Shown: positions 1 through 49,353 of the stretch, one piece after another
How the letters are laid out: the number at the start of each line of letters is the position of its first letter
Numbering within the stretch: the stretch's first letter is position 1
Assembly: GCF_025363195.1 (NCBI RefSeq)
Contig: NZ_JANYEK010000246.1
Coordinates: 1 to 49,353 of the forward strand
Length of the DNA: 49,353 bases
Source of the DNA: Sphingomonas sp.
GTDB lineage: Bacteria; Pseudomonadota; Alphaproteobacteria; Sphingomonadales; Sphingomonadaceae
Direction: 5' to 3'
Notes under the pieces: generated by a model
The model's input: the letters and a program-made list of their open reading frames with translations, nothing else
Told to the model about the DNA's origin: nothing
The model's database searches: none
Made by a program: the position numbers and the translations under genes

Positions 1-80
1 GGGGGAGGGCAAGCCCCAAACACCGGTTCGCGTTCCGTGGCGAGCCCTCCCCCAACCCCTTCCGCAAGCGGGAGGGGGGA
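1..80. repeat. REP-like palindromic element inside hrpB
   Basis: Bases 1-10 (GGGGGAGGGC) are the exact reverse complement of 44-53. Immediately after comes a second imperfect palindrome, CCCCTTCCGC-AA-GCGGGAGGGG, at about 57-78. This paired arrangement is like bacterial interspersed mosaic elements and resembles the other GC-rich palindromes in this window. It lies within the open frame of hrpB. The left boundary is cut by the window edge. Confidence 0.7.
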
Positions 81-1065
81 AAACGTCGCCATCTCCATCG
101 CGCTCGCTTTCCCCGATCGCATCGCCCGGCGGCGCGATGCATCCGGCGAAACATGGGCCTCGGTCGGCGGGCGTGGTTTCAAGCTCGACCCCGCCTCCGC
201 GCTCGCCCGCACCGACTGGCTGGCCGTCGCCGAAACGCAGGGCATGGCCTCCGGCGCGCGGATCCTCTCCGCCACCGCGATCGATCAGGCGACGGTCGAA
301 GCACTGTTCGGCGATCGGATCGAAATCCACCGCACCGTCGCCTTCGATCCCGCGACCGGCGGCGTGCAGGCGACGCGCGAGCGTCGTCTCGGCGGACTAC
401 GATTGACCAGCGGGCCGGATACCGGCGCCCTGCCCGGCGACATCGCGGCTGCGTTGCTGGAGGGCGTTCGTACCCACGGCCTTGCCCAATTGCCGTGGAG
501 CGACACGGCGCTGGCGCTGCGTCACCGCGCCACCTTCGCTGCCGACCATGGCGGCGCGGACCTCGACCTTGGCGACGACAGTCTGCTGGCGCGCGCCGAT
601 GAATGGCTTGCCGCTTTGCTCGACGGCAAGCGCCGCCTGTCTGCGATTGACGCCGGCGCGCTGACCGAGGCGCTGCGCACCATCATCGGGTGGGATGCGA
701 TACGCGCTATCGATCGCCTCGCGCCGACCCATTTCGACACCCCCGCCGGCTCCAGCCACCCCATAGACTATGCCGCCGAGGGTGGTCCGCGCGTCGATCT
801 CCGTCCCCAACAACTGTTCGGCTTGGCGACGCACCCGACGATCGGCAATGGTCGCGTGCCGTTGGTCCTCAGCCTTACGTCACCCGCGGGTCGCCCGATC
901 CAGACGACCCGCGATCTCCCCGGTTTCTGGAGCGGAAGCTGGGCCGATGTCGCGCGCGAGATGCGCGGCCGGTACCCCCGCCATCCCTGGCCCGCCGATC
1001 CCGCCTCCGCGCTGGCGACGATGCGCACGAAAAATGCGGATGCGCGCGCCAGACAACCACGATAA
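1..1065 (+). CDS. hrpB: ATP-dependent helicase HrpB, C-terminal part (5' end outside window)
   Basis: This is the C-terminal third of a HrpB-type DEAH-box RNA helicase. The reading frame is open from base 1. The HrpB C-terminal domain is recognisable from its opening (LALAFPDRIARRR) through the family-typical LFGLATHPTI to the closing DLPGFWSGSWADV and RGRYPRHPWP motifs. The helicase core lies upstream of the window. The first roughly 80 bases do not look like HrpB: they are a GC-rich palindromic repeat translated in frame as a Gly/Pro/Ser-rich stretch. A GTG at 37 could be called as a start, but a helicase truncated there would lack its ATPase core, so I treat this as a partial gene rather than a complete short one. 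The alternative is a gene broken just upstream. The family call is firm; intactness cannot be judged here. Confidence 0.85.
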   Translation, partial: GGGQAPNTGSRSVASPPPTPSASGRGENVAISIALAFPDRIARRRDASGETWASVGGRGFKLDPASALARTDWLAVAETQGMASGARILSATAIDQATVEALFGDRIEIHRTVAFDPATGGVQATRERRLGGLRLTSGPDTGALPGDIAAALLEGVRTHGLAQLPWSDTALALRHRATFAADHGGADLDLGDDSLLARADEWLAALLDGKRRLSAIDAGALTEALRTIIGWDAIRAIDRLAPTHFDTPAGSSHPIDYAAEGGPRVDLRPQQLFGLATHPTIGNGRVPLVLSLTSPAGRPIQTTRDLPGFWSGSWADVAREMRGRYPRHPWPADPASALATMRTKNADARARQPR

Positions 1066-1093
1066 AGCAGCGACGATTCGAAGGACGACAGCC

Positions 1094-1375
1094 ATGACCA
1101 CCGCCCGCATCTATCAGCGCCCAAAGAACGCCATGCAGTCCGGCCGCGCGCGCACCGACGGCTGGGTGCTCGATTTCGCGCCCGCCGAAGCCAAGCAGCC
1201 GGATCCGCTGACCGGTTGGGCTGGCTCGGGCGATACGCGCGATCAACTGCGCATGGGGTTCCCGACTCAGGAAGCGGCGATCGCCTATGCCGAGCGCGAG
1301 GGGCTGGCCTTCACGGTAACGCCCGCGCCGGAGCGCAAGCTGAAGCTGCAGGCCTATGCGGATAATTTCCGCTAA
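1094..1375 (+). CDS. NDUFS4-like complex I accessory subunit (ETC complex I subunit)
   Basis: A 93-residue protein of the NDUFS4 (18 kDa, AQDQ) family, an accessory subunit of respiratory NADH:ubiquinone oxidoreductase found in alphaproteobacteria and mitochondria. Visible family features are the N-terminal ARIYQRPKNAMQSG, the central WVLDFAP, the Trp-Gly-Ser segment (GWAGSGDTRDQ), and the F-x-T-x-E-A-A-I-A-Y-AE-x-GL region. In alphaproteobacteria it is soluble or peripheral on the cytoplasmic arm of complex I. I chose the ATG at 1094 because the protein then begins exactly at the conserved N-terminus; the reading frame extends further upstream but overlaps hrpB. It starts 28 bases after hrpB and could be co-transcribed. 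No other complex I genes are in the window, as is usual for this subunit. Confidence 0.88.
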   Translation: MTTARIYQRPKNAMQSGRARTDGWVLDFAPAEAKQPDPLTGWAGSGDTRDQLRMGFPTQEAAIAYAEREGLAFTVTPAPERKLKLQAYADNFR

Positions 1376-1393
1376 TGCGCGTCACCTTACCCT

Positions 1394-1912
1394 TCAGGCG
1401 AGTAAATCCGCGCTCAGCAATAACAGCATCTTGACGTCGATCCCGACACCCGCCGCGCGCTTTGCCGCGACGAAGGCGGAGAGTTCGGTCAGCGCGACGC
1501 GGTGCACGACAATGTCCTCATCCACAGTCCCGCCGCCTGCGCTCACCTTCGCCAAGCCGGTCGCCCGGACCAGGGTGAAACCCTCGCTGACCATTCCCGG
1601 CGAGGAATAGAAACTGCCCAACGTCTCGATCCGTTCGGCACGATAGCCTGTCTCTTCTTCAAGTTCGCGCGCGGCGGACGTTTCGACGCTCTCACCCTGT
1701 TCCTCGTCGCCGACCAGTCCCGCCGGAAGCTCCAGGCAGCGTCGCCCGAGCGGGACGCGATATTGTTCGACCAGGATGGCGTGCCCATCCTCGATCGCAA
1801 CGATCACTGCCGCCTGGATGCCGCGCGCACGGGAAACATATTCCCATTTGCCCCGGCGCTTGGCGGCAATGAACTTGCCCTGCCAGACGGTCTCTTCGTC
1901 TGCGTCGTTCAA
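1394..1912 (-). CDS. NUDIX hydrolase, ADP-ribose pyrophosphatase type
   Basis: A 172-residue NUDIX hydrolase that probably cleaves ADP-ribose or a related nucleoside diphosphate derivative. The NUDIX box is complete: G68-x5-E74-x7-R82-E83-L-x-E86-E87-x-G89-Y, which supplies the metal-binding glutamates. Upstream, the segment VEQYRVPLGRRCLELPAGLV is typical of the NudF/ADP-ribose pyrophosphatase subgroup. The start ATG overlaps the stop of the preceding TPM gene by four bases (ATGA), so it is the last gene of the lemA-TPM-TPM-nudix operon and is likely translationally coupled. It ends tail-to-tail with the NDUFS4-like gene, 18 bases apart, without an obvious terminator. The exact substrate is inferred from subgroup similarity only. 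Confidence 0.85.
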   Translation of the reverse strand: MNDADEETVWQGKFIAAKRRGKWEYVSRARGIQAAVIVAIEDGHAILVEQYRVPLGRRCLELPAGLVGDEEQGESVETSAARELEEETGYRAERIETLGSFYSSPGMVSEGFTLVRATGLAKVSAGGGTVDEDIVVHRVALTELSAFVAAKRAAGVGIDVKMLLLLSADLLA

Positions 1913-2580
1913 AGCTCGATCAAACGGTCGGGCAATTCGTTGCGATCATCATCGGCCCGTGGAAAGTGCGCGGCAAGTACGATGCCGACCTGCGCCACTG
2001 CCTCGGCCATGCCATCTCCGGGTCGCCCGTCCTGCACGGCAGCGACGAGAGCCGCCATCGCCGCGCCCCAGGTTTCGTTCGCGACCTTCGAATGGATTGC
2101 GTGCTCGGCGATCAGTTCGGCGCGCCGCTCGTCCAGACTGAGATAGATCAGCACGCCGGTCGCGCCGATCGTGCGCTTCTCGGCGCTGGAGCGGAAAAGA
2201 TCGAGCGCCCGCGCCCGAACACGCCGGGTCTTCGTCGCCCCCGGCGTCAGTGCGATACGCAACGGCATCGAGGATAACGCATAGCGCCCTACGAGGAACG
2301 CGATAGCAACCAGCAGCAACGCGATGCCGTATAACGCCCCTTGATGCGCGCCGTCGGTCCACGGATCATAGACCATGGCATGCAACCGATCGGCAATGCC
2401 CGGCCAAACCGACAGAACAGCCAGCATCAGCAGCATCGCCAACACGCCTGCATGCGCCGCTACGTCGTGATATTTGTCGGACCGGCGCGCGACGATCGTC
2501 ACGATCTCGCCCGCGGTATCAATTTCGGCCGCTGTCACCGCCGCACTTATCTTGGCGCGATCTTCGGGCGTGATCCGCAT
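1909..2580 (-). CDS. TPM-domain membrane protein (second of the pair)
   Basis: A protein of about 223 residues with a TPM (YgcG/TPM phosphatase-like) domain split around two predicted membrane segments. The N-terminus carries the TPM opening (EIDTAGEIVTIVARRSDKY). Two hydrophobic stretches follow at roughly residues 42-62 and 82-102, then the second TPM half (GATGVLIYLSLDERRAELIAEHAIH), which matches the conserved 'vliyis..eR...' and 'gDkgI' regions. Unlike its neighbour it has no signal peptide and no Gly/Trp-rich tail. I start it at the ATG at 2580, which overlaps the upstream stop by one base (TGATG); GTG and TTG codons lie three and six bases upstream. The biochemical role is unknown; such proteins are associated with the envelope and often with LemA, as here. 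Confidence 0.78.
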   Translation of the reverse strand: MRITPEDRAKISAAVTAAEIDTAGEIVTIVARRSDKYHDVAAHAGVLAMLLMLAVLSVWPGIADRLHAMVYDPWTDGAHQGALYGIALLLVAIAFLVGRYALSSMPLRIALTPGATKTRRVRARALDLFRSSAEKRTIGATGVLIYLSLDERRAELIAEHAIHSKVANETWGAAMAALVAAVQDGRPGDGMAEAVAQVGIVLAAHFPRADDDRNELPDRLIEL

Positions 2581-3473
2581 CACCAACTCCCCGAGGCGCC
2601 ACCGCCTCCGAAATCACCGCCACCGCCGCCGGAAAAGCCACCGCCTCCCCAGCCGCCGCCGCCGCCATCGTTGTCGCCCCCGCCTCCGCCCCAGCTACTG
2701 CCGCCGCCACGCATCGCGCTGTTGCCGATCTCGTTGGCGATCGACCACAGGATCACGGGTAGCACCCCGCTGCTGCCATGACCGTCGCCGCTATAACGCT
2801 GTCCACTCCCGCTCCGACGCCGGACGAACGACAGTCCGACAAAACCGATCACCAGCACCACGAACACGATGCCAAGGGGGAACCCGCCACCGCCACTGCG
2901 CTGTCCCGCGTGCGGTCGGGCATTGTTGAACGCGGCGACTGCGGCATCGACTTCGGCTTTCGCTTCCTCGGGTGACGCCCGCAATTGCGCGACCACCGCA
3001 TCGGTGCCGGCGGTCAGCGCCCCGGGAACATCACCGCCATTCGCCAGTCGCGGCATCATCTGCGTGTTGATGATCTGACTGGTAAGCGCATCGGTCAGGA
3101 TCGGCTCGAGCCCGCGACCGACTTCGATCCGTGGCCCGCGCTGGCCCGATGGATTGTTCGGCGCAACCAAGATGATGGCGCCATTATTCGCATTCTTGAG
3201 GCCCACGCCCCATGCCCGACCGAGCTTGTAACCATATTCGTCCAGCGGATAGCCCTGCATATCGCCGATCGTGGCGACCACAACTTGCCGGTTGGTATCT
3301 TTCTGCAAGGCCTGCAACTTGGCGGTCAAATCCGCTTTCACATTGGCGGGCAAGACATTGGCATCGTCGACGACCAACCCGGTAAACTTGGGGAAGGTCT
3401 GTGCGGAGAGCGGGCTCGCCCCGATCAGCATAAAGCCGATCAGGGCGAGGAACAGACGGAGCGAACGCATCAT
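2580..3473 (-). CDS. TPM-domain secreted/membrane protein with Gly-rich tail (YgcG family)
   Basis: A 297-residue YgcG-like protein. It has a signal peptide (residues 1 to about 24, ending SPLSAQ), then a TPM domain from about 28 to 150 containing FTGLVVDDANVLP, the hallmark LGRAWGVG and IEVGRGLEPILTD. A transmembrane helix lies at about 196-216 (PLGIVFVVLVIGFVGL), followed by a long Gly/Trp/Asp-rich low-complexity tail at the C-terminus (GGGSSWGGGG and similar). This layout is that of the family, whose TPM domain binds calcium or other metals in some characterised members; the function in bacteria is unclear. It lies 35 bases downstream of lemA and overlaps the next TPM gene by one base, so the three are probably one transcript. 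The tail's GGN codons make the base composition locally extreme. Confidence 0.85.
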   Translation of the reverse strand: MMRSLRLFLALIGFMLIGASPLSAQTFPKFTGLVVDDANVLPANVKADLTAKLQALQKDTNRQVVVATIGDMQGYPLDEYGYKLGRAWGVGLKNANNGAIILVAPNNPSGQRGPRIEVGRGLEPILTDALTSQIINTQMMPRLANGGDVPGALTAGTDAVVAQLRASPEEAKAEVDAAVAAFNNARPHAGQRSGGGGFPLGIVFVVLVIGFVGLSFVRRRSGSGQRYSGDGHGSSGVLPVILWSIANEIGNSAMRGGGSSWGGGGGDNDGGGGGWGGGGFSGGGGGDFGGGGASGSW

Positions 3474-3508
3474 CCGATCTCCTGGGTGAGCCTCTGGTGG
3501 GACAAAAG

Positions 3509-4099
3509 TCAGCTATTATTTCCGAAGGCATTAGACACCGACGGCGCCTTGTTGGCATCCGGCGTCGTCGCCTGGAACGGCACGATCGGCTTGGCACCAT
3601 AGAAGATCTTGGCACCGATGGCGTCGGGGAAGGTGCGGATCGTGGTGTTATAGCTCTGTACCGCCGTGTTGTAATCGGTGCGCGCGATGGTGATGCGGTT
3701 CTCGGTGCCTTCCAGCTGGCTCATCAGGGTCGTGTAATTGGCCTGGCTCTTCAACTCGGGATAGGCTTCCTGCAGGCGCTGCAATGACATGGTCACGCCA
3801 GACTGGGCGCGCTGATAGGCCGCCATCTTGTCCGGATTGGTCAGATCATTGCCCGACACCTGCACCTGATTGGCGGATGCGCGTGCCTGCGTGACTTCGA
3901 CGAGGATGGCCTTTTCCTGCGCACCCGCCGCCTTCACCGTGGCGACGAGGTTGGGGATCAGATCGGAACGACGCTGATACTGGTTCTGTACATCAGCCCA
4001 TTTGGCCTTGGCATTCTCCTCGGCAGTGGGAACGCTGTTTACCCCGCACGCGCTGAGCGCGACGGCGGACATCATTGCGAAAGTGGCACGATAGTTCAT
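3509..4099 (-). CDS. lemA: LemA family lipoprotein
   Basis: A 196-residue LemA-family protein: an N-terminal anchor followed by a long helical domain. The start is the ATG at 4099, preceded on the coding strand by a good Shine-Dalgarno sequence (GGAGG, about six bases away); an in-frame codon at 4123 has none. The N-terminus has a lipobox (VALSACG), so a lipid-anchored form is likely. The LemA core is clear: ENAKAKWADVQNQYQRRSDLIPNLVATV, then VTQARA, QSGVTMSLQRLQ.AYPELK, and the ENRI..AR..YN.AVQ.YN segment ending in FP. The family's function is not settled. Its place as first gene of an operon with two TPM proteins is a recurrent arrangement and suggests a shared envelope role. Confidence 0.88.
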   Translation of the reverse strand: MNYRATFAMMSAVALSACGVNSVPTAEENAKAKWADVQNQYQRRSDLIPNLVATVKAAGAQEKAILVEVTQARASANQVQVSGNDLTNPDKMAAYQRAQSGVTMSLQRLQEAYPELKSQANYTTLMSQLEGTENRITIARTDYNTAVQSYNTTIRTFPDAIGAKIFYGAKPIVPFQATTPDANKAPSVSNAFGNNS

Positions 4100-4181
4100 C
4101 TTGTCCCTCCAAAGCCTTGGCAAGCTCCACGATACGCGCGTAGCATTGCCGAGCGTGAGCTAAATCGTAAGGGAGTGCGTC

Positions 4182-4613
4182 ATGTTCAAGGAGTTCAAGG
4201 CTTTCGTCCTGCGGGGCAACGTCCTCGATCTCGCGATCGCAGTGATCATCGGCGCGGCCTTCGGCAAGATCGTCACCTCGCTGACCGACGATATCATCAT
4301 GCCGATCATCGGAAAGGTTTTCGGCGGGCTCGATTTCTCCAGCTGCTTTGTCATCCTCGGCAAAGTGCCGAGCGCACTCGCCGGATCGTCGGATTACGTG
4401 GCGCTGAAAAAGGCGGGCGTGCCGCTGCTCGGTTATGGCGCGTTTATCACGGCCGCCGTCAATTTCGTCATCATCGCCTTTATCATTTTCATGATCATCC
4501 GGGCGGTGAACAAGGCGATGCCCAAGGCGGAGGAAGCGCCGGTCGAGGCCGCTGTGGAACCCGCCGATATCGCGTTGCTACGCGAAATTCGCGACGAATT
4601 GAAGAAGCGCTAA
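4182..4613 (+). CDS. mscL: Large-conductance mechanosensitive channel MscL
   Basis: A 143-residue inner-membrane channel that opens under membrane tension and releases solutes during hypo-osmotic shock. The N-terminal amphipathic helix and first transmembrane segment are typical (FKAFVLRGNVLDLAIAVIIGAAFGKIV, residues 5-31), followed by the conserved SLTDDIIMPIIG. The periplasmic loop contains two residues SC where many homologues have a charged patch. The second transmembrane segment is at about 84-107 (TAAVNFVIIAFIIFMIIRAVNK). A C-terminal helical bundle ends ALLREIRDELKKR. Length matches the family (about 136-150). A purine-rich ribosome binding site (AAGGGAG) lies just upstream of the ATG. 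It stands alone, converging with the Rrf2 gene across a terminator-like palindrome. Confidence 0.96.
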   Translation: MFKEFKAFVLRGNVLDLAIAVIIGAAFGKIVTSLTDDIIMPIIGKVFGGLDFSSCFVILGKVPSALAGSSDYVALKKAGVPLLGYGAFITAAVNFVIIAFIIFMIIRAVNKAMPKAEEAPVEAAVEPADIALLREIRDELKKR

Positions 4614-4620
4614 GCTTGCC

Positions 4621-4644
4621 AATCCCTCCGGCGGGAGAGGGATT
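4621..4644. terminator. Palindrome between mscL and the Rrf2 gene, likely bidirectional terminator
   Basis: AATCCCTC (4621-4628) and GAGGGATT (4637-4644) form a perfect 8-bp stem with an 8-base loop, starting seven bases after the mscL stop and touching the last codon of the convergent Rrf2 gene. There is no long T-run, so it may instead be a short REP-like element; both readings fit its place. Confidence 0.5.
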
Positions 4645-5075
4645 CAGGCGGCGACCAGTTCGTCCAGCCCGGCATCGGCCAGGCTGGTACCATCCAGGAT
4701 ACGCGCCGTCTCGTCACGCACACGCATCATGGCAAGGCGGATGGCGCATCGCGCCTCGTCCTTGCAATCGTTGCAAGCGCGGTACGCGGTCCGGCTGACG
4801 CATGGCACAAGCGCCAACGGCCCCTCGATCACGCGGATGATCTCCCCCAGCGAAATCAGGTGCGTCGGACGTGAAAGACAATATCCGCCCATCTTGCCGC
4901 GATGACTGTGCAGGAAGCCAGCCTCGCGCAAATCGGCCAGGATCAATTCTAGGAACTTGCGCGGTACGTTGGCCTCGTCCGCGATACGATTCATTGGGAT
5001 CGGCGGGCCGCCGGGCTTGGCCTCGGCCAGGAACAACATGGCGCGCAAGCCATAACGGGAACGCTGGGTAAGCAT
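4644..5075 (-). CDS. Rrf2 family transcriptional regulator with four cysteines
   Basis: A 143-residue Rrf2-family winged-helix regulator. The N-terminal DNA-binding domain is typical (MLTQRSRYGLRAMLFLAE, then I...ADEANVPRKFLELIL, and RGKMGGYCLSRP for the wing). Near the C-terminus are four cysteines, C92, C101, C104 and C110, in the region where IscR and NsrR carry their three [Fe-S] ligands; the spacing is not the canonical IscR pattern. A sensor of Fe-S state, nitric oxide or sulfur status is plausible, but the signal cannot be told. I start it at the ATG at 5075, which gives the canonical N-terminus, rather than at 5147. It points away from the tmRNA gene; the two promoters share the interval 5076-5160. 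No obvious target operon is adjacent. Confidence 0.88.
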   Translation of the reverse strand: MLTQRSRYGLRAMLFLAEAKPGGPPIPMNRIADEANVPRKFLELILADLREAGFLHSHRGKMGGYCLSRPTHLISLGEIIRVIEGPLALVPCVSRTAYRACNDCKDEARCAIRLAMMRVRDETARILDGTSLADAGLDELVAA

Positions 5076-5121
5076 AATATCAAGGCCAATGAACCGGATT
5101 TGTGGCGAGTAAAAGGCGGGC

Positions 5122-5152
5122 TTGGCAAATCCGTGCGCAAATCCCATATAGA
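5122..5152 (+). promoter_or_regulatory. Candidate sigma-70 promoter of the tmRNA gene
   Basis: TTGGCA at 5122-5127 and CATATA at 5145-5150 are separated by 17 bases; TATAGA at 5147-5152 is an alternative -10 with a longer spacer. Transcription would begin near 5157-5160, just before the GGGGCTTGCCCC hairpin that opens the tmRNA acceptor region. Assigned from similarity and position only. Confidence 0.45.
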
Positions 5153-5159
5153 GATTGTC

Positions 5160-5525
5160 GCAAGGGGCTTGCCCCGGAGACTATGGTGATAAATTGCAGC
5201 GTAAAATAGACGCAACGGACCCGGGGGCAGTACCCGGCGGCTCCACCATAACCCGTCTTACGCCTTTCGGGTGGGGGACAGGTTTTGACGGGGCCGAAGC
5301 AGGATCGACGTGTGTTCAAAGGCGCTGTTTTTGCCACGGCTGAGTAACCGTTTATAGGCTCAAAACCACAAGTGCTAACGATAACCATGCACTCGCGATT
5401 GCGGCGTAAACCGGACTTAACGGTCTAGTTTACTAACGACAAAAGCGCGGTTGGACCGCACCGGGCAACAGAAGCGGATTCCGGCGGTACGGGGAGCACC
5501 GAGCAACAGAAGCTCCCCACCCTGG
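5160..5525 (+). ncRNA. ssrA: Transfer-messenger RNA, two-piece (circularly permuted) alphaproteobacterial type
   Basis: tmRNA rescues stalled ribosomes and adds a degradation tag. The gene is permuted. The acceptor piece comes first and ends with GGCGGCTCCACCA at 5236-5248, preceded by the T-arm CCGGG-GGCAGTA-CCCGG. After a 41-base intervening segment (5249-5289) the coding piece begins with GGGGCCG at 5290-5296. This pairs with CGGCTCC (5238-5244) over seven base pairs including one G-U, rebuilding the acceptor stem. The tag frame is 5374-5409, encoding ANDNHALAIAA and TAA. ACCGTT before the tag and AACGGT after it can close helix 5 around the tag. A downstream pseudoknot-like stem is GGGGAGC (5491-5497) with GCTCCCC (5512-5518). 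Outer ends are approximate. Confidence 0.92.
5374..5409 (+). other. tmRNA-encoded proteolysis tag (ANDNHALAIAA)
   Basis: Codons GCT AAC GAT AAC CAT GCA CTC GCG ATT GCG GCG followed by TAA. With the alanine carried by tmRNA itself the appended tag would be (A)ANDNHALAIAA. The ANDN start is common in proteobacterial tags, and short tags ending in a hydrophobic residue plus AA are recognised by ClpXP and related proteases. The frame is set by the resume codon GCT after the CACAAGT context. Confidence 0.88.
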
Positions 5526-5660
5526 TTTCTGGTCCTTCGTCATCCCAGCTCCTTTCGAGGAAGCTAAGCGACACGCGTGGCTGCAGCGGCATGGGCCACA
5601 GTTGCGCATGCCGACCACGATGCTAAGCATTCGGTGATAACCTGCTTAGGAACACGCTTC

Positions 5661-8516
5661 ATGACATTCCGCACTCTCGCGCTCTCGGGCGTGGCCCTGT
5701 CGGCTGTTGTTTCCGCGCAAGCATTGGCTACGCCCGCTCGGGCAGCGCCGGTTGCTGCCAAGCCCGCCCCCGTTGCGGCGCTCGTCAAGCAGGTCGATAT
5801 TCCCTATCAGCAATTCACGCTACCTAACGGCCTGCGCGTGATCGTGCATACCGATCGCAAGGCCCCGATCGTGGCCGTTTCCGTCTGGTACGATGTCGGG
5901 TCGAAGCATGAGCCCAAGGGCAAATCGGGTTTCGCGCATCTGTTCGAACATCTGATGTTTAACGGATCCGAGAATGCTCCGAACGATTTCTTCGAACCGC
6001 TGAAACAGGTCGGCGCGACCGATTTCAACGGCACGACCTATTTCGACCGCACCAATTATTTCGAGACGGTACCGACCGCCGCTTTGGACCGGGCCCTGTT
6101 CCTCGAGTCCGACCGCATGGGCTATCTGACCGGCGCGATCACGCAAGGGGTGCTCGATGAACAGCGCGGCGTGGTGCAGAACGAAAAGCGCGGCAACGAT
6201 AACCAGCCCTATGGCCTGATCCGCTACAAGATGAACGAAGGTGTGTTTCCCGCCGATCATCCCTACGGCCACACCACGATCGGCTCGATGGCCGACCTCG
6301 ACGGTGCAAGCCTTGCCGACGTAAAGGGCTGGTTCAAGGATCATTATGGTCCAAACAACGCTGTCCTGGTGCTTGCCGGCGACGTCGATCTCGCCACCGC
6401 AAAGCTCCTGGTCGAGAAAAATTTCGGTGCCATTCCAAGCGGACCGCAATCCAGACTCCCCGATGCGCCCGTGCCGGTGCTGGCGACGAGCAAGACCGAA
6501 CAGATGAAGGACCGCGTCGCCGCCACCCTGTTGGTCCGTTCCTGGCCAGTGCCGGGGTTGAACGACCGGGATTCCAGCGCGCTCGACGTGGCGGCGGGTG
6601 CCCTTGGCGGCCTGTCCAGCTCGCGCCTGACAAATATCCTCGTGCGGCAGGAAAAACTTGCGGTCGAGGCCAGCGTCAGCAACCAGAGCTTTGCGCAGGT
6701 CGGCACCTTCGACATCTACGTCGTCGTCCGTCCCGGTGTCGACGCTGCCGTCGTCCGCAAGCGCATTGATGAGATCCTGGCAGACTTCCTCAGGACCGGG
6801 CCGACGGCCGACGAAGTACAACGGTATGTCACTAACACCGCGGTAGGCCGGATCGAGGGACTGGAATCCGTCGGCGGCTTCGGTGGCAAGGCCGTCGCGT
6901 TGGCCGAGGGCGCGCTCTATTCGAACGATCCCGGTTTCTACAAAAAACAGCTCGCCGAACTTGCCGCGCAAAACCCGGCCAGCGTGAAGACGGCGGCGGA
7001 CAAGTGGCTGTCACGCCCGTCCTATAACCTGTCCGTCATACCCGGCGCGCGCGATGCGTATGCCGAGGCGCAGGTGCCCAAGGAAGTGAAGATCGTTACC
7101 GCCGAGGTCGCAAAGGCCAAGGGCACGCGCGGGCCCCTGCCCGCGGTCGGCCAGGTCGCGGGTCTCACCTTTCCGCCGGTCACGCGCACGCGACTGAGCA
7201 ACGGCATCGAATTGGTCTATGCGCAACGGGGCGCGGTGCCGATCACGCAGGCGGTGATCAGCTTCGACGCAGGTGTGGCCGCCGATGTCGCGGGCAAGCT
7301 CGGCACGCAGCAACTGACGCTTAACATGATGGATGAGGGCACGACCCACCTCGATTCGACCCGCCTCGCCGAAGCGCGCGAGCGTCTGGGGATGAACATC
7401 AGCACCGGCGCCAGCCTCGACCGTACGTTCGTGTCAATGTCCACCCCGAGCGTCAATCTCGGTGCGGCGGTGGATTTGTTCGCCGATGTGACGCGCAACC
7501 CGGCCTTTGCGCCGGCCGAAGTGGCGCGCGTCAAGCAGCAGCAACTGGCCGGCATCGCCCAGGAGCTGACCAGCCCGGGCGGTCTTGCCGGTCGGGTGCT
7601 GCCCAAGCTGATCTATGGCCCCGCCTCCCCGTATGCCAAAGCCTCGGGCGGCGGCGATCCGGCGGCGGTCGCCAGCCTGACGCGCGACGATTTGGTCGCG
7701 TTCCAGCAAAAGTGGCTGCGTCCCGACAAGGCCAAGATTTTCGTTGTCAGCGATTTGCCGCTGGCGACGGTGAAGACTGCGCTCGATGCGCGCTTCGCCG
7801 ACTGGAAGGGTACCGGCTCACCGGGGACCAAGACGTTCGGTCCGATCTCCGGCACCGCGAGCCCGAAAATCATTTTGGTCGATCGTCCGGATTCGCCGCA
7901 GTCGCAGATTTCCGGCGGCTTGGTCACCGGGTTGAACGGCAGCGACGATCTGCTCCCGGTGCTGACCGCCAACGACGCGCTTGGTGGCAGCTTCCTCAGC
8001 CGCATCAACATGGACCTGCGAGAAGGCAAGCACTGGTCCTACGGCGTCAACGGCAATTTCCAGCGCAGCGAAAACGGCGCCCCTTATGTCATTAGCGCGC
8101 CGGTACAGGCCGATAAGACCGGTGCTTCGATCGCCGCGCTGCGCGACGACATTACCGAGTTCGTCACGACCAAGCCGATGACCCAACCGGAATTCGACCG
8201 CGCAATTGCCGGCGCGACCCGTTCGCTATCCGGCAATTTCGAAACCTCCGATGACGTGATGCGCGCGATGCAGCAGAACGACCTCTACAAGCGTCCCGAC
8301 GATTTCTACGCGACGATCACGCAAAAATATCAGGCGATGACCTTGCCCCAGCTTGACGCTGCGGCACGCGCGGCAATCGACCCGAAGCGGTTCGTCTGGG
8401 TGGTGGTCGGCGACGCCAAGGCGGTCCGGCCGCAGCTTGACAGTCTTGGCCTGCCCGTCGAGGTAATCTCGGCGGCGTCCGTGGCGGGCGTCGCGCAAGC
8501 TTCAGGAGAGAAATGA
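5661..8516 (+). CDS. Secreted M16 family zinc metallopeptidase (two M16 modules)
   Basis: A 951-residue protein with a signal peptide (residues 1 to about 29, ending TPARAA) and two tandem M16 (pitrilysin/insulinase-like) halves. The first half carries the inverted zinc motif H93-L-F-E96-H97 with the distal glutamate near E175 in the VVQNEKRG segment, so it should be catalytic. The second half, from about residue 520 (FPPVTRTRLSNGIELVYAQ), lacks HxxEH and is presumably the structural half, the usual arrangement. It is expected to degrade peptides in the periplasm. I start it at the ATG at 5661, which begins the signal peptide; an in-frame codon at 5577 would precede it with an unrelated sequence. 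The stop overlaps the next gene (ATGA). It follows tmRNA with an upstream region containing inverted repeats. Confidence 0.92.
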   Translation: MTFRTLALSGVALSAVVSAQALATPARAAPVAAKPAPVAALVKQVDIPYQQFTLPNGLRVIVHTDRKAPIVAVSVWYDVGSKHEPKGKSGFAHLFEHLMFNGSENAPNDFFEPLKQVGATDFNGTTYFDRTNYFETVPTAALDRALFLESDRMGYLTGAITQGVLDEQRGVVQNEKRGNDNQPYGLIRYKMNEGVFPADHPYGHTTIGSMADLDGASLADVKGWFKDHYGPNNAVLVLAGDVDLATAKLLVEKNFGAIPSGPQSRLPDAPVPVLATSKTEQMKDRVAATLLVRSWPVPGLNDRDSSALDVAAGALGGLSSSRLTNILVRQEKLAVEASVSNQSFAQVGTFDIYVVVRPGVDAAVVRKRIDEILADFLRTGPTADEVQRYVTNTAVGRIEGLESVGGFGGKAVALAEGALYSNDPGFYKKQLAELAAQNPASVKTAADKWLSRPSYNLSVIPGARDAYAEAQVPKEVKIVTAEVAKAKGTRGPLPAVGQVAGLTFPPVTRTRLSNGIELVYAQRGAVPITQAVISFDAGVAADVAGKLGTQQLTLNMMDEGTTHLDSTRLAEARERLGMNISTGASLDRTFVSMSTPSVNLGAAVDLFADVTRNPAFAPAEVARVKQQQLAGIAQELTSPGGLAGRVLPKLIYGPASPYAKASGGGDPAAVASLTRDDLVAFQQKWLRPDKAKIFVVSDLPLATVKTALDARFADWKGTGSPGTKTFGPISGTASPKIILVDRPDSPQSQISGGLVTGLNGSDDLLPVLTANDALGGSFLSRINMDLREGKHWSYGVNGNFQRSENGAPYVISAPVQADKTGASIAALRDDITEFVTTKPMTQPEFDRAIAGATRSLSGNFETSDDVMRAMQQNDLYKRPDDFYATITQKYQAMTLPQLDAAARAAIDPKRFVWVVVGDAKAVRPQLDSLGLPVEVISAASVAGVAQASGEK

Positions 8517-8818
8517 TGGCTGATGTCGACGGGACCTGGGAAACGATCGTCAAGTCGCCACTGGGCGACCAGAAGAGCACGCTGACCGTCAACAGCGACG
8601 GCGACAGCTTCACCGGCAGCAATGCCGGCGCAATGGGCTCGGTCGACATCACCGACGGCAAGGTCGCTGGCAACACGATCACCTGGACGATGAAGATGAC
8701 CGTACCGATGCCGATGACGCTGGATTGTAGCGCGACGATCGACGGCGACACCATTACCGGCAGCGTCGGCGCAGGCGCGTTCGGCAGCTTCCCGATGACG
8801 GGCACGCGCGCCGCCTGA
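8513..8818 (+). CDS. Small uncharacterised beta-rich protein
   Basis: A 101-residue protein I cannot assign to a named family. It opens VDGTWETIVKSPLGDQKSTLTV and consists of alternating short strands with repeated T-x-T and G-x-I/V turns (SVDITDGKVAGNTITWTM, SATIDGDTITGSVGAG), which suggests a small beta-barrel or lipocalin-like fold. No signal peptide and no membrane segment are visible, so it is probably cytoplasmic. It contains one cysteine. The ATG at 8513 overlaps the stop of the M16 gene by four bases and a second ATG is at 8516; the sequence AGGAGAGAA just upstream is a good ribosome binding site, so it is coupled to the peptidase. A strong terminator follows. Confidence 0.75.
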   Translation: MMADVDGTWETIVKSPLGDQKSTLTVNSDGDSFTGSNAGAMGSVDITDGKVAGNTITWTMKMTVPMPMTLDCSATIDGDTITGSVGAGAFGSFPMTGTRAA

Positions 8819-8840
8819 TCGTCAACGCGTCCAATCCAGC

Positions 8841-8879
8841 GGAAAGGGCCCGCTTCCATTTCGGAAGCGGGCCCTTTCC
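8841..8879. terminator. Strong bidirectional terminator hairpin
   Basis: A perfect 17-bp stem: arms 8841-8857 (starting GGAAAGGGCCCG) and 8863-8879 with a 5-base loop (ATTTC). It separates the M16/small protein unit from the convergent Mla operon. The A/T-rich ends of the stem (GGAAA/TTTCC) give a short T-run in both directions. Confidence 0.8.
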
Positions 8880-8903
8880 CCCTAAGCCGATAGCGGGTGC
8901 AGA

Positions 8904-9494
8904 CTACTTCCCGACCCAATCGGCAACTTCGGCCGCAACCTGATTAGCGGCTTGGTTTATACCACGTGCCACCGGCCCGGCCGTGATGGTATCGACCCGC
9001 ACCCGCGCCTCGAAGCGACGCTTTTCGACGACGTTTCCATTCGTCCTGATCAGTGCCGCGTCGAACGTAACCACCGCTTCGCTGGTTGCGGCATCCACGC
9101 CGAAATTGCGCAGTTCGCCGGAAAGACGCGCACCGGGATCGGAGAAGGACTGCGCGGTGCTCAGCACGACCCGGCCGGTTTTTGCCGCAACCGTATCTGC
9201 GGTAAGGCGCGCGAAGAGGGGGGCGGGCAATTCAACCCAGATCGCATCCTTCACGTAAGCGAGCGACGTATTGGACGATTGTACCGGCACGCGCGTTGTC
9301 GCCAGTGCCTGCGATACGGCCGGCACCGCGATCGTAATCGTCTGGGCGTTGGCGGAACTGCGCGTCTCGCCTGCGGGCACGCTCGAAACCGATTCCAGTG
9401 TCAGCAACGAGGGTGGCGGTTTCGCGCCAAAAGTGATGCAGCCACCAAGCGACAGGGCAGCAGCGACAGGCAGCAGGATGGAAAGCTTATTCAT
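8904..9494 (-). CDS. ABC-type transport auxiliary lipoprotein (PqiC/MlaD-operon type)
   Basis: A lipoprotein of about 196 residues with a clear signal sequence and lipobox (AALSLGGC, the cysteine becoming residue 1 of the mature form). The mature domain resembles the PqiC-like auxiliary lipoproteins (ABC_trans_aux family) that work with MCE-domain transporters. The region VPAVSQALATTRVPVQSSNTSLAYVKDAIWVE and the closing AANQVAAEVADWVGK match this family's pattern. It probably sits on the outer membrane and receives or hands over phospholipid from the MCE channel. I choose the ATG at 9494 because GAGG is then nine bases upstream; an ATG at 9500 is also possible. It is the last gene of the four-gene reverse-strand operon. 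Confidence 0.82.
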   Translation of the reverse strand: MNKLSILLPVAAALSLGGCITFGAKPPPSLLTLESVSSVPAGETRSSANAQTITIAVPAVSQALATTRVPVQSSNTSLAYVKDAIWVELPAPLFARLTADTVAAKTGRVVLSTAQSFSDPGARLSGELRNFGVDAATSEAVVTFDAALIRTNGNVVEKRRFEARVRVDTITAGPVARGINQAANQVAAEVADWVGK

Positions 9495-9505
9495 GGTCAT
9501 GCGCC

Positions 9506-10471
9506 TCACTTCTTGCCCTTATAGTCGGGCAGCTTGGGCGATCCGATCAACGCCCCCGCCCCACCCTGATCGATCTTCTCCGCGACCGAGGTCAGCGAAG
9601 CCGACATAACGCGCAGGTCGCGAACCAATTGCCCTACCTCGGGAATCGTCTGCTTGGAGAAAGCCTGCAGGCCAGGCCTTGCATCGCCAATCGCGGCGTT
9701 CAGCGACTCCATGCTCTTCTGCGCGGATTCCACCGCCTTGTTGAGATTAGCCGCTGCTGGACGAACATCTTCGGCCAACATCGTGTTGGTCGTACCGGCA
9801 AGCTGACCGATCTGTTCTGCCGCAAGGCCCGCTTTCTGGATCGCCACGCGTGTCTCTGCCAACGTCGCGGCGATTTCCGGCCCGCGATCGGCCAGCGCGC
9901 CGGACAGGCGGTTGGTGTTGGCCAATATCCCAGCGATCGAATTCTGGTTCCGATCCGACAGCATATCGGTCAACTTCTCCGTCAGGGTCGACAGGCGTTC
10001 GAGTAATTGCGGCGCCGAACTGAGCAGCGCGCCGAAGCCGATCGATTTGGTCGGGATCACCGGCACGCCATAAGGACAGGCATTTTCGGCAGTCTCCGCC
10101 GGGCACGCGATTGGCGGCGCGCCCTTTTTTGCCCCATCGAGCTGGATCGTGCTGGTGCCGGTAAAGCTGCCCTGCACGCCCGCCGTCGTGCCCTCCAGCA
10201 CCGGGGTCTCGTCCTTTACGGTGATGCGCACCCGGACGAACTGCGGATCGCGCTTCCACAAAGCAATCTCCTTCACCTGCCCCAGCGGCACGCCGGAAAA
10301 TGTGACAACCGAGCCCTTGGCCAGGCCATCGACCGATTGCTTGAAGAAGATGTCGTATTCCTTCTCGCTCGATCCGTTCAGCCGCGCGATCCACACCGTG
10401 AACAGCGCCAGCACGGCGAGCAGGATCAGCACGATGGCACCGACCAGCACATGGTTAGAACGGGTTTCCAT
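9506..10471 (-). CDS. MlaD-family MCE-domain substrate-binding protein
   Basis: A 321-residue MCE-domain protein of a lipid ABC transporter. It has one N-terminal membrane helix (residues 7-29, HVLVGAIVLILLAVLALFTVWIA) and the MCE domain at about 38-115 (YDIFFKQSVDGLAKGSVVTFSGVPLGQV.EI), which forms a periplasmic ring. A short Cys-containing insert (IACPAETAENACPYG) follows, with two cysteines 10 residues apart that could form a disulfide. The rest is a long helical/coiled-coil tail rich in Ala, Leu, Gln and Glu, as in PqiB/LetB-like or MlaD proteins with extended C-termini. It is expected to be anchored to the inner membrane and to carry lipids between the permease and the auxiliary lipoprotein. 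It overlaps the ATPase stop by one base. Confidence 0.88.
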   Translation of the reverse strand: METRSNHVLVGAIVLILLAVLALFTVWIARLNGSSEKEYDIFFKQSVDGLAKGSVVTFSGVPLGQVKEIALWKRDPQFVRVRITVKDETPVLEGTTAGVQGSFTGTSTIQLDGAKKGAPPIACPAETAENACPYGVPVIPTKSIGFGALLSSAPQLLERLSTLTEKLTDMLSDRNQNSIAGILANTNRLSGALADRGPEIAATLAETRVAIQKAGLAAEQIGQLAGTTNTMLAEDVRPAAANLNKAVESAQKSMESLNAAIGDARPGLQAFSKQTIPEVGQLVRDLRVMSASLTSVAEKIDQGGAGALIGSPKLPDYKGKK

Positions 10472-11310
10472 CAGCCTTCAGTCCCTGTTGTGCCCGCAGC
10501 ATCTGGCGTGTGTTCGCGCAAATCCGCTGCGCGCTCGACCGACGCCGTTGCGGCGCGGCCGCGCGGTCCGTTGAAATATTCCTGGATCCACGGATGATCC
10601 AACGCGAGAAGTTCCGGAATCGTCCCCACCGCGATAACCTTCTTGTCTGCCAGCACCGCGACACGATCACAAATGGCATACAATGTGTCCAGATCATGCG
10701 TGATGAGGAACACGGTGAGGCCGAGCGTCTTCTGCATCGACTGGGTCAATTCGTCGAACGCCGCCGCACCGATCGGGTCGAGGCCCGCTGTCGGCTCATC
10801 CAGAAACAGCAATTCCGGATCCATCGCCAAGGCCCGGGCGAGACCGGCACGTTTCTTCATGCCGCCCGATAGTTCGGAAGGGTATTTCGGACCGGCATCG
10901 GCGGGAAGACCAGACATCACGACCTTGTAGGCGGCAATCTCGTCGAGCAGCGCCGGATCGAGATCCGGGTAGAATTCGCGCAAAGGCACCTGGACGTTCT
11001 CCGCCACGGTCAGCGTCGAGAACAACGCACCGCCTTGGAACAGCACGCCCCAGCGCTTGCGGACATCGATCGCATCGGTATCTTCGCGGTCGATCATCTC
11101 CTCGCCGAACACGGTAATGTCGCCCTCGATCGGCGTCTGGAGGCCGATGATCGAGCGCATCAGCACCGATTTTCCCGTGCCGGAACCACCAACCACGCCG
11201 AAGATCTCGCCACGCTTGACCTCCAGATCAAGCCCGTCATGCACCAACTGGTCACCGAAGCCGTTCTTCAGCCCCTTCACCGAGATGATCGTTTCATCCT
11301 TGCGCACCAT
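10471..11310 (-). CDS. ABC transporter ATP-binding protein, MlaF type
   Basis: A 279-residue ATPase subunit of the lipid transporter. Walker A is GGSGTGKS at 41-48, the signature LSGGM at 147-151, and Walker B LLFLDEPTAGLD at 167-178. A Q-loop is visible around FQGGALFSTLTV, and the H-loop in ITHDLDT. These match the MlaF/Ttg2A group, which energises retrograde lipid movement for outer-membrane asymmetry. The start is the ATG at 11310 (TGATG overlap with the permease stop); the frame extends upstream to 11580 but would run antisense-like through the permease. Its closest partners are the flanking permease and MCE protein. Direction of lipid transport is inferred from the family. Confidence 0.92.
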   Translation of the reverse strand: MVRKDETIISVKGLKNGFGDQLVHDGLDLEVKRGEIFGVVGGSGTGKSVLMRSIIGLQTPIEGDITVFGEEMIDREDTDAIDVRKRWGVLFQGGALFSTLTVAENVQVPLREFYPDLDPALLDEIAAYKVVMSGLPADAGPKYPSELSGGMKKRAGLARALAMDPELLFLDEPTAGLDPIGAAAFDELTQSMQKTLGLTVFLITHDLDTLYAICDRVAVLADKKVIAVGTIPELLALDHPWIQEYFNGPRGRAATASVERAADLREHTPDAAGTTGTEG

Positions 11311-12419
11311 CAGACCCAGCCTACCCAGGTGAAGAACATGGCGAAGAACGCGTCCAGTACGATGACCAGGAATATCGCCTGAACCACCGCTGCGGTGGTG
11401 CGGATACCGACCTGTTCGGAATCGGATTCGACCATCATGCCCTGAAAACACCCTGCGATGGCGATAATCGCTCCGAACACCGGCGCCTTGACCAGGCAGA
11501 TGAACAGATCGGTAATCGGAACGACTTCGCGAATTCGCTGGATGAAGGTGACAGGCGGAATGCCGAGCGAGACCCAGCACAACAAGCCGCCACCAATGAT
11601 CGCGATCAGCGAGGAATAGAAAGCGAGCAGCGGCATCATCATCACCACCGCCAGCGTGCGCGGCACGACCAGCGCCTCCATCGGCGACACGCCGATTGTG
11701 CGCATCGCATCGATCTCTTCGGTCAGCTTCATCGTACCGAGCTGCGCCGCAAAGGCCGATCCGGAACGCCCGGCGACCATGATCGCAGTCATCAACACGC
11801 CGAGTTCGCGCAGGGTGAGCCGCCCGACGAGATTGATCGTGAACACTTCGGCTCCGAATTGCCGCAGCTGCACCGCGCCTTGCTGTGCGATAACGATACC
11901 GATCAGAAAGCTCATCAGCGCGATGATGCCGAGCGCGGAGACCCCCACGACTTCAAAGCGCATCACCGTGGCGTTGAAGCGGAAGCGGCTAGGATGGCGG
12001 ATCAATGTGCCGAAGGCGAGCACGGTCGCACCTAGAAAGCCGAGCAGGCCGACCATCGTGTGCAGCGAGGTCATTACCGCATCGCCGATCTCGCCCAGCA
12101 CGCGCGAAAAGCCCCGAATATGCGCCGGGCGCATCTCTACTGGCTGATCGGCATTCTGCACCTGCGTCAGCAGATGCTGGCTGTCTTCGTTAAGCCCGTC
12201 GATTGCGGCGTCATGTTCGGCGGCGAAGCGCTGCACGACCCAGGCACCGACCGTATCCATACGGTCCACCCCCGACAAATCGAGTTTCGCCACTTTCCCG
12301 TCATAGGCGCGCAGCCGTTCGGCCAGATCACCGATCCGCGCCAGCGTCAGGCTGCCGGAAAAGCGGAGGACATCCTGTTCCGGGCTGAAGGTCGCGGTTT
12401 GATTCATCGACTTAGTCAT
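11310..12419 (-). CDS. MlaE-family permease with N-terminal STAS domain
   Basis: A 369-residue inner-membrane permease. The first 100 residues form a STAS-like domain (LARIGDLAERLRAYDGKVAKLDLSGVDRMDTVGAW), the role played by separate MlaB in E. coli. The MlaE domain follows with about five hydrophobic segments and the family-typical RGFSRVLGEIGD, FRFNATVMRFEVVGVSALGI, MVAGRSGSAFAAQLGTMKLTEEIDAMRTIGVSP, and the terminal CFQGM..ESDSEQVGIRTTAAVV. It is the first gene of the operon permease-ATPase-MCE protein-lipoprotein. The start at 12419 has no clear ribosome binding site, and another ATG is at 12407; the 35-base gap to the divergent HAD gene must hold both promoters. Confidence 0.9.
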   Translation of the reverse strand: MTKSMNQTATFSPEQDVLRFSGSLTLARIGDLAERLRAYDGKVAKLDLSGVDRMDTVGAWVVQRFAAEHDAAIDGLNEDSQHLLTQVQNADQPVEMRPAHIRGFSRVLGEIGDAVMTSLHTMVGLLGFLGATVLAFGTLIRHPSRFRFNATVMRFEVVGVSALGIIALMSFLIGIVIAQQGAVQLRQFGAEVFTINLVGRLTLRELGVLMTAIMVAGRSGSAFAAQLGTMKLTEEIDAMRTIGVSPMEALVVPRTLAVVMMMPLLAFYSSLIAIIGGGLLCWVSLGIPPVTFIQRIREVVPITDLFICLVKAPVFGAIIAIAGCFQGMMVESDSEQVGIRTTAAVVQAIFLVIVLDAFFAMFFTWVGWV

Positions 12420-12454
12420 TGCTGCAATCGCGTCGGATCGGCAAGTGAGAGTGT

Positions 12455-13123
12455 GTGACGATCAAACTCGCAATCTATGACATGGACAAGACGATCACGG
12501 TGAAAGCCACCTGGAGTGGCTTCGTAATCGGCGCGGCGCGGCGGCAAGCACCGTGGCGGCTGGCCATGCTCCCGCTGGTCGGGCTGGCCAGCGCGGCGTA
12601 CGGCATGAAGCTGATCGACCGCGCGCGATTGAAGCAGGTGACGCAGCGCCTGCTGCTCGGCCATACGATGAGCGCCGCCGCGACCGCTGCCGCCGCTGAC
12701 CAATTCGCGACGCGTGTGCGGCTGTACGATGGCGCACGCGAACGAATCGCGGCGGACCGCGCAGCAGGATATCGGCTGGTGATGGCGACCGCATCGTATC
12801 GCTTTTACGTCACCGCAATCGCCGAGCGGCTGGGCTTCGATGCGGTAATCGCCACACTCTCTCGCGATGGCGACGATGGTGCGGTGCGTTCGGGCATCGC
12901 GGGCGAGAATTGCTACGGTCCGGCCAAATTGCGCATGATCGAGGACTGGATGGCCGGACAGGGCATCGCGCGCACCGATGCCGAGATCCGTTTCTACAGC
13001 GACCATGTATCCGATGCGCCGACTTTGGCCTGGGCGGACGAGGCATTCGCGGTCAATCCACATGCCCCGTTGCGCGCGCTGGCGCTGGTTAAGGGTTGGA
13101 CGGTGCTCGACTGGGACGAATGA
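12455..13123 (+). CDS. HAD-IB family phosphatase (SerB-like hydrolase)
   Basis: A 222-residue haloacid dehalogenase-superfamily phosphatase. Motif I is D9-M-D11-K-T at the N-terminus (LAIYDMDKTIT), motif II the serine/threonine of VMATASYRFYV, then a lysine before motif III in AKLRMIEDW, and the acidic YSDHVSDAPTLAWADEAFAVNP motif IV. The cap region is helical. HAD-IB enzymes act on phosphoserine or phospholipid-like phosphomonoesters; the substrate cannot be told here. The start is GTG at 12455. It is divergent from the Mla operon, with only 35 bases between, and abuts the DUF445 gene tail-to-tail with two bases between. A link to lipid metabolism is suggested only by this position. Confidence 0.85.
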   Translation: MTIKLAIYDMDKTITVKATWSGFVIGAARRQAPWRLAMLPLVGLASAAYGMKLIDRARLKQVTQRLLLGHTMSAAATAAAADQFATRVRLYDGARERIAADRAAGYRLVMATASYRFYVTAIAERLGFDAVIATLSRDGDDGAVRSGIAGENCYGPAKLRMIEDWMAGQGIARTDAEIRFYSDHVSDAPTLAWADEAFAVNPHAPLRALALVKGWTVLDWDE

Positions 13124-13125
13124 AA

Positions 13126-14415
13126 TCAAAGCAACACATCAAAACTGTGGATCAATAGACCGACCAATCCACCGACCAGCGTGCCGTTGACGCGAATATA
13201 TTGCAGATCTCGGCCGACGGCATTTTCCAGCCGCGTGGTGATCGTGTCGGCATCCCAACTGCGCACCGTTTCCGACACCAGTCGCACGATGCTGTCGCCA
13301 TAATCCGCTGCGGTGCCCACCACCGCGCGACGCACGAAGCGATTGAGCGTCGCACGCAGACGCGCATCGTTCTGCAGCGTCTCGCCCAATTGTTGCAACG
13401 CTTCGCCGATTTTGCCTCCGAGCATCTTTTCGGGATCGCGCGCGATGCGCAGCATGGCGGTGCGCGCCTGTTCCCACAGCCCGTTGATCCAGTTTTGCAT
13501 CGCCGGATTGTCGAGCATGCCGAGCTTCAGCGCATCGACGCGCGCGCGCATTTCGGGCGAATGCTGCAAATCGTGCGCGAGTTGCGCCAACCCCTCTTCC
13601 GCTTTGTCGCGCAACGGGTGATCGGGGTCTTCGGCCATGTCGCGAACCAGGCCGTTCAAACCGTCGATGATCTTGTTCGACAGCGTTTCATCGAGCCCGG
13701 TCCAGCGCATGATCGATCCGGCTCGCTCATGCACCATCGCGCGGACCAGATGCTCGTTGGCCGCAAGAATCTGCCCGGCCCACCGCACGATGCCGTCAAG
13801 GATCGGCAGATGGCGCTTGTCGGCGATGGCCGCGCCCAGCGCTTGGCCCAGCAACGGTGCGAGATCGAGATCGCGCACCTGCTTGACCATCGCACCGCGC
13901 ACCATGCCGCCCAAGCGATCCTGATCCAGCGCCTGCAAGATCTCCACCGCAATCCGCGAGGCACCGCGCGTCAGCCGCTTGCTCGCCACGCCGGGGTTGG
14001 CCAGCCACCCCCCGGCAATACCGGCCATGTCCATGCGCCGCATCCGCCGTGAGATCACCACCGGGGTCAGGAAATTGTCGCGCAGGAAGATAGCCAGCGT
14101 ATCGCCGATCCGATCCTTGTTGCGCGGAATGATCGCGGTGTGCGGGATCGGAATTCCAAGCGGGTGCCGGAACAACGCCGTCACTGCGAACCAGTCGGCC
14201 AACCCGCCCACCATCGCCGCCTCGGCAAAGGCGCGGACGAAACCGAACACCGGATGCCCGGTGTCGAGCGCGCGGCTGGCGAGGAACAGGAGTGCCATCG
14301 CCACCAGCAGCCCTGTCGCGACGATCCGCATGCGCCTCAGGCCTGCGGGAGGAGCCTCCGACAGGCTTAAAGATCGGCCCGAAGAACCTCGGGGCGCACG
14401 GGCAAACAGCTTCAT
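13126..14415 (-). CDS. DUF445 family membrane protein
   Basis: A 429-residue DUF445 protein (YjiN-like). The N-terminus holds one or two membrane segments (RIVATGLLVAMALLFLASRALD, then a hydrophobic AFAEAAMVGGLADWFAVTALFRHPLG, the most conserved DUF445 motif, at about 62-88). HTAIIPRNKDRIGDTLAIFLRDNFL follows, then a long, largely helical domain. The C-terminus ends with a short hydrophobic helix (GTLVGGLVGLLIHSFDVLL), the typical closing anchor. The function of the family is unknown. It is reverse-strand and separated from the next upstream reverse gene by 137 bases, so it probably has its own promoter; a TATAAT-like sequence lies around 14474. Confidence 0.88.
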   Translation of the reverse strand: MKLFARAPRGSSGRSLSLSEAPPAGLRRMRIVATGLLVAMALLFLASRALDTGHPVFGFVRAFAEAAMVGGLADWFAVTALFRHPLGIPIPHTAIIPRNKDRIGDTLAIFLRDNFLTPVVISRRMRRMDMAGIAGGWLANPGVASKRLTRGASRIAVEILQALDQDRLGGMVRGAMVKQVRDLDLAPLLGQALGAAIADKRHLPILDGIVRWAGQILAANEHLVRAMVHERAGSIMRWTGLDETLSNKIIDGLNGLVRDMAEDPDHPLRDKAEEGLAQLAHDLQHSPEMRARVDALKLGMLDNPAMQNWINGLWEQARTAMLRIARDPEKMLGGKIGEALQQLGETLQNDARLRATLNRFVRRAVVGTAADYGDSIVRLVSETVRSWDADTITTRLENAVGRDLQYIRVNGTLVGGLVGLLIHSFDVLL

Positions 14416-14552
14416 GGGTGAAACAATCCCCGAACGGCGGGAATGTTCAAGTGGCGTGCGATTCTATCCCGCAATTATAATGTCCATCAGCATCACATTT
14501 GTTCTGCTTTGAAGGTCTGACAGAGTGCGGGAAACCCCATCAGGCCAGAGGA

Positions 14553-14996
14553 TCAAGCAGCGATGGAATGCTCCGGCCCATCGTCGTCATTGGCCGGCGC
14601 CCGCGGCTTGCGGGTGCGCCGGGCGCGGGGTTTGCGGCGCGGCAGACGAGCCTGCACGATATGGCGGATGGTCCGCAGCCGTAGCACGGACGCGGTCGTG
14701 ATCGCCGCCACCACGACGTCGAGCCACGTGGTGATCTCGAACATCGTTACGAAAGTGGTGATCTCAGGCGCCATCATACCAAGCAGGCGGAGCCCCTCGC
14801 CTTCCAACTGCCAGGCCACCAAGGCGACGAAAATGGCGAGCGGGACAACGAGGATCACCTTCCCGCGTGTTATGCGATCCAGCTTGCGCGCGGGCATTGC
14901 GACAAGCCAAACGTGCAGGACGCGCGCAACCTTAGTCTCCGGGACCGCAACCAACACCAGCCAGCAGGCAAGCAGCAGGATCATGACGGTCGGCAA
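14553..14996 (-). CDS. Small membrane protein downstream of the RND pump (uncharacterised)
   Basis: A 147-residue protein I do not recognise. It has hydrophobic segments at about 3-18 (TVMILLLACWLVLVAV), 47-64 (VILVVPLAIFVALVAWQL) and 84-103 (MFEITTWLDVVVAAITTASV), so two or three membrane helices. The C-terminal 40 residues are strongly basic (PRRKPRARRTRKPRAP) and end in an acidic patch. The start appears to be TTG at 14996, which lies eight bases after an AGAGG ribosome binding site; an ATG follows at 14984. It begins 12 bases after the stop of the RND permease, so it is the last gene of that operon. A role as an accessory or membrane-stress protein is a guess from position only. Confidence 0.65.
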   Translation of the reverse strand: MPTVMILLLACWLVLVAVPETKVARVLHVWLVAMPARKLDRITRGKVILVVPLAIFVALVAWQLEGEGLRLLGMMAPEITTFVTMFEITTWLDVVVAAITTASVLRLRTIRHIVQARLPRRKPRARRTRKPRAPANDDDGPEHSIAA

Positions 14997-15008
14997 CGGA
15001 GCGCCTCT

Positions 15009-18000
15009 TTATTCCGCCGGCTGCGGATCGTCGCTGCTGTGGCCACCCAGTCGCGGCGGTGTGCCGGGGAGGCGCGCCTTAGGATCGTGATCGATGACTG
15101 GCAGGCCATCGTCCCCGGGCTGATAGGTCAGCAAGCTGCGGCGCAGTTTCGGCCCGATCCACACCTCGATGCTCGCCGCGAGGCTAAAGCTGGCGGGCAC
15201 GATCAACAGCGTCAGCAATGTCGACAGCGACAGGCCACCGATAACCGTGATGCCCATCGGCACGCGCGCCGATCCATCGCCGTTCAGCGCCAGCGCGGTC
15301 GGCAGCATGCCGGCGACCATCGCCACCGTCGTCATCACGATCGGCTGGGCGCGCTTGTATCCGGCATCGACGATCGCATCGAACAGCGGCACGCCCTTGC
15401 TCATCTCATCCAGCGCGAAATCGATCAGCAGAATCGAATTCTTGGCGACGATGCCGAACAGCATGATGATCCCGATAAAGACCGGCATCGACATCGGAAT
15501 GCCGGTGATCAACAGCCCGATCAGCCCACCCAACGGCGCCAGCAGCAGAGACCCCATGTTGACCAAGGGCGGCAGGACGCGGCGATAGAGCAAGACCAGC
15601 ACCGCGAAGACGAGGAAACACCCGGAGGCCAGCGCGATCATGACGTTGGTGATCATCTCCTGCTGCCATTTGTCTGACCCGACGACGAGTTCGCCGACAC
15701 CGATCGGCAGGTTCTTCATCGTCGGCAAATCGTGAATCAGCTTCTGTGCGGTGCCACTGACCAAGCCGGGTGCAAGATCCATCCCGACGGTCAGCTGGCG
15801 TTTTTGCGCGACCCGCTGGATTTGCGTCGGGCCGGCGCCGAAGCCGATCGTTGCGACCAGGCTGAGCGGCACCGACGCGCCGCTTTGTGTGGCGACCGGT
15901 AGGTTCTGGATCGTCGACATCCGCTGGCGCGCATTCTGGTCGAGCGCGACACGGATCGGCACCTGACGATCGCTGAGCGAGAATTTCGCGCTGTTCTGGT
16001 CGATATCACCCAGTGTCGCGATGCGAATTGCCGAGGACAGAGCCTGGGTAGTGACACCAAGGTTCGCGGCCAGATCCATATGCGGGGTGATAACGATTTC
16101 CGGTCGCAACAGATCGCCCTCGATGCGCGGCGCGATCAGCCCTGGAACCTTGCCCATTTCCTCGACCAGCTTGATCGCCGTCTGGGTCAATTGCTTGGGA
16201 TCGTCGCCGCCGAGCACGATCGACAGCTGACGCGAACTGTTGCCCCAACCGCCCTGTGCACGGAACGCGACGCGCGCGTCCGCAATCGTCGCGAGCTGCG
16301 GCGACATGGCGCGTTCGAACTGCGCACTGGTCTGCGATTTCTTCGCCTTGTACATCGCCGTGACGCGACCATTGCCGACGAAGGTGCGGGCATAGACGTG
16401 TTGCACGTCTGACTGGCGGCGGAACAATTCGGCGACACGGTTCACCACCACCTGCGTTTCGGCCAGCGTCGTGCCGGGCACCATAGTCACGAGCGCCGTG
16501 GACGAATCGAGATCGCGATCGGGATTGAAGGTTTTGGGAAGGCCGATCATCAACACCACGGTCAGCGCGAACGAAACCACGCCCGCCACGATCGCCGACC
16601 AGCGATGCCTGAGCGTCCACCGCAGCGTTTTTATATAGACGTCCATCAACCAGCCTTCGCCGTGCGACGCCTGCCCCTTGGCCTTGAGGAAATAGGCCGC
16701 GACCATCGGCGTGATGAGGCGCGCCACCCCCAGGCTGAGCAACACAGACACCACCACGGTCAGGCCAAAATTCTTGAAGAATTCGCCTGACACGCCGGGC
16801 ATCAACCCGACTGGCAAGAACACCGCGACGATCGACATGGTGGTGGCGAGCACAGCGAGTCCGATTTCGTCCGCCGCGTCGATCGACGCCTGATACGCGC
16901 TCTTGCCCATGCGCATGTGGCGGACGATGTTCTCGATCTCGACGATCGCATCGTCGACCAGCACGCCTGCGACCAAGCTGAGCGCCATCAGCGTCATGTT
17001 GTTGAGCGTGAAGCCGAGCAGGTCCATGAACCAGAATGTCGGGATCGCCGACAGCGGGATCGCCAGCGCCGAGATGATGGTCGAGCGCCAGTCCCGCAGG
17101 AACAGGAACACCACGACCACCGCAAGCAAGGCCCCCTCGACCATCGCTTCCATCGCCGAATGGAATTGCGCCTCGGTATATTTGACGCTGTTGCTGATCA
17201 TCTGGAAATGGACTTGCGGGTTGCGCTTCTCCAGCGCTTCCAGCTTCTTCTGCGCTTCGTGGAAAACCGTAACGTCCGAGCCGCCCTTGGCCCGTTGGAA
17301 GTCGAAGCTCAGCACCTGCTGTCCGTCGAACTGAGAGGCAGAGCGCTGTTCGGCATAAAGATCGCGCACCCGACCGAGATCGTCGAGCCGCACGGTGCGC
17401 CCGCCGCCGACCATGATCTGGGTCTCGCCCAACGCATAGGCGGTGCGCGCATTACCGAGCACGCGAACCGATTGTTCGGAACCGGCGATCTCGGCGCGTC
17501 CGCCGGCTGCGTTCAAATTCACCTGGCGCAATTGCTGGTTGACCGCGCTGGCAGTGATGCCCTGCGCCTGCAGCTTCAGCGGATCGAGGATCACGCGGAT
17601 CTCGCGATCGACGCCACCGTTGCGGTCGACGCCGGCCATGCCGGGCACACTGAGCAATTCTTTGGCGACCGTGTTGTCGATGTACCAGCTGAGCTGTTCG
17701 ACCGTCATATCGGTCGAAATGGCGGCATAACTGGCGAGATCCTGCCCGGTCGTATTGGCGCGGCTGACTTGTGGTTCCAAAATCCCATCGGGCAGATTAC
17801 TGCGGATCTGCTGGATCGCCGATCGCACATCCTCGACCGCGCGATCGATCGGCGTGCCGAGCGCGAGCTGGATGACGGTGGTGGACTGGCCTTCCTGAAC
17901 GGTCGAATCGATCTCGTCGATGCCCTGCAGGCTGCGCACCGCCGCCTCGACCTTTTGCGTGATCTGGTTTTCCAGTTCGGTCGGCGCGGCACCCGGCTGG

Positions 18001-18158
18001 CTGATCGAGACGATCACCACCGGAAAATCGATGTCCGGCTGGTTGTTGACGTCCATCCGCGCGAAACTCACCAGCCCGGCCACCGTCAGCATGACGAAGA
18101 CAACGATCGACGGTATCGGGTTCCGGATCGACCAGGCAGAGATGTTGCGGAAGCTCAT
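15009..18158 (-). CDS. RND family efflux transporter permease subunit
   Basis: A 1049-residue inner-membrane RND pump component, normal length for AcrB/MexB-like permeases. The N-terminal helix (SAWSIRNPIPSIVVFVMLTVAGLVS) is followed by a periplasmic PN/PC domain. TM4 carries the paired acidic residues (SLVAGVLVDDAIVEIENI) needed for proton relay. The second half repeats the layout, with PVFIGIIMLFGIVAKNSILLIDFA at the second duplicated region and GYKRAQPIVMTTVAMVAGMLPTA. Together with the adaptor encoded just upstream it should form an export pump for small toxic or lipophilic compounds. No outer-membrane channel gene is in the operon, so a TolC-like protein from elsewhere is needed. The substrate range cannot be inferred. 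Confidence 0.94.
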   Translation of the reverse strand: MSFRNISAWSIRNPIPSIVVFVMLTVAGLVSFARMDVNNQPDIDFPVVIVSISQPGAAPTELENQITQKVEAAVRSLQGIDEIDSTVQEGQSTTVIQLALGTPIDRAVEDVRSAIQQIRSNLPDGILEPQVSRANTTGQDLASYAAISTDMTVEQLSWYIDNTVAKELLSVPGMAGVDRNGGVDREIRVILDPLKLQAQGITASAVNQQLRQVNLNAAGGRAEIAGSEQSVRVLGNARTAYALGETQIMVGGGRTVRLDDLGRVRDLYAEQRSASQFDGQQVLSFDFQRAKGGSDVTVFHEAQKKLEALEKRNPQVHFQMISNSVKYTEAQFHSAMEAMVEGALLAVVVVFLFLRDWRSTIISALAIPLSAIPTFWFMDLLGFTLNNMTLMALSLVAGVLVDDAIVEIENIVRHMRMGKSAYQASIDAADEIGLAVLATTMSIVAVFLPVGLMPGVSGEFFKNFGLTVVVSVLLSLGVARLITPMVAAYFLKAKGQASHGEGWLMDVYIKTLRWTLRHRWSAIVAGVVSFALTVVLMIGLPKTFNPDRDLDSSTALVTMVPGTTLAETQVVVNRVAELFRRQSDVQHVYARTFVGNGRVTAMYKAKKSQTSAQFERAMSPQLATIADARVAFRAQGGWGNSSRQLSIVLGGDDPKQLTQTAIKLVEEMGKVPGLIAPRIEGDLLRPEIVITPHMDLAANLGVTTQALSSAIRIATLGDIDQNSAKFSLSDRQVPIRVALDQNARQRMSTIQNLPVATQSGASVPLSLVATIGFGAGPTQIQRVAQKRQLTVGMDLAPGLVSGTAQKLIHDLPTMKNLPIGVGELVVGSDKWQQEMITNVMIALASGCFLVFAVLVLLYRRVLPPLVNMGSLLLAPLGGLIGLLITGIPMSMPVFIGIIMLFGIVAKNSILLIDFALDEMSKGVPLFDAIVDAGYKRAQPIVMTTVAMVAGMLPTALALNGDGSARVPMGITVIGGLSLSTLLTLLIVPASFSLAASIEVWIGPKLRRSLLTYQPGDDGLPVIDHDPKARLPGTPPRLGGHSSDDPQPAE

Positions 18159-18162
18159 GGGA

Positions 18163-19335
18163 TCAGCCTTGCGCGGTCTTGAGGATCGGTTTCACCTTCT
18201 GGCCAGGATTGAGAAATGCACCGGCCGACAGCACGACACGCTCCGTACCGTTCAGACCACTGGCGACCATTACGCCCTCATCGGACACGCCGCCAAGCGT
18301 GATCTGGCGGCGCACAACGCGATCCTGCCCGTCGAGGACATACACGTAATTGCCCGCTGCGTCGCTTTGAATCGCCGAGTTGGGCAGTTGCGGTGCGCGC
18401 GCCCCGCCGCTGGTGATCTGTGCCGCTGCGAACCCGCCGGGCCTAAGCGCGGGATCGTAAGCCAGCGCAATCCGCGCGATGCCCTGCCGCGTGGTCGGAT
18501 CAATCACCGGCGACACCTGCCACACCGCGCCCTTGAAGCTTTGCGATCCGCCGACCGGCGTTACGCTGGCCGCGACGCCGACCGGAAGCCCGGCGAGATC
18601 GCCTTCGGACAGCGCGGCGCGCATTTCCATATCGCCGCCCTGGGCCAAACGGAACAACGTGCCCGAGGCCGAACTGACGATCTGGCCCGGTTCCACGCTG
18701 CGCGTCAGCACAAGACCAGCGGCCGGCGCGCGAATGTCGAGGCGGCCGTTGCGCGCGCGCTGTTCGCCGAGCGCGGCCTGCGCGACGTTCACGCGAGCCA
18801 GGGCGGCATCGTGCGTCGCCGCCTTGCGTTCCAGATCGGCCTTGGAGATGAAACCGCGATCGACCAGCGATTGCGCGCGTTTGAGTTCCGATTGGGCAAT
18901 CGCCGCGTCGGAGCGCGCGACGTTGATCTGCGCGGCAAGGCTTGCCGCCGTCTCGGACTGGACCGAGCGATCGACCCGAGCCAGCACCTGTCCGGCCCGC
19001 ACCCATTGGCCGGGTTGCACTAGCACGTTCGTCACCATGCCACCCTCGCCCGCCACGCCGACCGGCATCTCGCGCCGTGCCGCCAGCGTGCCCGTCGCCG
19101 AAACGACGCGCGCCACCATCTTGCTGCCCGGCACCACGACCGAGACGTTGGGCAGCTCATCTTTCTTGACCGCCACCGCCGTCGGCTTAGCACTATGCCC
19201 GAAGCCCCAGAAGGCGATGCCCACCGCCAGCACCATGGCGACGATGCCGATGATCCACCATTTGCGATTCGAGCGCACCTCGCCCTCGATCGCAAGCCGC
19301 CCGTCATTGTCGAACGTCGTGGTTTCGTACTTCAT
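18163..19335 (-). CDS. RND efflux periplasmic adaptor subunit (membrane fusion protein)
   Basis: A 390-residue membrane-fusion protein that bridges the RND permease and an outer-membrane channel. One N-terminal anchor helix (WWIIGIVAMVLAVGIAFWGF, about residues 26-45) is followed by a lipoyl/hairpin domain beginning VSATGTLAARREMPVGVAGEG, a coiled-coil hairpin (AQINVARSDAAIAQSELKRAQSLV), and the second lipoyl half (LDIRAPAAGLVLTRSVEPGQIV). A barrel domain follows. I choose the ATG at 19335 (GGGAA nine bases before) over the GTG at 19344. It is the first gene of a three-gene operon; four bases separate it from the permease. The 364-base upstream region probably contains the operon's promoter and regulatory sites. 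Confidence 0.92.
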   Translation of the reverse strand: MKYETTTFDNDGRLAIEGEVRSNRKWWIIGIVAMVLAVGIAFWGFGHSAKPTAVAVKKDELPNVSVVVPGSKMVARVVSATGTLAARREMPVGVAGEGGMVTNVLVQPGQWVRAGQVLARVDRSVQSETAASLAAQINVARSDAAIAQSELKRAQSLVDRGFISKADLERKAATHDAALARVNVAQAALGEQRARNGRLDIRAPAAGLVLTRSVEPGQIVSSASGTLFRLAQGGDMEMRAALSEGDLAGLPVGVAASVTPVGGSQSFKGAVWQVSPVIDPTTRQGIARIALAYDPALRPGGFAAAQITSGGARAPQLPNSAIQSDAAGNYVYVLDGQDRVVRRQITLGGVSDEGVMVASGLNGTERVVLSAGAFLNPGQKVKPILKTAQG

Positions 19336-19699
19336 CCGTGCCACTTCCCGATGCCCCCACCCGGCGGTCGCGCCGGTCTCTCCCCAACTGTATTATCGAA
19401 ATAACTCACCGGCCTCAAGAGGCTCTTTTCGTAGACCGCCGATCATCTTCGCCTGTCCACCTGCGCGAAGGTTGTGTGCCAATGCCCTTTCCAGTTGCCT
19501 TTCGCAAGTTCCACGGATCAACAGTGGCGGTTACTTTGCCCCGTTATCATCGATTTGCGCTTAAAAGTTCAGGCTAGGATATTCCGTCTTTCCAGCGTCG
19601 AGAATTCTCGATGTCGTTTCGTCAAAGAAATGGTTGCAATAAAAGTTTAAGGGAACAACTCTACGCGTCACGTTATACGACGGGAACAGGGTCAGGACG
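19336..19699. other. Intergenic regulatory region between divergent adaptor and GlsB-like genes
   Basis: This 364-base stretch separates two divergent genes and contains no convincing reading frame. It is less GC-rich than its surroundings in its right half. It holds a perfect 14-bp palindrome (separate entry) and, close to the forward gene, GGAAC (19652-19656) followed by CGTTA at 19671. These elements resemble the general stress sigma factor EcfG -35/-10 boxes, but the 14-base spacer is shorter than the usual 16-17, so I do not call it a promoter. Two promoters facing outward are expected here. Confidence 0.5.
19598..19611. promoter_or_regulatory. Perfect 14-bp palindrome, candidate operator
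   Basis: TCGAGAATTCTCGA is its own reverse complement and lies in the divergent intergenic region, about 90 bases before the GlsB-like start and 260 bases before the efflux adaptor start. Dyads of this size are typical binding sites of TetR- or MarR-like dimers, but no regulator gene is adjacent. Confidence 0.35.
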
Positions 19700-19960
19700 A
19701 TGGAGCACGGTATTCTCGGCTGGCTGGCAATTGGATTGGTCGCGGGTGTTCTGGGCAAGCTGATCATGCCGGGGCGCGATCCTGGCGGGATCATCGTGAC
19801 TATCGTCATCGGCATCGCAGGGGCGCTGTTTGCCGGGTTCGTGGCCCAGGCGATGGGCTGGGAATTTGGCGGCGGTTGGCATAATTATGCCGCCGCGACG
19901 GCGGGTGCAATAGTGTTGCTGGCCCTGTATCGCGTGGTCCTGTCACGGCGTGGACGCTGA
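19700..19960 (+). CDS. GlsB/YeaQ/YmgE family stress response membrane protein
   Basis: An 86-residue protein with three hydrophobic segments (ILGWLAIGLVAGVLGKLIMPG, IIVTIVIGIAGALFAGFVAQ, AATAGAIVLLALYRVVL). The glycine-rich first helix and the GLVAGVLGKLIMPGRDPGGIIVTIVIGIAGA pattern are the signature of the transglycosylase-associated (YeaQ/YmgE) family. These small inner-membrane proteins are induced by osmotic, acid or stationary-phase stress in several bacteria. The insert EFGGGWHNY between helix two and three is variable. The ATG at 19700 is preceded by AGGGTCAGGACG. It is followed by SIMPL 117 bases later; the two may share a stress regulon. Confidence 0.87.
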   Translation: MEHGILGWLAIGLVAGVLGKLIMPGRDPGGIIVTIVIGIAGALFAGFVAQAMGWEFGGGWHNYAAATAGAIVLLALYRVVLSRRGR

Positions 19961-20077
19961 GATTTTTAGAGACTGAACCAAAACCGAACCTTTTTCCGTT
20001 CAGCTTTTGTTGTCCGGTCGGCCGTCATGGCCGGTAGGCAGGCCGGCCGGCCCTTCCAATAACAGGAGTTTCAACAG

Positions 20078-20821
20078 ATGAAGTTGCTCGCGACCGCTTT
20101 GATGCTCGCCGTACCGGTTCTCGCTACCGCGCCGCTATCCAGCGCCTCGGCCCAGAATGCGCCAAGCGTCGAATCGATGGTGCCAGCAAGCGGCACCGTG
20201 CTCGACGTGTCGGCCACTGGCCGCACCACCCGCGTGCCCGACGTAGCGATGATCCGGTCCGGCGTGGTGACACAGGATGCGACCGCGTCCGCCGCGCTCT
20301 CCGACAATTCAGATCGCATGGCGCGCGTACTTGCCGCCTTGAAGAGCGCCGGTGTTGCGGGACGTGATATCGCCACCGCCAACGTTTCGCTCAGCCCACA
20401 ATATCGCTATGCCGACCATGCACCGCCGGTCATCACCGGCTATCAGGCGAGCAACACCGTTTCGGTGCGCTTCCGCGACATTGCGAAGGCAGGCGCGATT
20501 CTGGATGCGCTGGTCAAGCAGGGGGCGAACCAGATCGACGGGCCGAACCTCTCGCTCGACAAGCCCGAAGCGGCGCTGGACGACGCGCGTGCCGACGCGG
20601 TGAAGGTCGCCCGGGCTCGCGCCGAGCTTTACGCCAAGGCGGCGGGGATGAGCGTCGCGCGAATCGTCTCGATCGGCGAGGGCGGGGAAAATGCCGGCAA
20701 TCAGCCGCCGATGCCGCAATTCCGCATGCTCAGGGTATCGGCTGATTCGGCGCCTACACAGATCGTTTCGGGCGAAACCGACGTCACCGTGACCCTCAAC
20801 GTTCGCTTCCTGCTGAAATAA
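20078..20821 (+). CDS. SIMPL domain (DUF541) periplasmic protein
   Basis: A 247-residue secreted protein with a signal peptide (about residues 1-25, ending SSASAQ) and a SIMPL/DUF541 domain. Visible features are the opening TVLDVSATGRTTRVPDVAMIRSGVVT, the central YQASNTVSVRFRDIAKAGAILDALVKQGANQIDGPNLS, and EAALDDARADAVKVARARAELYAKAAGMSV near the end, all matching this family (BP26/OMP28-like). The family forms periplasmic ring-like oligomers in Brucella and protects from oxidative or envelope stress in E. coli; a stress role is inferred. A strong ribosome binding site (CAGGAG) lies just upstream. A terminator follows the stop. Confidence 0.9.
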   Translation: MKLLATALMLAVPVLATAPLSSASAQNAPSVESMVPASGTVLDVSATGRTTRVPDVAMIRSGVVTQDATASAALSDNSDRMARVLAALKSAGVAGRDIATANVSLSPQYRYADHAPPVITGYQASNTVSVRFRDIAKAGAILDALVKQGANQIDGPNLSLDKPEAALDDARADAVKVARARAELYAKAAGMSVARIVSIGEGGENAGNQPPMPQFRMLRVSADSAPTQIVSGETDVTVTLNVRFLLK

Positions 20822-20841
20822 AGCGCCCACCTTTTAATTAC

Positions 20842-20879
20842 GAAAAAGGGCCGTCCGGTTGCCCAGGCGGCCCTTTTTC
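20842..20879. terminator. Rho-independent terminator after the SIMPL gene
   Basis: GAAAAAGGGCCG (20842-20853) pairs perfectly with CGGCCCTTTTTC (20868-20879), loop 14 bases. The A-run on one side and T-run on the other make it a terminator in both directions; it also faces the 3' end of the convergent GlsB-like gene. Confidence 0.82.
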
Positions 20880-20904
20880 TTACAATATTACAAAAATATT
20901 TAGC

Positions 20905-21156
20905 TCAGCGGACACTACCGCGACGTACAAGATTTACGATCGCGAGCAGGATCACCGCACCGATCAACGAGTAGATAAACGTCGTGATCGTGATCGCCTG
21001 GTTGATGCCAGCGCCGAAAATGAACGAAGCGATCACCGAACCGATGATGCCGACGACAACATTCAGGATAATGCCCTGCTGCCCATCGGTGCGCATGATC
21101 ATGCTGGCCAACCAGCCGCAAATACCACCGATGACGAGCCAAATGATGATACCCAT
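20905..21156 (-). CDS. GlsB/YeaQ/YmgE family stress response membrane protein (second copy)
   Basis: An 83-residue membrane protein of the same transglycosylase-associated family as the gene at 19700, opening IIIWLVIGGICGWLASMIMR and continuing IILNVVVGIIGSVIASFIFGAG, then a third helix IYSLIGAVILLAIVNLVRRG. The two copies are clearly diverged, so this is not a recent duplication. The DGQQGIILNVVVGIIG motif is the classic YeaQ form. The ATG at 21156 is preceded by a good ribosome binding site (AGAGGGAAG); a longer frame upstream to 21303 is not supported. It converges on the SIMPL gene and lies downstream of sciP but behind the sciP terminator. Confidence 0.9.
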   Translation of the reverse strand: MGIIIWLVIGGICGWLASMIMRTDGQQGIILNVVVGIIGSVIASFIFGAGINQAITITTFIYSLIGAVILLAIVNLVRRGSVR

Positions 21157-21259
21157 TGTCGCTTCCCTCTGTTTCCGCCCGCCGTTCGGGCTACGGAAAG
21201 CAAGACTCGCAACGCGCCGAATTTGTTCCGGTAGCGGTTTGTTTTCGGTCGAAACGAAA

Positions 21260-21291
21260 ACGGCCCGCGCCCTGATTGGGGCACGGGCCGT
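21260..21291 (-). terminator. Terminator of sciP
   Basis: On the reverse strand the arm starting ACGGCCCGTGCCCC (21291-21278) pairs with GGGCGCGGGCCGT (21272-21260) around a 5-base loop, with one unpaired or wobble position, and is followed by TTTT. It begins 22 bases after the sciP stop. Confidence 0.7.
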
Positions 21292-21313
21292 CATCCATCG
21301 CACGGACGAGCGG

Positions 21314-21613
21314 TCAGTATTTCTGCTGCCGATCGTAGAGCGAGCGATAATGCTGGATGCGCGTCACGCGCAGGCCGGGCATGCCTGAGCGATCGATAGC
21401 GCGTTGCCAGCCGGCGAATTCCTCGACCGTCAGGCTGTAGCGATCGCACACTTCGTCGACCGACAGCAGCCCGCCATTCACCGCTGCGACCACTTCGGCC
21501 TTGCGACGCACGACCCAGCGGGTCGTCTCGGGCGGCGGCAGGCTGTCCAGCGTCAGCGGCTCGCCGAGCGGGCCGATGACTTTGGCCGGACGAATTTTCT
21601 GGTTCTCGATCAT
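21314..21613 (-). CDS. sciP: CtrA inhibitor SciP (DUF1153)
   Basis: A 99-residue DUF1153 protein, the SciP family of alphaproteobacterial cell cycle regulators. SciP binds CtrA and blocks transcription of CtrA-dependent promoters in G1 in Caulobacter. The family core is intact: VIGPLGEPLTLDSLPPPETTRWVVRRKAEVVAAVNGGLL, then a helix-turn-helix SVDEVCDRYSLTVEEFAGWQRAID and the basic end RVTRIQHYRSL. The length is near the 90-100 of homologues. It is followed by a terminator and appears monocistronic. I looked for GAnTC methylation sites and TTAA-N7-TTAA CtrA boxes in the 110 bases upstream and saw none, so CtrA control is not supported by an obvious site here. Confidence 0.93.
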   Translation of the reverse strand: MIENQKIRPAKVIGPLGEPLTLDSLPPPETTRWVVRRKAEVVAAVNGGLLSVDEVCDRYSLTVEEFAGWQRAIDRSGMPGLRVTRIQHYRSLYDRQQKY

Positions 21614-21731
21614 TCTAACCTCGGATCGGGGCGGGGGCCCCCGTTCTGTGTTTTACGTGACTACATTCTGTAGGACGGGATGTATCTCTTGGACTTGAAC
21701 GCCGGCTAAAGCGGCTCGGTAAACAGCGGCT

Positions 21732-22046
21732 TCATCTTTCTTTCCAACGTATTAGCGATGCGGCCATATCGGCATTGAAAGCCCCGTGCAGCGGCGCGAA
21801 CAGGCTGCGGACAGCGGGGGTATTAAATAAGCGGGCCTGGAACCGTGCGGTCGGGCTGGCCGCCTGACGGGCGGCGATACCGACCATCATCACCGCAAGA
21901 TCGGCCGGCAACACCGTCAGCGGAGTATCGAACTCGAAACGGGAGAAACTCAGGTCCAACGCAGCGCCTTTTGTAAGGAATGAACCTCCTGATAGCGCGC
22001 ACGTCTGAAGGCCGGGTAAAGCGGACGAAAATCCTTTGGAAAGCAT
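21732..22046 (-). CDS. Possible small protein, unrecognised
   Basis: This stretch between sciP and mnmA would otherwise be a 475-base gap. It contains a reverse-strand frame of up to 104 residues that I do not recognise. The better part is the last 75 residues, which have largely GC-ending codons and a plausible helical composition ([57 protein letters not shown]), loosely reminiscent of phasin-like or other small amphipathic proteins. The ATG at 22046 has no good ribosome binding site, and a TTG near 21960 after AAAGGCG is an alternative start. It could equally be a decayed gene. It lies divergent from mnmA with its start only 42 bases from that gene. Confidence 0.4.
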
Positions 22047-22088
22047 GTGTTTTGCAATGGGACACTTCGCACCTTATGGGAGCGTTGC

Positions 22089-23210
22089 ATGACCGAAATC
22101 AGCGATTTTCAGCTCGGGGACACCCTGAAAGGCAAGCGAATCGTCGTGGCAATGTCGGGTGGCGTCGATTCGTCTGTCGTCGCCGCTTTGGCGGCGCAGA
22201 CCGGGGCGGAGACGATCGGCATCACGCTCCAACTGTACGATCATGGCGAAGCGGTGGGTCGCGCGGGATCGTGTTGCGCCGGGCGCGATATCCGTGACGC
22301 CCGCGCCGTTTGCGATCGCCTGGGCATCGCGCATTACGTTTACGATCACGAATCCAGCTTTCGCAAGACGGTGATCGACGGGTTCGTGGACGAATATCTC
22401 GCCGGCCGCACGCCAATTCCCTGTGTCCGGTGCAACATGGGGCCGAAGTTCACCGATCTGTTCGGGCTCGCCCGCGATCTCGGCGCGGATTGTCTGGCAA
22501 CCGGCCATTACGTCCGCCGCGTTGAAGGCCTGGAAGGCGCCGAATTGCACCGCGCGATCGATCCGGCGCGCGACCAGAGCTATTTTCTGTTTGCCACTAC
22601 CCAGCACCAGCTGGACTATTTGCGGTTTCCGCTGGGAGGCCTGCCCAAGGCGAAGGTGCGCCAATTGGCGGCGGACATGGGTCTGGGCGTTGCAGCCAAG
22701 CCTGACAGTCAGGACATCTGCTTCGTCCCCGACGGCAATTACGCCGATCTGGTGCGCAAGCTTCGCCCGGAAGCCGATGTCGGCGGGGAGATCGTCGACG
22801 AGAGCGGTCGTGCGCTTGGCCTCCATCGTGGCATCGTCAATTATACGGTCGGCCAGCGCCGCGGGCTGGAGATCGGTGGTACGCCCGAGCCGCTGTATGT
22901 GGTGCGCCTTGAACCCGTAAGCCGCCGTGTCGTCGTCGGCCCGCGCACCGCGCTGGCGGTCGATGCGGCTCGGCTGACCGAGATCAACTGGATCGGCGGC
23001 GATATTTCGGGCCCATTGACGGTGCCAATGACAGTCAAGGTCCGTTCTATGGCAAAGGCTGTTTCCGCACGGCTGGAGGCGGGCCGGCTCGCGTTCGATG
23101 CGCCGGAATATGGCGTGTCACCGGGCCAGGCGGCGGTCTTCTATTCGGGTGAACGGGTTATGGGCGGCGGGTGGATCGCCGAGACCGAACGGGCACGAGC
23201 CGCAGCCTGA
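22089..23210 (+). CDS. mnmA: tRNA-specific 2-thiouridylase MnmA
   Basis: A 373-residue enzyme that thiolates uridine 34 of tRNA-Lys, -Glu and -Gln, using sulfur relayed from a cysteine desulfurase. The ATP-binding PP-loop is SGGVDSS at 23-29. The catalytic cysteine pair is C115 (PCVRCN) and C211 (SQDICF), matching E. coli C102/C199. Other conserved pieces are TGHY (138-141), DQSYFL, and YTVGQRRGL. Alphaproteobacterial members carry an insert after the PP-loop with vicinal cysteines (GSCCAG), seen here. The ATG at 22089 has GGGAG eight bases upstream and gives the family N-terminus. It converges on the phzF-type gene with four bases between the stops. Confidence 0.96.
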
Positions 23211-23214
23211 CGTT

Positions 23215-24009
23215 TTACAGGAAGAACGTTCCCTCAATCACGGTGACGCAGGTGCCCGCGAGCACGACCCGGCCGCCGTCCAACCGGCACGCCAGATGTC
23301 CGCCGCGTGCGCTCGCCTGAAACGCGGTAAAGCTGTCACGCCCAAGCCGCTTCGCCCAATAGGGCACCATCACGGCGTGCGCCGAACCGGTCACCGGATC
23401 CTCGTCGATGCCGCCGCCAGGCGCGAAGGCACGGCTGACGATATCGGTCTCAGTACCCGGTGCGCTGACGATCGTCAGCCAGTCGCCATAAGCGGCCAAG
23501 CGGCGAAAATCGGGGTCGACCGCGCGCACCTGCGCCTCGTTTTCCAGCACGATGAGGGCGTAACGGTGTTCGTGCCACAAAGTCTCGACCGCGTCATCGA
23601 GCCCGAGCGCCGCGAGGACCTCCGGCAGCGGTTTCGGGCTCGGCGTCCAGGTGGGCAACGCCAGTTCATAGCCATCGCCCGACCGTGTCACGTCTAGCAG
23701 GCCCGCCTTGCGGGTGGCGAAGCGGACGCGGTCGCGCGCCGGATCGCTCGACAGTACGAAATGCCCGCTGGCGAGCGTGGCATGGCCGCACATAACCACC
23801 TCGCTGGTGGGCGTGAACCAGCGCAGTTCGAAATCCGCCATCCCGTCTTGGCTCGCAACGATGAAAGCCGTTTCGCTGAGATTGTTTTCCGCCGCGATCG
23901 CCTGCAAAATCGCGTCGTCGAGCCATGAACCCAGTGGCATCACCGCCGCGGGATTGCCTTCGAACGCAGCACCCGCGAACGCATCGATCTGGACGAAGGG
24001 TATTCTCAC
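23215..24009 (-). CDS. PhzF family isomerase/epimerase-like protein
   Basis: A 264-residue PhzF-family protein, a diaminopimelate epimerase-like fold. The opening IPFVQIDAF...FEGNPAAVMPL, the catalytic glutamate in the NNLSETAFI segment (near residue 44), the CGHATLA loop, and FAPGGGIDEDPVTGSAHAVM are the family's most conserved blocks. In PhzF the glutamate acts as general acid/base in isomerisation of DHHA; housekeeping homologues such as YddE have no known substrate, and there are no phenazine genes here. The GTG start at 24009 overlaps the stop of the CDF gene by four bases (GTGA), so it is the last gene of a coupled pdxH-CDF-phzF operon. Confidence 0.87.
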   Translation of the reverse strand: MRIPFVQIDAFAGAAFEGNPAAVMPLGSWLDDAILQAIAAENNLSETAFIVASQDGMADFELRWFTPTSEVVMCGHATLASGHFVLSSDPARDRVRFATRKAGLLDVTRSGDGYELALPTWTPSPKPLPEVLAALGLDDAVETLWHEHRYALIVLENEAQVRAVDPDFRRLAAYGDWLTIVSAPGTETDIVSRAFAPGGGIDEDPVTGSAHAVMVPYWAKRLGRDSFTAFQASARGGHLACRLDGGRVVLAGTCVTVIEGTFFL

Positions 24010-24950
24010 AGGCGTTTCCCGAACCAATGTGGCGTAACATCCGCCTCGACCAGAGGATTGTCTGTATCGACATGACCCTCGGGATCAAGATGGATCAGCA
24101 CCTCGACCTTGGGATAGACCTTGCGCAATGCCAATTCGACACCCTCGACGATGTCGTGCGCCGCAATCATCGTCAGGTCACGCCCGACCTCCATATGGAA
24201 TTGCGCGAAATCGTGGCTGCCGGAGCGCCGCGTGCGGAAATCGTGGATACCCTTGATCCCTGGCTGGCGCGCGACGACTTCAATGAAGCGGGCGCGCTCA
24301 CCCTCCGGCCATTCCTTGTCCATCAACTGGTCGATCGCGTTGGACGAAGCCTGGAACGCGCCCCAGGCCAGCCACAAGGCAATCACGATCCCCATCACCG
24401 GATCGGCCCCGCGCACGCCGATATATTGATCGAGCACCAACGCAACGATGACCGACCCGTTGAGCAAAACGTCCGACTGATAGTGAATATTGTCAGCCAT
24501 GATCGCAACCGATCCGGTCTGGCGGATGATGCGGCGCTGATAGCCCAGCAGCACGATCGTCGCGAGGATCGCGACCAACGATACGCCGATGCCGAAATCC
24601 GCGCCTTGCGTGGGGGTTGTCTCGCCGAACGCCATGATCGCGCGCCACGCGATGGCACCAGCGGAGGCGGTGATCAGGGCGACCTGAAACAATGCCGCCA
24701 GCGCCTCCGCCTTGCCGTGGCCAAAGCGATGATCGTGATCGGCGGGTTCCGCCGCGAGCTTCACGCCGTACAGGGTGACGAGGCTGGCGAGCAGATCGAG
24801 CCCGGTATCGGCAAGTGAGCCCAGCATCGCCACCGACCCCGTCACCCAGGCGGCATAGCCCTTTAGCAGCAGCAGGAAGCAGGCCATCGCCACACTGGCG
24901 AAAGCGGCGCGGACGGCGAAGGGAATGGCGCGGCGCTGGTCTTCGGTCAT
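24006..24950 (-). CDS. Cation diffusion facilitator family transporter (FieF-like)
   Basis: A 314-residue divalent metal/proton antiporter of the inner membrane. Six membrane segments are followed by a cytoplasmic C-terminal metal-binding domain. The transport site is D48 and D52 in SLADTGLDLLASL with H156 and D160 in NIHYQSDVLLNG, the same D-D-H-D set as E. coli FieF, which suggests zinc, iron or cadmium export. The conserved HDHRFGHGKAE loop lies between helices two and three. I start it at the ATG at 24950, which overlaps the pdxH stop (ATGA); the frame upstream is not part of it. It is coupled to pdxH before it and phzF after it, a combination whose functional logic is not evident. Confidence 0.92.
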   Translation of the reverse strand: MTEDQRRAIPFAVRAAFASVAMACFLLLLKGYAAWVTGSVAMLGSLADTGLDLLASLVTLYGVKLAAEPADHDHRFGHGKAEALAALFQVALITASAGAIAWRAIMAFGETTPTQGADFGIGVSLVAILATIVLLGYQRRIIRQTGSVAIMADNIHYQSDVLLNGSVIVALVLDQYIGVRGADPVMGIVIALWLAWGAFQASSNAIDQLMDKEWPEGERARFIEVVARQPGIKGIHDFRTRRSGSHDFAQFHMEVGRDLTMIAAHDIVEGVELALRKVYPKVEVLIHLDPEGHVDTDNPLVEADVTPHWFGKRL

Positions 24951-25525
24951 GGGTAGAGCAAGCCTTCGTCCCAACCCGATGCAGTGCGCGTGAACAGGCG
25001 GCGTTCGTGCAGGCGGTGCGCGCGATCCTGCCAGAATTCGATTGCCGAGGGCGTCACGCGGTAGCCCCCCCAATGTGGCGGGCGCGCCACGTCGCCACCG
25101 GCGAAACGCGCTTCCATTTCGGCAAAGCGCGCCTCGAAGGTTTCACGATCGGCAAGCGGGCGCGATTGGTCCGAGGCCCAGGCACCCAGTTGCGAATCGC
25201 GACTGCGGCTGGAGAAATACGCGTCGGACTCGGCATCGGTCGCCAAGCCGATGGTACCTTCAATCCGTATCTGGCGGCGCAGCGACTTCCAGTGGAACAG
25301 CAATGCAACATCCGGTGCGACCGCCATGTCGCCCGCCTTGCGGCTCTCGCGATTGGTGTAGAAGACGAAGCCGTCCGGCCCATGCCCCTTGAGCAGCACC
25401 ATCCGGGATGACGGTCGCCCGTGGGCATCCACCGTCGCCAGCGCCATCGCGTTGGGGTCGTTCGGCTCGCTTACCTTCGCTTCCGCGAACCAGACGTCGA
25501 ACAGGGCGAAGGGATCGTCAGTCAT
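24947..25525 (-). CDS. pdxH: Pyridoxamine 5'-phosphate oxidase
   Basis: A 192-residue FMN enzyme that oxidises pyridoxamine or pyridoxine 5'-phosphate to pyridoxal phosphate in the salvage and de novo B6 pathways. Family features are PNAMALATVDAHGRPSSRMVLLKG, VFYTNRESRKAGDM, LLFHWKSLRRQIRIEG, the FMN/PLP contact SRDSQLGAWASDQSRPL, and the C-terminal IEFWQ...RLHERRLF with closing GWDEGLLYP. Most homologues are 195-220 residues; this one is at the short end but complete. The ATG at 25525 begins the conserved TDDPFALFDVWF; the much longer upstream frame is not supported. It heads a coupled three-gene operon and is divergent from the ATP-grasp gene across 159 bases. Confidence 0.94.
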   Translation of the reverse strand: MTDDPFALFDVWFAEAKVSEPNDPNAMALATVDAHGRPSSRMVLLKGHGPDGFVFYTNRESRKAGDMAVAPDVALLFHWKSLRRQIRIEGTIGLATDAESDAYFSSRSRDSQLGAWASDQSRPLADRETFEARFAEMEARFAGGDVARPPHWGGYRVTPSAIEFWQDRAHRLHERRLFTRTASGWDEGLLYP

Positions 25526-25684
25526 GATCGCGCTGTAGCGAAGCTTGGCGGTGAACGAAACCTCGTTCCCCGCAGGCCGGGGAACCCTACAAGTTTGCGA
25601 AGTCCCGTGTTGCACCCGCGAAAAGTTTGTGGCCAAGACGGTTGTGGGTGGGAGAATGATCGCAATGGCAGCATTCGAGAATTG

Positions 25685-28168
25685 ATGGCGACTGCAGCCG
25701 CCTCGTCCCTGCTCGATGCAAATACCCATGCGCGACGCTGGATCGCCGACTATTGCCAGCAATATCTACACGGTGACGTATTGTGTGCCGCGCAGGCAGA
25801 CCCCGCCTGGACCGCGGTGTTGGAGGAACTGGCGGCGGTCGCGGGTGATAATCTTGGGCATGCGCGCGAGCGGGCGCAACGCCATGCCGAGGATATCGGC
25901 ACCGGTTTTCGCATCATCGGGGAGAGCGACGAGAGGCCTTGGCCCGTCTCTCCAGTACCACTGCTGATCGAGAGCGACGAATGGGCCCATATCGCCGCCG
26001 GGGTGCGGCAGCGCGCCGAGTTGATGGAGACCTTGCTCGTCGATCTGTACGATCAGGCTCGTTATGTCGAAACCGGACTGATCCCCGCGGCGTTGGTCGG
26101 GGGAAGCCCGTATTTCCTGCGCCCGATGGTCGGCCTGACGCCGCCGGGTGGGTATCACCTGCATTTCATCGCGATGGATCTGGGTCGCGGACCAACCGGC
26201 GAATGGCGCGTACTCGGCGATCATCTGCGCGCCCCCGCCGGGGCCGGGTATGCGCTGGAAAACCGGCTGGCCGTGTCGCGTACACTCGGCGGCCTGCAAT
26301 CGCGGTTGAATGTCGAACGCCACGCGCCGTTCTTCGCCGCTTTCCGCGAAGGCCTCGCCGCCGCGTGCCGTCGCGTCGAGCCGCGTATCGGCCTGCTTAC
26401 ACCGGGGCGCTATTCGGCGAGCTATGCCGAGCAGGCGCATCTCGCGCGCTATCTAGGGCTGTTGCTGGTCGAAGGCGATGACCTCGCGGTGCTGGAGGAC
26501 CGGCTCTACGTTCGCACGATCGGCGGGCTCAAGCGCATCGACGCGATCTGGCATCGCAGCGATCCACGCATGCTCGATCCGCTGGCGTTCGATTCGCATT
26601 CGCGCATTGGCGTGCCCGGGCTGATCGATGCTATGGCGGCCGGCGAAGTCGTCGTCTCCAATGCACCGGGCGCGGGCGTGCTGGAAAGTGCCGCATTCGG
26701 AGCATTCCTGCCGCGCCTCGCCGCAAGGCTGACCGGGCGCGACCTAATCCTGCCCAACATCGCGACCTGGTGGTGCGGGCAGGAAGCCGAGTGCGCACGC
26801 GTCATCGAGGATTTTGAAGCGCTGCTGATCGGCCCGGCGTTTGGAGTCGCCCCGTTGGGCTTGCCGAAGGGGCGACCGGTCCACGGTGCCGATCTGTCGG
26901 CGGAGGAGCGCACCGTCCTCCTCGCCGATCTGAAACGCCGCCCGCAGGATTATGTCGCGCAGGAGATCGTGCGCCTGTCGACCATGCCGGTCGTCGCCGA
27001 CAATGCGTTGGTCGCTCGCCCCTTCACCCTGCGTGTCTTCGCGGCACGCGGCGGCGACGGAAATTGGGTCGTGATGCCCGGTGGCTTCGCGCGGATTGGC
27101 GAAGACAGCGATTCCCGCGCCAGCGTGATGGGCGAAGGCGCGTGGTCCGCCGATGTCGTCATCCACGGGCCACATACGGTCGAGCCCGTCTCGCTGCTGC
27201 CCGCAACCGATTCGGTCCACATCCGTCGCAACCCCGGCACCTTGCCGAGCCGGGTCGCCGACAATGTTTTCTGGCTCGGGCGTTATCTCGAACGCGGCGA
27301 GGCGTTGCTGAATATCATCCGCGTGATGCTGGGCAATTCGATCGACGCGGATGCCGGGGCAGCGCTGAACGCGGCGACGGTGGGCAAGCTCGTCGGGCTG
27401 GTCGTCAACGCCGGCGCGGCTCCGCATCCGGCAAGCCTGCGCCGCACCGACCTGACGCAGTTCGCGCGCACCGCGATGGATGCCGAAACCGACTGGCAGA
27501 GCGTGCGCGAGATCAATCGTCACGCTCGCAGCATCGGTCAAGGATCGCGAGATCGCCTGTCGGCCGACGTCATCCGCCTGCTCGATGCGCCGCACCCGAC
27601 GCGCGGCGGCATGCTCGATCGTGCTGGATCGCTGCAGCGCCGCTACGCCGCTTTGTCGGGCCTGTCGGGCGAGCATATGAGCAGGACCGCATCTTGGCGC
27701 TTCCACGATCTCGGGCGGCGAATCGAACGCGCACTAACCCTGACACGCGCTGTTTGGGCGTTCGGCCTAGGCGGCGCGAGCGCGGACGACCTGTCCACCC
27801 TGCTCGACCTCGCCGACAGCCAGATCAGCTATCGCCAGCGCTATCTGACCGGCATCGCCCGCGTGCCGGTGGTCGATCTGGTCGCACTCGACCCTGGCAA
27901 CCCACGCGCGCTGGCGTTCCAGATCGAGGCGATCTGCGCACACATGAAGGCGCTGCCGGTGCTGGAAGATGACGGCATGGACGAGGCGCAGCAGGCGCAG
28001 GCGACCGTGCTCAACGCGATCATTTGTACCGCGACGGCGGCGGGGCTGGATGCGGACGTTTTGGGCGATATCGAACGCCGGTTGTTCGCCCTGTCGAACG
28101 CGGTGGCGCGCCGGTATTTCCTGCAAGGCGCAGAGCCACTGCGTGCGGCCGGGATGACGTTGGCGTGA
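25685..28168 (+). CDS. Circularly permuted ATP-grasp type 2 protein fused to an alpha-E domain
   Basis: An 827-residue fusion. Residues 1 to about 510 are the circularly permuted ATP-grasp type 2 domain (DUF404/DUF407): LPVSPVPLLIES-like start of the core, LYDQARYVETGLIPAALVGGSPYFLRPMVG, LENRLAVSRTLG, LLTPGRYSASYAEQAHLARYLGLLLVEGDDL, and the ATP-grasp end VARPFTLRVFAARGGDGNWVVMPGGFARI. From about residue 518 (LPSRVADNVFWLGRYLERGE) to the end is an all-helical alpha-E domain (DUF403). The two are usually separate neighbouring genes. ATP-grasp enzymes make amide or related bonds, so a role in peptide ligation or modification is predicted in the literature, but no product is known. ATG at 25685 has no clear ribosome binding site. 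A transglutaminase-like gene follows with a GTGA overlap. Confidence 0.87.
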   Translation: MATAAASSLLDANTHARRWIADYCQQYLHGDVLCAAQADPAWTAVLEELAAVAGDNLGHARERAQRHAEDIGTGFRIIGESDERPWPVSPVPLLIESDEWAHIAAGVRQRAELMETLLVDLYDQARYVETGLIPAALVGGSPYFLRPMVGLTPPGGYHLHFIAMDLGRGPTGEWRVLGDHLRAPAGAGYALENRLAVSRTLGGLQSRLNVERHAPFFAAFREGLAAACRRVEPRIGLLTPGRYSASYAEQAHLARYLGLLLVEGDDLAVLEDRLYVRTIGGLKRIDAIWHRSDPRMLDPLAFDSHSRIGVPGLIDAMAAGEVVVSNAPGAGVLESAAFGAFLPRLAARLTGRDLILPNIATWWCGQEAECARVIEDFEALLIGPAFGVAPLGLPKGRPVHGADLSAEERTVLLADLKRRPQDYVAQEIVRLSTMPVVADNALVARPFTLRVFAARGGDGNWVVMPGGFARIGEDSDSRASVMGEGAWSADVVIHGPHTVEPVSLLPATDSVHIRRNPGTLPSRVADNVFWLGRYLERGEALLNIIRVMLGNSIDADAGAALNAATVGKLVGLVVNAGAAPHPASLRRTDLTQFARTAMDAETDWQSVREINRHARSIGQGSRDRLSADVIRLLDAPHPTRGGMLDRAGSLQRRYAALSGLSGEHMSRTASWRFHDLGRRIERALTLTRAVWAFGLGGASADDLSTLLDLADSQISYRQRYLTGIARVPVVDLVALDPGNPRALAFQIEAICAHMKALPVLEDDGMDEAQQAQATVLNAIICTATAAGLDADVLGDIERRLFALSNAVARRYFLQGAEPLRAAGMTLA

Positions 28169-29055
28169 TCTACGACATCCGCCACGTCACGCGCTTCGAT
28201 TACGGCAATAGCGTGAATTTCGCGCGCTGCAATTTGCGGCTGAAGCCGATTCACTGGTCCGGCCAGACGCTGGAGGACTATCATCTCACTATCTCCCCAT
28301 CCGGCCGTACCTCGCCCGCCCGTGCCGAGGCGGGCCTCGCCAATGTCACCCGGCTGGTGATCGAGGAGCCTGTGCGCCATCTCCTGATCGAAAGTGTGTC
28401 GCGAATCTTGGTCGATCGACGGATCCCGATGCCGTCCGCTGCCGACCCGACGCTAGCCGAGGTCGCCGCACAGGCACGCGCCAGCCGCGACCCTTCGCCT
28501 GCCGGGCCAGCCAATTACCTCTTCCCCTCGCCGCTGATACCGCTCGACCGCGATATCGCAGAATGGTGTGCGATTGATCTCGCGCCCGATCGACCGTGCC
28601 TCGACGCCGCGATCGCGCTAGCGCGGCGCATTCAGGAAGAATTCGAGTTCGATACCGAAGCGACCTTGGTCGATACCAAGCCGCACGACGCCTTCGTCAA
28701 GCGCGGCGGCGTATGCCAGGATTTCGCACAGATCATGATCACCGGCCTGCGTGCCGCCGGGTTGCCCGCCGCTTACGCCTCGGGTTATATCCGCACGATC
28801 CCGCCGCCCGGCGAGGACCGTCTGGTCGGTGCCGATGCCACGCACGCCTGGGTGCTGTTGTGGTGCGGCGACCAGCTCGGCTGGGTCGGTGTTGACCCGA
28901 CCAACGGTATTTGGATGGCAGGCGACCATATCGTCATGGCCATCGGTCGCGATTATGCCGAGATCGCGCCGATCGACGGCATCGTGCTGGGGTCCGGCGC
29001 GCAGAAGATGGAGGTCAGCGTCGATGTTGCGCCATCGGTCCAACCGATCGTCTGA
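28165..29055 (+). CDS. Transglutaminase-like family protein
   Basis: A 296-residue transglutaminase-like (bacterial, N-terminal domain plus core) protein. The N-terminal beta domain begins IYDIRHVTRFDYGNSVNFARCNLRLKP and is characteristic of this bacterial group. The papain-like core has the active-site cysteine in FVKRGGVCQDFAQIM (about residue 191), the histidine in GADATHAWVLLW, and the aspartate in GVDPTN, so the triad is complete. Such enzymes are predicted cysteine peptidases or amidases acting on peptides. The GTG start at 28165 overlaps the stop of the ATP-grasp/alpha-E fusion (GTGA). The fixed gene pairing suggests they act on one substrate, one forming and the other trimming or cross-linking it. 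No signal peptide, so cytoplasmic. Confidence 0.9.
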   Translation: MIYDIRHVTRFDYGNSVNFARCNLRLKPIHWSGQTLEDYHLTISPSGRTSPARAEAGLANVTRLVIEEPVRHLLIESVSRILVDRRIPMPSAADPTLAEVAAQARASRDPSPAGPANYLFPSPLIPLDRDIAEWCAIDLAPDRPCLDAAIALARRIQEEFEFDTEATLVDTKPHDAFVKRGGVCQDFAQIMITGLRAAGLPAAYASGYIRTIPPPGEDRLVGADATHAWVLLWCGDQLGWVGVDPTNGIWMAGDHIVMAIGRDYAEIAPIDGIVLGSGAQKMEVSVDVAPSVQPIV

Positions 29056-29137
29056 CCACGCGAATTCAGCGCGGGGTTTGCACTCGCCGTCGCGATCCCC
29101 CAAATAGCCAGCGACAAGTCCAAACCAGAGGAACCCC

Positions 29138-30070
29138 GTGGCCGATCCCTATAAAACGCTTGGCGTAGAACGCACCGCCAGCGAGGCCGAGATCAAGAAG
29201 GCGTATCGCAAGCTCGCCAAGGAGTTGCACCCGGATCGCAACAAGGACAATCCCAAGGCGACCGAGCGCTTCAGCCAGACGACCAACGCGTATGATCTGC
29301 TGACCGACAAGGACAAGCGCGCGCGCTTCGACCGCGGCGAGATCGACGGCGATGGCAACCCGGCTGCGCCGTTCGGCTTCGGCAATGGCGGCAGTGGTGG
29401 TGCGGGCCAGGGCGGATTCCAGGGCGGCAATTTCGGCGGCGAAGGGGTCGACGTCAGCGACCTATTCGAGGGCCTGTTCGGCGGTGGCCAACGCGGCGGT
29501 GGAGGGTTTTCCAGCGGCTTTGGCGGGTTCGGTCGCAAGCAGCCGCAGCCCAAGGGCGCGAATATCGGCTATAAGCTGAACGTCCCGTTCACCGATGCGG
29601 CGACCCTAGCGCCGCAACGCGTGACGCTGGCCGACAACAAGACGATCGACTTGAAATTGCCCGCCGGGTTCGAAAACAATATGCAGATGCGCTTGACCGG
29701 CAAGGGGCAGCCCGGCCCCGGCGGCAATGGCGACGGCATGGTGACGATCACCGTCCAGCCGCATCGCTTCTTCACGCGTGACGGCGACGATGTGCGGCTC
29801 GATTTACCGGTCAATCTGGCTGAGGCTGTGCTGGGCGCGCCCGTTCGCGTACCGACGGTCGAGGGGGCGGTGATGCTCTCGATCCCCGCGGGATCGACCT
29901 CAGGCAAGACGCTCCGCCTGCGCGGGCGCGGCTTCCACCGTAAGGATGGCACGCGCGGCGATCAGCTTGTTACCCTGATGGTCGACCTGCCGGTCGGTGA
30001 CGATGCGCTGGTTGAATTCGCGAAGAGCTGGGATAACAAGGGGAACCCGCGCGGCAATCTGGGCGTCTGA
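29138..30070 (+). CDS. DnaJ/CbpA-type J-domain chaperone
   Basis: A 310-residue type B J-protein. The J domain spans residues 1-68 with the HPD motif at 31-33 (KELHPDRNKDNP). A Gly/Phe-rich linker follows at about 77-135 (FGFGNGGSGGAGQGGFQGGNFGGEGVDVSDLFEGLFGG). There is no zinc finger, so it is of the CbpA/DnaJ-B class rather than DnaJ proper. Two C-terminal substrate-binding beta domains are recognised in NVPFTDAATLAPQRVTL and in LDLPVNLAEAVLGAPVRVPTVEG with RLRGRGFHRKDGTRGDQLVTLMVDLP. It should stimulate DnaK. The start is GTG at 29138, preceded by AGAGGAAC. It lies 82 bases after the transglutaminase gene and 6 before YihY. Confidence 0.93.
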   Translation: MADPYKTLGVERTASEAEIKKAYRKLAKELHPDRNKDNPKATERFSQTTNAYDLLTDKDKRARFDRGEIDGDGNPAAPFGFGNGGSGGAGQGGFQGGNFGGEGVDVSDLFEGLFGGGQRGGGGFSSGFGGFGRKQPQPKGANIGYKLNVPFTDAATLAPQRVTLADNKTIDLKLPAGFENNMQMRLTGKGQPGPGGNGDGMVTITVQPHRFFTRDGDDVRLDLPVNLAEAVLGAPVRVPTVEGAVMLSIPAGSTSGKTLRLRGRGFHRKDGTRGDQLVTLMVDLPVGDDALVEFAKSWDNKGNPRGNLGV

Positions 30071-30076
30071 CTCCTC

Positions 30077-31057
30077 GTGACCGATGTATCTCCCGCCTCG
30101 CCCGAAGAACGTGCCGCTCATGGCGAGGCGGGGCCGAAACCCGAAGACGCGCCGCCCGTCATCAAACCGTTCGCCTTCGCCTGGCGCACGTTCAAGCGGG
30201 CCGCGATCGGTGTTTACACTGACGGCTTCACCTTTGCCGGCAACCTTGCCTATCTGACGTTGATGACGCTGTTTCCTTTTTTCATCGTTGCCGCCGCCGT
30301 GCTGTCGATCTTCGGGCAAAGCGCGGAGACGCAACGCGCGGTATCCTCCTTCCTCCACGTTTTGCCGCCCGATGTCGGCGACCTGTTACGCAAGCCGATC
30401 TCGGATGTGCTGAAGGCGCGAACTGGATCACTGCTCTGGTTCGGTGCGCTTGTCGGGCTATGGACGGTGGGCAGTTTCGTGGAGACCATCCGCGACATCT
30501 TCCGCCGCGCTTATGGTGCGCAGAGTACGTCGCCGATCTGGCGGGCGCGACTCGGCCTGACCTTGGCGATCATCGTTTCGGTGATCCTGGCGCTTCTGTC
30601 GTTCCTCATCCAGGGGCTGTTGCTCGCCGCCGAACAGTTCGTCTACCGTCTGCTCCCCTTCGCCGAGAATGCGGCGGGATGGATCGGTCTGTCGCGAATC
30701 ATTCCCGGTGTGGTGATGTTCGGCGCGCTGTACATGCTGTTCTACTCGGTCACGCCGTCCAAATATCGCTACAGCAAATGTCCGAAATGGCCCGGCGCTT
30801 TGTTCACCACTGGCTGGTGGGTCAGCATAACCGCTTTGTTGCCGCTCGTTCTGGGGCAACTCGGCGGTTATAACTTGACCTACGGCAGCCTTGCCGGTGT
30901 CGTGGTGATGTTGTTGTTCTTCTATCTGGTCGGGCTGGGCATTGTTTTCGGCGCACATCTGAACGCGGCACTGGCGGAACCCCCCGATAGCGGCGTACAG
31001 ACGCCAGCAACACATGCCCCGAGCATGGGCAAGGATGCGGAGGCGGCAACGGCGTGA
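30077..31057 (+). CDS. YihY/virulence factor BrkB family membrane protein
   Basis: A 326-residue polytopic membrane protein. The family region opens FAWRTFKRAAIGVYTDGFTFAGNLAYLTLMTLFPFFIVAAAVLSIFG and includes the highly conserved ENAAGWIGLSRIIPGVVMFGALYMLFYSVTPSKY and YGSLAGVVVMLLFFYLVGLGIVFGAHLNAAL motifs. About six membrane helices are present. The function of YihY/BrkB proteins is not known; older notes calling them ribonuclease BN are wrong. GTG start at 30077, six bases after the dnaJ-like stop; its stop overlaps the fabI start (GTGA). It therefore belongs to the same tightly packed run. Confidence 0.93.
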   Translation: MTDVSPASPEERAAHGEAGPKPEDAPPVIKPFAFAWRTFKRAAIGVYTDGFTFAGNLAYLTLMTLFPFFIVAAAVLSIFGQSAETQRAVSSFLHVLPPDVGDLLRKPISDVLKARTGSLLWFGALVGLWTVGSFVETIRDIFRRAYGAQSTSPIWRARLGLTLAIIVSVILALLSFLIQGLLLAAEQFVYRLLPFAENAAGWIGLSRIIPGVVMFGALYMLFYSVTPSKYRYSKCPKWPGALFTTGWWVSITALLPLVLGQLGGYNLTYGSLAGVVVMLLFFYLVGLGIVFGAHLNAALAEPPDSGVQTPATHAPSMGKDAEAATA

Positions 31058-31881
31058 ATGGATTGATGCAGGGCAAGCGCGGGCTCATCATGGGGCTCGC
31101 GAACGACAAGTCGCGCGCCTGGGGTATCGCGCAGAAGTTGGCCGAACATGGCGCGCAACTTGCGTTTAGTTACCAGGGCGAGGCGCTGGAAAAGCGCGTG
31201 CGACCACTCGCCGCCCAATTGGGTCAGGACTTCCTTATTCCCTGCGACGTATCGGATATGGGTGATCTCGACGCGTGCTTCGCTACGCTGGCCGAACGCT
31301 GGCCGACGATCGATTTCGTGGTCCATGCGATCGGCTTTTCCGACAAGAACGAACTGCGCGGCGGCTATGTCGACACCAGCCTCGATAATTTTCTGATGAC
31401 GATGAACATCAGCGTCTATTCGTTCGTCGCGGTGTGCAAGCGCGCCGCGGCGATGATGACGCCGATCGACCCGGAAACGGGACAAGGCGGCGGATCGCTG
31501 CTCACGCTCAGCTATTATGGCGCGGAAAAGGTTATCCCGCACTATAATGTCATGGGCGTGGCCAAGGCGGCGTTGGAGACCAGCGTGCAATATCTCAGCG
31601 TCGATCTGGGGCGCGACAACATCCGCGTCAACGCGATCTCCGCCGGGCCGATCAAGACGCTCGCCGCTTCGGGCATCGGCGATTTCCGCCTGATCCTGAA
31701 GTGGAACGAGTTAAACTCGCCGCTGAAGCGCAACGTTACGATCGAGGATGTCGGCGGCGCAGGGCTTTATCTATTGAGCGATTTAGCGAGCGGCGTGACC
31801 GGCGAGACGCATCACGTCGATGCGGGTTACAACGTCATCGGTATGAAGGCCGAGGATGCTCCGGATATCGCGTTGGTGTGA
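31054..31881 (+). CDS. fabI: Enoyl-[acyl-carrier-protein] reductase FabI
   Basis: A 275-residue NADH-dependent enoyl-ACP reductase of type II fatty acid synthesis. Catalytic residues are Y154 and Y164 with K171 (Y-x6-K), in LSYYGAEKVIPHYNVMGVAKAALE, aligned with E. coli Y146, Y156 and K163. The nucleotide-binding motif is GLANDKSRAWGIA at 14-26. The C-terminal GLYLLSDLASGVTGETHHVDAGYNVIGM is diagnostic. Triclosan-type inhibitors act on this family. The GTG start overlaps the YihY stop by four bases; the VOC gene start overlaps its own stop (TGATG). It is therefore in the coupled cluster that runs on to aroC, but regulation of the cluster cannot be deduced here. Confidence 0.96.
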   Translation: MNGLMQGKRGLIMGLANDKSRAWGIAQKLAEHGAQLAFSYQGEALEKRVRPLAAQLGQDFLIPCDVSDMGDLDACFATLAERWPTIDFVVHAIGFSDKNELRGGYVDTSLDNFLMTMNISVYSFVAVCKRAAAMMTPIDPETGQGGGSLLTLSYYGAEKVIPHYNVMGVAKAALETSVQYLSVDLGRDNIRVNAISAGPIKTLAASGIGDFRLILKWNELNSPLKRNVTIEDVGGAGLYLLSDLASGVTGETHHVDAGYNVIGMKAEDAPDIALV

Positions 31882-32245
31882 TGATGCTGGCGCTGGACCA
31901 TGTTCAGATCGCCATTCCGGCCAACAGTGAAGTGACGGCGCGCGACTTTTACGGTCGAATTCTAGGGCTGAGCGAGCATGACAAACCAATCGAACTCTTC
32001 GGTCGGGGCGGATGCTGGTTCGATCTTGGATTTCACCAGCTTCATCTCGGCGTTGATGCAGATTTCCGGCCAGCCAAGAAAGCGCATATTGCGCTGACTA
32101 CCGATGCGCTGGACACGTTACGCGTGCGCATCGAAAATGCGGGATTTCCAGTCCATGGCGACGTACCGATCAACGGTCGCCATCGATTCTTTACCGAGGA
32201 TCCATTCGGCAATCGGCTCGAAATTCTACAAATGGATTTTATCGG

Positions 32246-32249
<4 letters not shown>
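31881..32249 (+). CDS. VOC (glyoxalase/bleomycin resistance) family protein
   Basis: A 122-residue single-domain vicinal oxygen chelate protein. The two betaalphabetabetabeta modules are visible: [28 protein letters not shown] with the first metal histidine, then [13 protein letters not shown], and the second half [22 protein letters not shown]...[18 protein letters not shown]. The final glutamate (LEI) and the histidine in GFHQLHLG are likely metal ligands. Members include fosfomycin-modifying and dioxygenase-like proteins; the substrate here is not known. It overlaps fabI by one base and aroC by four (ATGA). The alternative start three bases later is possible. Confidence 0.85.
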
Positions 32250-33313
<1,064 letters not shown>

Positions 33314-33411
33314 GCTTCGATCAGCGGTTCGAATCCGGAGATAGAGAGAGCCACCGTTCAAGCATTGGTGCGTTTTATTTACTGACCCGAATGAATCGGG
33401 ACAGGAGAAGT

Positions 33412-33702
33412 ATGATGCGCAACTTTATCATCGGCATGGCCGCGATCGGCCTTTCGAGCGTAGCAATTGCCCAGACCGCGCCCCAGACTGTACCGGCCAA
33501 GCCGGGCACCAACACAACTCCGACTATGCCGGCACCGACTACCTCGTCGGACACACCCACGACGACGGACATGAGCGCCCAGGATGCGATGACGGCACCC
33601 GCCCCGGCTGAAGCGCCGCGCGCGGATCCAGCGAAAACCAACGCGGAGCCGACAATGTCATCGAGCGAGACGCCGAAGAAGTCGAAGAAGAAGCCGAAAT
33701 AA
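33412..33702 (+). CDS. Small secreted Thr/Pro/Ala-rich protein, unrecognised
   Basis: A 96-residue protein not belonging to a family I know. It has a signal peptide (MRNFIIGMAAIGLSSVAIAQ, cleaved near AIAQT). The mature part is low-complexity: threonine/proline/alanine-rich stretches (TVPAKPGTNTTPTMPAPTT, SSDTPTTTDMSAQDAM) ending in a lysine-rich tail (TPKKSKKKPK). It has no cysteine and is probably unstructured in the periplasm. AGGAG lies four to seven bases before the ATG codons at 33412 and 33415; the start at 33412 is used here. A hairpin terminator follows it. Its function cannot be deduced; a Lys-rich tail might bind DNA, LPS or another acidic partner, but this is a guess. Confidence 0.75.
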   Translation: MMRNFIIGMAAIGLSSVAIAQTAPQTVPAKPGTNTTPTMPAPTTSSDTPTTTDMSAQDAMTAPAPAEAPRADPAKTNAEPTMSSSETPKKSKKKPK

Positions 33703-33730
33703 TTTTTCGAACGGAACCGGGTTTCGTCAT

Positions 33731-33766
33731 CCGGCTGCGAGTCTCTGGGTTCGCAGCCGGTTTTTT
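33731..33766 (+). terminator. Rho-independent terminator
   Basis: CCGGCTGCGA (33731-33740) and TCGCAGCCGG (33751-33760) form a perfect 10-bp stem, followed by six T. It lies between the small secreted protein gene and the convergent purA stop. Confidence 0.88.
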
Positions 33767-33772
33767 GCAGGC

Positions 33773-35062
33773 TCAATCCGCGAAAGGATCTCGCACCAAA
33801 ATCGTGTCATCGCGCTCAGGACTGGTCGATACTAGCGCCACAGGGCAGCGAATCAGTTCCTCGATTCGGCGAATATACTTGATCGCCTGACCCGGCAGAT
33901 CGGCCCAACTGCGCGCGCCCGCGGTAGATTCGCTCCAGCCGGGCATTGATTCGTACACCGGCACGACCTGCGCCTGATCAGCGGCGTGCGAAGGGAAATA
34001 ATCGAGTGTCTCACCGTTCAGGGTGTAACCGGTGCATATCCTCACCTCTTCGAATCCATCTAGAACGTCGATCTTGGTCAGTGCGATGCCGGTGATGCCA
34101 CCGACCGCCGCCGATTGCCGCACCAGCACCGCATCGAACCAGCCGCAGCGCCGCTTGCGTCCGGTCACCGTACCGAATTCATGCCCGCGCTCGCCCAGCC
34201 GCTGGCCAATCTCGTCTTCCAATTCAGTCGGGAATGGCCCAGAGCCGACGCGCGTTGTGTAGGCCTTGGCAATGCCCAGCACGAAGCCGACCGCGCTCGG
34301 GCCGAGGCCGGAACCGCCCGCCGCCGTACCCGAAATCGTATTGGACGACGTGACGAACGGATAAGTGCCGTGATCGACATCGAGCAGCACGCCTTGGGCA
34401 CCTTCGAACAGGATGCGCCGCCCGCGCGCGCGCATCTCGTTGAGGTCGCGCCACACCGGCTTGGCGAATTGCAGCACGAACCCGGCAATCTCGCGCAGTT
34501 CGGCCAGCAGTGCGTCGCGATCGATCGGTGGCTCGCCGAACCCGGCACGCAGGGCGTCGTGATGGGCGGTAAGGCGATCGAGTTGCGGGCCGAGCGCATC
34601 GAGGTGTGCCAGATCACACACTCGGATCGCGCGCCTGCCGACCTTGTCTTCATACGCCGGGCCAATACCACGTCGCGTAGTACCAATCTTGCCTGCGCCG
34701 CTGGCATCTTCGCGCAACGCATCCAGATCGCGGTGGAACGGCAGGATCAGGGCACAATTGTCGGCGATCATCAGGGTGTCGGGGCCAATAGCCACGCCCT
34801 GGCCGCCTAGCTTCTCGATCTCGGCCTTCAGCGCCCAGGGATCCAGCACCACGCCATTACCGATGACCGACGGCGTGCCGCGTACGATGCCGGAAGGCAG
34901 CAGCGACAGCTTGTAGACCTTCTCGCCGACAACGAGCGTATGCCCGGCATTGTGCCCACCTTGAAAGCGCACGACGACATCCGCGCGCTCGGCGAGCCAG
35001 TCGACGATCTTGCCTTTACCCTCGTCGCCCCACTGGGCTCCGATCACCGCTACGTTTGCCAT
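33773..35062 (-). CDS. purA: Adenylosuccinate synthase
   Basis: A 429-residue GTP-dependent enzyme joining IMP and aspartate, first committed step to AMP. The start of the domain, [22 protein letters not shown], includes D13 and the GDEGKGK loop; H41 follows in [10 protein letters not shown], matching E. coli D13/H41. The Q.D/SNT region and the GTP-binding [25 protein letters not shown] motif are also seen. The length equals E. coli PurA. I use the ATG at 35062 rather than the upstream codon at 35221, as it gives the canonical N-terminus and follows a GGAGG ribosome binding site. The leader upstream can fold so as to mask that site (separate entry). It is 110 bases downstream of hisZ. Confidence 0.96.
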
Positions 35063-35135
35063 GAGATACAGTCCTCCGCCTGCCGGACAACTCCACGCGC
35101 CCTTCGACAGGGCTCGACGCGCGGAGGATCTAGAA
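35063..35135 (-). promoter_or_regulatory. Structured purA leader that can pair with its ribosome binding site
   Basis: On the reverse strand, CCTCCGC (plus 35121-35127 is its complement GCGGAGG) can pair perfectly over seven bases with GCGGAGG (complement of 35073-35079), which contains the purA Shine-Dalgarno GGAGG. An inner hairpin GCCCT-GTCGA-AGGGC sits in the loop. A structure with this layout could lower purA translation. No known purine riboswitch motif is seen. Confidence 0.4.
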
Positions 35136-35172
35136 ACTGCGCGTGCGCCCCTGCCGGGGTGCCGCCTTCGAG

Positions 35173-36282
35173 TCAACCCGCCAGTGGTCGTGCCTGACCG
35201 TCGAGGATGATATGAGTGCAAAGCTGCGCCTCGGGCGTGTCGCCCGGCTCAAGCGCCGCGACCGTTACCCAGCCCCCCGCTCGCATCCGCGCCGCCATCG
35301 CCGCATCGGTGCCGAGTGGCACAAACAACCGCCGCCGCTCGACTCCGCCGATCCCCGCCGCAACGATACCGTCGGCGAACAACGAGAAGCCGACCGCAGT
35401 CTCCTCCGCGCCGCTTTCGTGCATGATGGCGTAGCTACCACCGCGCCCGATCTCGCCGCGCACCCCGTCCGCAAAGATCGAAAAGCCGAGCCAGCTTTGA
35501 TATTCGAACCCGTGCCGCTCGGTCGGATCGAGCGTGAGCGCGATGCGGCCCTTGAGGCTCTCGGCGATCTTCCACAGCCCGTCGAGCCGGCTGGTTAGCG
35601 CACCACCCGCATCGAACGCGCAGAGTCGCTGATGCGCCGCCTCGAACGGGCCCGCCGCTTCGATAAGCGGCAGATAGGCGGGTGCGATGGCCGCGACGCC
35701 ACCCGCATCCTTGGCATCGAGCCGGTCGCGCAACGTATCGATCGCGTCCGCCGCGACCGGGAACGGGCCTGCCGCGAGAATGTCGACCAGATCGGGCAGC
35801 GTGAAATCAATCGACACGCCGGTCACGCCCGCCGCCGCCAGCGCCTCGACCGCGACCTGCGCGATCTCGACTGCTGCCGCCACCGTATCCAGCCCGATCA
35901 ACTCGCAGCCGATCTGGCGCAATTCGCGTTCAGGGCTGAGTTGAGAGGCGCGCAGCTTCAGGATCGGCCCGGCATAGGAAAGCCGCACCGGGCGTGGATG
36001 ATGCCCCATGCGCGTCGCCGCGATCCGCCCGATCTGCGCGGTCATGTCCGGGCGGATCGCCAAAGTCGCCTGGCTGACCGGATCGACGAAGCGCACCGAA
36101 TCCTGCGCGCGCGCAGACTTGAGACGTCCGGCCAGCCCCGCCTCGAATTCGGCCAGTGCAGGATCGGCGCGTTCATAGCCATATGCATAGGCCGCCCCCA
36201 ACACGGCCGCCTCCAGCCGCGCAGCAGCATCGGCATAGGGAGGCAGGCGATCGCGAAAACCCTCTGGCAGCAAAGCAGTCAT
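35173..36282 (-). CDS. hisZ: ATP phosphoribosyltransferase regulatory subunit HisZ
   Basis: A 369-residue HisRS-like protein that forms a complex with the short form of HisG, allowing feedback inhibition by histidine. It resembles histidyl-tRNA synthetase core but lacks the anticodon domain. Family features are the opening [24 protein letters not shown], motif 2-like [23 protein letters not shown], and [15 protein letters not shown] with ADG(I/V) near the C-terminus, which corresponds to the HisZ active-site-like loop. The presence of HisZ implies a short HisG elsewhere in the genome; it is not in this window. The ATG at 36282 is preceded by GGGAGAAG. It is between serA and purA, all on one strand, with a tandem hairpin repeat directly upstream. 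Confidence 0.93.
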
Positions 36283-36294
36283 ATGCTTCTCCCT

Positions 36295-36388
36295 GCCCGA
36301 AGGACGATGGTGGCGAAAGCCGCAATCGTACGAGGCAAAACTCCATAAAGCCCGAAGCGCGATGGCGACGAAAGCCGCAATCGCGCTT
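36295..36388. repeat. Tandem hairpin repeat between serA and hisZ
   Basis: Two related 37-bp units at 36295-36331 and 36350-36386 share 31 positions, including GCCCGAAG, CGATGG and CGAAAGCCGCAATCG. Each is bracketed by complementary CGAT and ATCG. In the second unit the stem extends to 12 perfect base pairs (CCGAAGCGCGAT with ATCGCGCTTCGG). One stem pair is A-T in unit one and G-C in unit two. On the reverse strand the second unit lies just after the serA stop and could terminate that transcript. Confidence 0.75.
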
Positions 36389-36396
36389 CGGCCGTG

Positions 36397-37974
36397 TCAG
36401 AAGCTCAGGCCCATCGCCGTGCGCACGCCCGGGAGCGCCCGCACCTTGGCAATCAAATCCTGCGTCACCTTCTCGTCCACGGACAGCAGAAGGATCGCCT
36501 CGCCCCCGGCCGAGCGACGGCCAAGGTGGAAGGTGCCGATGTTGACGCCCGCCTCGCCCAACAGCGAGCCCAGGCGACCGATAAAGCCCGGCGCATCTTC
36601 GTTGACGACATAGAGCATGTGCCCCGCCAGATCAGCCTCGACCTTGATCCCGAACAGTTCGACCAGGCGCGGTGCCTGATCGCCGAACAGCGTACCCGCG
36701 ACCGAACGATCACCGGCTTCGGTCTTCACCGTTACGCGTAGCAGCGTGTGGTAATCGCCCTCGCGGTCGTGGCGCACTTCGCGCACATCGATGCCGCGTT
36801 CCTTGGCGAGGAAAGGCGCGTTGACCATGTTCACGGTATCGGTGTGGACGCGCATGAGCCCGGCCAGCACCGCGCTGGTGATCGGCTTCTGGTTGAGGGA
36901 CGCCGCCGCGCCCTCGACCTCGATCGCGATGCCCGAAAGCGCGCCATGCGCCAGTTGCCCGATGAGGCTGCCGAGCTTTTCGGCCAGCGCCATATAGGGC
37001 TTCAGCTTCGGGGCTTCCTCGGCACTGAGGCTCGGCACATTGAGCGCGTTGGTGATGCCCCCGGACATCAGATAATCGGCCATCTGTTCCGCGACCTGGA
37101 TCGCGACGTTGACTTGCGCTTCGTTGGTCGATGCGCCGAGATGCGGCGTCGAGATGAAATTGGGCGTGCCGAACAGCGGGCTTGCCTTGGCCGGCTCGCT
37201 GACAAACACGTCGAGCGCCGCGCCACCGATATGACCCGAATCGAGGCCCGCCTTCAACGCGACCTCATCGATCAGCCCGCCGCGCGCGCAATTGATGATG
37301 CGCACGCCCGGCTTGGCCTTCGCGAGATTTTCCGCCGACAAAATGTTGCGCGTCTGGTCGGTGAGCGGCGTGTGCAGCGTGATGAAATCGGCACGGGCGA
37401 GCAAGTCGTCCAACGTTACCTTCTCCACGCCCATTTCGATCGCGCGTTCGGGGGTGAGGAACGGGTCGAACGCTACTACCTTCATGCGCAGGCCCAGCGC
37501 CCGATCGGCGACGATTGAGCCGATATTACCCGCACCGATCAGGCCCAATGTCTTGCTCGTCAGCTCGACACCCATGAAGCGATTTTTCTCCCACTTACCG
37601 GCCTGCGTGCTGGCATCGGCTTCGGGAAGCTGGCGGGCGAGTGCGAACATTAAAGCGATGGCGTGTTCGGCGGTGGTGATGGAATTGCCGAACGGGGTGT
37701 TCATGACGACCACCCCCTGCGCCGAAGCCGCGGGGATATCAACATTATCGACACCGATCCCGGCGCGGCCGATGACCTTGAGGTTGGTGGCGGCGGCGAG
37801 GATAGCCTTGGTCACCTTGGTGGAGCTGCGGATAGCGAGGCCGTCATAATTGCCGATGATCGCGATGACTTCTTCCGGTGTCTTGCCGGTAATCTCATCC
37901 ACTTCGACGCCGCGCTCGCGGAAGATCTGCGCGGCCTTGGGGTCCATTGCGTCGCTGATGAGTACTTTTGGCAT
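36397..37974 (-). CDS. serA: D-3-phosphoglycerate dehydrogenase SerA (ACT-domain form)
   Basis: A 525-residue long-form enzyme, first step of serine synthesis (3-phosphoglycerate to phosphohydroxypyruvate). The substrate-binding domain starts KVLISDAMDPKAAQIF. NAD-binding GAGNIGSIVA follows at about residue 150, with catalytic arginine, glutamate and histidine in INCARGGLIDE, the glutamate after it and STPHLGAST. The intermediate (ASB) domain and a C-terminal ACT domain follow, with VVNEDAPGFIGRLGSLLGEAGVNIGTFHLGR, which allows serine regulation. A typical alphaproteobacterial or actinobacterial length of about 525. It is 124 bases downstream of serC, with a REP-like element between the two genes. 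Confidence 0.96.
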   Translation of the reverse strand: MPKVLISDAMDPKAAQIFRERGVEVDEITGKTPEEVIAIIGNYDGLAIRSSTKVTKAILAAATNLKVIGRAGIGVDNVDIPAASAQGVVVMNTPFGNSITTAEHAIALMFALARQLPEADASTQAGKWEKNRFMGVELTSKTLGLIGAGNIGSIVADRALGLRMKVVAFDPFLTPERAIEMGVEKVTLDDLLARADFITLHTPLTDQTRNILSAENLAKAKPGVRIINCARGGLIDEVALKAGLDSGHIGGAALDVFVSEPAKASPLFGTPNFISTPHLGASTNEAQVNVAIQVAEQMADYLMSGGITNALNVPSLSAEEAPKLKPYMALAEKLGSLIGQLAHGALSGIAIEVEGAAASLNQKPITSAVLAGLMRVHTDTVNMVNAPFLAKERGIDVREVRHDREGDYHTLLRVTVKTEAGDRSVAGTLFGDQAPRLVELFGIKVEADLAGHMLYVVNEDAPGFIGRLGSLLGEAGVNIGTFHLGRRSAGGEAILLLSVDEKVTQDLIAKVRALPGVRTAMGLSF

Positions 37975-37992
37975 GGGGAATTCCTTCTTCTC

Positions 37993-38095
37993 CTCTCCCG
38001 GTGGAAGAGGGTCGGGGTGAGGGTGACGGCGGAGGGGTTTTCACCCTCACCCGCCTCATTGCGTTCGGCACCCTCTCCCGGTGGGAGAGGGGAAG
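37993..38095. repeat. REP-like mosaic element between serC and serA
   Basis: Two outer palindromes (CCTCTCCCGGTGG-AAGAGG near 37993 and CCCTCTCCCGGTGGGAGAGGG near 38070) flank an inner inverted repeat (GGGTGAGGGTGA with TCACCCTCACCC). This outer-inner-outer structure is that of bacterial interspersed mosaic elements common in sphingomonads. It occupies most of the gap between the two serine genes and may stabilise or attenuate the serC-serA transcript. Confidence 0.8.
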
Positions 38096-38098
38096 GGG

Positions 38099-39268
38099 TT
38101 AGGCGGAGGCCTTCACGGTGAGGTAAGCCCAGTCGAGCCACGGCCCGAGCGCGACGATATCGGCGGTATCCACCGTCGCACCGCACCAGATGCGCAGGCC
38201 CGCCGGAGCATCGCGGTAGCCCGCAATGTCATACGCCGCATCGGCCTTTTCGAGGCAAGCGGCGAACGCCTTGATGAATGCCTCGTCGGCGCCCTCCACG
38301 GTCAGGCACACGCTGGTCCTGGAGCGCGACGCCTCGTCCTGCGCGAGATGGCCGAGCCACGAACGATCGGCCACGATCTGACCCAAAGCCGCAGCATTGG
38401 CATCGCTGCGCGCGATCAGCCCTTCGGAACCCCCGACTGACTTGGCCCATTCCAGCGCAAGGATCGCATCCTCCACCGCCAGCATCGAGGGCGTGTTGAT
38501 CGTCTCGCCCTTGAATACGCCCTCGATCAGCTTGCCCTTGGACACGAGCCGGAATACTTTCGGCAGCGGCCAGGCCGGGGTGTAGCTTTCGAGTCGCTGG
38601 ACCGCGCGCGGGCCGAGGATCAGTACGCCGTGGCCGCCTTCGCCGCCAAGCACCTTCTGCCAGCTGAACGTCGCGACATCGATCTTCGCCCAATCGATAT
38701 CGTAGGCGAACACGCCCGATGTCGCGTCGGCGAAGCTGAGGCCCTCGCGGTCAACCGGGATCCAGTCGGCATTGGGCACGCGAACGCCGCTGGTCGTGCC
38801 GTTCCAGGTGAACAACACGTCGTTCGACCAATCGACCGCGCTCAGATCGGGCAGTTGACCATAATCGGCACGGATCACCGTCGGGTCGATCTTGAGCTGC
38901 TTGACCGCATCGGTCACCCAGCCCTCGCCAAAGCTTTCCCATGCCAGCGTCGTGACGGGCTTCGCGCCGAGCATCGTCCACATCGCCATTTCGAACGCGC
39001 CAGTATCGGAGCCCGGGACGATGCCGATACGGTGCGTGTCCGGCAGGCATAGCAACTCGCGCATCAGGTCGATGCAATATTGCAGCCGCACCTTGCCCAA
39101 CTTCGAGCGATGCGAACGACCGAGCACGGCGGTGTCGAGTTTTTCGGAAGACCAGCCGGGCGGCTTAGCGCACGGGCCGGAGGAAAAATAAGGACGCGTC
39201 GGCTTCGTCGCCGGTTGTTCGATATGCGCGGCAAGAGGCCGCGCGGCGGCTGCCGGTAACTCAGTCAT
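38099..39268 (-). CDS. serC: Phosphoserine aminotransferase (alphaproteobacterial type)
   Basis: A 389-residue PLP enzyme converting phosphohydroxypyruvate to phosphoserine. It belongs to the alphaproteobacterial/archaeal subgroup rather than the short E. coli type. Features are PYFSSGPCAKPPGWS near the N-terminus, LGRSHRSKLGK, the PLP-binding lysine in TFSWQKVLGGEGGHGVLIL, and WPLPKVFRL..KGKLIEGVFKGETINTPSMLAVED. ATG at 39268 is preceded by GAGGAGAG; the frame upstream to 39385 is not used. Its leader folds into two hairpins, one covering the ribosome binding site (separate entry). It is the first gene of the reverse-strand run serC-serA-hisZ-purA. Confidence 0.95.
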   Translation of the reverse strand: MTELPAAAARPLAAHIEQPATKPTRPYFSSGPCAKPPGWSSEKLDTAVLGRSHRSKLGKVRLQYCIDLMRELLCLPDTHRIGIVPGSDTGAFEMAMWTMLGAKPVTTLAWESFGEGWVTDAVKQLKIDPTVIRADYGQLPDLSAVDWSNDVLFTWNGTTSGVRVPNADWIPVDREGLSFADATSGVFAYDIDWAKIDVATFSWQKVLGGEGGHGVLILGPRAVQRLESYTPAWPLPKVFRLVSKGKLIEGVFKGETINTPSMLAVEDAILALEWAKSVGGSEGLIARSDANAAALGQIVADRSWLGHLAQDEASRSRTSVCLTVEGADEAFIKAFAACLEKADAAYDIAGYRDAPAGLRIWCGATVDTADIVALGPWLDWAYLTVKASA

Positions 39269-39330
39269 ATAGTCTCTCCTCACAGAGAGCACGCGCGGCG
39301 TTGGGACCGCGTGGCCCGACGCCGCCTCTA
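39269..39330 (-). promoter_or_regulatory. Structured serC leader, candidate serC RNA motif
   Basis: On the reverse strand a hairpin spans 39325-39295: GCGGCGT pairs with ACGCCGC around an inner GGGCC-ACGC-GGTCC stem. Closer to the gene, CTCTC (39289-39285) and GAGAG (39278-39274) form a hairpin around TGTGAG; the Shine-Dalgarno GAGGAG overlaps its loop and 3' arm. A conserved RNA called the serC motif is described upstream of serC in alphaproteobacteria, and the place and two-hairpin layout agree. Assignment is by layout, not by model search. Confidence 0.55.
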
Positions 39331-39409
39331 AACACGCATGCTCCGCTGTCAACCACCGTTCGCCGCAAAGCCATGTCGCGTTCACCCAAGCGGCGCTAGA
39401 TTTCGCTCC

Positions 39410-40075
39410 GTGAAACGCCTTGCGATCCTGCTGCCATTTTTTATGTCCGCCTGCGCGGGCGGCGGCGGGAATAACGATCGTCCGCCACCCCGCCCGGCAG
39501 GCACACGCCCGGTGACGCTCAACATCCCAACCTCCGGCGAAACGCGCGCCTGTTTCGCCGATTTGTCGCGCATCGGGGTGCGTTATTCGCCGCTGCCGGA
39601 CCGCGATTTCGGTGGCGGGTGCCAGGTGATCGGCGCGGTGCAGTTGATCGACATCGGCCTACCGGTCACGGGGATCAAGGGGATGCGCTGCGGCTTGGCA
39701 CGGGCGTTCATCGGTTGGGCAAGGAGCGGCGTGGCGCCAGCCGCTCACCAGATCCTCGGCAGCGATGTCGTGAAGATCGACACGATGGGCACTTATGCCT
39801 GCCGCAACACCGTCGGCACTTCAGCCGCCACCACGCGCCTGTCGGGTCATGCCACGGCCAATGCCGTCGATATTTCGGGTTTCGTGCTGGCCGACGGGAG
39901 GCGCATCACGATTCAGCAGGACTGGCACTCCGCCGACGCCACCGTCGAAAACTTCCTGCGGACGATCCGTGCCTCGGCCTGCAAGCGCTTCGGTACGGTG
40001 TTGAGCCCTGATTACAACGCGGTGCATTACAACCACCTGCATCTCGAGGACGATCGCGCCAATTTCTGCCGCTAG
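39410..40075 (+). CDS. Extensin-like C-terminal domain lipoprotein
   Basis: A 221-residue lipoprotein: signal peptide and lipobox (LPFFMSAC), then an extensin-like C-terminal domain typical of alphaproteobacteria. It has an early cysteine (ETRACFADLSRIGVRYSPLPDR), GGGCQVIGAV, and LPVTGIKGMRCGLARAFIGWAR with a further cysteine. The end has a metal-site-like SGHATANAVDISGFVLADGRRI...DW and HYNHLHLEDDRANFC. The paired H motifs resemble M15/DD-peptidase-like metal-binding (HxxxxxxD and HxH), so peptidoglycan hydrolysis is possible but not proven. Six or so cysteines probably form disulfides. The start is GTG at 39410; no good ribosome binding site is visible. Divergent from serC. Confidence 0.85.
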   Translation: MKRLAILLPFFMSACAGGGGNNDRPPPRPAGTRPVTLNIPTSGETRACFADLSRIGVRYSPLPDRDFGGGCQVIGAVQLIDIGLPVTGIKGMRCGLARAFIGWARSGVAPAAHQILGSDVVKIDTMGTYACRNTVGTSAATTRLSGHATANAVDISGFVLADGRRITIQQDWHSADATVENFLRTIRASACKRFGTVLSPDYNAVHYNHLHLEDDRANFCR

Positions 40076-40113
40076 GGTTCAAACGGTGGAAAATATACTC
40101 TAGGCTCTCAGCA

Positions 40114-40995
40114 ATGACCGATACAAACGTTCCAACGCGCGTCTTTCCGCGCGCGCGCCAAGATGCCGAAACCGCCAATGCCGGTTTGCATACTCCACAA
40201 ACCGAAAATCCCAGCTTCCGCCTGGCCTTTCAGGATATGGACTTCCTGTTGCGCGAGGATCTGCGCCCGGTTCGCTTTCAACTCGAACTGTTGAAGCCGG
40301 AACTGATCCTGAAGGAGGCGAACATCGCCTCGACTTTCGTGTTCTACGGCTCGGCCCGCATTCCCGAACCGGCCAAGGCCGAGGCGCAACTAGCGGCGGT
40401 GAAAGCGAATCCGGCCAATAGCGAACAGGCGATCCGCATCGCCGAGGGACTGGCCGCCAAGTCGAAATATTACGAGGTCGCACGCAGCCTCGCCCGCAAG
40501 GTCAGCCAATTCCCGGCTGATGCCGAGGGCAATCGCCAGTTCGTGGTCTGCTCAGGCGGCGGCCCCTCAATCATGGAAGCGGCGAATCGCGGTGCGGCGG
40601 ATGCGGGACAGGAATCGATCGGCCTGAATATCGTGCTGCCGCACGAGCAGGCACCCAACCCCTATGTTACCCCGCACCTGTCGATGCAGTTCCACTACTT
40701 CGCGCTGCGCAAGATGCACTTTCTGCTCCACGCCCGCGCGCTCGCGGCGTTTCCGGGCGGATTCGGCACATTCGACGAGTTGTTCGAACTGCTGACTCTG
40801 ATCCAGACCGGCAAGATCAAACCGATTCCCGTGCTGTTGTTCGGCAAGGAATTCTGGACGCGAGTGGTGAATTTCGAGGCGCTGGTCGAGGAAGGCGTGA
40901 TCGGACCGAACGACCTGAAGCTGTTCACCTTCGTCGAGACGGCGGACGAGGCATGGGACGTGGTGCAGGCGTTTTATCGCGAGCCAGCGGTTTAA
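40114..40995 (+). CDS. LOG family protein (TIGR00730-type nucleotide 5'-monophosphate hydrolase)
   Basis: A 293-residue LOG-family protein, longer than the usual 180-200 because of an N-terminal extension of about 75 residues typical for alphaproteobacteria. The Rossmann core has FYGSARIPEPAKAEAQL, SGGGPSIMEAANRGAADAGQESIGLNIVLPHEQ, and the signature PGGFGTFDELFELLTLIQTGKI. LOG proteins release bases from nucleoside monophosphates such as cytokinin ribotides or act on AMP; the physiological substrate in bacteria is unclear. It starts 38 bases after the extensin-like gene and is followed by a palindromic repeat. Confidence 0.9.
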   Translation: MTDTNVPTRVFPRARQDAETANAGLHTPQTENPSFRLAFQDMDFLLREDLRPVRFQLELLKPELILKEANIASTFVFYGSARIPEPAKAEAQLAAVKANPANSEQAIRIAEGLAAKSKYYEVARSLARKVSQFPADAEGNRQFVVCSGGGPSIMEAANRGAADAGQESIGLNIVLPHEQAPNPYVTPHLSMQFHYFALRKMHFLLHARALAAFPGGFGTFDELFELLTLIQTGKIKPIPVLLFGKEFWTRVVNFEALVEEGVIGPNDLKLFTFVETADEAWDVVQAFYREPAV

Positions 40996-41023
40996 GGGCT
41001 GCCGAACCTCAGCTTAGTTTCTT

Positions 41024-41140
41024 CGTCACCCTGACCATGTTTGAGCGTCCATTCGCGACGGCCCGACCCACGACCGGGCGTCCATGATGGCGAATGGAGC
41101 GCATGGATACTGAAATGAGTTCAGCATGACGATGAGGGTG
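41024..41140. repeat. Palindromic intergenic repeat after the LOG gene
   Basis: Nested arms: TCACCCT near 41026 with GAGGGTG at 41134-41140, and TCCATTCGC near 41048 with GCGAATGGA at 41090-41098. A small palindrome CTGAA-ATGAG-TTCAG lies at 41110-41124. The whole is an interspersed repeat of a type common in sphingomonads, placed between two convergent genes, where it may help end transcription. Confidence 0.7.
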
Positions 41141-41203
41141 TGAAAGCTCGCAACATCCTCACCCGCCAATCGCCCCCTGCCAACGCAGGGATGGCCAATA
41201 CTC

Positions 41204-41893
41204 TCACTTCGTCTTTGCGGTTTCCTTCGCGCCGCGCACAGCAGCGGCAGGATCAATCGACGGTGCACCGGTCGCCGGGGCGGCGGTGTTGCCGCCGAGA
41301 TCGGCTGCACCCGGAGTCGCCTTGCCACCTGGATTGGCGGGGGCGCCCGCCGGCGCCCCTGCAGCCGGAGCAGCGGGCAGCGGCAGGTTCGAGCCCATCG
41401 AGTTGATATAGGCCAGCACGTTGGCGCGGTCCTGGCCGTTGCCGATGCCGGCAAAGGTCATCTTGGTGCCGGGCGCGAACTTACGGGGGCTCGTCAGCCA
41501 CGCGCTCATATTCTCGAAGTCCCACTTTCCGCCCTTGGACTTCAGCGCGTCCGAAAAGGCGAAGCCGCCCTTGCCCTCGGCAACGCCTTCGCCGAGCGTG
41601 GCATACAGGTTCGGGCCGATGCCGTTGGGGCCGCCCTGGGTGATCGTATGGCAGGCCGCGCATTTCTTGAACACTTCAGCGCCCTTCGCCGGATCGGCCG
41701 TTGCCAGCAGGGTCGCGATCGGCACTTCCGCTGCGCCGCCACCAGCGGCGTCGTCCGCCGCAGCCTCGATCGGGAAACCGAATTTCTCGGGCTTTTCAGC
41801 ATGAAATGCCAAGCCGCCGACGATCGAAAGGCCAAGGGCCGCGCCGCATGCCGCGAGCACCCAGCCCGCGATCGTGTTCGTACGATTGTCCAT
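41204..41893 (-). CDS. Membrane-anchored cytochrome c (CycM type)
   Basis: A 229-residue c-type cytochrome. An uncleaved N-terminal anchor (IAGWVLAACGAALGLSIVGGLAF, residues 8-30) places the heme domain in the periplasm. The heme motif is C78-A-A-C81-H82, and the distal ligand is M145 in APGTKMTF. The cytochrome c core with GIGPNLYATLGEG and the ATLG..FAFSDALKSKGG resembles cytochrome c550/CycM, which passes electrons from the bc1 complex to the terminal oxidase. The C-terminus carries a long Ala/Pro/Gly-rich tail of about 60 residues. Reverse strand and divergent from pheA. It is separated from the LOG gene by a repeat. Confidence 0.93.
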   Translation of the reverse strand: MDNRTNTIAGWVLAACGAALGLSIVGGLAFHAEKPEKFGFPIEAAADDAAGGGAAEVPIATLLATADPAKGAEVFKKCAACHTITQGGPNGIGPNLYATLGEGVAEGKGGFAFSDALKSKGGKWDFENMSAWLTSPRKFAPGTKMTFAGIGNGQDRANVLAYINSMGSNLPLPAAPAAGAPAGAPANPGGKATPGAADLGGNTAAPATGAPSIDPAAAVRGAKETAKTK

Positions 41894-41980
41894 CTCAGCC
41901 CCAGCCTGTTCCGCGTAAGTCGGCTTCCTTTAGATTCGCGTTGCCCACACCGCAAGCGGCGCTTAAGCGCTGGCCCCTTC

Positions 41981-42871
41981 ATGGAGAATTTCGCCGCCCC
42001 TGCCCGTCCGATCGTCAGCCGGATGATCGCCGCCGCCGCCGCCGATCCTGCGCGCGCCGTCGCGTTTCAGGGCGCGCCCGGCGCGAACAGCCATGTCGCG
42101 GCGCTGGAAGCCTTTCCGGATGGGCTGCCGTTGCCCTGTTTCGACTTCGCCGACGCGATCGATGCGGTGCGCGAAGGTCGCGCGGATTGTGCGATCATCC
42201 CGATCGAAAATTCGCTCCATGGTCGCGTCGCCGACATGCATTTCCTGCTGCCCGAATCGGGGCTGGTGATCACCGGCGAACATTTCCTCGGGATCAAGCA
42301 CGCGCTGATGGGCCTAGGCTCGCGGGACGAAGTGCGCGAGGCCATGAGCCATCCGCAAGCGCTGGGCCAATGCCGCCACTGGCTGCGCGAGCATGACATC
42401 AAGCCGATCAGCTATCCCGATACGGCTGGCGCAGCGGCAGTGGTGGCGGAACGCGGCGATCCTAAGGTCGCGGCTCTCGCCCCGCCCGGCGCGGCGGAGA
42501 TCTATGGGCTCAAGCTGCTGGCTGAAGGCTTGGCGGATGCCGAACATAACATGACGCGCTTCGTGGTGCTGGCCCGTGCCGGCCACGCCACTTTTGGTGA
42601 CGGGCCGTACATGACGACGTTGATCTTCGAGGTGAAGAACGTGCCCGCCGCATTGTACAAAGCGATGGGTGGTTTCGCGACCAACGGGGTCAACATGACC
42701 AAGCTGGAAAGCTATCAGCGCGGCGGTACCTTCGCCGCGACCGAGTTCTTCGCCGATGTCGAAGGCAAGCCGGGCGATCCGGGGCTTGACCGGGCGCTGG
42801 AGGAATTGCGCTTCCACACCAAATGGGTGCGACTGCTCGGCACGTACCGGCAGGCCCGCGCGCGGGGCTGA
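41981..42871 (+). CDS. pheA: Prephenate dehydratase
   Basis: A 296-residue monofunctional prephenate dehydratase making phenylpyruvate for phenylalanine synthesis. The catalytic domain opens RAVAFQGAPGANSHVAALEAFP and includes IIPIENSLHGRVADMHFLL, NMTRFVVLAR (TRF catalytic motif) near residue 190, and ACT-domain features NGVNMTKLESYQRGGTFAATEFFADVEG (the ESR-like phenylalanine-binding motif). The chorismate mutase domain of E. coli PheA is absent. I take the ATG at 41981, which starts just before the domain; the frame upstream to 41648 lies across the divergent cytochrome gene. It ends four bases from the next gene, which is convergent. Confidence 0.95.
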   Translation: MENFAAPARPIVSRMIAAAAADPARAVAFQGAPGANSHVAALEAFPDGLPLPCFDFADAIDAVREGRADCAIIPIENSLHGRVADMHFLLPESGLVITGEHFLGIKHALMGLGSRDEVREAMSHPQALGQCRHWLREHDIKPISYPDTAGAAAVVAERGDPKVAALAPPGAAEIYGLKLLAEGLADAEHNMTRFVVLARAGHATFGDGPYMTTLIFEVKNVPAALYKAMGGFATNGVNMTKLESYQRGGTFAATEFFADVEGKPGDPGLDRALEELRFHTKWVRLLGTYRQARARG

Positions 42872-42875
42872 CGGG

Positions 42876-44039
42876 TTAACCCAGCCGCCGCACGCCCTCT
42901 GCGCGCACCGCCGCGATCGTCGGATAGCCGTTGACCGCCATCATCAGATCCGCCTCGGCCAGGATGCATTTCAGCACATGCGCCGCGCCCGCCGCGCCAT
43001 CGAGCGCGAGGCCGTAGCTATAGGGCCGCCCAACGCCGACCGCCGTCGCGCCAAGCGCCAGCGCCTTGACGACATCCGACCCTGAACGGATCCCCGAATC
43101 GAACAGCACCGGCACCTCACCCGCCCCGGCGACGACCTCCGGCAGCAGGTCGATCGCGGCGATCCCGCCATTGGCCTGCCGCCCGCCGTGATTCGAGCAA
43201 TAGAGGCCGTCCGCCCCAGCATCCACCGCGCGGCGCGCATCGTCACCGTGGCAGATGCCCTTCAGCACGATCGGCAATTTGGTCAGCGATTTCAGCCAGG
43301 CCATGTCGTCCCAGGTCAGCACCTTGCCGAATAAGCGGCTCCACAGCCCGATCGCCTCGGGCAGATTCCCCGCCACCGGCTTGCCGAGCAGTTTCTGGAA
43401 GACGGGATCGACGAAGTAATTTTCCAGCACATGGCCGCGCAATTGCGGGAAGTTGCCCGAATTCAGATCGCGGGGTCGCCAGCCCGTGACCCAGGTGTCG
43501 AGCGTGACTACGATCGCCTTGTAGCCCGCCGCCTCCGCGCGGCTTATGAGGCTGGCGGTCAGGTCCGGATCTCGCGGGGTGTAGAGTTGGAACAGGCCGG
43601 GCGTCTCCCCGCTCGCCTTCAGCACATCCTCCAACGGATCGTTGGCCAATGTCGAGGCGCACAACGGAACACCGGTCGCAGCGGCGGCCTTGGCGGCCGC
43701 GATGTCGCCATGGCCATCCTGCGTGCAGATTCCGGTAACCCCGATCGGGCACATGAAAAGCGGCGTCGGCAGTTTCATGCCAAACAACTCGATCGATAGG
43801 TCGCGTTCGCTGGCATCCACCATCATACGCGGCACCATGCCCCAATGATCGAAGGCAGAGCGGTTGCGCTCCTGCGTGCGCTCGTCCCCGCAGCCACCTT
43901 GCACATAATTTAGAACGTAAGGCGGCATCGCCGCCTGCGCGCGCGCGACGAGCGTGGCGTAATCCACCGGCACCTTGGGAAGTACGCCGCTCAGCGCCGC
44001 GCCGTAGAGTTCGTTCTGATAGGCACCGTAATTGGGCAT
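42876..44039 (-). CDS. FMN-dependent alpha-hydroxy-acid oxidase, lactate 2-monooxygenase-like
   Basis: A 387-residue FMN enzyme of the alpha-hydroxy acid oxidase family. The opening GAYQNELYGAALSG and YVLNYVQGGCGDERTQERNRSAFDHWGMVPRMMVDASERDLSIELFG closely follow the lactate 2-monooxygenase subgroup of actinobacteria rather than LldD. The catalytic histidine is in YCSNHGGRQANGG, and flavin contacts are in PIGVTGICTQDGHGD and LFDSGIRSGSDVVKALALGATAVGVGRP. It should oxidise lactate or another 2-hydroxyacid; distinguishing monooxygenase from oxidase activity is not possible. ATG at 44039 is preceded by GGAGAGG. It is downstream of galU with 97 bases between. Confidence 0.87.
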   Translation of the reverse strand: MPNYGAYQNELYGAALSGVLPKVPVDYATLVARAQAAMPPYVLNYVQGGCGDERTQERNRSAFDHWGMVPRMMVDASERDLSIELFGMKLPTPLFMCPIGVTGICTQDGHGDIAAAKAAAATGVPLCASTLANDPLEDVLKASGETPGLFQLYTPRDPDLTASLISRAEAAGYKAIVVTLDTWVTGWRPRDLNSGNFPQLRGHVLENYFVDPVFQKLLGKPVAGNLPEAIGLWSRLFGKVLTWDDMAWLKSLTKLPIVLKGICHGDDARRAVDAGADGLYCSNHGGRQANGGIAAIDLLPEVVAGAGEVPVLFDSGIRSGSDVVKALALGATAVGVGRPYSYGLALDGAAGAAHVLKCILAEADLMMAVNGYPTIAAVRAEGVRRLG

Positions 44040-44136
44040 GCGGCCTCTCCATTGATCTGCTTTGATGACCAGTGTGCCACAATGGCGGGCGAGGTCCATG
44101 CGTTCGTTAGCCGCCCACCCCTGGCGCAGAGGCTGG

Positions 44137-45003
44137 CTACCGCAGCAGATCAACCGCAAAGGCGCGCACCGCGTCGCCGATGTCGGGCCGGCCCAGCGCC
44201 ACGGCGAGGTTCGCCTGCACATAACCCGCCTTGTCGCCGCAATCGTAGCGCCGCCCGTCGAATGTCACACCGTGGAACGCCTGATCGCCGATCATCCGTG
44301 CCATCGCATCGGTCAGCTGGATTTCGCCGCCCGCGCCCTTCTGCTGCGTCTCCAGCACGCGCATCACCTCGGGTTGCAGGATATAGCGCCCGATCACCGA
44401 CAGGTTGGAAGGCGCGGTGCCGGGCGTTGGCTTCTCGACCAGCCCGGTAACCTCGGTGAGCGCGCCGTCGCGCTTGCCCGGCGTGATTACGCCGTACATA
44501 TGCGTCTGATCCTCCGGCACTTCCTGCGCGCAGATCAGATTGCCGCCGACCTTGTTATACGCCTCGACCATCTGCTTCAGGCAGCCGGGTTCGCCGACCA
44601 TGAAATCGTCCGCCAGCAGCACGGCAAACGGCTCGTCGCCGACTATGTGGCGCGCGCACCACACCGCATGGCCCAGGCCAATCGGCTCCTGCTGCCGGAC
44701 ATAGGCGACCGCGCCGGGCTTCAGAAGCGTCTGGGCGAGCACCTCAAGTGATTTGCCGCGACCCGCCATCGTCGCCTCGAGCTCGTAGGCGATGTCGAAA
44801 TGGTCCTCGATCGCCGATTTGCCACGACCGGTGACGAAGATCATCTGTTCGATCCCGGCCTCCAGCGCCTCGTCTACCGCGCATTGGATCAACGGCCGAT
44901 CCACCACGGGCAGCATCTCCTTTGGCATCGCCTTGGTTGCGGGCAGGAACCGCGTTCCCAAACCCCCCACCGGAAACACCGCCTTGCGCAGTGGCTTGAT
45001 CAT
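44137..45003 (-). CDS. galU: UTP-glucose-1-phosphate uridylyltransferase
   Basis: A 288-residue GalU making UDP-glucose from UTP and glucose 1-phosphate, a precursor for envelope polysaccharides. The nucleotide-binding opening KAVFPVGGLGTRFLPATKAMPKEMLPVVDRPLIQ is present, as are EQMIFVTGRGKSAIEDHFD, IGLGHAVWCA, ALTEVTGLVEKPTPG, the sugar-binding SVIGRYIL and GEIQLTDAMARM, and YDCGDKAGYVQANLA. Length matches the family (about 290-300). The ATG at 45003 has GGGAATGA upstream; a much longer frame is open beyond it, but that runs antisense to the GH130 gene. It is divergent from that gene across 198 bases. Confidence 0.96.
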   Translation of the reverse strand: MIKPLRKAVFPVGGLGTRFLPATKAMPKEMLPVVDRPLIQCAVDEALEAGIEQMIFVTGRGKSAIEDHFDIAYELEATMAGRGKSLEVLAQTLLKPGAVAYVRQQEPIGLGHAVWCARHIVGDEPFAVLLADDFMVGEPGCLKQMVEAYNKVGGNLICAQEVPEDQTHMYGVITPGKRDGALTEVTGLVEKPTPGTAPSNLSVIGRYILQPEVMRVLETQQKGAGGEIQLTDAMARMIGDQAFHGVTFDGRRYDCGDKAGYVQANLAVALGRPDIGDAVRAFAVDLLR

Positions 45004-45201
45004 CGTTTCATTCCCAAAATGCTGGCGTTGCCTAATCCGTCGCCCCATATCGCGCAACGATGTAAAATTTCCGTGCGTCGACAGGGCTGATAACGGCCGA
45101 AAACGATTCGTGCGTCGGCGTCCGTCTTTCGTATCAACGCCCGGACCGTTCATGCGATGCGCGCGTTCACGCTGCACCAGTGAAGATATGAGGACTATTC
45201 G

Positions 45202-46500
45202 ATGCCAGATGGCCAGCCGGTTCTCGACCATCACGACCTGATCCTTCGCCCGGACCCCTCCCGCACCGTCGTCCGTCCATTCGCGCTCGAATATCCCGGT
45301 CGCTTCAAGGTCGAGGGCCATTCGCGCACGCAAGCGATCGTCGATCGCATCCTGACGCTGGACGAAATGGACCTGCAGAGCGAACTCGATCTGCTCACCC
45401 ACTCGCTCGACGAGCGTCACCGCGATGTCGATGGCATGTTGATGCGCCGCTATGGTGAAATCGCGAAACAACTGCCCGAACCGATCGACGCTTCGGATGC
45501 CCAGCAACGCCTGATCGGTGCCTATTTCAGCGAGGAATTCTCCTTCGAGGCCGCCGCCTTGTTCAACCCCAGCGCAGTGTTGTCCCCCGACCAGAGCAAT
45601 GCGCCGGAAGGTGGCGTGCGCTTCGTCATCTCGCTCCGCGGCATCGGCGAGGGCCATGTCTCCTCGGTCACGTTCCGCACCGGAACCTGGGTGCCCGACG
45701 GTGAGATCGAGGTCGATGCGCCGAGCCTCGCTGCGGTGCCGCCGATCGTGGAGGGCAATGACGACGACGACACGCTGGCCATCGTGCGGCTGCATTGCGG
45801 CGGCAGCCGGGAGATATCGGAGACGGTGCTGTTTCCCGTCCTCCCCAGCCAGCGTCAGGGGATCGAGGATCTGCGGTTGGTGCGCTTCACCGAGGATGAC
45901 GGCGTGGTGACCTATCACGGTACCTACACCGCGTTCAGCGGGGCCGAGGCGCGGCCCGAATTGCTCACCGGCAGCGACTTCCGCAATTTCGAGATGCGCG
46001 CGCTCAGCGGTGATGCGGCGGGGGCCAAGGGCATGGCCCTGTTCCCACGCCGGATCGACGGGCAATATGTGATGCTCGGGCGGCAGGACAGCGAGAGCAT
46101 CTGGCTGCACCGCTCCGACGATCTGCTGGTGTGGAACGGAGGCGACCGGCTGGTGTCGCCGAAATATCCGTGGGAATTCGTGCAGATGGGCAATTGCGGA
46201 TCGCCGATCGAGATCGATGAGGGCTGGCTGGTGTTCACCCACGGCGTCGGCACGGTGCGCAATTATTGCATGGGCGCGTGCCTGCTCGACAAGGCCGACC
46301 CATCGAAACTGCTCGCCCGCACGCCCGAACCGATCCTCGCGCCGAGCCCGAACGAGCGTGACGGCTATGTGCCTAACGTCGTCTACAGTTGCGGCGCGCT
46401 GCTGCACGGGCGCGACGTGATGATCCCTTACGGGGTAGCGGACAATTTCGCGGCGTTCGCGACGACGACGGTGGAGCGGTTGCTGGCGGCAATGGAATAG
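45202..46500 (+). CDS. Glycoside hydrolase family 130 protein
   Basis: A 432-residue protein with a GH130 five-bladed beta-propeller domain, from about residue 100 on (EEFSFEAAALFNPSAVLSPDQSNAPEGGVRFVISLRGIGEGHVSSVTFRTG). It contains DLRLVRF..DDGVVTYHGTYTAFSG, KGMALFPRRIDGQYVMLGRQDSESIWLHRSDDLLVW, and W.FVQMGNCGSPIEIDEGWLVFTHGVGTVRNYCMGACLLD. GH130 enzymes are phosphorylases or hydrolases of beta-mannosides; several alphaproteobacterial ones are of unknown substrate and sit next to glycosyltransferases, which is not the case here. The N-terminal 100 residues are an additional helical region. A GAGG nine bases before the ATG supports the start. Confidence 0.88.
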   Translation: MPDGQPVLDHHDLILRPDPSRTVVRPFALEYPGRFKVEGHSRTQAIVDRILTLDEMDLQSELDLLTHSLDERHRDVDGMLMRRYGEIAKQLPEPIDASDAQQRLIGAYFSEEFSFEAAALFNPSAVLSPDQSNAPEGGVRFVISLRGIGEGHVSSVTFRTGTWVPDGEIEVDAPSLAAVPPIVEGNDDDDTLAIVRLHCGGSREISETVLFPVLPSQRQGIEDLRLVRFTEDDGVVTYHGTYTAFSGAEARPELLTGSDFRNFEMRALSGDAAGAKGMALFPRRIDGQYVMLGRQDSESIWLHRSDDLLVWNGGDRLVSPKYPWEFVQMGNCGSPIEIDEGWLVFTHGVGTVRNYCMGACLLDKADPSKLLARTPEPILAPSPNERDGYVPNVVYSCGALLHGRDVMIPYGVADNFAAFATTTVERLLAAME

Positions 46501-46547
46501 GCGCGGCTGTTCTTGGCTGCCCGATGGATTTCCACCGCTCCCGTCTT

Positions 46548-46646
46548 CCCGGACGTGATCCGGGATCCAGCTGGCGGCAAGCGATCCGCTCAGAGCCTCT
46601 TTTGACTGGATGCGCGGCACGTTGGACCCCGGATCAAGTCCGGGGT
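46548..46646. repeat. Inverted pair of CCGGA-TCCGG repeats overlapping the end of mccA
   Basis: CCCGGACGTGATCCGGG at 46548-46564 and, in opposite orientation, CCCCGGATCAAGTCCGGGG at 46627-46645. The two copies face each other and could form a long imperfect hairpin. The second copy contains the mccA stop codon. Repeats of the form CCCCGGACTTGATCCGGGG are frequent between genes in alphaproteobacteria. Confidence 0.82.
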
Positions 46647-48646
46647 GACGGTGGTAAGTCGCCTCCTTCCGCCCTCCCAATTTTAACCAGCATCGCGCCC
46701 TCGCTCACCTGCCCGCCGACGACGGCATCCAGCGCATCCACGATTCCGTCGAACGGCGCGACGAGGCTGTGCTCCATCTTCATCGCCTCCAGCGTGACCA
46801 ACTTCTGGCCCTTGGCAACGGTGTCGCCCGCCGCGACTTCGACCGCGATGATGCGGCCCGGCATCGGTGAGAGGATTGCACCATCGGCGGCGGTACCTGC
46901 GGTCGTGCCGCGTGTTGCCAGCGTCACCCGGTGCGGCGCGCCGTCTTGAAACAAAATGAATCCCTCGCCGTCCCCGACAAAACGATTATCGAACGCGGCA
47001 TCCAACGCGACATCGACAAATCGACCTTCGCCGAGAAGTGCCGCAATGGCGTGTCCGTCCACGACAAGGGTGCCGATCTCGCGACGGTCGGCGTTCAGCC
47101 GAAAACCGCCTAATTGGTTGCCGATGGGCCAAGCATCGCTCAGGCCCTGCCGCAGCAGCGTCATGCCGTGCGCGAGCGATACTGGTGACAAGTCAGATGG
47201 TGTGAGCAACCGATCGCCCTCCGCGGCGATAAAATTGGTTGTTACTTCGCCAGCGCGGAATGCGGACTCGCGGAGCAAAATTGCGAGGAAAGCGGCATTG
47301 GTCTTGACCGGCCATACCTCGATTGCCGCACAAGCATCGCCCAACCGTTTGGCGGCGGATTCACGTGTATCTGAGTGGATAATCAGCTTGGCGATCATCG
47401 GGTCGTAGAAAGGAGAGACTTCACCTCCTTGTTCGACACCGGTTTCCAACCTGAGCGGCGGCGAAGGCGTCCAATCCTCTTCGTTGCCCGAAAAGCCACC
47501 GGCCCGCATCATCTCGGCGACAGGCGCAAACAGAGTCCAGCCGTTTTGTTCGAGTTTGAGATGATCTAGTCTCCCGATCGATGGCAGGAAACCCTTGGCA
47601 GGATCCTCCGCATACAGCCGCGCTTCCATCGCCCAGCCGTTGATCGCCAGTTCGTCCTGCCGCTTCGGCAGCACCTCACCAGAGGCGACGCGCAACTGCC
47701 ATTCGACCAGATCCTGCCCGGTGATCTCCTCCGTCACCGGGTGTTCAACCTGAAGGCGCGTGTTCATTTCCATGAACCAGATGCGGTCGGCGCGAAGCCC
47801 TTCGCTCGCGTCGGCGATGAATTCGATCGTACCCGCGCCGACATAATCGACCGCCCTCGCCGCCTTCACCGCCGCGTCGCAGATCGACGCGCGCGTGGCC
47901 GCGTCCATGCCCGGCGCGGGGGCTTCCTCGATCACCTTCTGGTGGCGGCGTTGCAGCGAGCAATCGCGTTCGAACAGGTGGACGACGTTGCCGTGTGTGT
48001 CGCCGAACACCTGCACCTCAATATGGCGCGGCGAGAGGATGTATTTCTCGATCAGCACCTGCGTGTTGCCGAAACTGGACGCGGCCTCGCGCTGACACGA
48101 CACCAGCGCGTCGGCGAACTCGGCCGGATCATCCACCCGCCGCATGCCCTTGCCACCGCCGCCCGCGACCGCCTTGATTAGCACCGGATAGCCGACCTTG
48201 TCCGCCTCCGCCGCCAAATGTTCAGGCGCCTGATTCTCGCCGAGATAACCGGGGGTGACCGGCACGCCGGCGGCGATCATGCGCTGCTTGGCGGCATCCT
48301 TCAGGCCCATCGCGCGGATGCTGTCGGGGTTGGGGCCGACCCAGATCAGCCCCGCATCGATCACGCTTTGCGCGAAATCGGCATTTTCCGAGAGGAAGCC
48401 ATAACCGGGGTGAATCGCCTCGGCCCCGGTCGCCTGTGCAGCGGCGATGATCTTGCTACCGACCAGATAGCTTTCGCGTGCCGGGGACGGGCCGATATGC
48501 ACCGCCTCGTCGGCCTGACGGACATGCAGCGCCTTCGCATCCGCATCCGAATAGACCGCGACGGTGCGGATGCCCATCGCCCGCGCCGTGCGGATGATGC
48601 GACAGGCGATCTCGCCGCGATTGGCGATGAGGAGGGATTTCAGCAT
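46634..48646 (-). CDS. Methylcrotonyl-CoA/acyl-CoA carboxylase biotin-containing subunit alpha
   Basis: A 670-residue biotin-dependent carboxylase alpha subunit. The biotin carboxylase domain opens LKSLLIANRGEIACRIIRTARAMGIRTVAVYSDADA. The ATP-grasp region has KAVAGGGGKGMRRV, CSLQRRHQKVIEEAPAP, and FMEMNTRLQVEHPVTEEITGQDLVEWQ. An intervening BT-like domain follows. The BCCP domain at the C-terminus has the biotinyl lysine in LEAMKMEHSLVAPFDGIVDAL. With the carboxyltransferase gene upstream of it this forms a pair most like methylcrotonyl-CoA carboxylase of leucine degradation, though propionyl- or geranyl-CoA cannot be excluded. The last ten residues (GGDLPPSPRT) are encoded by the repeat. 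No ribosome binding site precedes the ATG. Confidence 0.92.
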   Translation of the reverse strand: MLKSLLIANRGEIACRIIRTARAMGIRTVAVYSDADAKALHVRQADEAVHIGPSPARESYLVGSKIIAAAQATGAEAIHPGYGFLSENADFAQSVIDAGLIWVGPNPDSIRAMGLKDAAKQRMIAAGVPVTPGYLGENQAPEHLAAEADKVGYPVLIKAVAGGGGKGMRRVDDPAEFADALVSCQREAASSFGNTQVLIEKYILSPRHIEVQVFGDTHGNVVHLFERDCSLQRRHQKVIEEAPAPGMDAATRASICDAAVKAARAVDYVGAGTIEFIADASEGLRADRIWFMEMNTRLQVEHPVTEEITGQDLVEWQLRVASGEVLPKRQDELAINGWAMEARLYAEDPAKGFLPSIGRLDHLKLEQNGWTLFAPVAEMMRAGGFSGNEEDWTPSPPLRLETGVEQGGEVSPFYDPMIAKLIIHSDTRESAAKRLGDACAAIEVWPVKTNAAFLAILLRESAFRAGEVTTNFIAAEGDRLLTPSDLSPVSLAHGMTLLRQGLSDAWPIGNQLGGFRLNADRREIGTLVVDGHAIAALLGEGRFVDVALDAAFDNRFVGDGEGFILFQDGAPHRVTLATRGTTAGTAADGAILSPMPGRIIAVEVAAGDTVAKGQKLVTLEAMKMEHSLVAPFDGIVDALDAVVGGQVSEGAMLVKIGRAEGGDLPPSPRT

Positions 48647-48651
48647 GTTGG

Positions 48652-48718
48652 CACCGCGAATGTTATCAACGTTGACACGCCGGCGGTGTTTTGGAGGGGC
48701 GTGTCAACATTCGCGGTG
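48652..48718. repeat. Imperfect inverted repeat directly upstream of mccA
   Basis: The arm 48652-48681 (starting CACCGCGAATGTT) and the arm 48698-48718 (starting GGCGTGTCAACATT) are complementary over 21 bases. The left arm contains an extra nine-base insertion (ATCAACGTT, 48665-48673), a near copy of the adjacent sequence. The element starts only five bases from the mccA ATG and lies within a 175-base gap between the carboxylase genes. Confidence 0.75.
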
Positions 48719-48821
48719 AATGTCGGGACGGTACGGGCGGGACAGCGGGTCATCGTGCGAGTGCTAACCCCATTCATCGTCTGTAGGACAGCGCGAAATA
48801 CGCGGACGGGCGGGCGCACCA

Positions 48822-49353
48822 TCACATCCGGAACACGCCGAACGCGGGGCGTTCGGGAATGGGCGCGTTGAGCGTCGCGGCAAAGGCCAGCCCCAGCACG
48901 TCGCGGGTCTGCGCCGGATCGATGATGCCATCGTCCCACAGCCGCGCGGTGGCGTACCACGGATTGCCTTCGTCCTCGTATTTCTGGCGCACCGGGGCCT
49001 TGAAAGCTTCGGCCTGCTCCTCGGTCCAGCTGTCCGCGTCGCGGTGGACGGTGGCCAGTACCGAGGCGGCCTGTTCCCCGCCCATCACGCTGATCCGCGA
49101 GTTCGGCCAACTGAACAGGAAGCGCGGGGCGTACGCCCGCCCGCACATGCCGTAATTGCCCGCGCCGAAGCTGCCGCCGATCAACACGGTGATCTTGGGC
49201 ACCGTGGCGGTGGCGACAGCGGTGACAAGCTTTGCGCCGTGTTTGGCGATGCCCTCTGCCTCGTACCGGCCACCGACCATGAAGCCGGAGATGTTCTGGA
49301 GAAACAGCAAGGGGATGCGCCGCTGGCACGCCAGTTCGATGAAGTGCGCGCCT
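48822..49353 (-). CDS. Carboxyl transferase subunit beta of methylcrotonyl-CoA type (5' end outside window)
   Basis: The C-terminal portion (about 177 residues) of a biotin-dependent carboxyltransferase. It begins at the window edge with [40 protein letters not shown] and has [49 protein letters not shown], and the closing [35 protein letters not shown]. These match the MccB/LiuB subgroup closely. The frame runs off the end of the window. It is the promoter-proximal gene of a pair with the biotin-containing subunit, separated from it by 175 bases. Neighbouring leucine-degradation genes (isovaleryl-CoA dehydrogenase and others) would be expected just outside. Confidence 0.9.

Follow-up and report, generated by a model that had tools for sequence, protein, structure and literature searches.

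We analysed a 49,353-nucleotide stretch of Sphingomonas sp. DNA (assembly GCF_025363195.1, contig NZ_JANYEK010000246.1; hereafter the window), which carries a pair of overlapping genes on the forward strand. The first (25685..28168, +) begins with ATG and encodes an 827-aa protein in which Pfam recognises a CP_ATPgrasp_2 domain at residues 92-471 (25958..27097, +; E 9e-127) and an Alpha-E domain at residues 520-812 (27242..28120, +; E 4.9e-54). The profile scores are 423.5 bits against a cut-off of 32 for PF14403, the type 2 circularly permuted (CP) ATP-grasp family, and 184.5 bits against a cut-off of 20.8 for PF04168, the Alpha-E family. NCBIfam gave no match, and three public records annotate fused genes of this kind as "circularly permuted type 2 ATP-grasp protein". 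The AF2 model of the fused protein has a pLDDT of 87.4 and a pTM of 0.84. The second gene (28165..29055, +) encodes a transglutaminase-like (TGase) protein of 296 aa. Its GTG start (28165-28167) and the TGA stop of the fused gene (28166-28168) give a 4-base overlap, in keeping with the original prediction of a single 827-residue protein whose gene overlaps a TGase gene.

For comparison we used 146 unique fused proteins, 66 from chosen genomes and 80 that are the best of at least 583 stretches listed by a contig scan. The set is largely alphaproteobacterial, counts identical rows once, excludes proteins shorter than 700 aa and, within the 66, excludes rows without an Alpha-E match. The split form, in which ATP-grasp and Alpha-E are separate proteins, is represented by the 46 ATP-grasp rows of at least 381 aa within the fetched loci. 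The Alpha-E domain of the window protein is all helical and keeps both ER motifs, E536-R537 (27290-27295, +) and E681-R682 (27725-27730, +). Among the fused proteins, E536 is found in 143/146, R537 in 145/146, E681 in 144/146 and R682 in 146/146. Modelled alone with AF2 (pLDDT 88.9), the domain gave 0 Foldseek matches at E <= 0.001, and its best structural match (Z 10.4 over 112 residues) is within the chance range for helical matches.

The downstream protein matches Bact_transglu_N (1.2e-15) and Transglut_core (1.8e-15). It has an intact Cys184-His227-Asp244 triad, as originally predicted, with codons at 28714-28716, 28843-28845 and 28894-28896 (+). Across the paired TGases the PF01841 triad is conserved, with Cys in 145/145, His in 145/145 and Asp in 144/145 (1 gap). 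Using a search for same-strand TGase ORFs ending 600-1300 nt beyond the fused gene, we found that a TGase follows in 145/146 loci, and in the 146th it follows after a gap of ~880 nt. The pairing on which the original prediction depended is thus conserved. The sequence of the window TGase does not discriminate between cross-linking and peptidase activity. Its nearest solved sequence relatives are 6g49 (a protein-glutamine gamma-glutamyltransferase, which we take to be TgpA; E 1.4e-9) and 3isr (E 1.3e-6), with matches that span only ~100 core residues.

The ATP-grasp domain of the fused protein lacks both hallmarks of an active ATP-grasp carboxylate-amine ligase, the E-x-N metal/acyl-phosphate motif and the Lys + glycine-rich loop. 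At residues 178-180 (26216..26224, +) the split paralogues have E-D-N and the window protein has G-D-H. Alignment shows the E in 3/146 fused proteins, the N in 0/146 and both in 0/146, against a complete motif in 46/46 split proteins. Most fused proteins have [GAS]-D-[RH] here, with R or H at position 180 in 139/146. Likewise, the Lys + glycine-rich loop of the split paralogues (K..xxGGYG), corresponding to residues 383-392 (26831..26860, +), is present in 0/146 fused and 46/46 split proteins; none of the 46 has lost any of E, D, N, Lys or the GGYG loop. A third stretch, residues 476-489 (27110..27151, +), aligns with GSLVVNSSQGGGxK in the split paralogues and may represent a second active-site loop; it is mostly lost in the alignment, with G485 kept. 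Retained in the fused proteins are D165 (133/146, otherwise E), R168 (142/146), R450 (145/146) and D490 (145/146). From these alignments we infer that the ATP-grasp site of the fused protein is dead. Loss of metal/ATP residues is the outcome that the original prediction had named as counting against it, and a role for the fused protein itself as the ATP-dependent bond-forming enzyme is not supported. The point of interest is that the active site is lost uniformly across the fused lineage; fusion itself is common.

We located D318, E330, N332 and K533, presumably active-site residues, in E. coli GspS by motif spacing. Profile comparison of the fused protein with GspS found no sequence match, and residues were mapped between the two by motif spacing and overall structural alignment. 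In the fungal enzyme Cp1B, R139, D141, E163 and N165 surround the adenosine, and replacing them with Ala eliminates or significantly reduces activity (PMC12568646, excerpts).

Of 103 columns invariant in the split proteins, conservation in the fused proteins remains >=90% at 42 and drops to <10% at 28, the latter including E-x-N and residues from both loops. Compared with seven other Sphingomonas loci, the window gene has dN/dS values (calculated with our own NG86 script) of 0.16-0.28 overall, 0.17-0.26 in the ATP-grasp domain and 0.16-0.28 in Alpha-E, and is under purifying selection in Sphingomonas. Separate trees of the ATP-grasp and Alpha-E parts each contain one branch that parts fused from split proteins (SH-aLRT 100). 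Both trees were built in quick mode without bootstrap from 46 chosen fused rows each, L122 and L123 form long branches, and the ATP-grasp tree was computed with the loop columns taken out and the E-x-N columns left in. The fused form is a separate lineage and not a split pair merged into one gene. A contig scan found at least 583 stretches encoding relatives, the best 80 of which all contain a long fused frame, and the fused form also occurs in one Acidobacteriota record and one Actinomycetota record.

The same Sphingomonas genome also encodes the split trio, on another contig, and its split pair has the E-x-N and Lys + glycine-rich loop residues intact. A long fused frame occurs in 14 of 147 genomes of the order, and all 14 carry the split form as well; this count excludes weak extra matches in G091 (21.6 bits) and G014 (where it is a contig-end fragment). 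Of 59 chosen genomes with >=2 Alpha-E matches, 58 have fused and split forms and one has two split copies, a ratio that is partly a selection effect because the genomes were picked for >=2 Alpha-E matches; 58 further genomes of this kind lie outside the fused-form count. Among the 80 genomes with one Alpha-E match, which are all such genomes of the searched set outside the order, none has an uninterrupted fused frame, and four two-domain matches that cross a stop codon were read as split pairs. The 147 order genomes and the 80 one-match genomes are the fairer tests, and the coexistence counts leave out the 80 named scan genomes and plasmid records. Wherever both forms were looked for, the fused gene turned up only together with the split ligase. 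Among the one-match genomes, G295 and G230 carry contig-end fragments that are perhaps fused genes; both also have the split form. The idea that fusion sets the stoichiometry of a ligase otherwise encoded by two genes is not supported; the fused lineage is distinct and occurs beside the split pair.

A split ATP-grasp gene lies within the fetched stretch in 16/146 fused loci (104 of the 146 are >=12 kb long), and the window locus is not among these. Most fused loci lack a split cluster in the fetched stretch and therefore do not point to a physical complex. In a Burkholderia cenocepacia record, genes for split ATP-grasp, Alpha-E, TGase, large TGase, fused protein and TGase follow one another on one strand.

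We also examined the neighbourhood for further partners. As the original prediction had noted, no proteasome-like gene adjoins the fused gene. PF00227 matches the window genome (88% complete) once, with a strong score that suggests HslV. All 9/9 searched genomes of the genus have only one such match, strong and read in the same way, and no Anbu gene was found in the cluster. Weaker PF00227 matches adjoin the split cluster in G105, G110, G146 and G311. DUF2126 (PF09899), which we take to be a glutamine-synthetase-like amidoligase, has no match in the 88% complete window genome; among eight other fused-bearing genomes of the genus it was not found in seven and lies on a different contig in one. 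It adjoins the fused gene in four genomes from other genera of the family. A large TGase-bearing ORF is present in 75/146 fused loci, usually in the order large TGase, fused, small TGase. It is absent from 31 loci with enough room; one of them, L068, carries a DUF2126 gene interrupted by an internal TAG, and the 887-aa TGase ORF of L090 may be such a gene. Another 40 loci are too short to judge, as 30 genomes were represented by short loci. Upstream of the fused gene, positions 25525-25684 contain no block conserved among nine loci, the window included, and neither an operator common to them nor a gene for a short peptide is evident in that stretch. Matches to a sigma-54-type consensus occur in the window at chance level (87 found, 88.6 expected), with none listed in 25525-25684.

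Taken together, the fusion, gene overlap, triad, TGase pairing and lack of a proteasome partner bear out one part of the original prediction, and the ligase role and fixed stoichiometry are the part that is not supported. We consider it fairly probable that the fused protein is a retained pseudo-ligase, acting as a substrate-binding or regulatory partner of the TGase and of the split ligase, which is intact; such a look-alike probably assists an enzyme and is not one itself. In this view its ATP-grasp fold, of the glutathione-synthetase / glutathionylspermidine-synthetase type, would have lost ATP catalysis long ago, and the helical Alpha-E domain fused to it retains conserved motifs of its own. 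The old substrate cleft could hold an amide-linked peptide or its acceptor and present it to the paired thiol enzyme, which would make, move or cut an amide bond without ATP. The separately encoded split ATP-grasp and Alpha-E would form the ATP-costing bond, and the whole would constitute a two-part peptide-modifying system with the fused protein as its substrate-binding or regulatory subunit. We put forward more tentatively a possible wider reading, in which a lineage found in three phyla would have repurposed the fold of a peptide ligase as a carrier or template that needs no ATP and passes a peptide on to the transglutaminase regularly paired with it; in Sphingomonas this would happen without DUF2126. 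On that reading, the lack of a DUF2126 protein at the Sphingomonas fused locus means that its amide chemistry would be pure transamidation or hydrolysis.

Other explanations were weighed against the same data. The conserved D165 (D or E in 146/146), R168, R450 and D490 could still hold a nucleotide, and the R or H at position 180 looks constrained rather than drifting, as might be expected of an active non-canonical enzyme that uses nucleotide for another reaction (e.g. nucleotide transfer) or for sensing. However, the Lys + glycine-rich loop motif is missing throughout and two of the three residues that we presume to be GspS Mg ligands are replaced, and we regard such an enzyme as unlikely. 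It is very improbable that the fused protein serves as an ATP-dependent amide ligase in a trio that makes or trims peptides, acting with the transglutaminase alone. Family membership is strong, the fold is that of peptide-amine ligases and the Yersinia bercovieri (Y. bercovieri) Anbu-operon ATP-grasp releases phosphate from ATP (PMC6376114, excerpts), but both motifs are incomplete or absent in all 146 fused proteins and the same genome encodes a pair that has them.

The partner ligase might instead be the large TGase + DUF2126 protein, with the fused protein mainly its accessory subunit and Sphingomonas keeping a remnant. The 75 loci with a large TGase-bearing ORF and the four genomes of other genera with an adjoining DUF2126 are consistent with this, whereas the scarcity of DUF2126 in the searched genomes of the genus, the 31 loci with room and no large ORF (L068 and L090 being qualified as above) and purifying selection on the Sphingomonas gene argue against it, making it distinctly unlikely. 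Loss of catalytic residues is also what a decaying, functionless gene would show; given the dN/dS values, single lineage, conserved residues and TGase pairing, we give decay almost no credence. The choice has practical consequences, as the "circularly permuted type 2 ATP-grasp protein" annotation invites ATP-driven ligation assays. If the fused lineage is a pseudo-ligase, a negative outcome of such assays would mislead, and the split enzyme and the TGase would be the tools with which to look for the substrate of this long-predicted system, with the fused protein serving as bait.

Among solved structures, the closest fold is 3n6x (Mfla_0391 of Methylobacillus flagellatus, a putative glutathionylspermidine synthase), which matches residues 27-495 with Z 40.9 over 441 residues and 29% identity but, unlike the fused protein, carries split-type E-D-N and K..GSGGYG motifs. 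The overall fold is shared, at Z ~20-25 and only 7-13% identity, with eukaryotic glutathione synthetases, E. coli GspS, YgiC/YjfC and trypanothione synthetase, all active ligases, and with Cp1B (9cjn, Z 21.8). Cp1B is likewise an active ligase (PMC12568646, excerpts). Clusters of large TGase + DUF2126, fused and small TGase genes share the last two with the window and differ in their DUF2126, which was not found in the window genome. Among the papers listed by the literature searches we recognised none on the fused lineage or its lost active site and found no biochemistry on a fused member, and the excerpts of PMC12239564, PMC12096838, PMC10318531, PMC3597751, PMC8407117 and PMC13207237 hold nothing bearing on the fused protein; the last places a Bradyrhizobium CP_ATPgrasp_1 gene among genes with a predicted RpoN site.

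The split CP ATP-grasp / Alpha-E / transglutaminase trio of the Anbu-operon type was predicted by Iyer et al. 2009 (cited in excerpts of PMC5666114 and PMC6376114). No specific interactions emerged when Anbu served as bait in pull-downs of the Anbu-operon proteins of Y. bercovieri (PMC6376114, excerpts). Split-type clusters are tied to nitrogen status in two species: that of Burkholderia cenocepacia depends on NtrC and sigma-54 (PMC5491218, excerpts) and that of Pseudomonas putida is raised on nitrate versus ammonium (PMC8050072, excerpts). The fused system resembles the split trio in its three domain families, in having its own TGase and in its Alpha-E ER motifs, and differs in that no Anbu was found with it, its ATP-grasp site is lost, and ATP-grasp and Alpha-E form one gene of a separate lineage.

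The ATP-grasp/Alpha-E fusion in the window is an 827-codon open reading frame on the forward strand (ATG at 25685, stop at 28166-28168), whose product matches the CP_ATPgrasp_2 domain at residues 92-471 and Alpha-E at residues 520-812. As originally predicted, it overlaps, by 4 bases, a transglutaminase-like gene on the same strand (296 codons, GTG at 28165 to 29055) with an intact triad, C184-H227-D244. Both the trio and the role predicted for it have been described before (Iyer et al. 2009, as cited in passages of PMC5666114 and PMC6376114), and in public records the fused gene carries the label 'circularly permuted type 2 ATP-grasp protein'. Its closest named relatives, among the matches listed, are from Sphingomonas (S. 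hylomeconis, 84% identity). The neighbour order is PhzF, cation efflux, PdxH, fused gene, transglutaminase, DnaJ, BrkB-like, FabI, AroC and PurA, and these neighbours are found again in S. parapaucimobilis, where the record, 395 kb long, is classed as a plasmid. Between FabI and AroC lies a 182-aa ORF (31701-32249) without a Pfam match at E 1e-5; the S. parapaucimobilis gene at its place is annotated as an N-acetyltransferase.

Using MAFFT, we aligned 146 unique fused proteins (66 from chosen genomes and the best 80 of at least 583 scan matches) with 46 split proteins, whose ATP-grasp and Alpha-E parts are separate genes. All 46 split proteins retain the D, R, E-D-N, Lys, GGYG loop and C-terminal NSSQGGG-type stretch. 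Loss of the ATP-grasp metal/ATP residues on alignment, which the original prediction had named as evidence that would refute it, is what we found in the fused proteins: the E of E-x-N is retained in 3 of 146, its N is never retained and is replaced by R in 110 and by H in 29, the two never occur together, and the Lys plus glycine-loop motif is present in 0/146. Single members from Acidobacteriota and Actinomycetota have neither E-x-N nor the loop motif. Among 103 split-invariant columns, 42 are kept at ≥90% in the fused proteins and 28 at <10%, the latter including E161, N163, K368, G374, G375, Y376 and N460-S461-S462 (split numbering); retained columns include W100, R110, D120, R194, E249, D266, D298, R450 and D490 (window-protein numbering).

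The meaning given to E and N comes from structure relatives. A direct profile alignment of the ATP-grasp part with E. coli GspS gave no match; D318, E330, N332 and K533 of GspS, whose roles we presume, follow the same order and spacing as the motif positions. In Cp1B, R139, D141, E163 and N165 encircle the adenosine, and alanine substitutions abolish activity or significantly attenuate it (passages of PMC12568646). Judged from sequence, the ATP-grasp site of the fused lineage as sampled is gone; the fused protein is a family member by descent but would not be an active ATP-grasp ligase. A TWWCG motif (residues 361-365, 26765-26779) is nearly invariant in the fused proteins (W363 and G365, 0.99); split proteins have its T and C in common, and the first W in 27 of 46. 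The motif offers an easy marker for the fused lineage.

Selection still acts on the fused protein, which keeps its fold. Its AlphaFold2 model has a pLDDT of 87.4 and a pTM of 0.84, and the first part matches 3n6x best (Z 40.9, 441 residues), followed at Z of about 20-25 by glutathione synthetases, YgiC/YjfC, Cp1B, trypanothione synthetase and GspS; structure searches with Alpha-E found no convincing solved relative. Compared with seven Sphingomonas loci, the dead domain has a dN/dS of 0.17-0.26 and Alpha-E one of 0.16-0.28, the latter range also holding for the gene as a whole; with dS at 0.6-1.1, the comparison is moderately saturated. Both ER motifs are retained in the Alpha-E of the fused lineage.

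The fusion had been taken for a single-protein form of the usual two-gene pair, a reading that did not hold. The same genome also holds a split trio on a different contig (C236; locus L081, 8621-11911), in which a second Alpha-E gene adjoins a separate CP ATP-grasp gene with intact active-site residues and another transglutaminase; the following long ORF is on the opposite strand. A further transglutaminase-domain protein (contig C45, 3-791, minus strand) is truncated by the contig end, and this 4.5-kb contig has no ATP-grasp or Alpha-E match. Alpha-E occurs in 57 of 147 genomes of the order; a long fused frame is present in 14 of these, every one of which has the split form as well. Across 59 phylum genomes chosen for having at least two Alpha-E matches, 58 have fused and split forms and one has two split copies. 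An uninterrupted fused frame was found in 0/80 genomes with a single match. One branch (SH-aLRT 100) parts fused from split both in the ATP-grasp-part tree (46 of the 146 fused, 46 split; loop columns removed beforehand) and in the Alpha-E-part tree (46 fused, 49 split). The fused gene is thus a paralogue of the split form, not a split pair merged into one gene. Since both trees divide at one branch, fusion and divergence appear to go back to a single ancient event, provided that the root does not fall within one group.

The predicted pairing with a transglutaminase is conserved: a same-strand transglutaminase-like gene ending 600-1300 nt beyond the fused gene is found in 145 of 146 loci, and in the remaining one (L086) it begins after a gap of ~880 nt. 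Cys and His are both retained in all 145 paired small transglutaminases, and Asp in 144, with the one other sequence gapped at that position. Within the literature searched, a sampled fused lineage uniformly lacking the ATP-grasp site and retaining this pairing appears to be new. A large transglutaminase-bearing ORF is found in 75 fused loci, S. jatrophae (L153) included, and was not found in 31 with room for one, among them the window, eight same-genus loci and fourteen Sphingomonas/Stakelama-type loci. Directly after the catalytic Cys, all 75 large transglutaminases have Arg and all 145 small ones have Gln, a possible specificity switch. DUF2126 was not found in the window's own genome (88% complete), nor in seven of the eight further genus genomes that carry the fused gene; in one of the loci (L068, 3721-6171) a DUF2126 match immediately upstream of the fused gene is broken by a TAG codon. 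Consistent with the originally noted lack of a proteasome-like partner, nine genus genomes, including the window's own with its split trio, gave no Anbu-like match; in four other genomes, weaker matches to the proteasome family map close to the split cluster.

Most simply, these results can be read as a system in two parts: a split ligase, and a fused pseudo-ligase with its transglutaminase. The split ligase would spend ATP on making an amide-linked peptide product; the fused pseudo-ligase may bind that product and, perhaps in a complex with its transglutaminase, move, trim or attach it. The ATP-grasp protein encoded in the Anbu operon of Y. bercovieri is reported to release phosphate from ATP, with no known substrate (passages of PMC6376114). 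Split-type clusters respond to nitrogen status in two species, Burkholderia cenocepacia (PMC5491218) and Pseudomonas putida (PMC8050072), according to passages of both papers. In a B. cenocepacia locus (L224, 6572-17557), six genes on one strand encode the split trio, a large transglutaminase, the fused protein and its transglutaminase; the record's own table gives no gene there. The regulon paper, on a different B. cenocepacia strain, names I35_5080-83, and the fused gene is not mentioned in its relevant passages (PMC5491218). Matched by product description only, the I35_5080-83 products fit the first four genes of the order in this locus.
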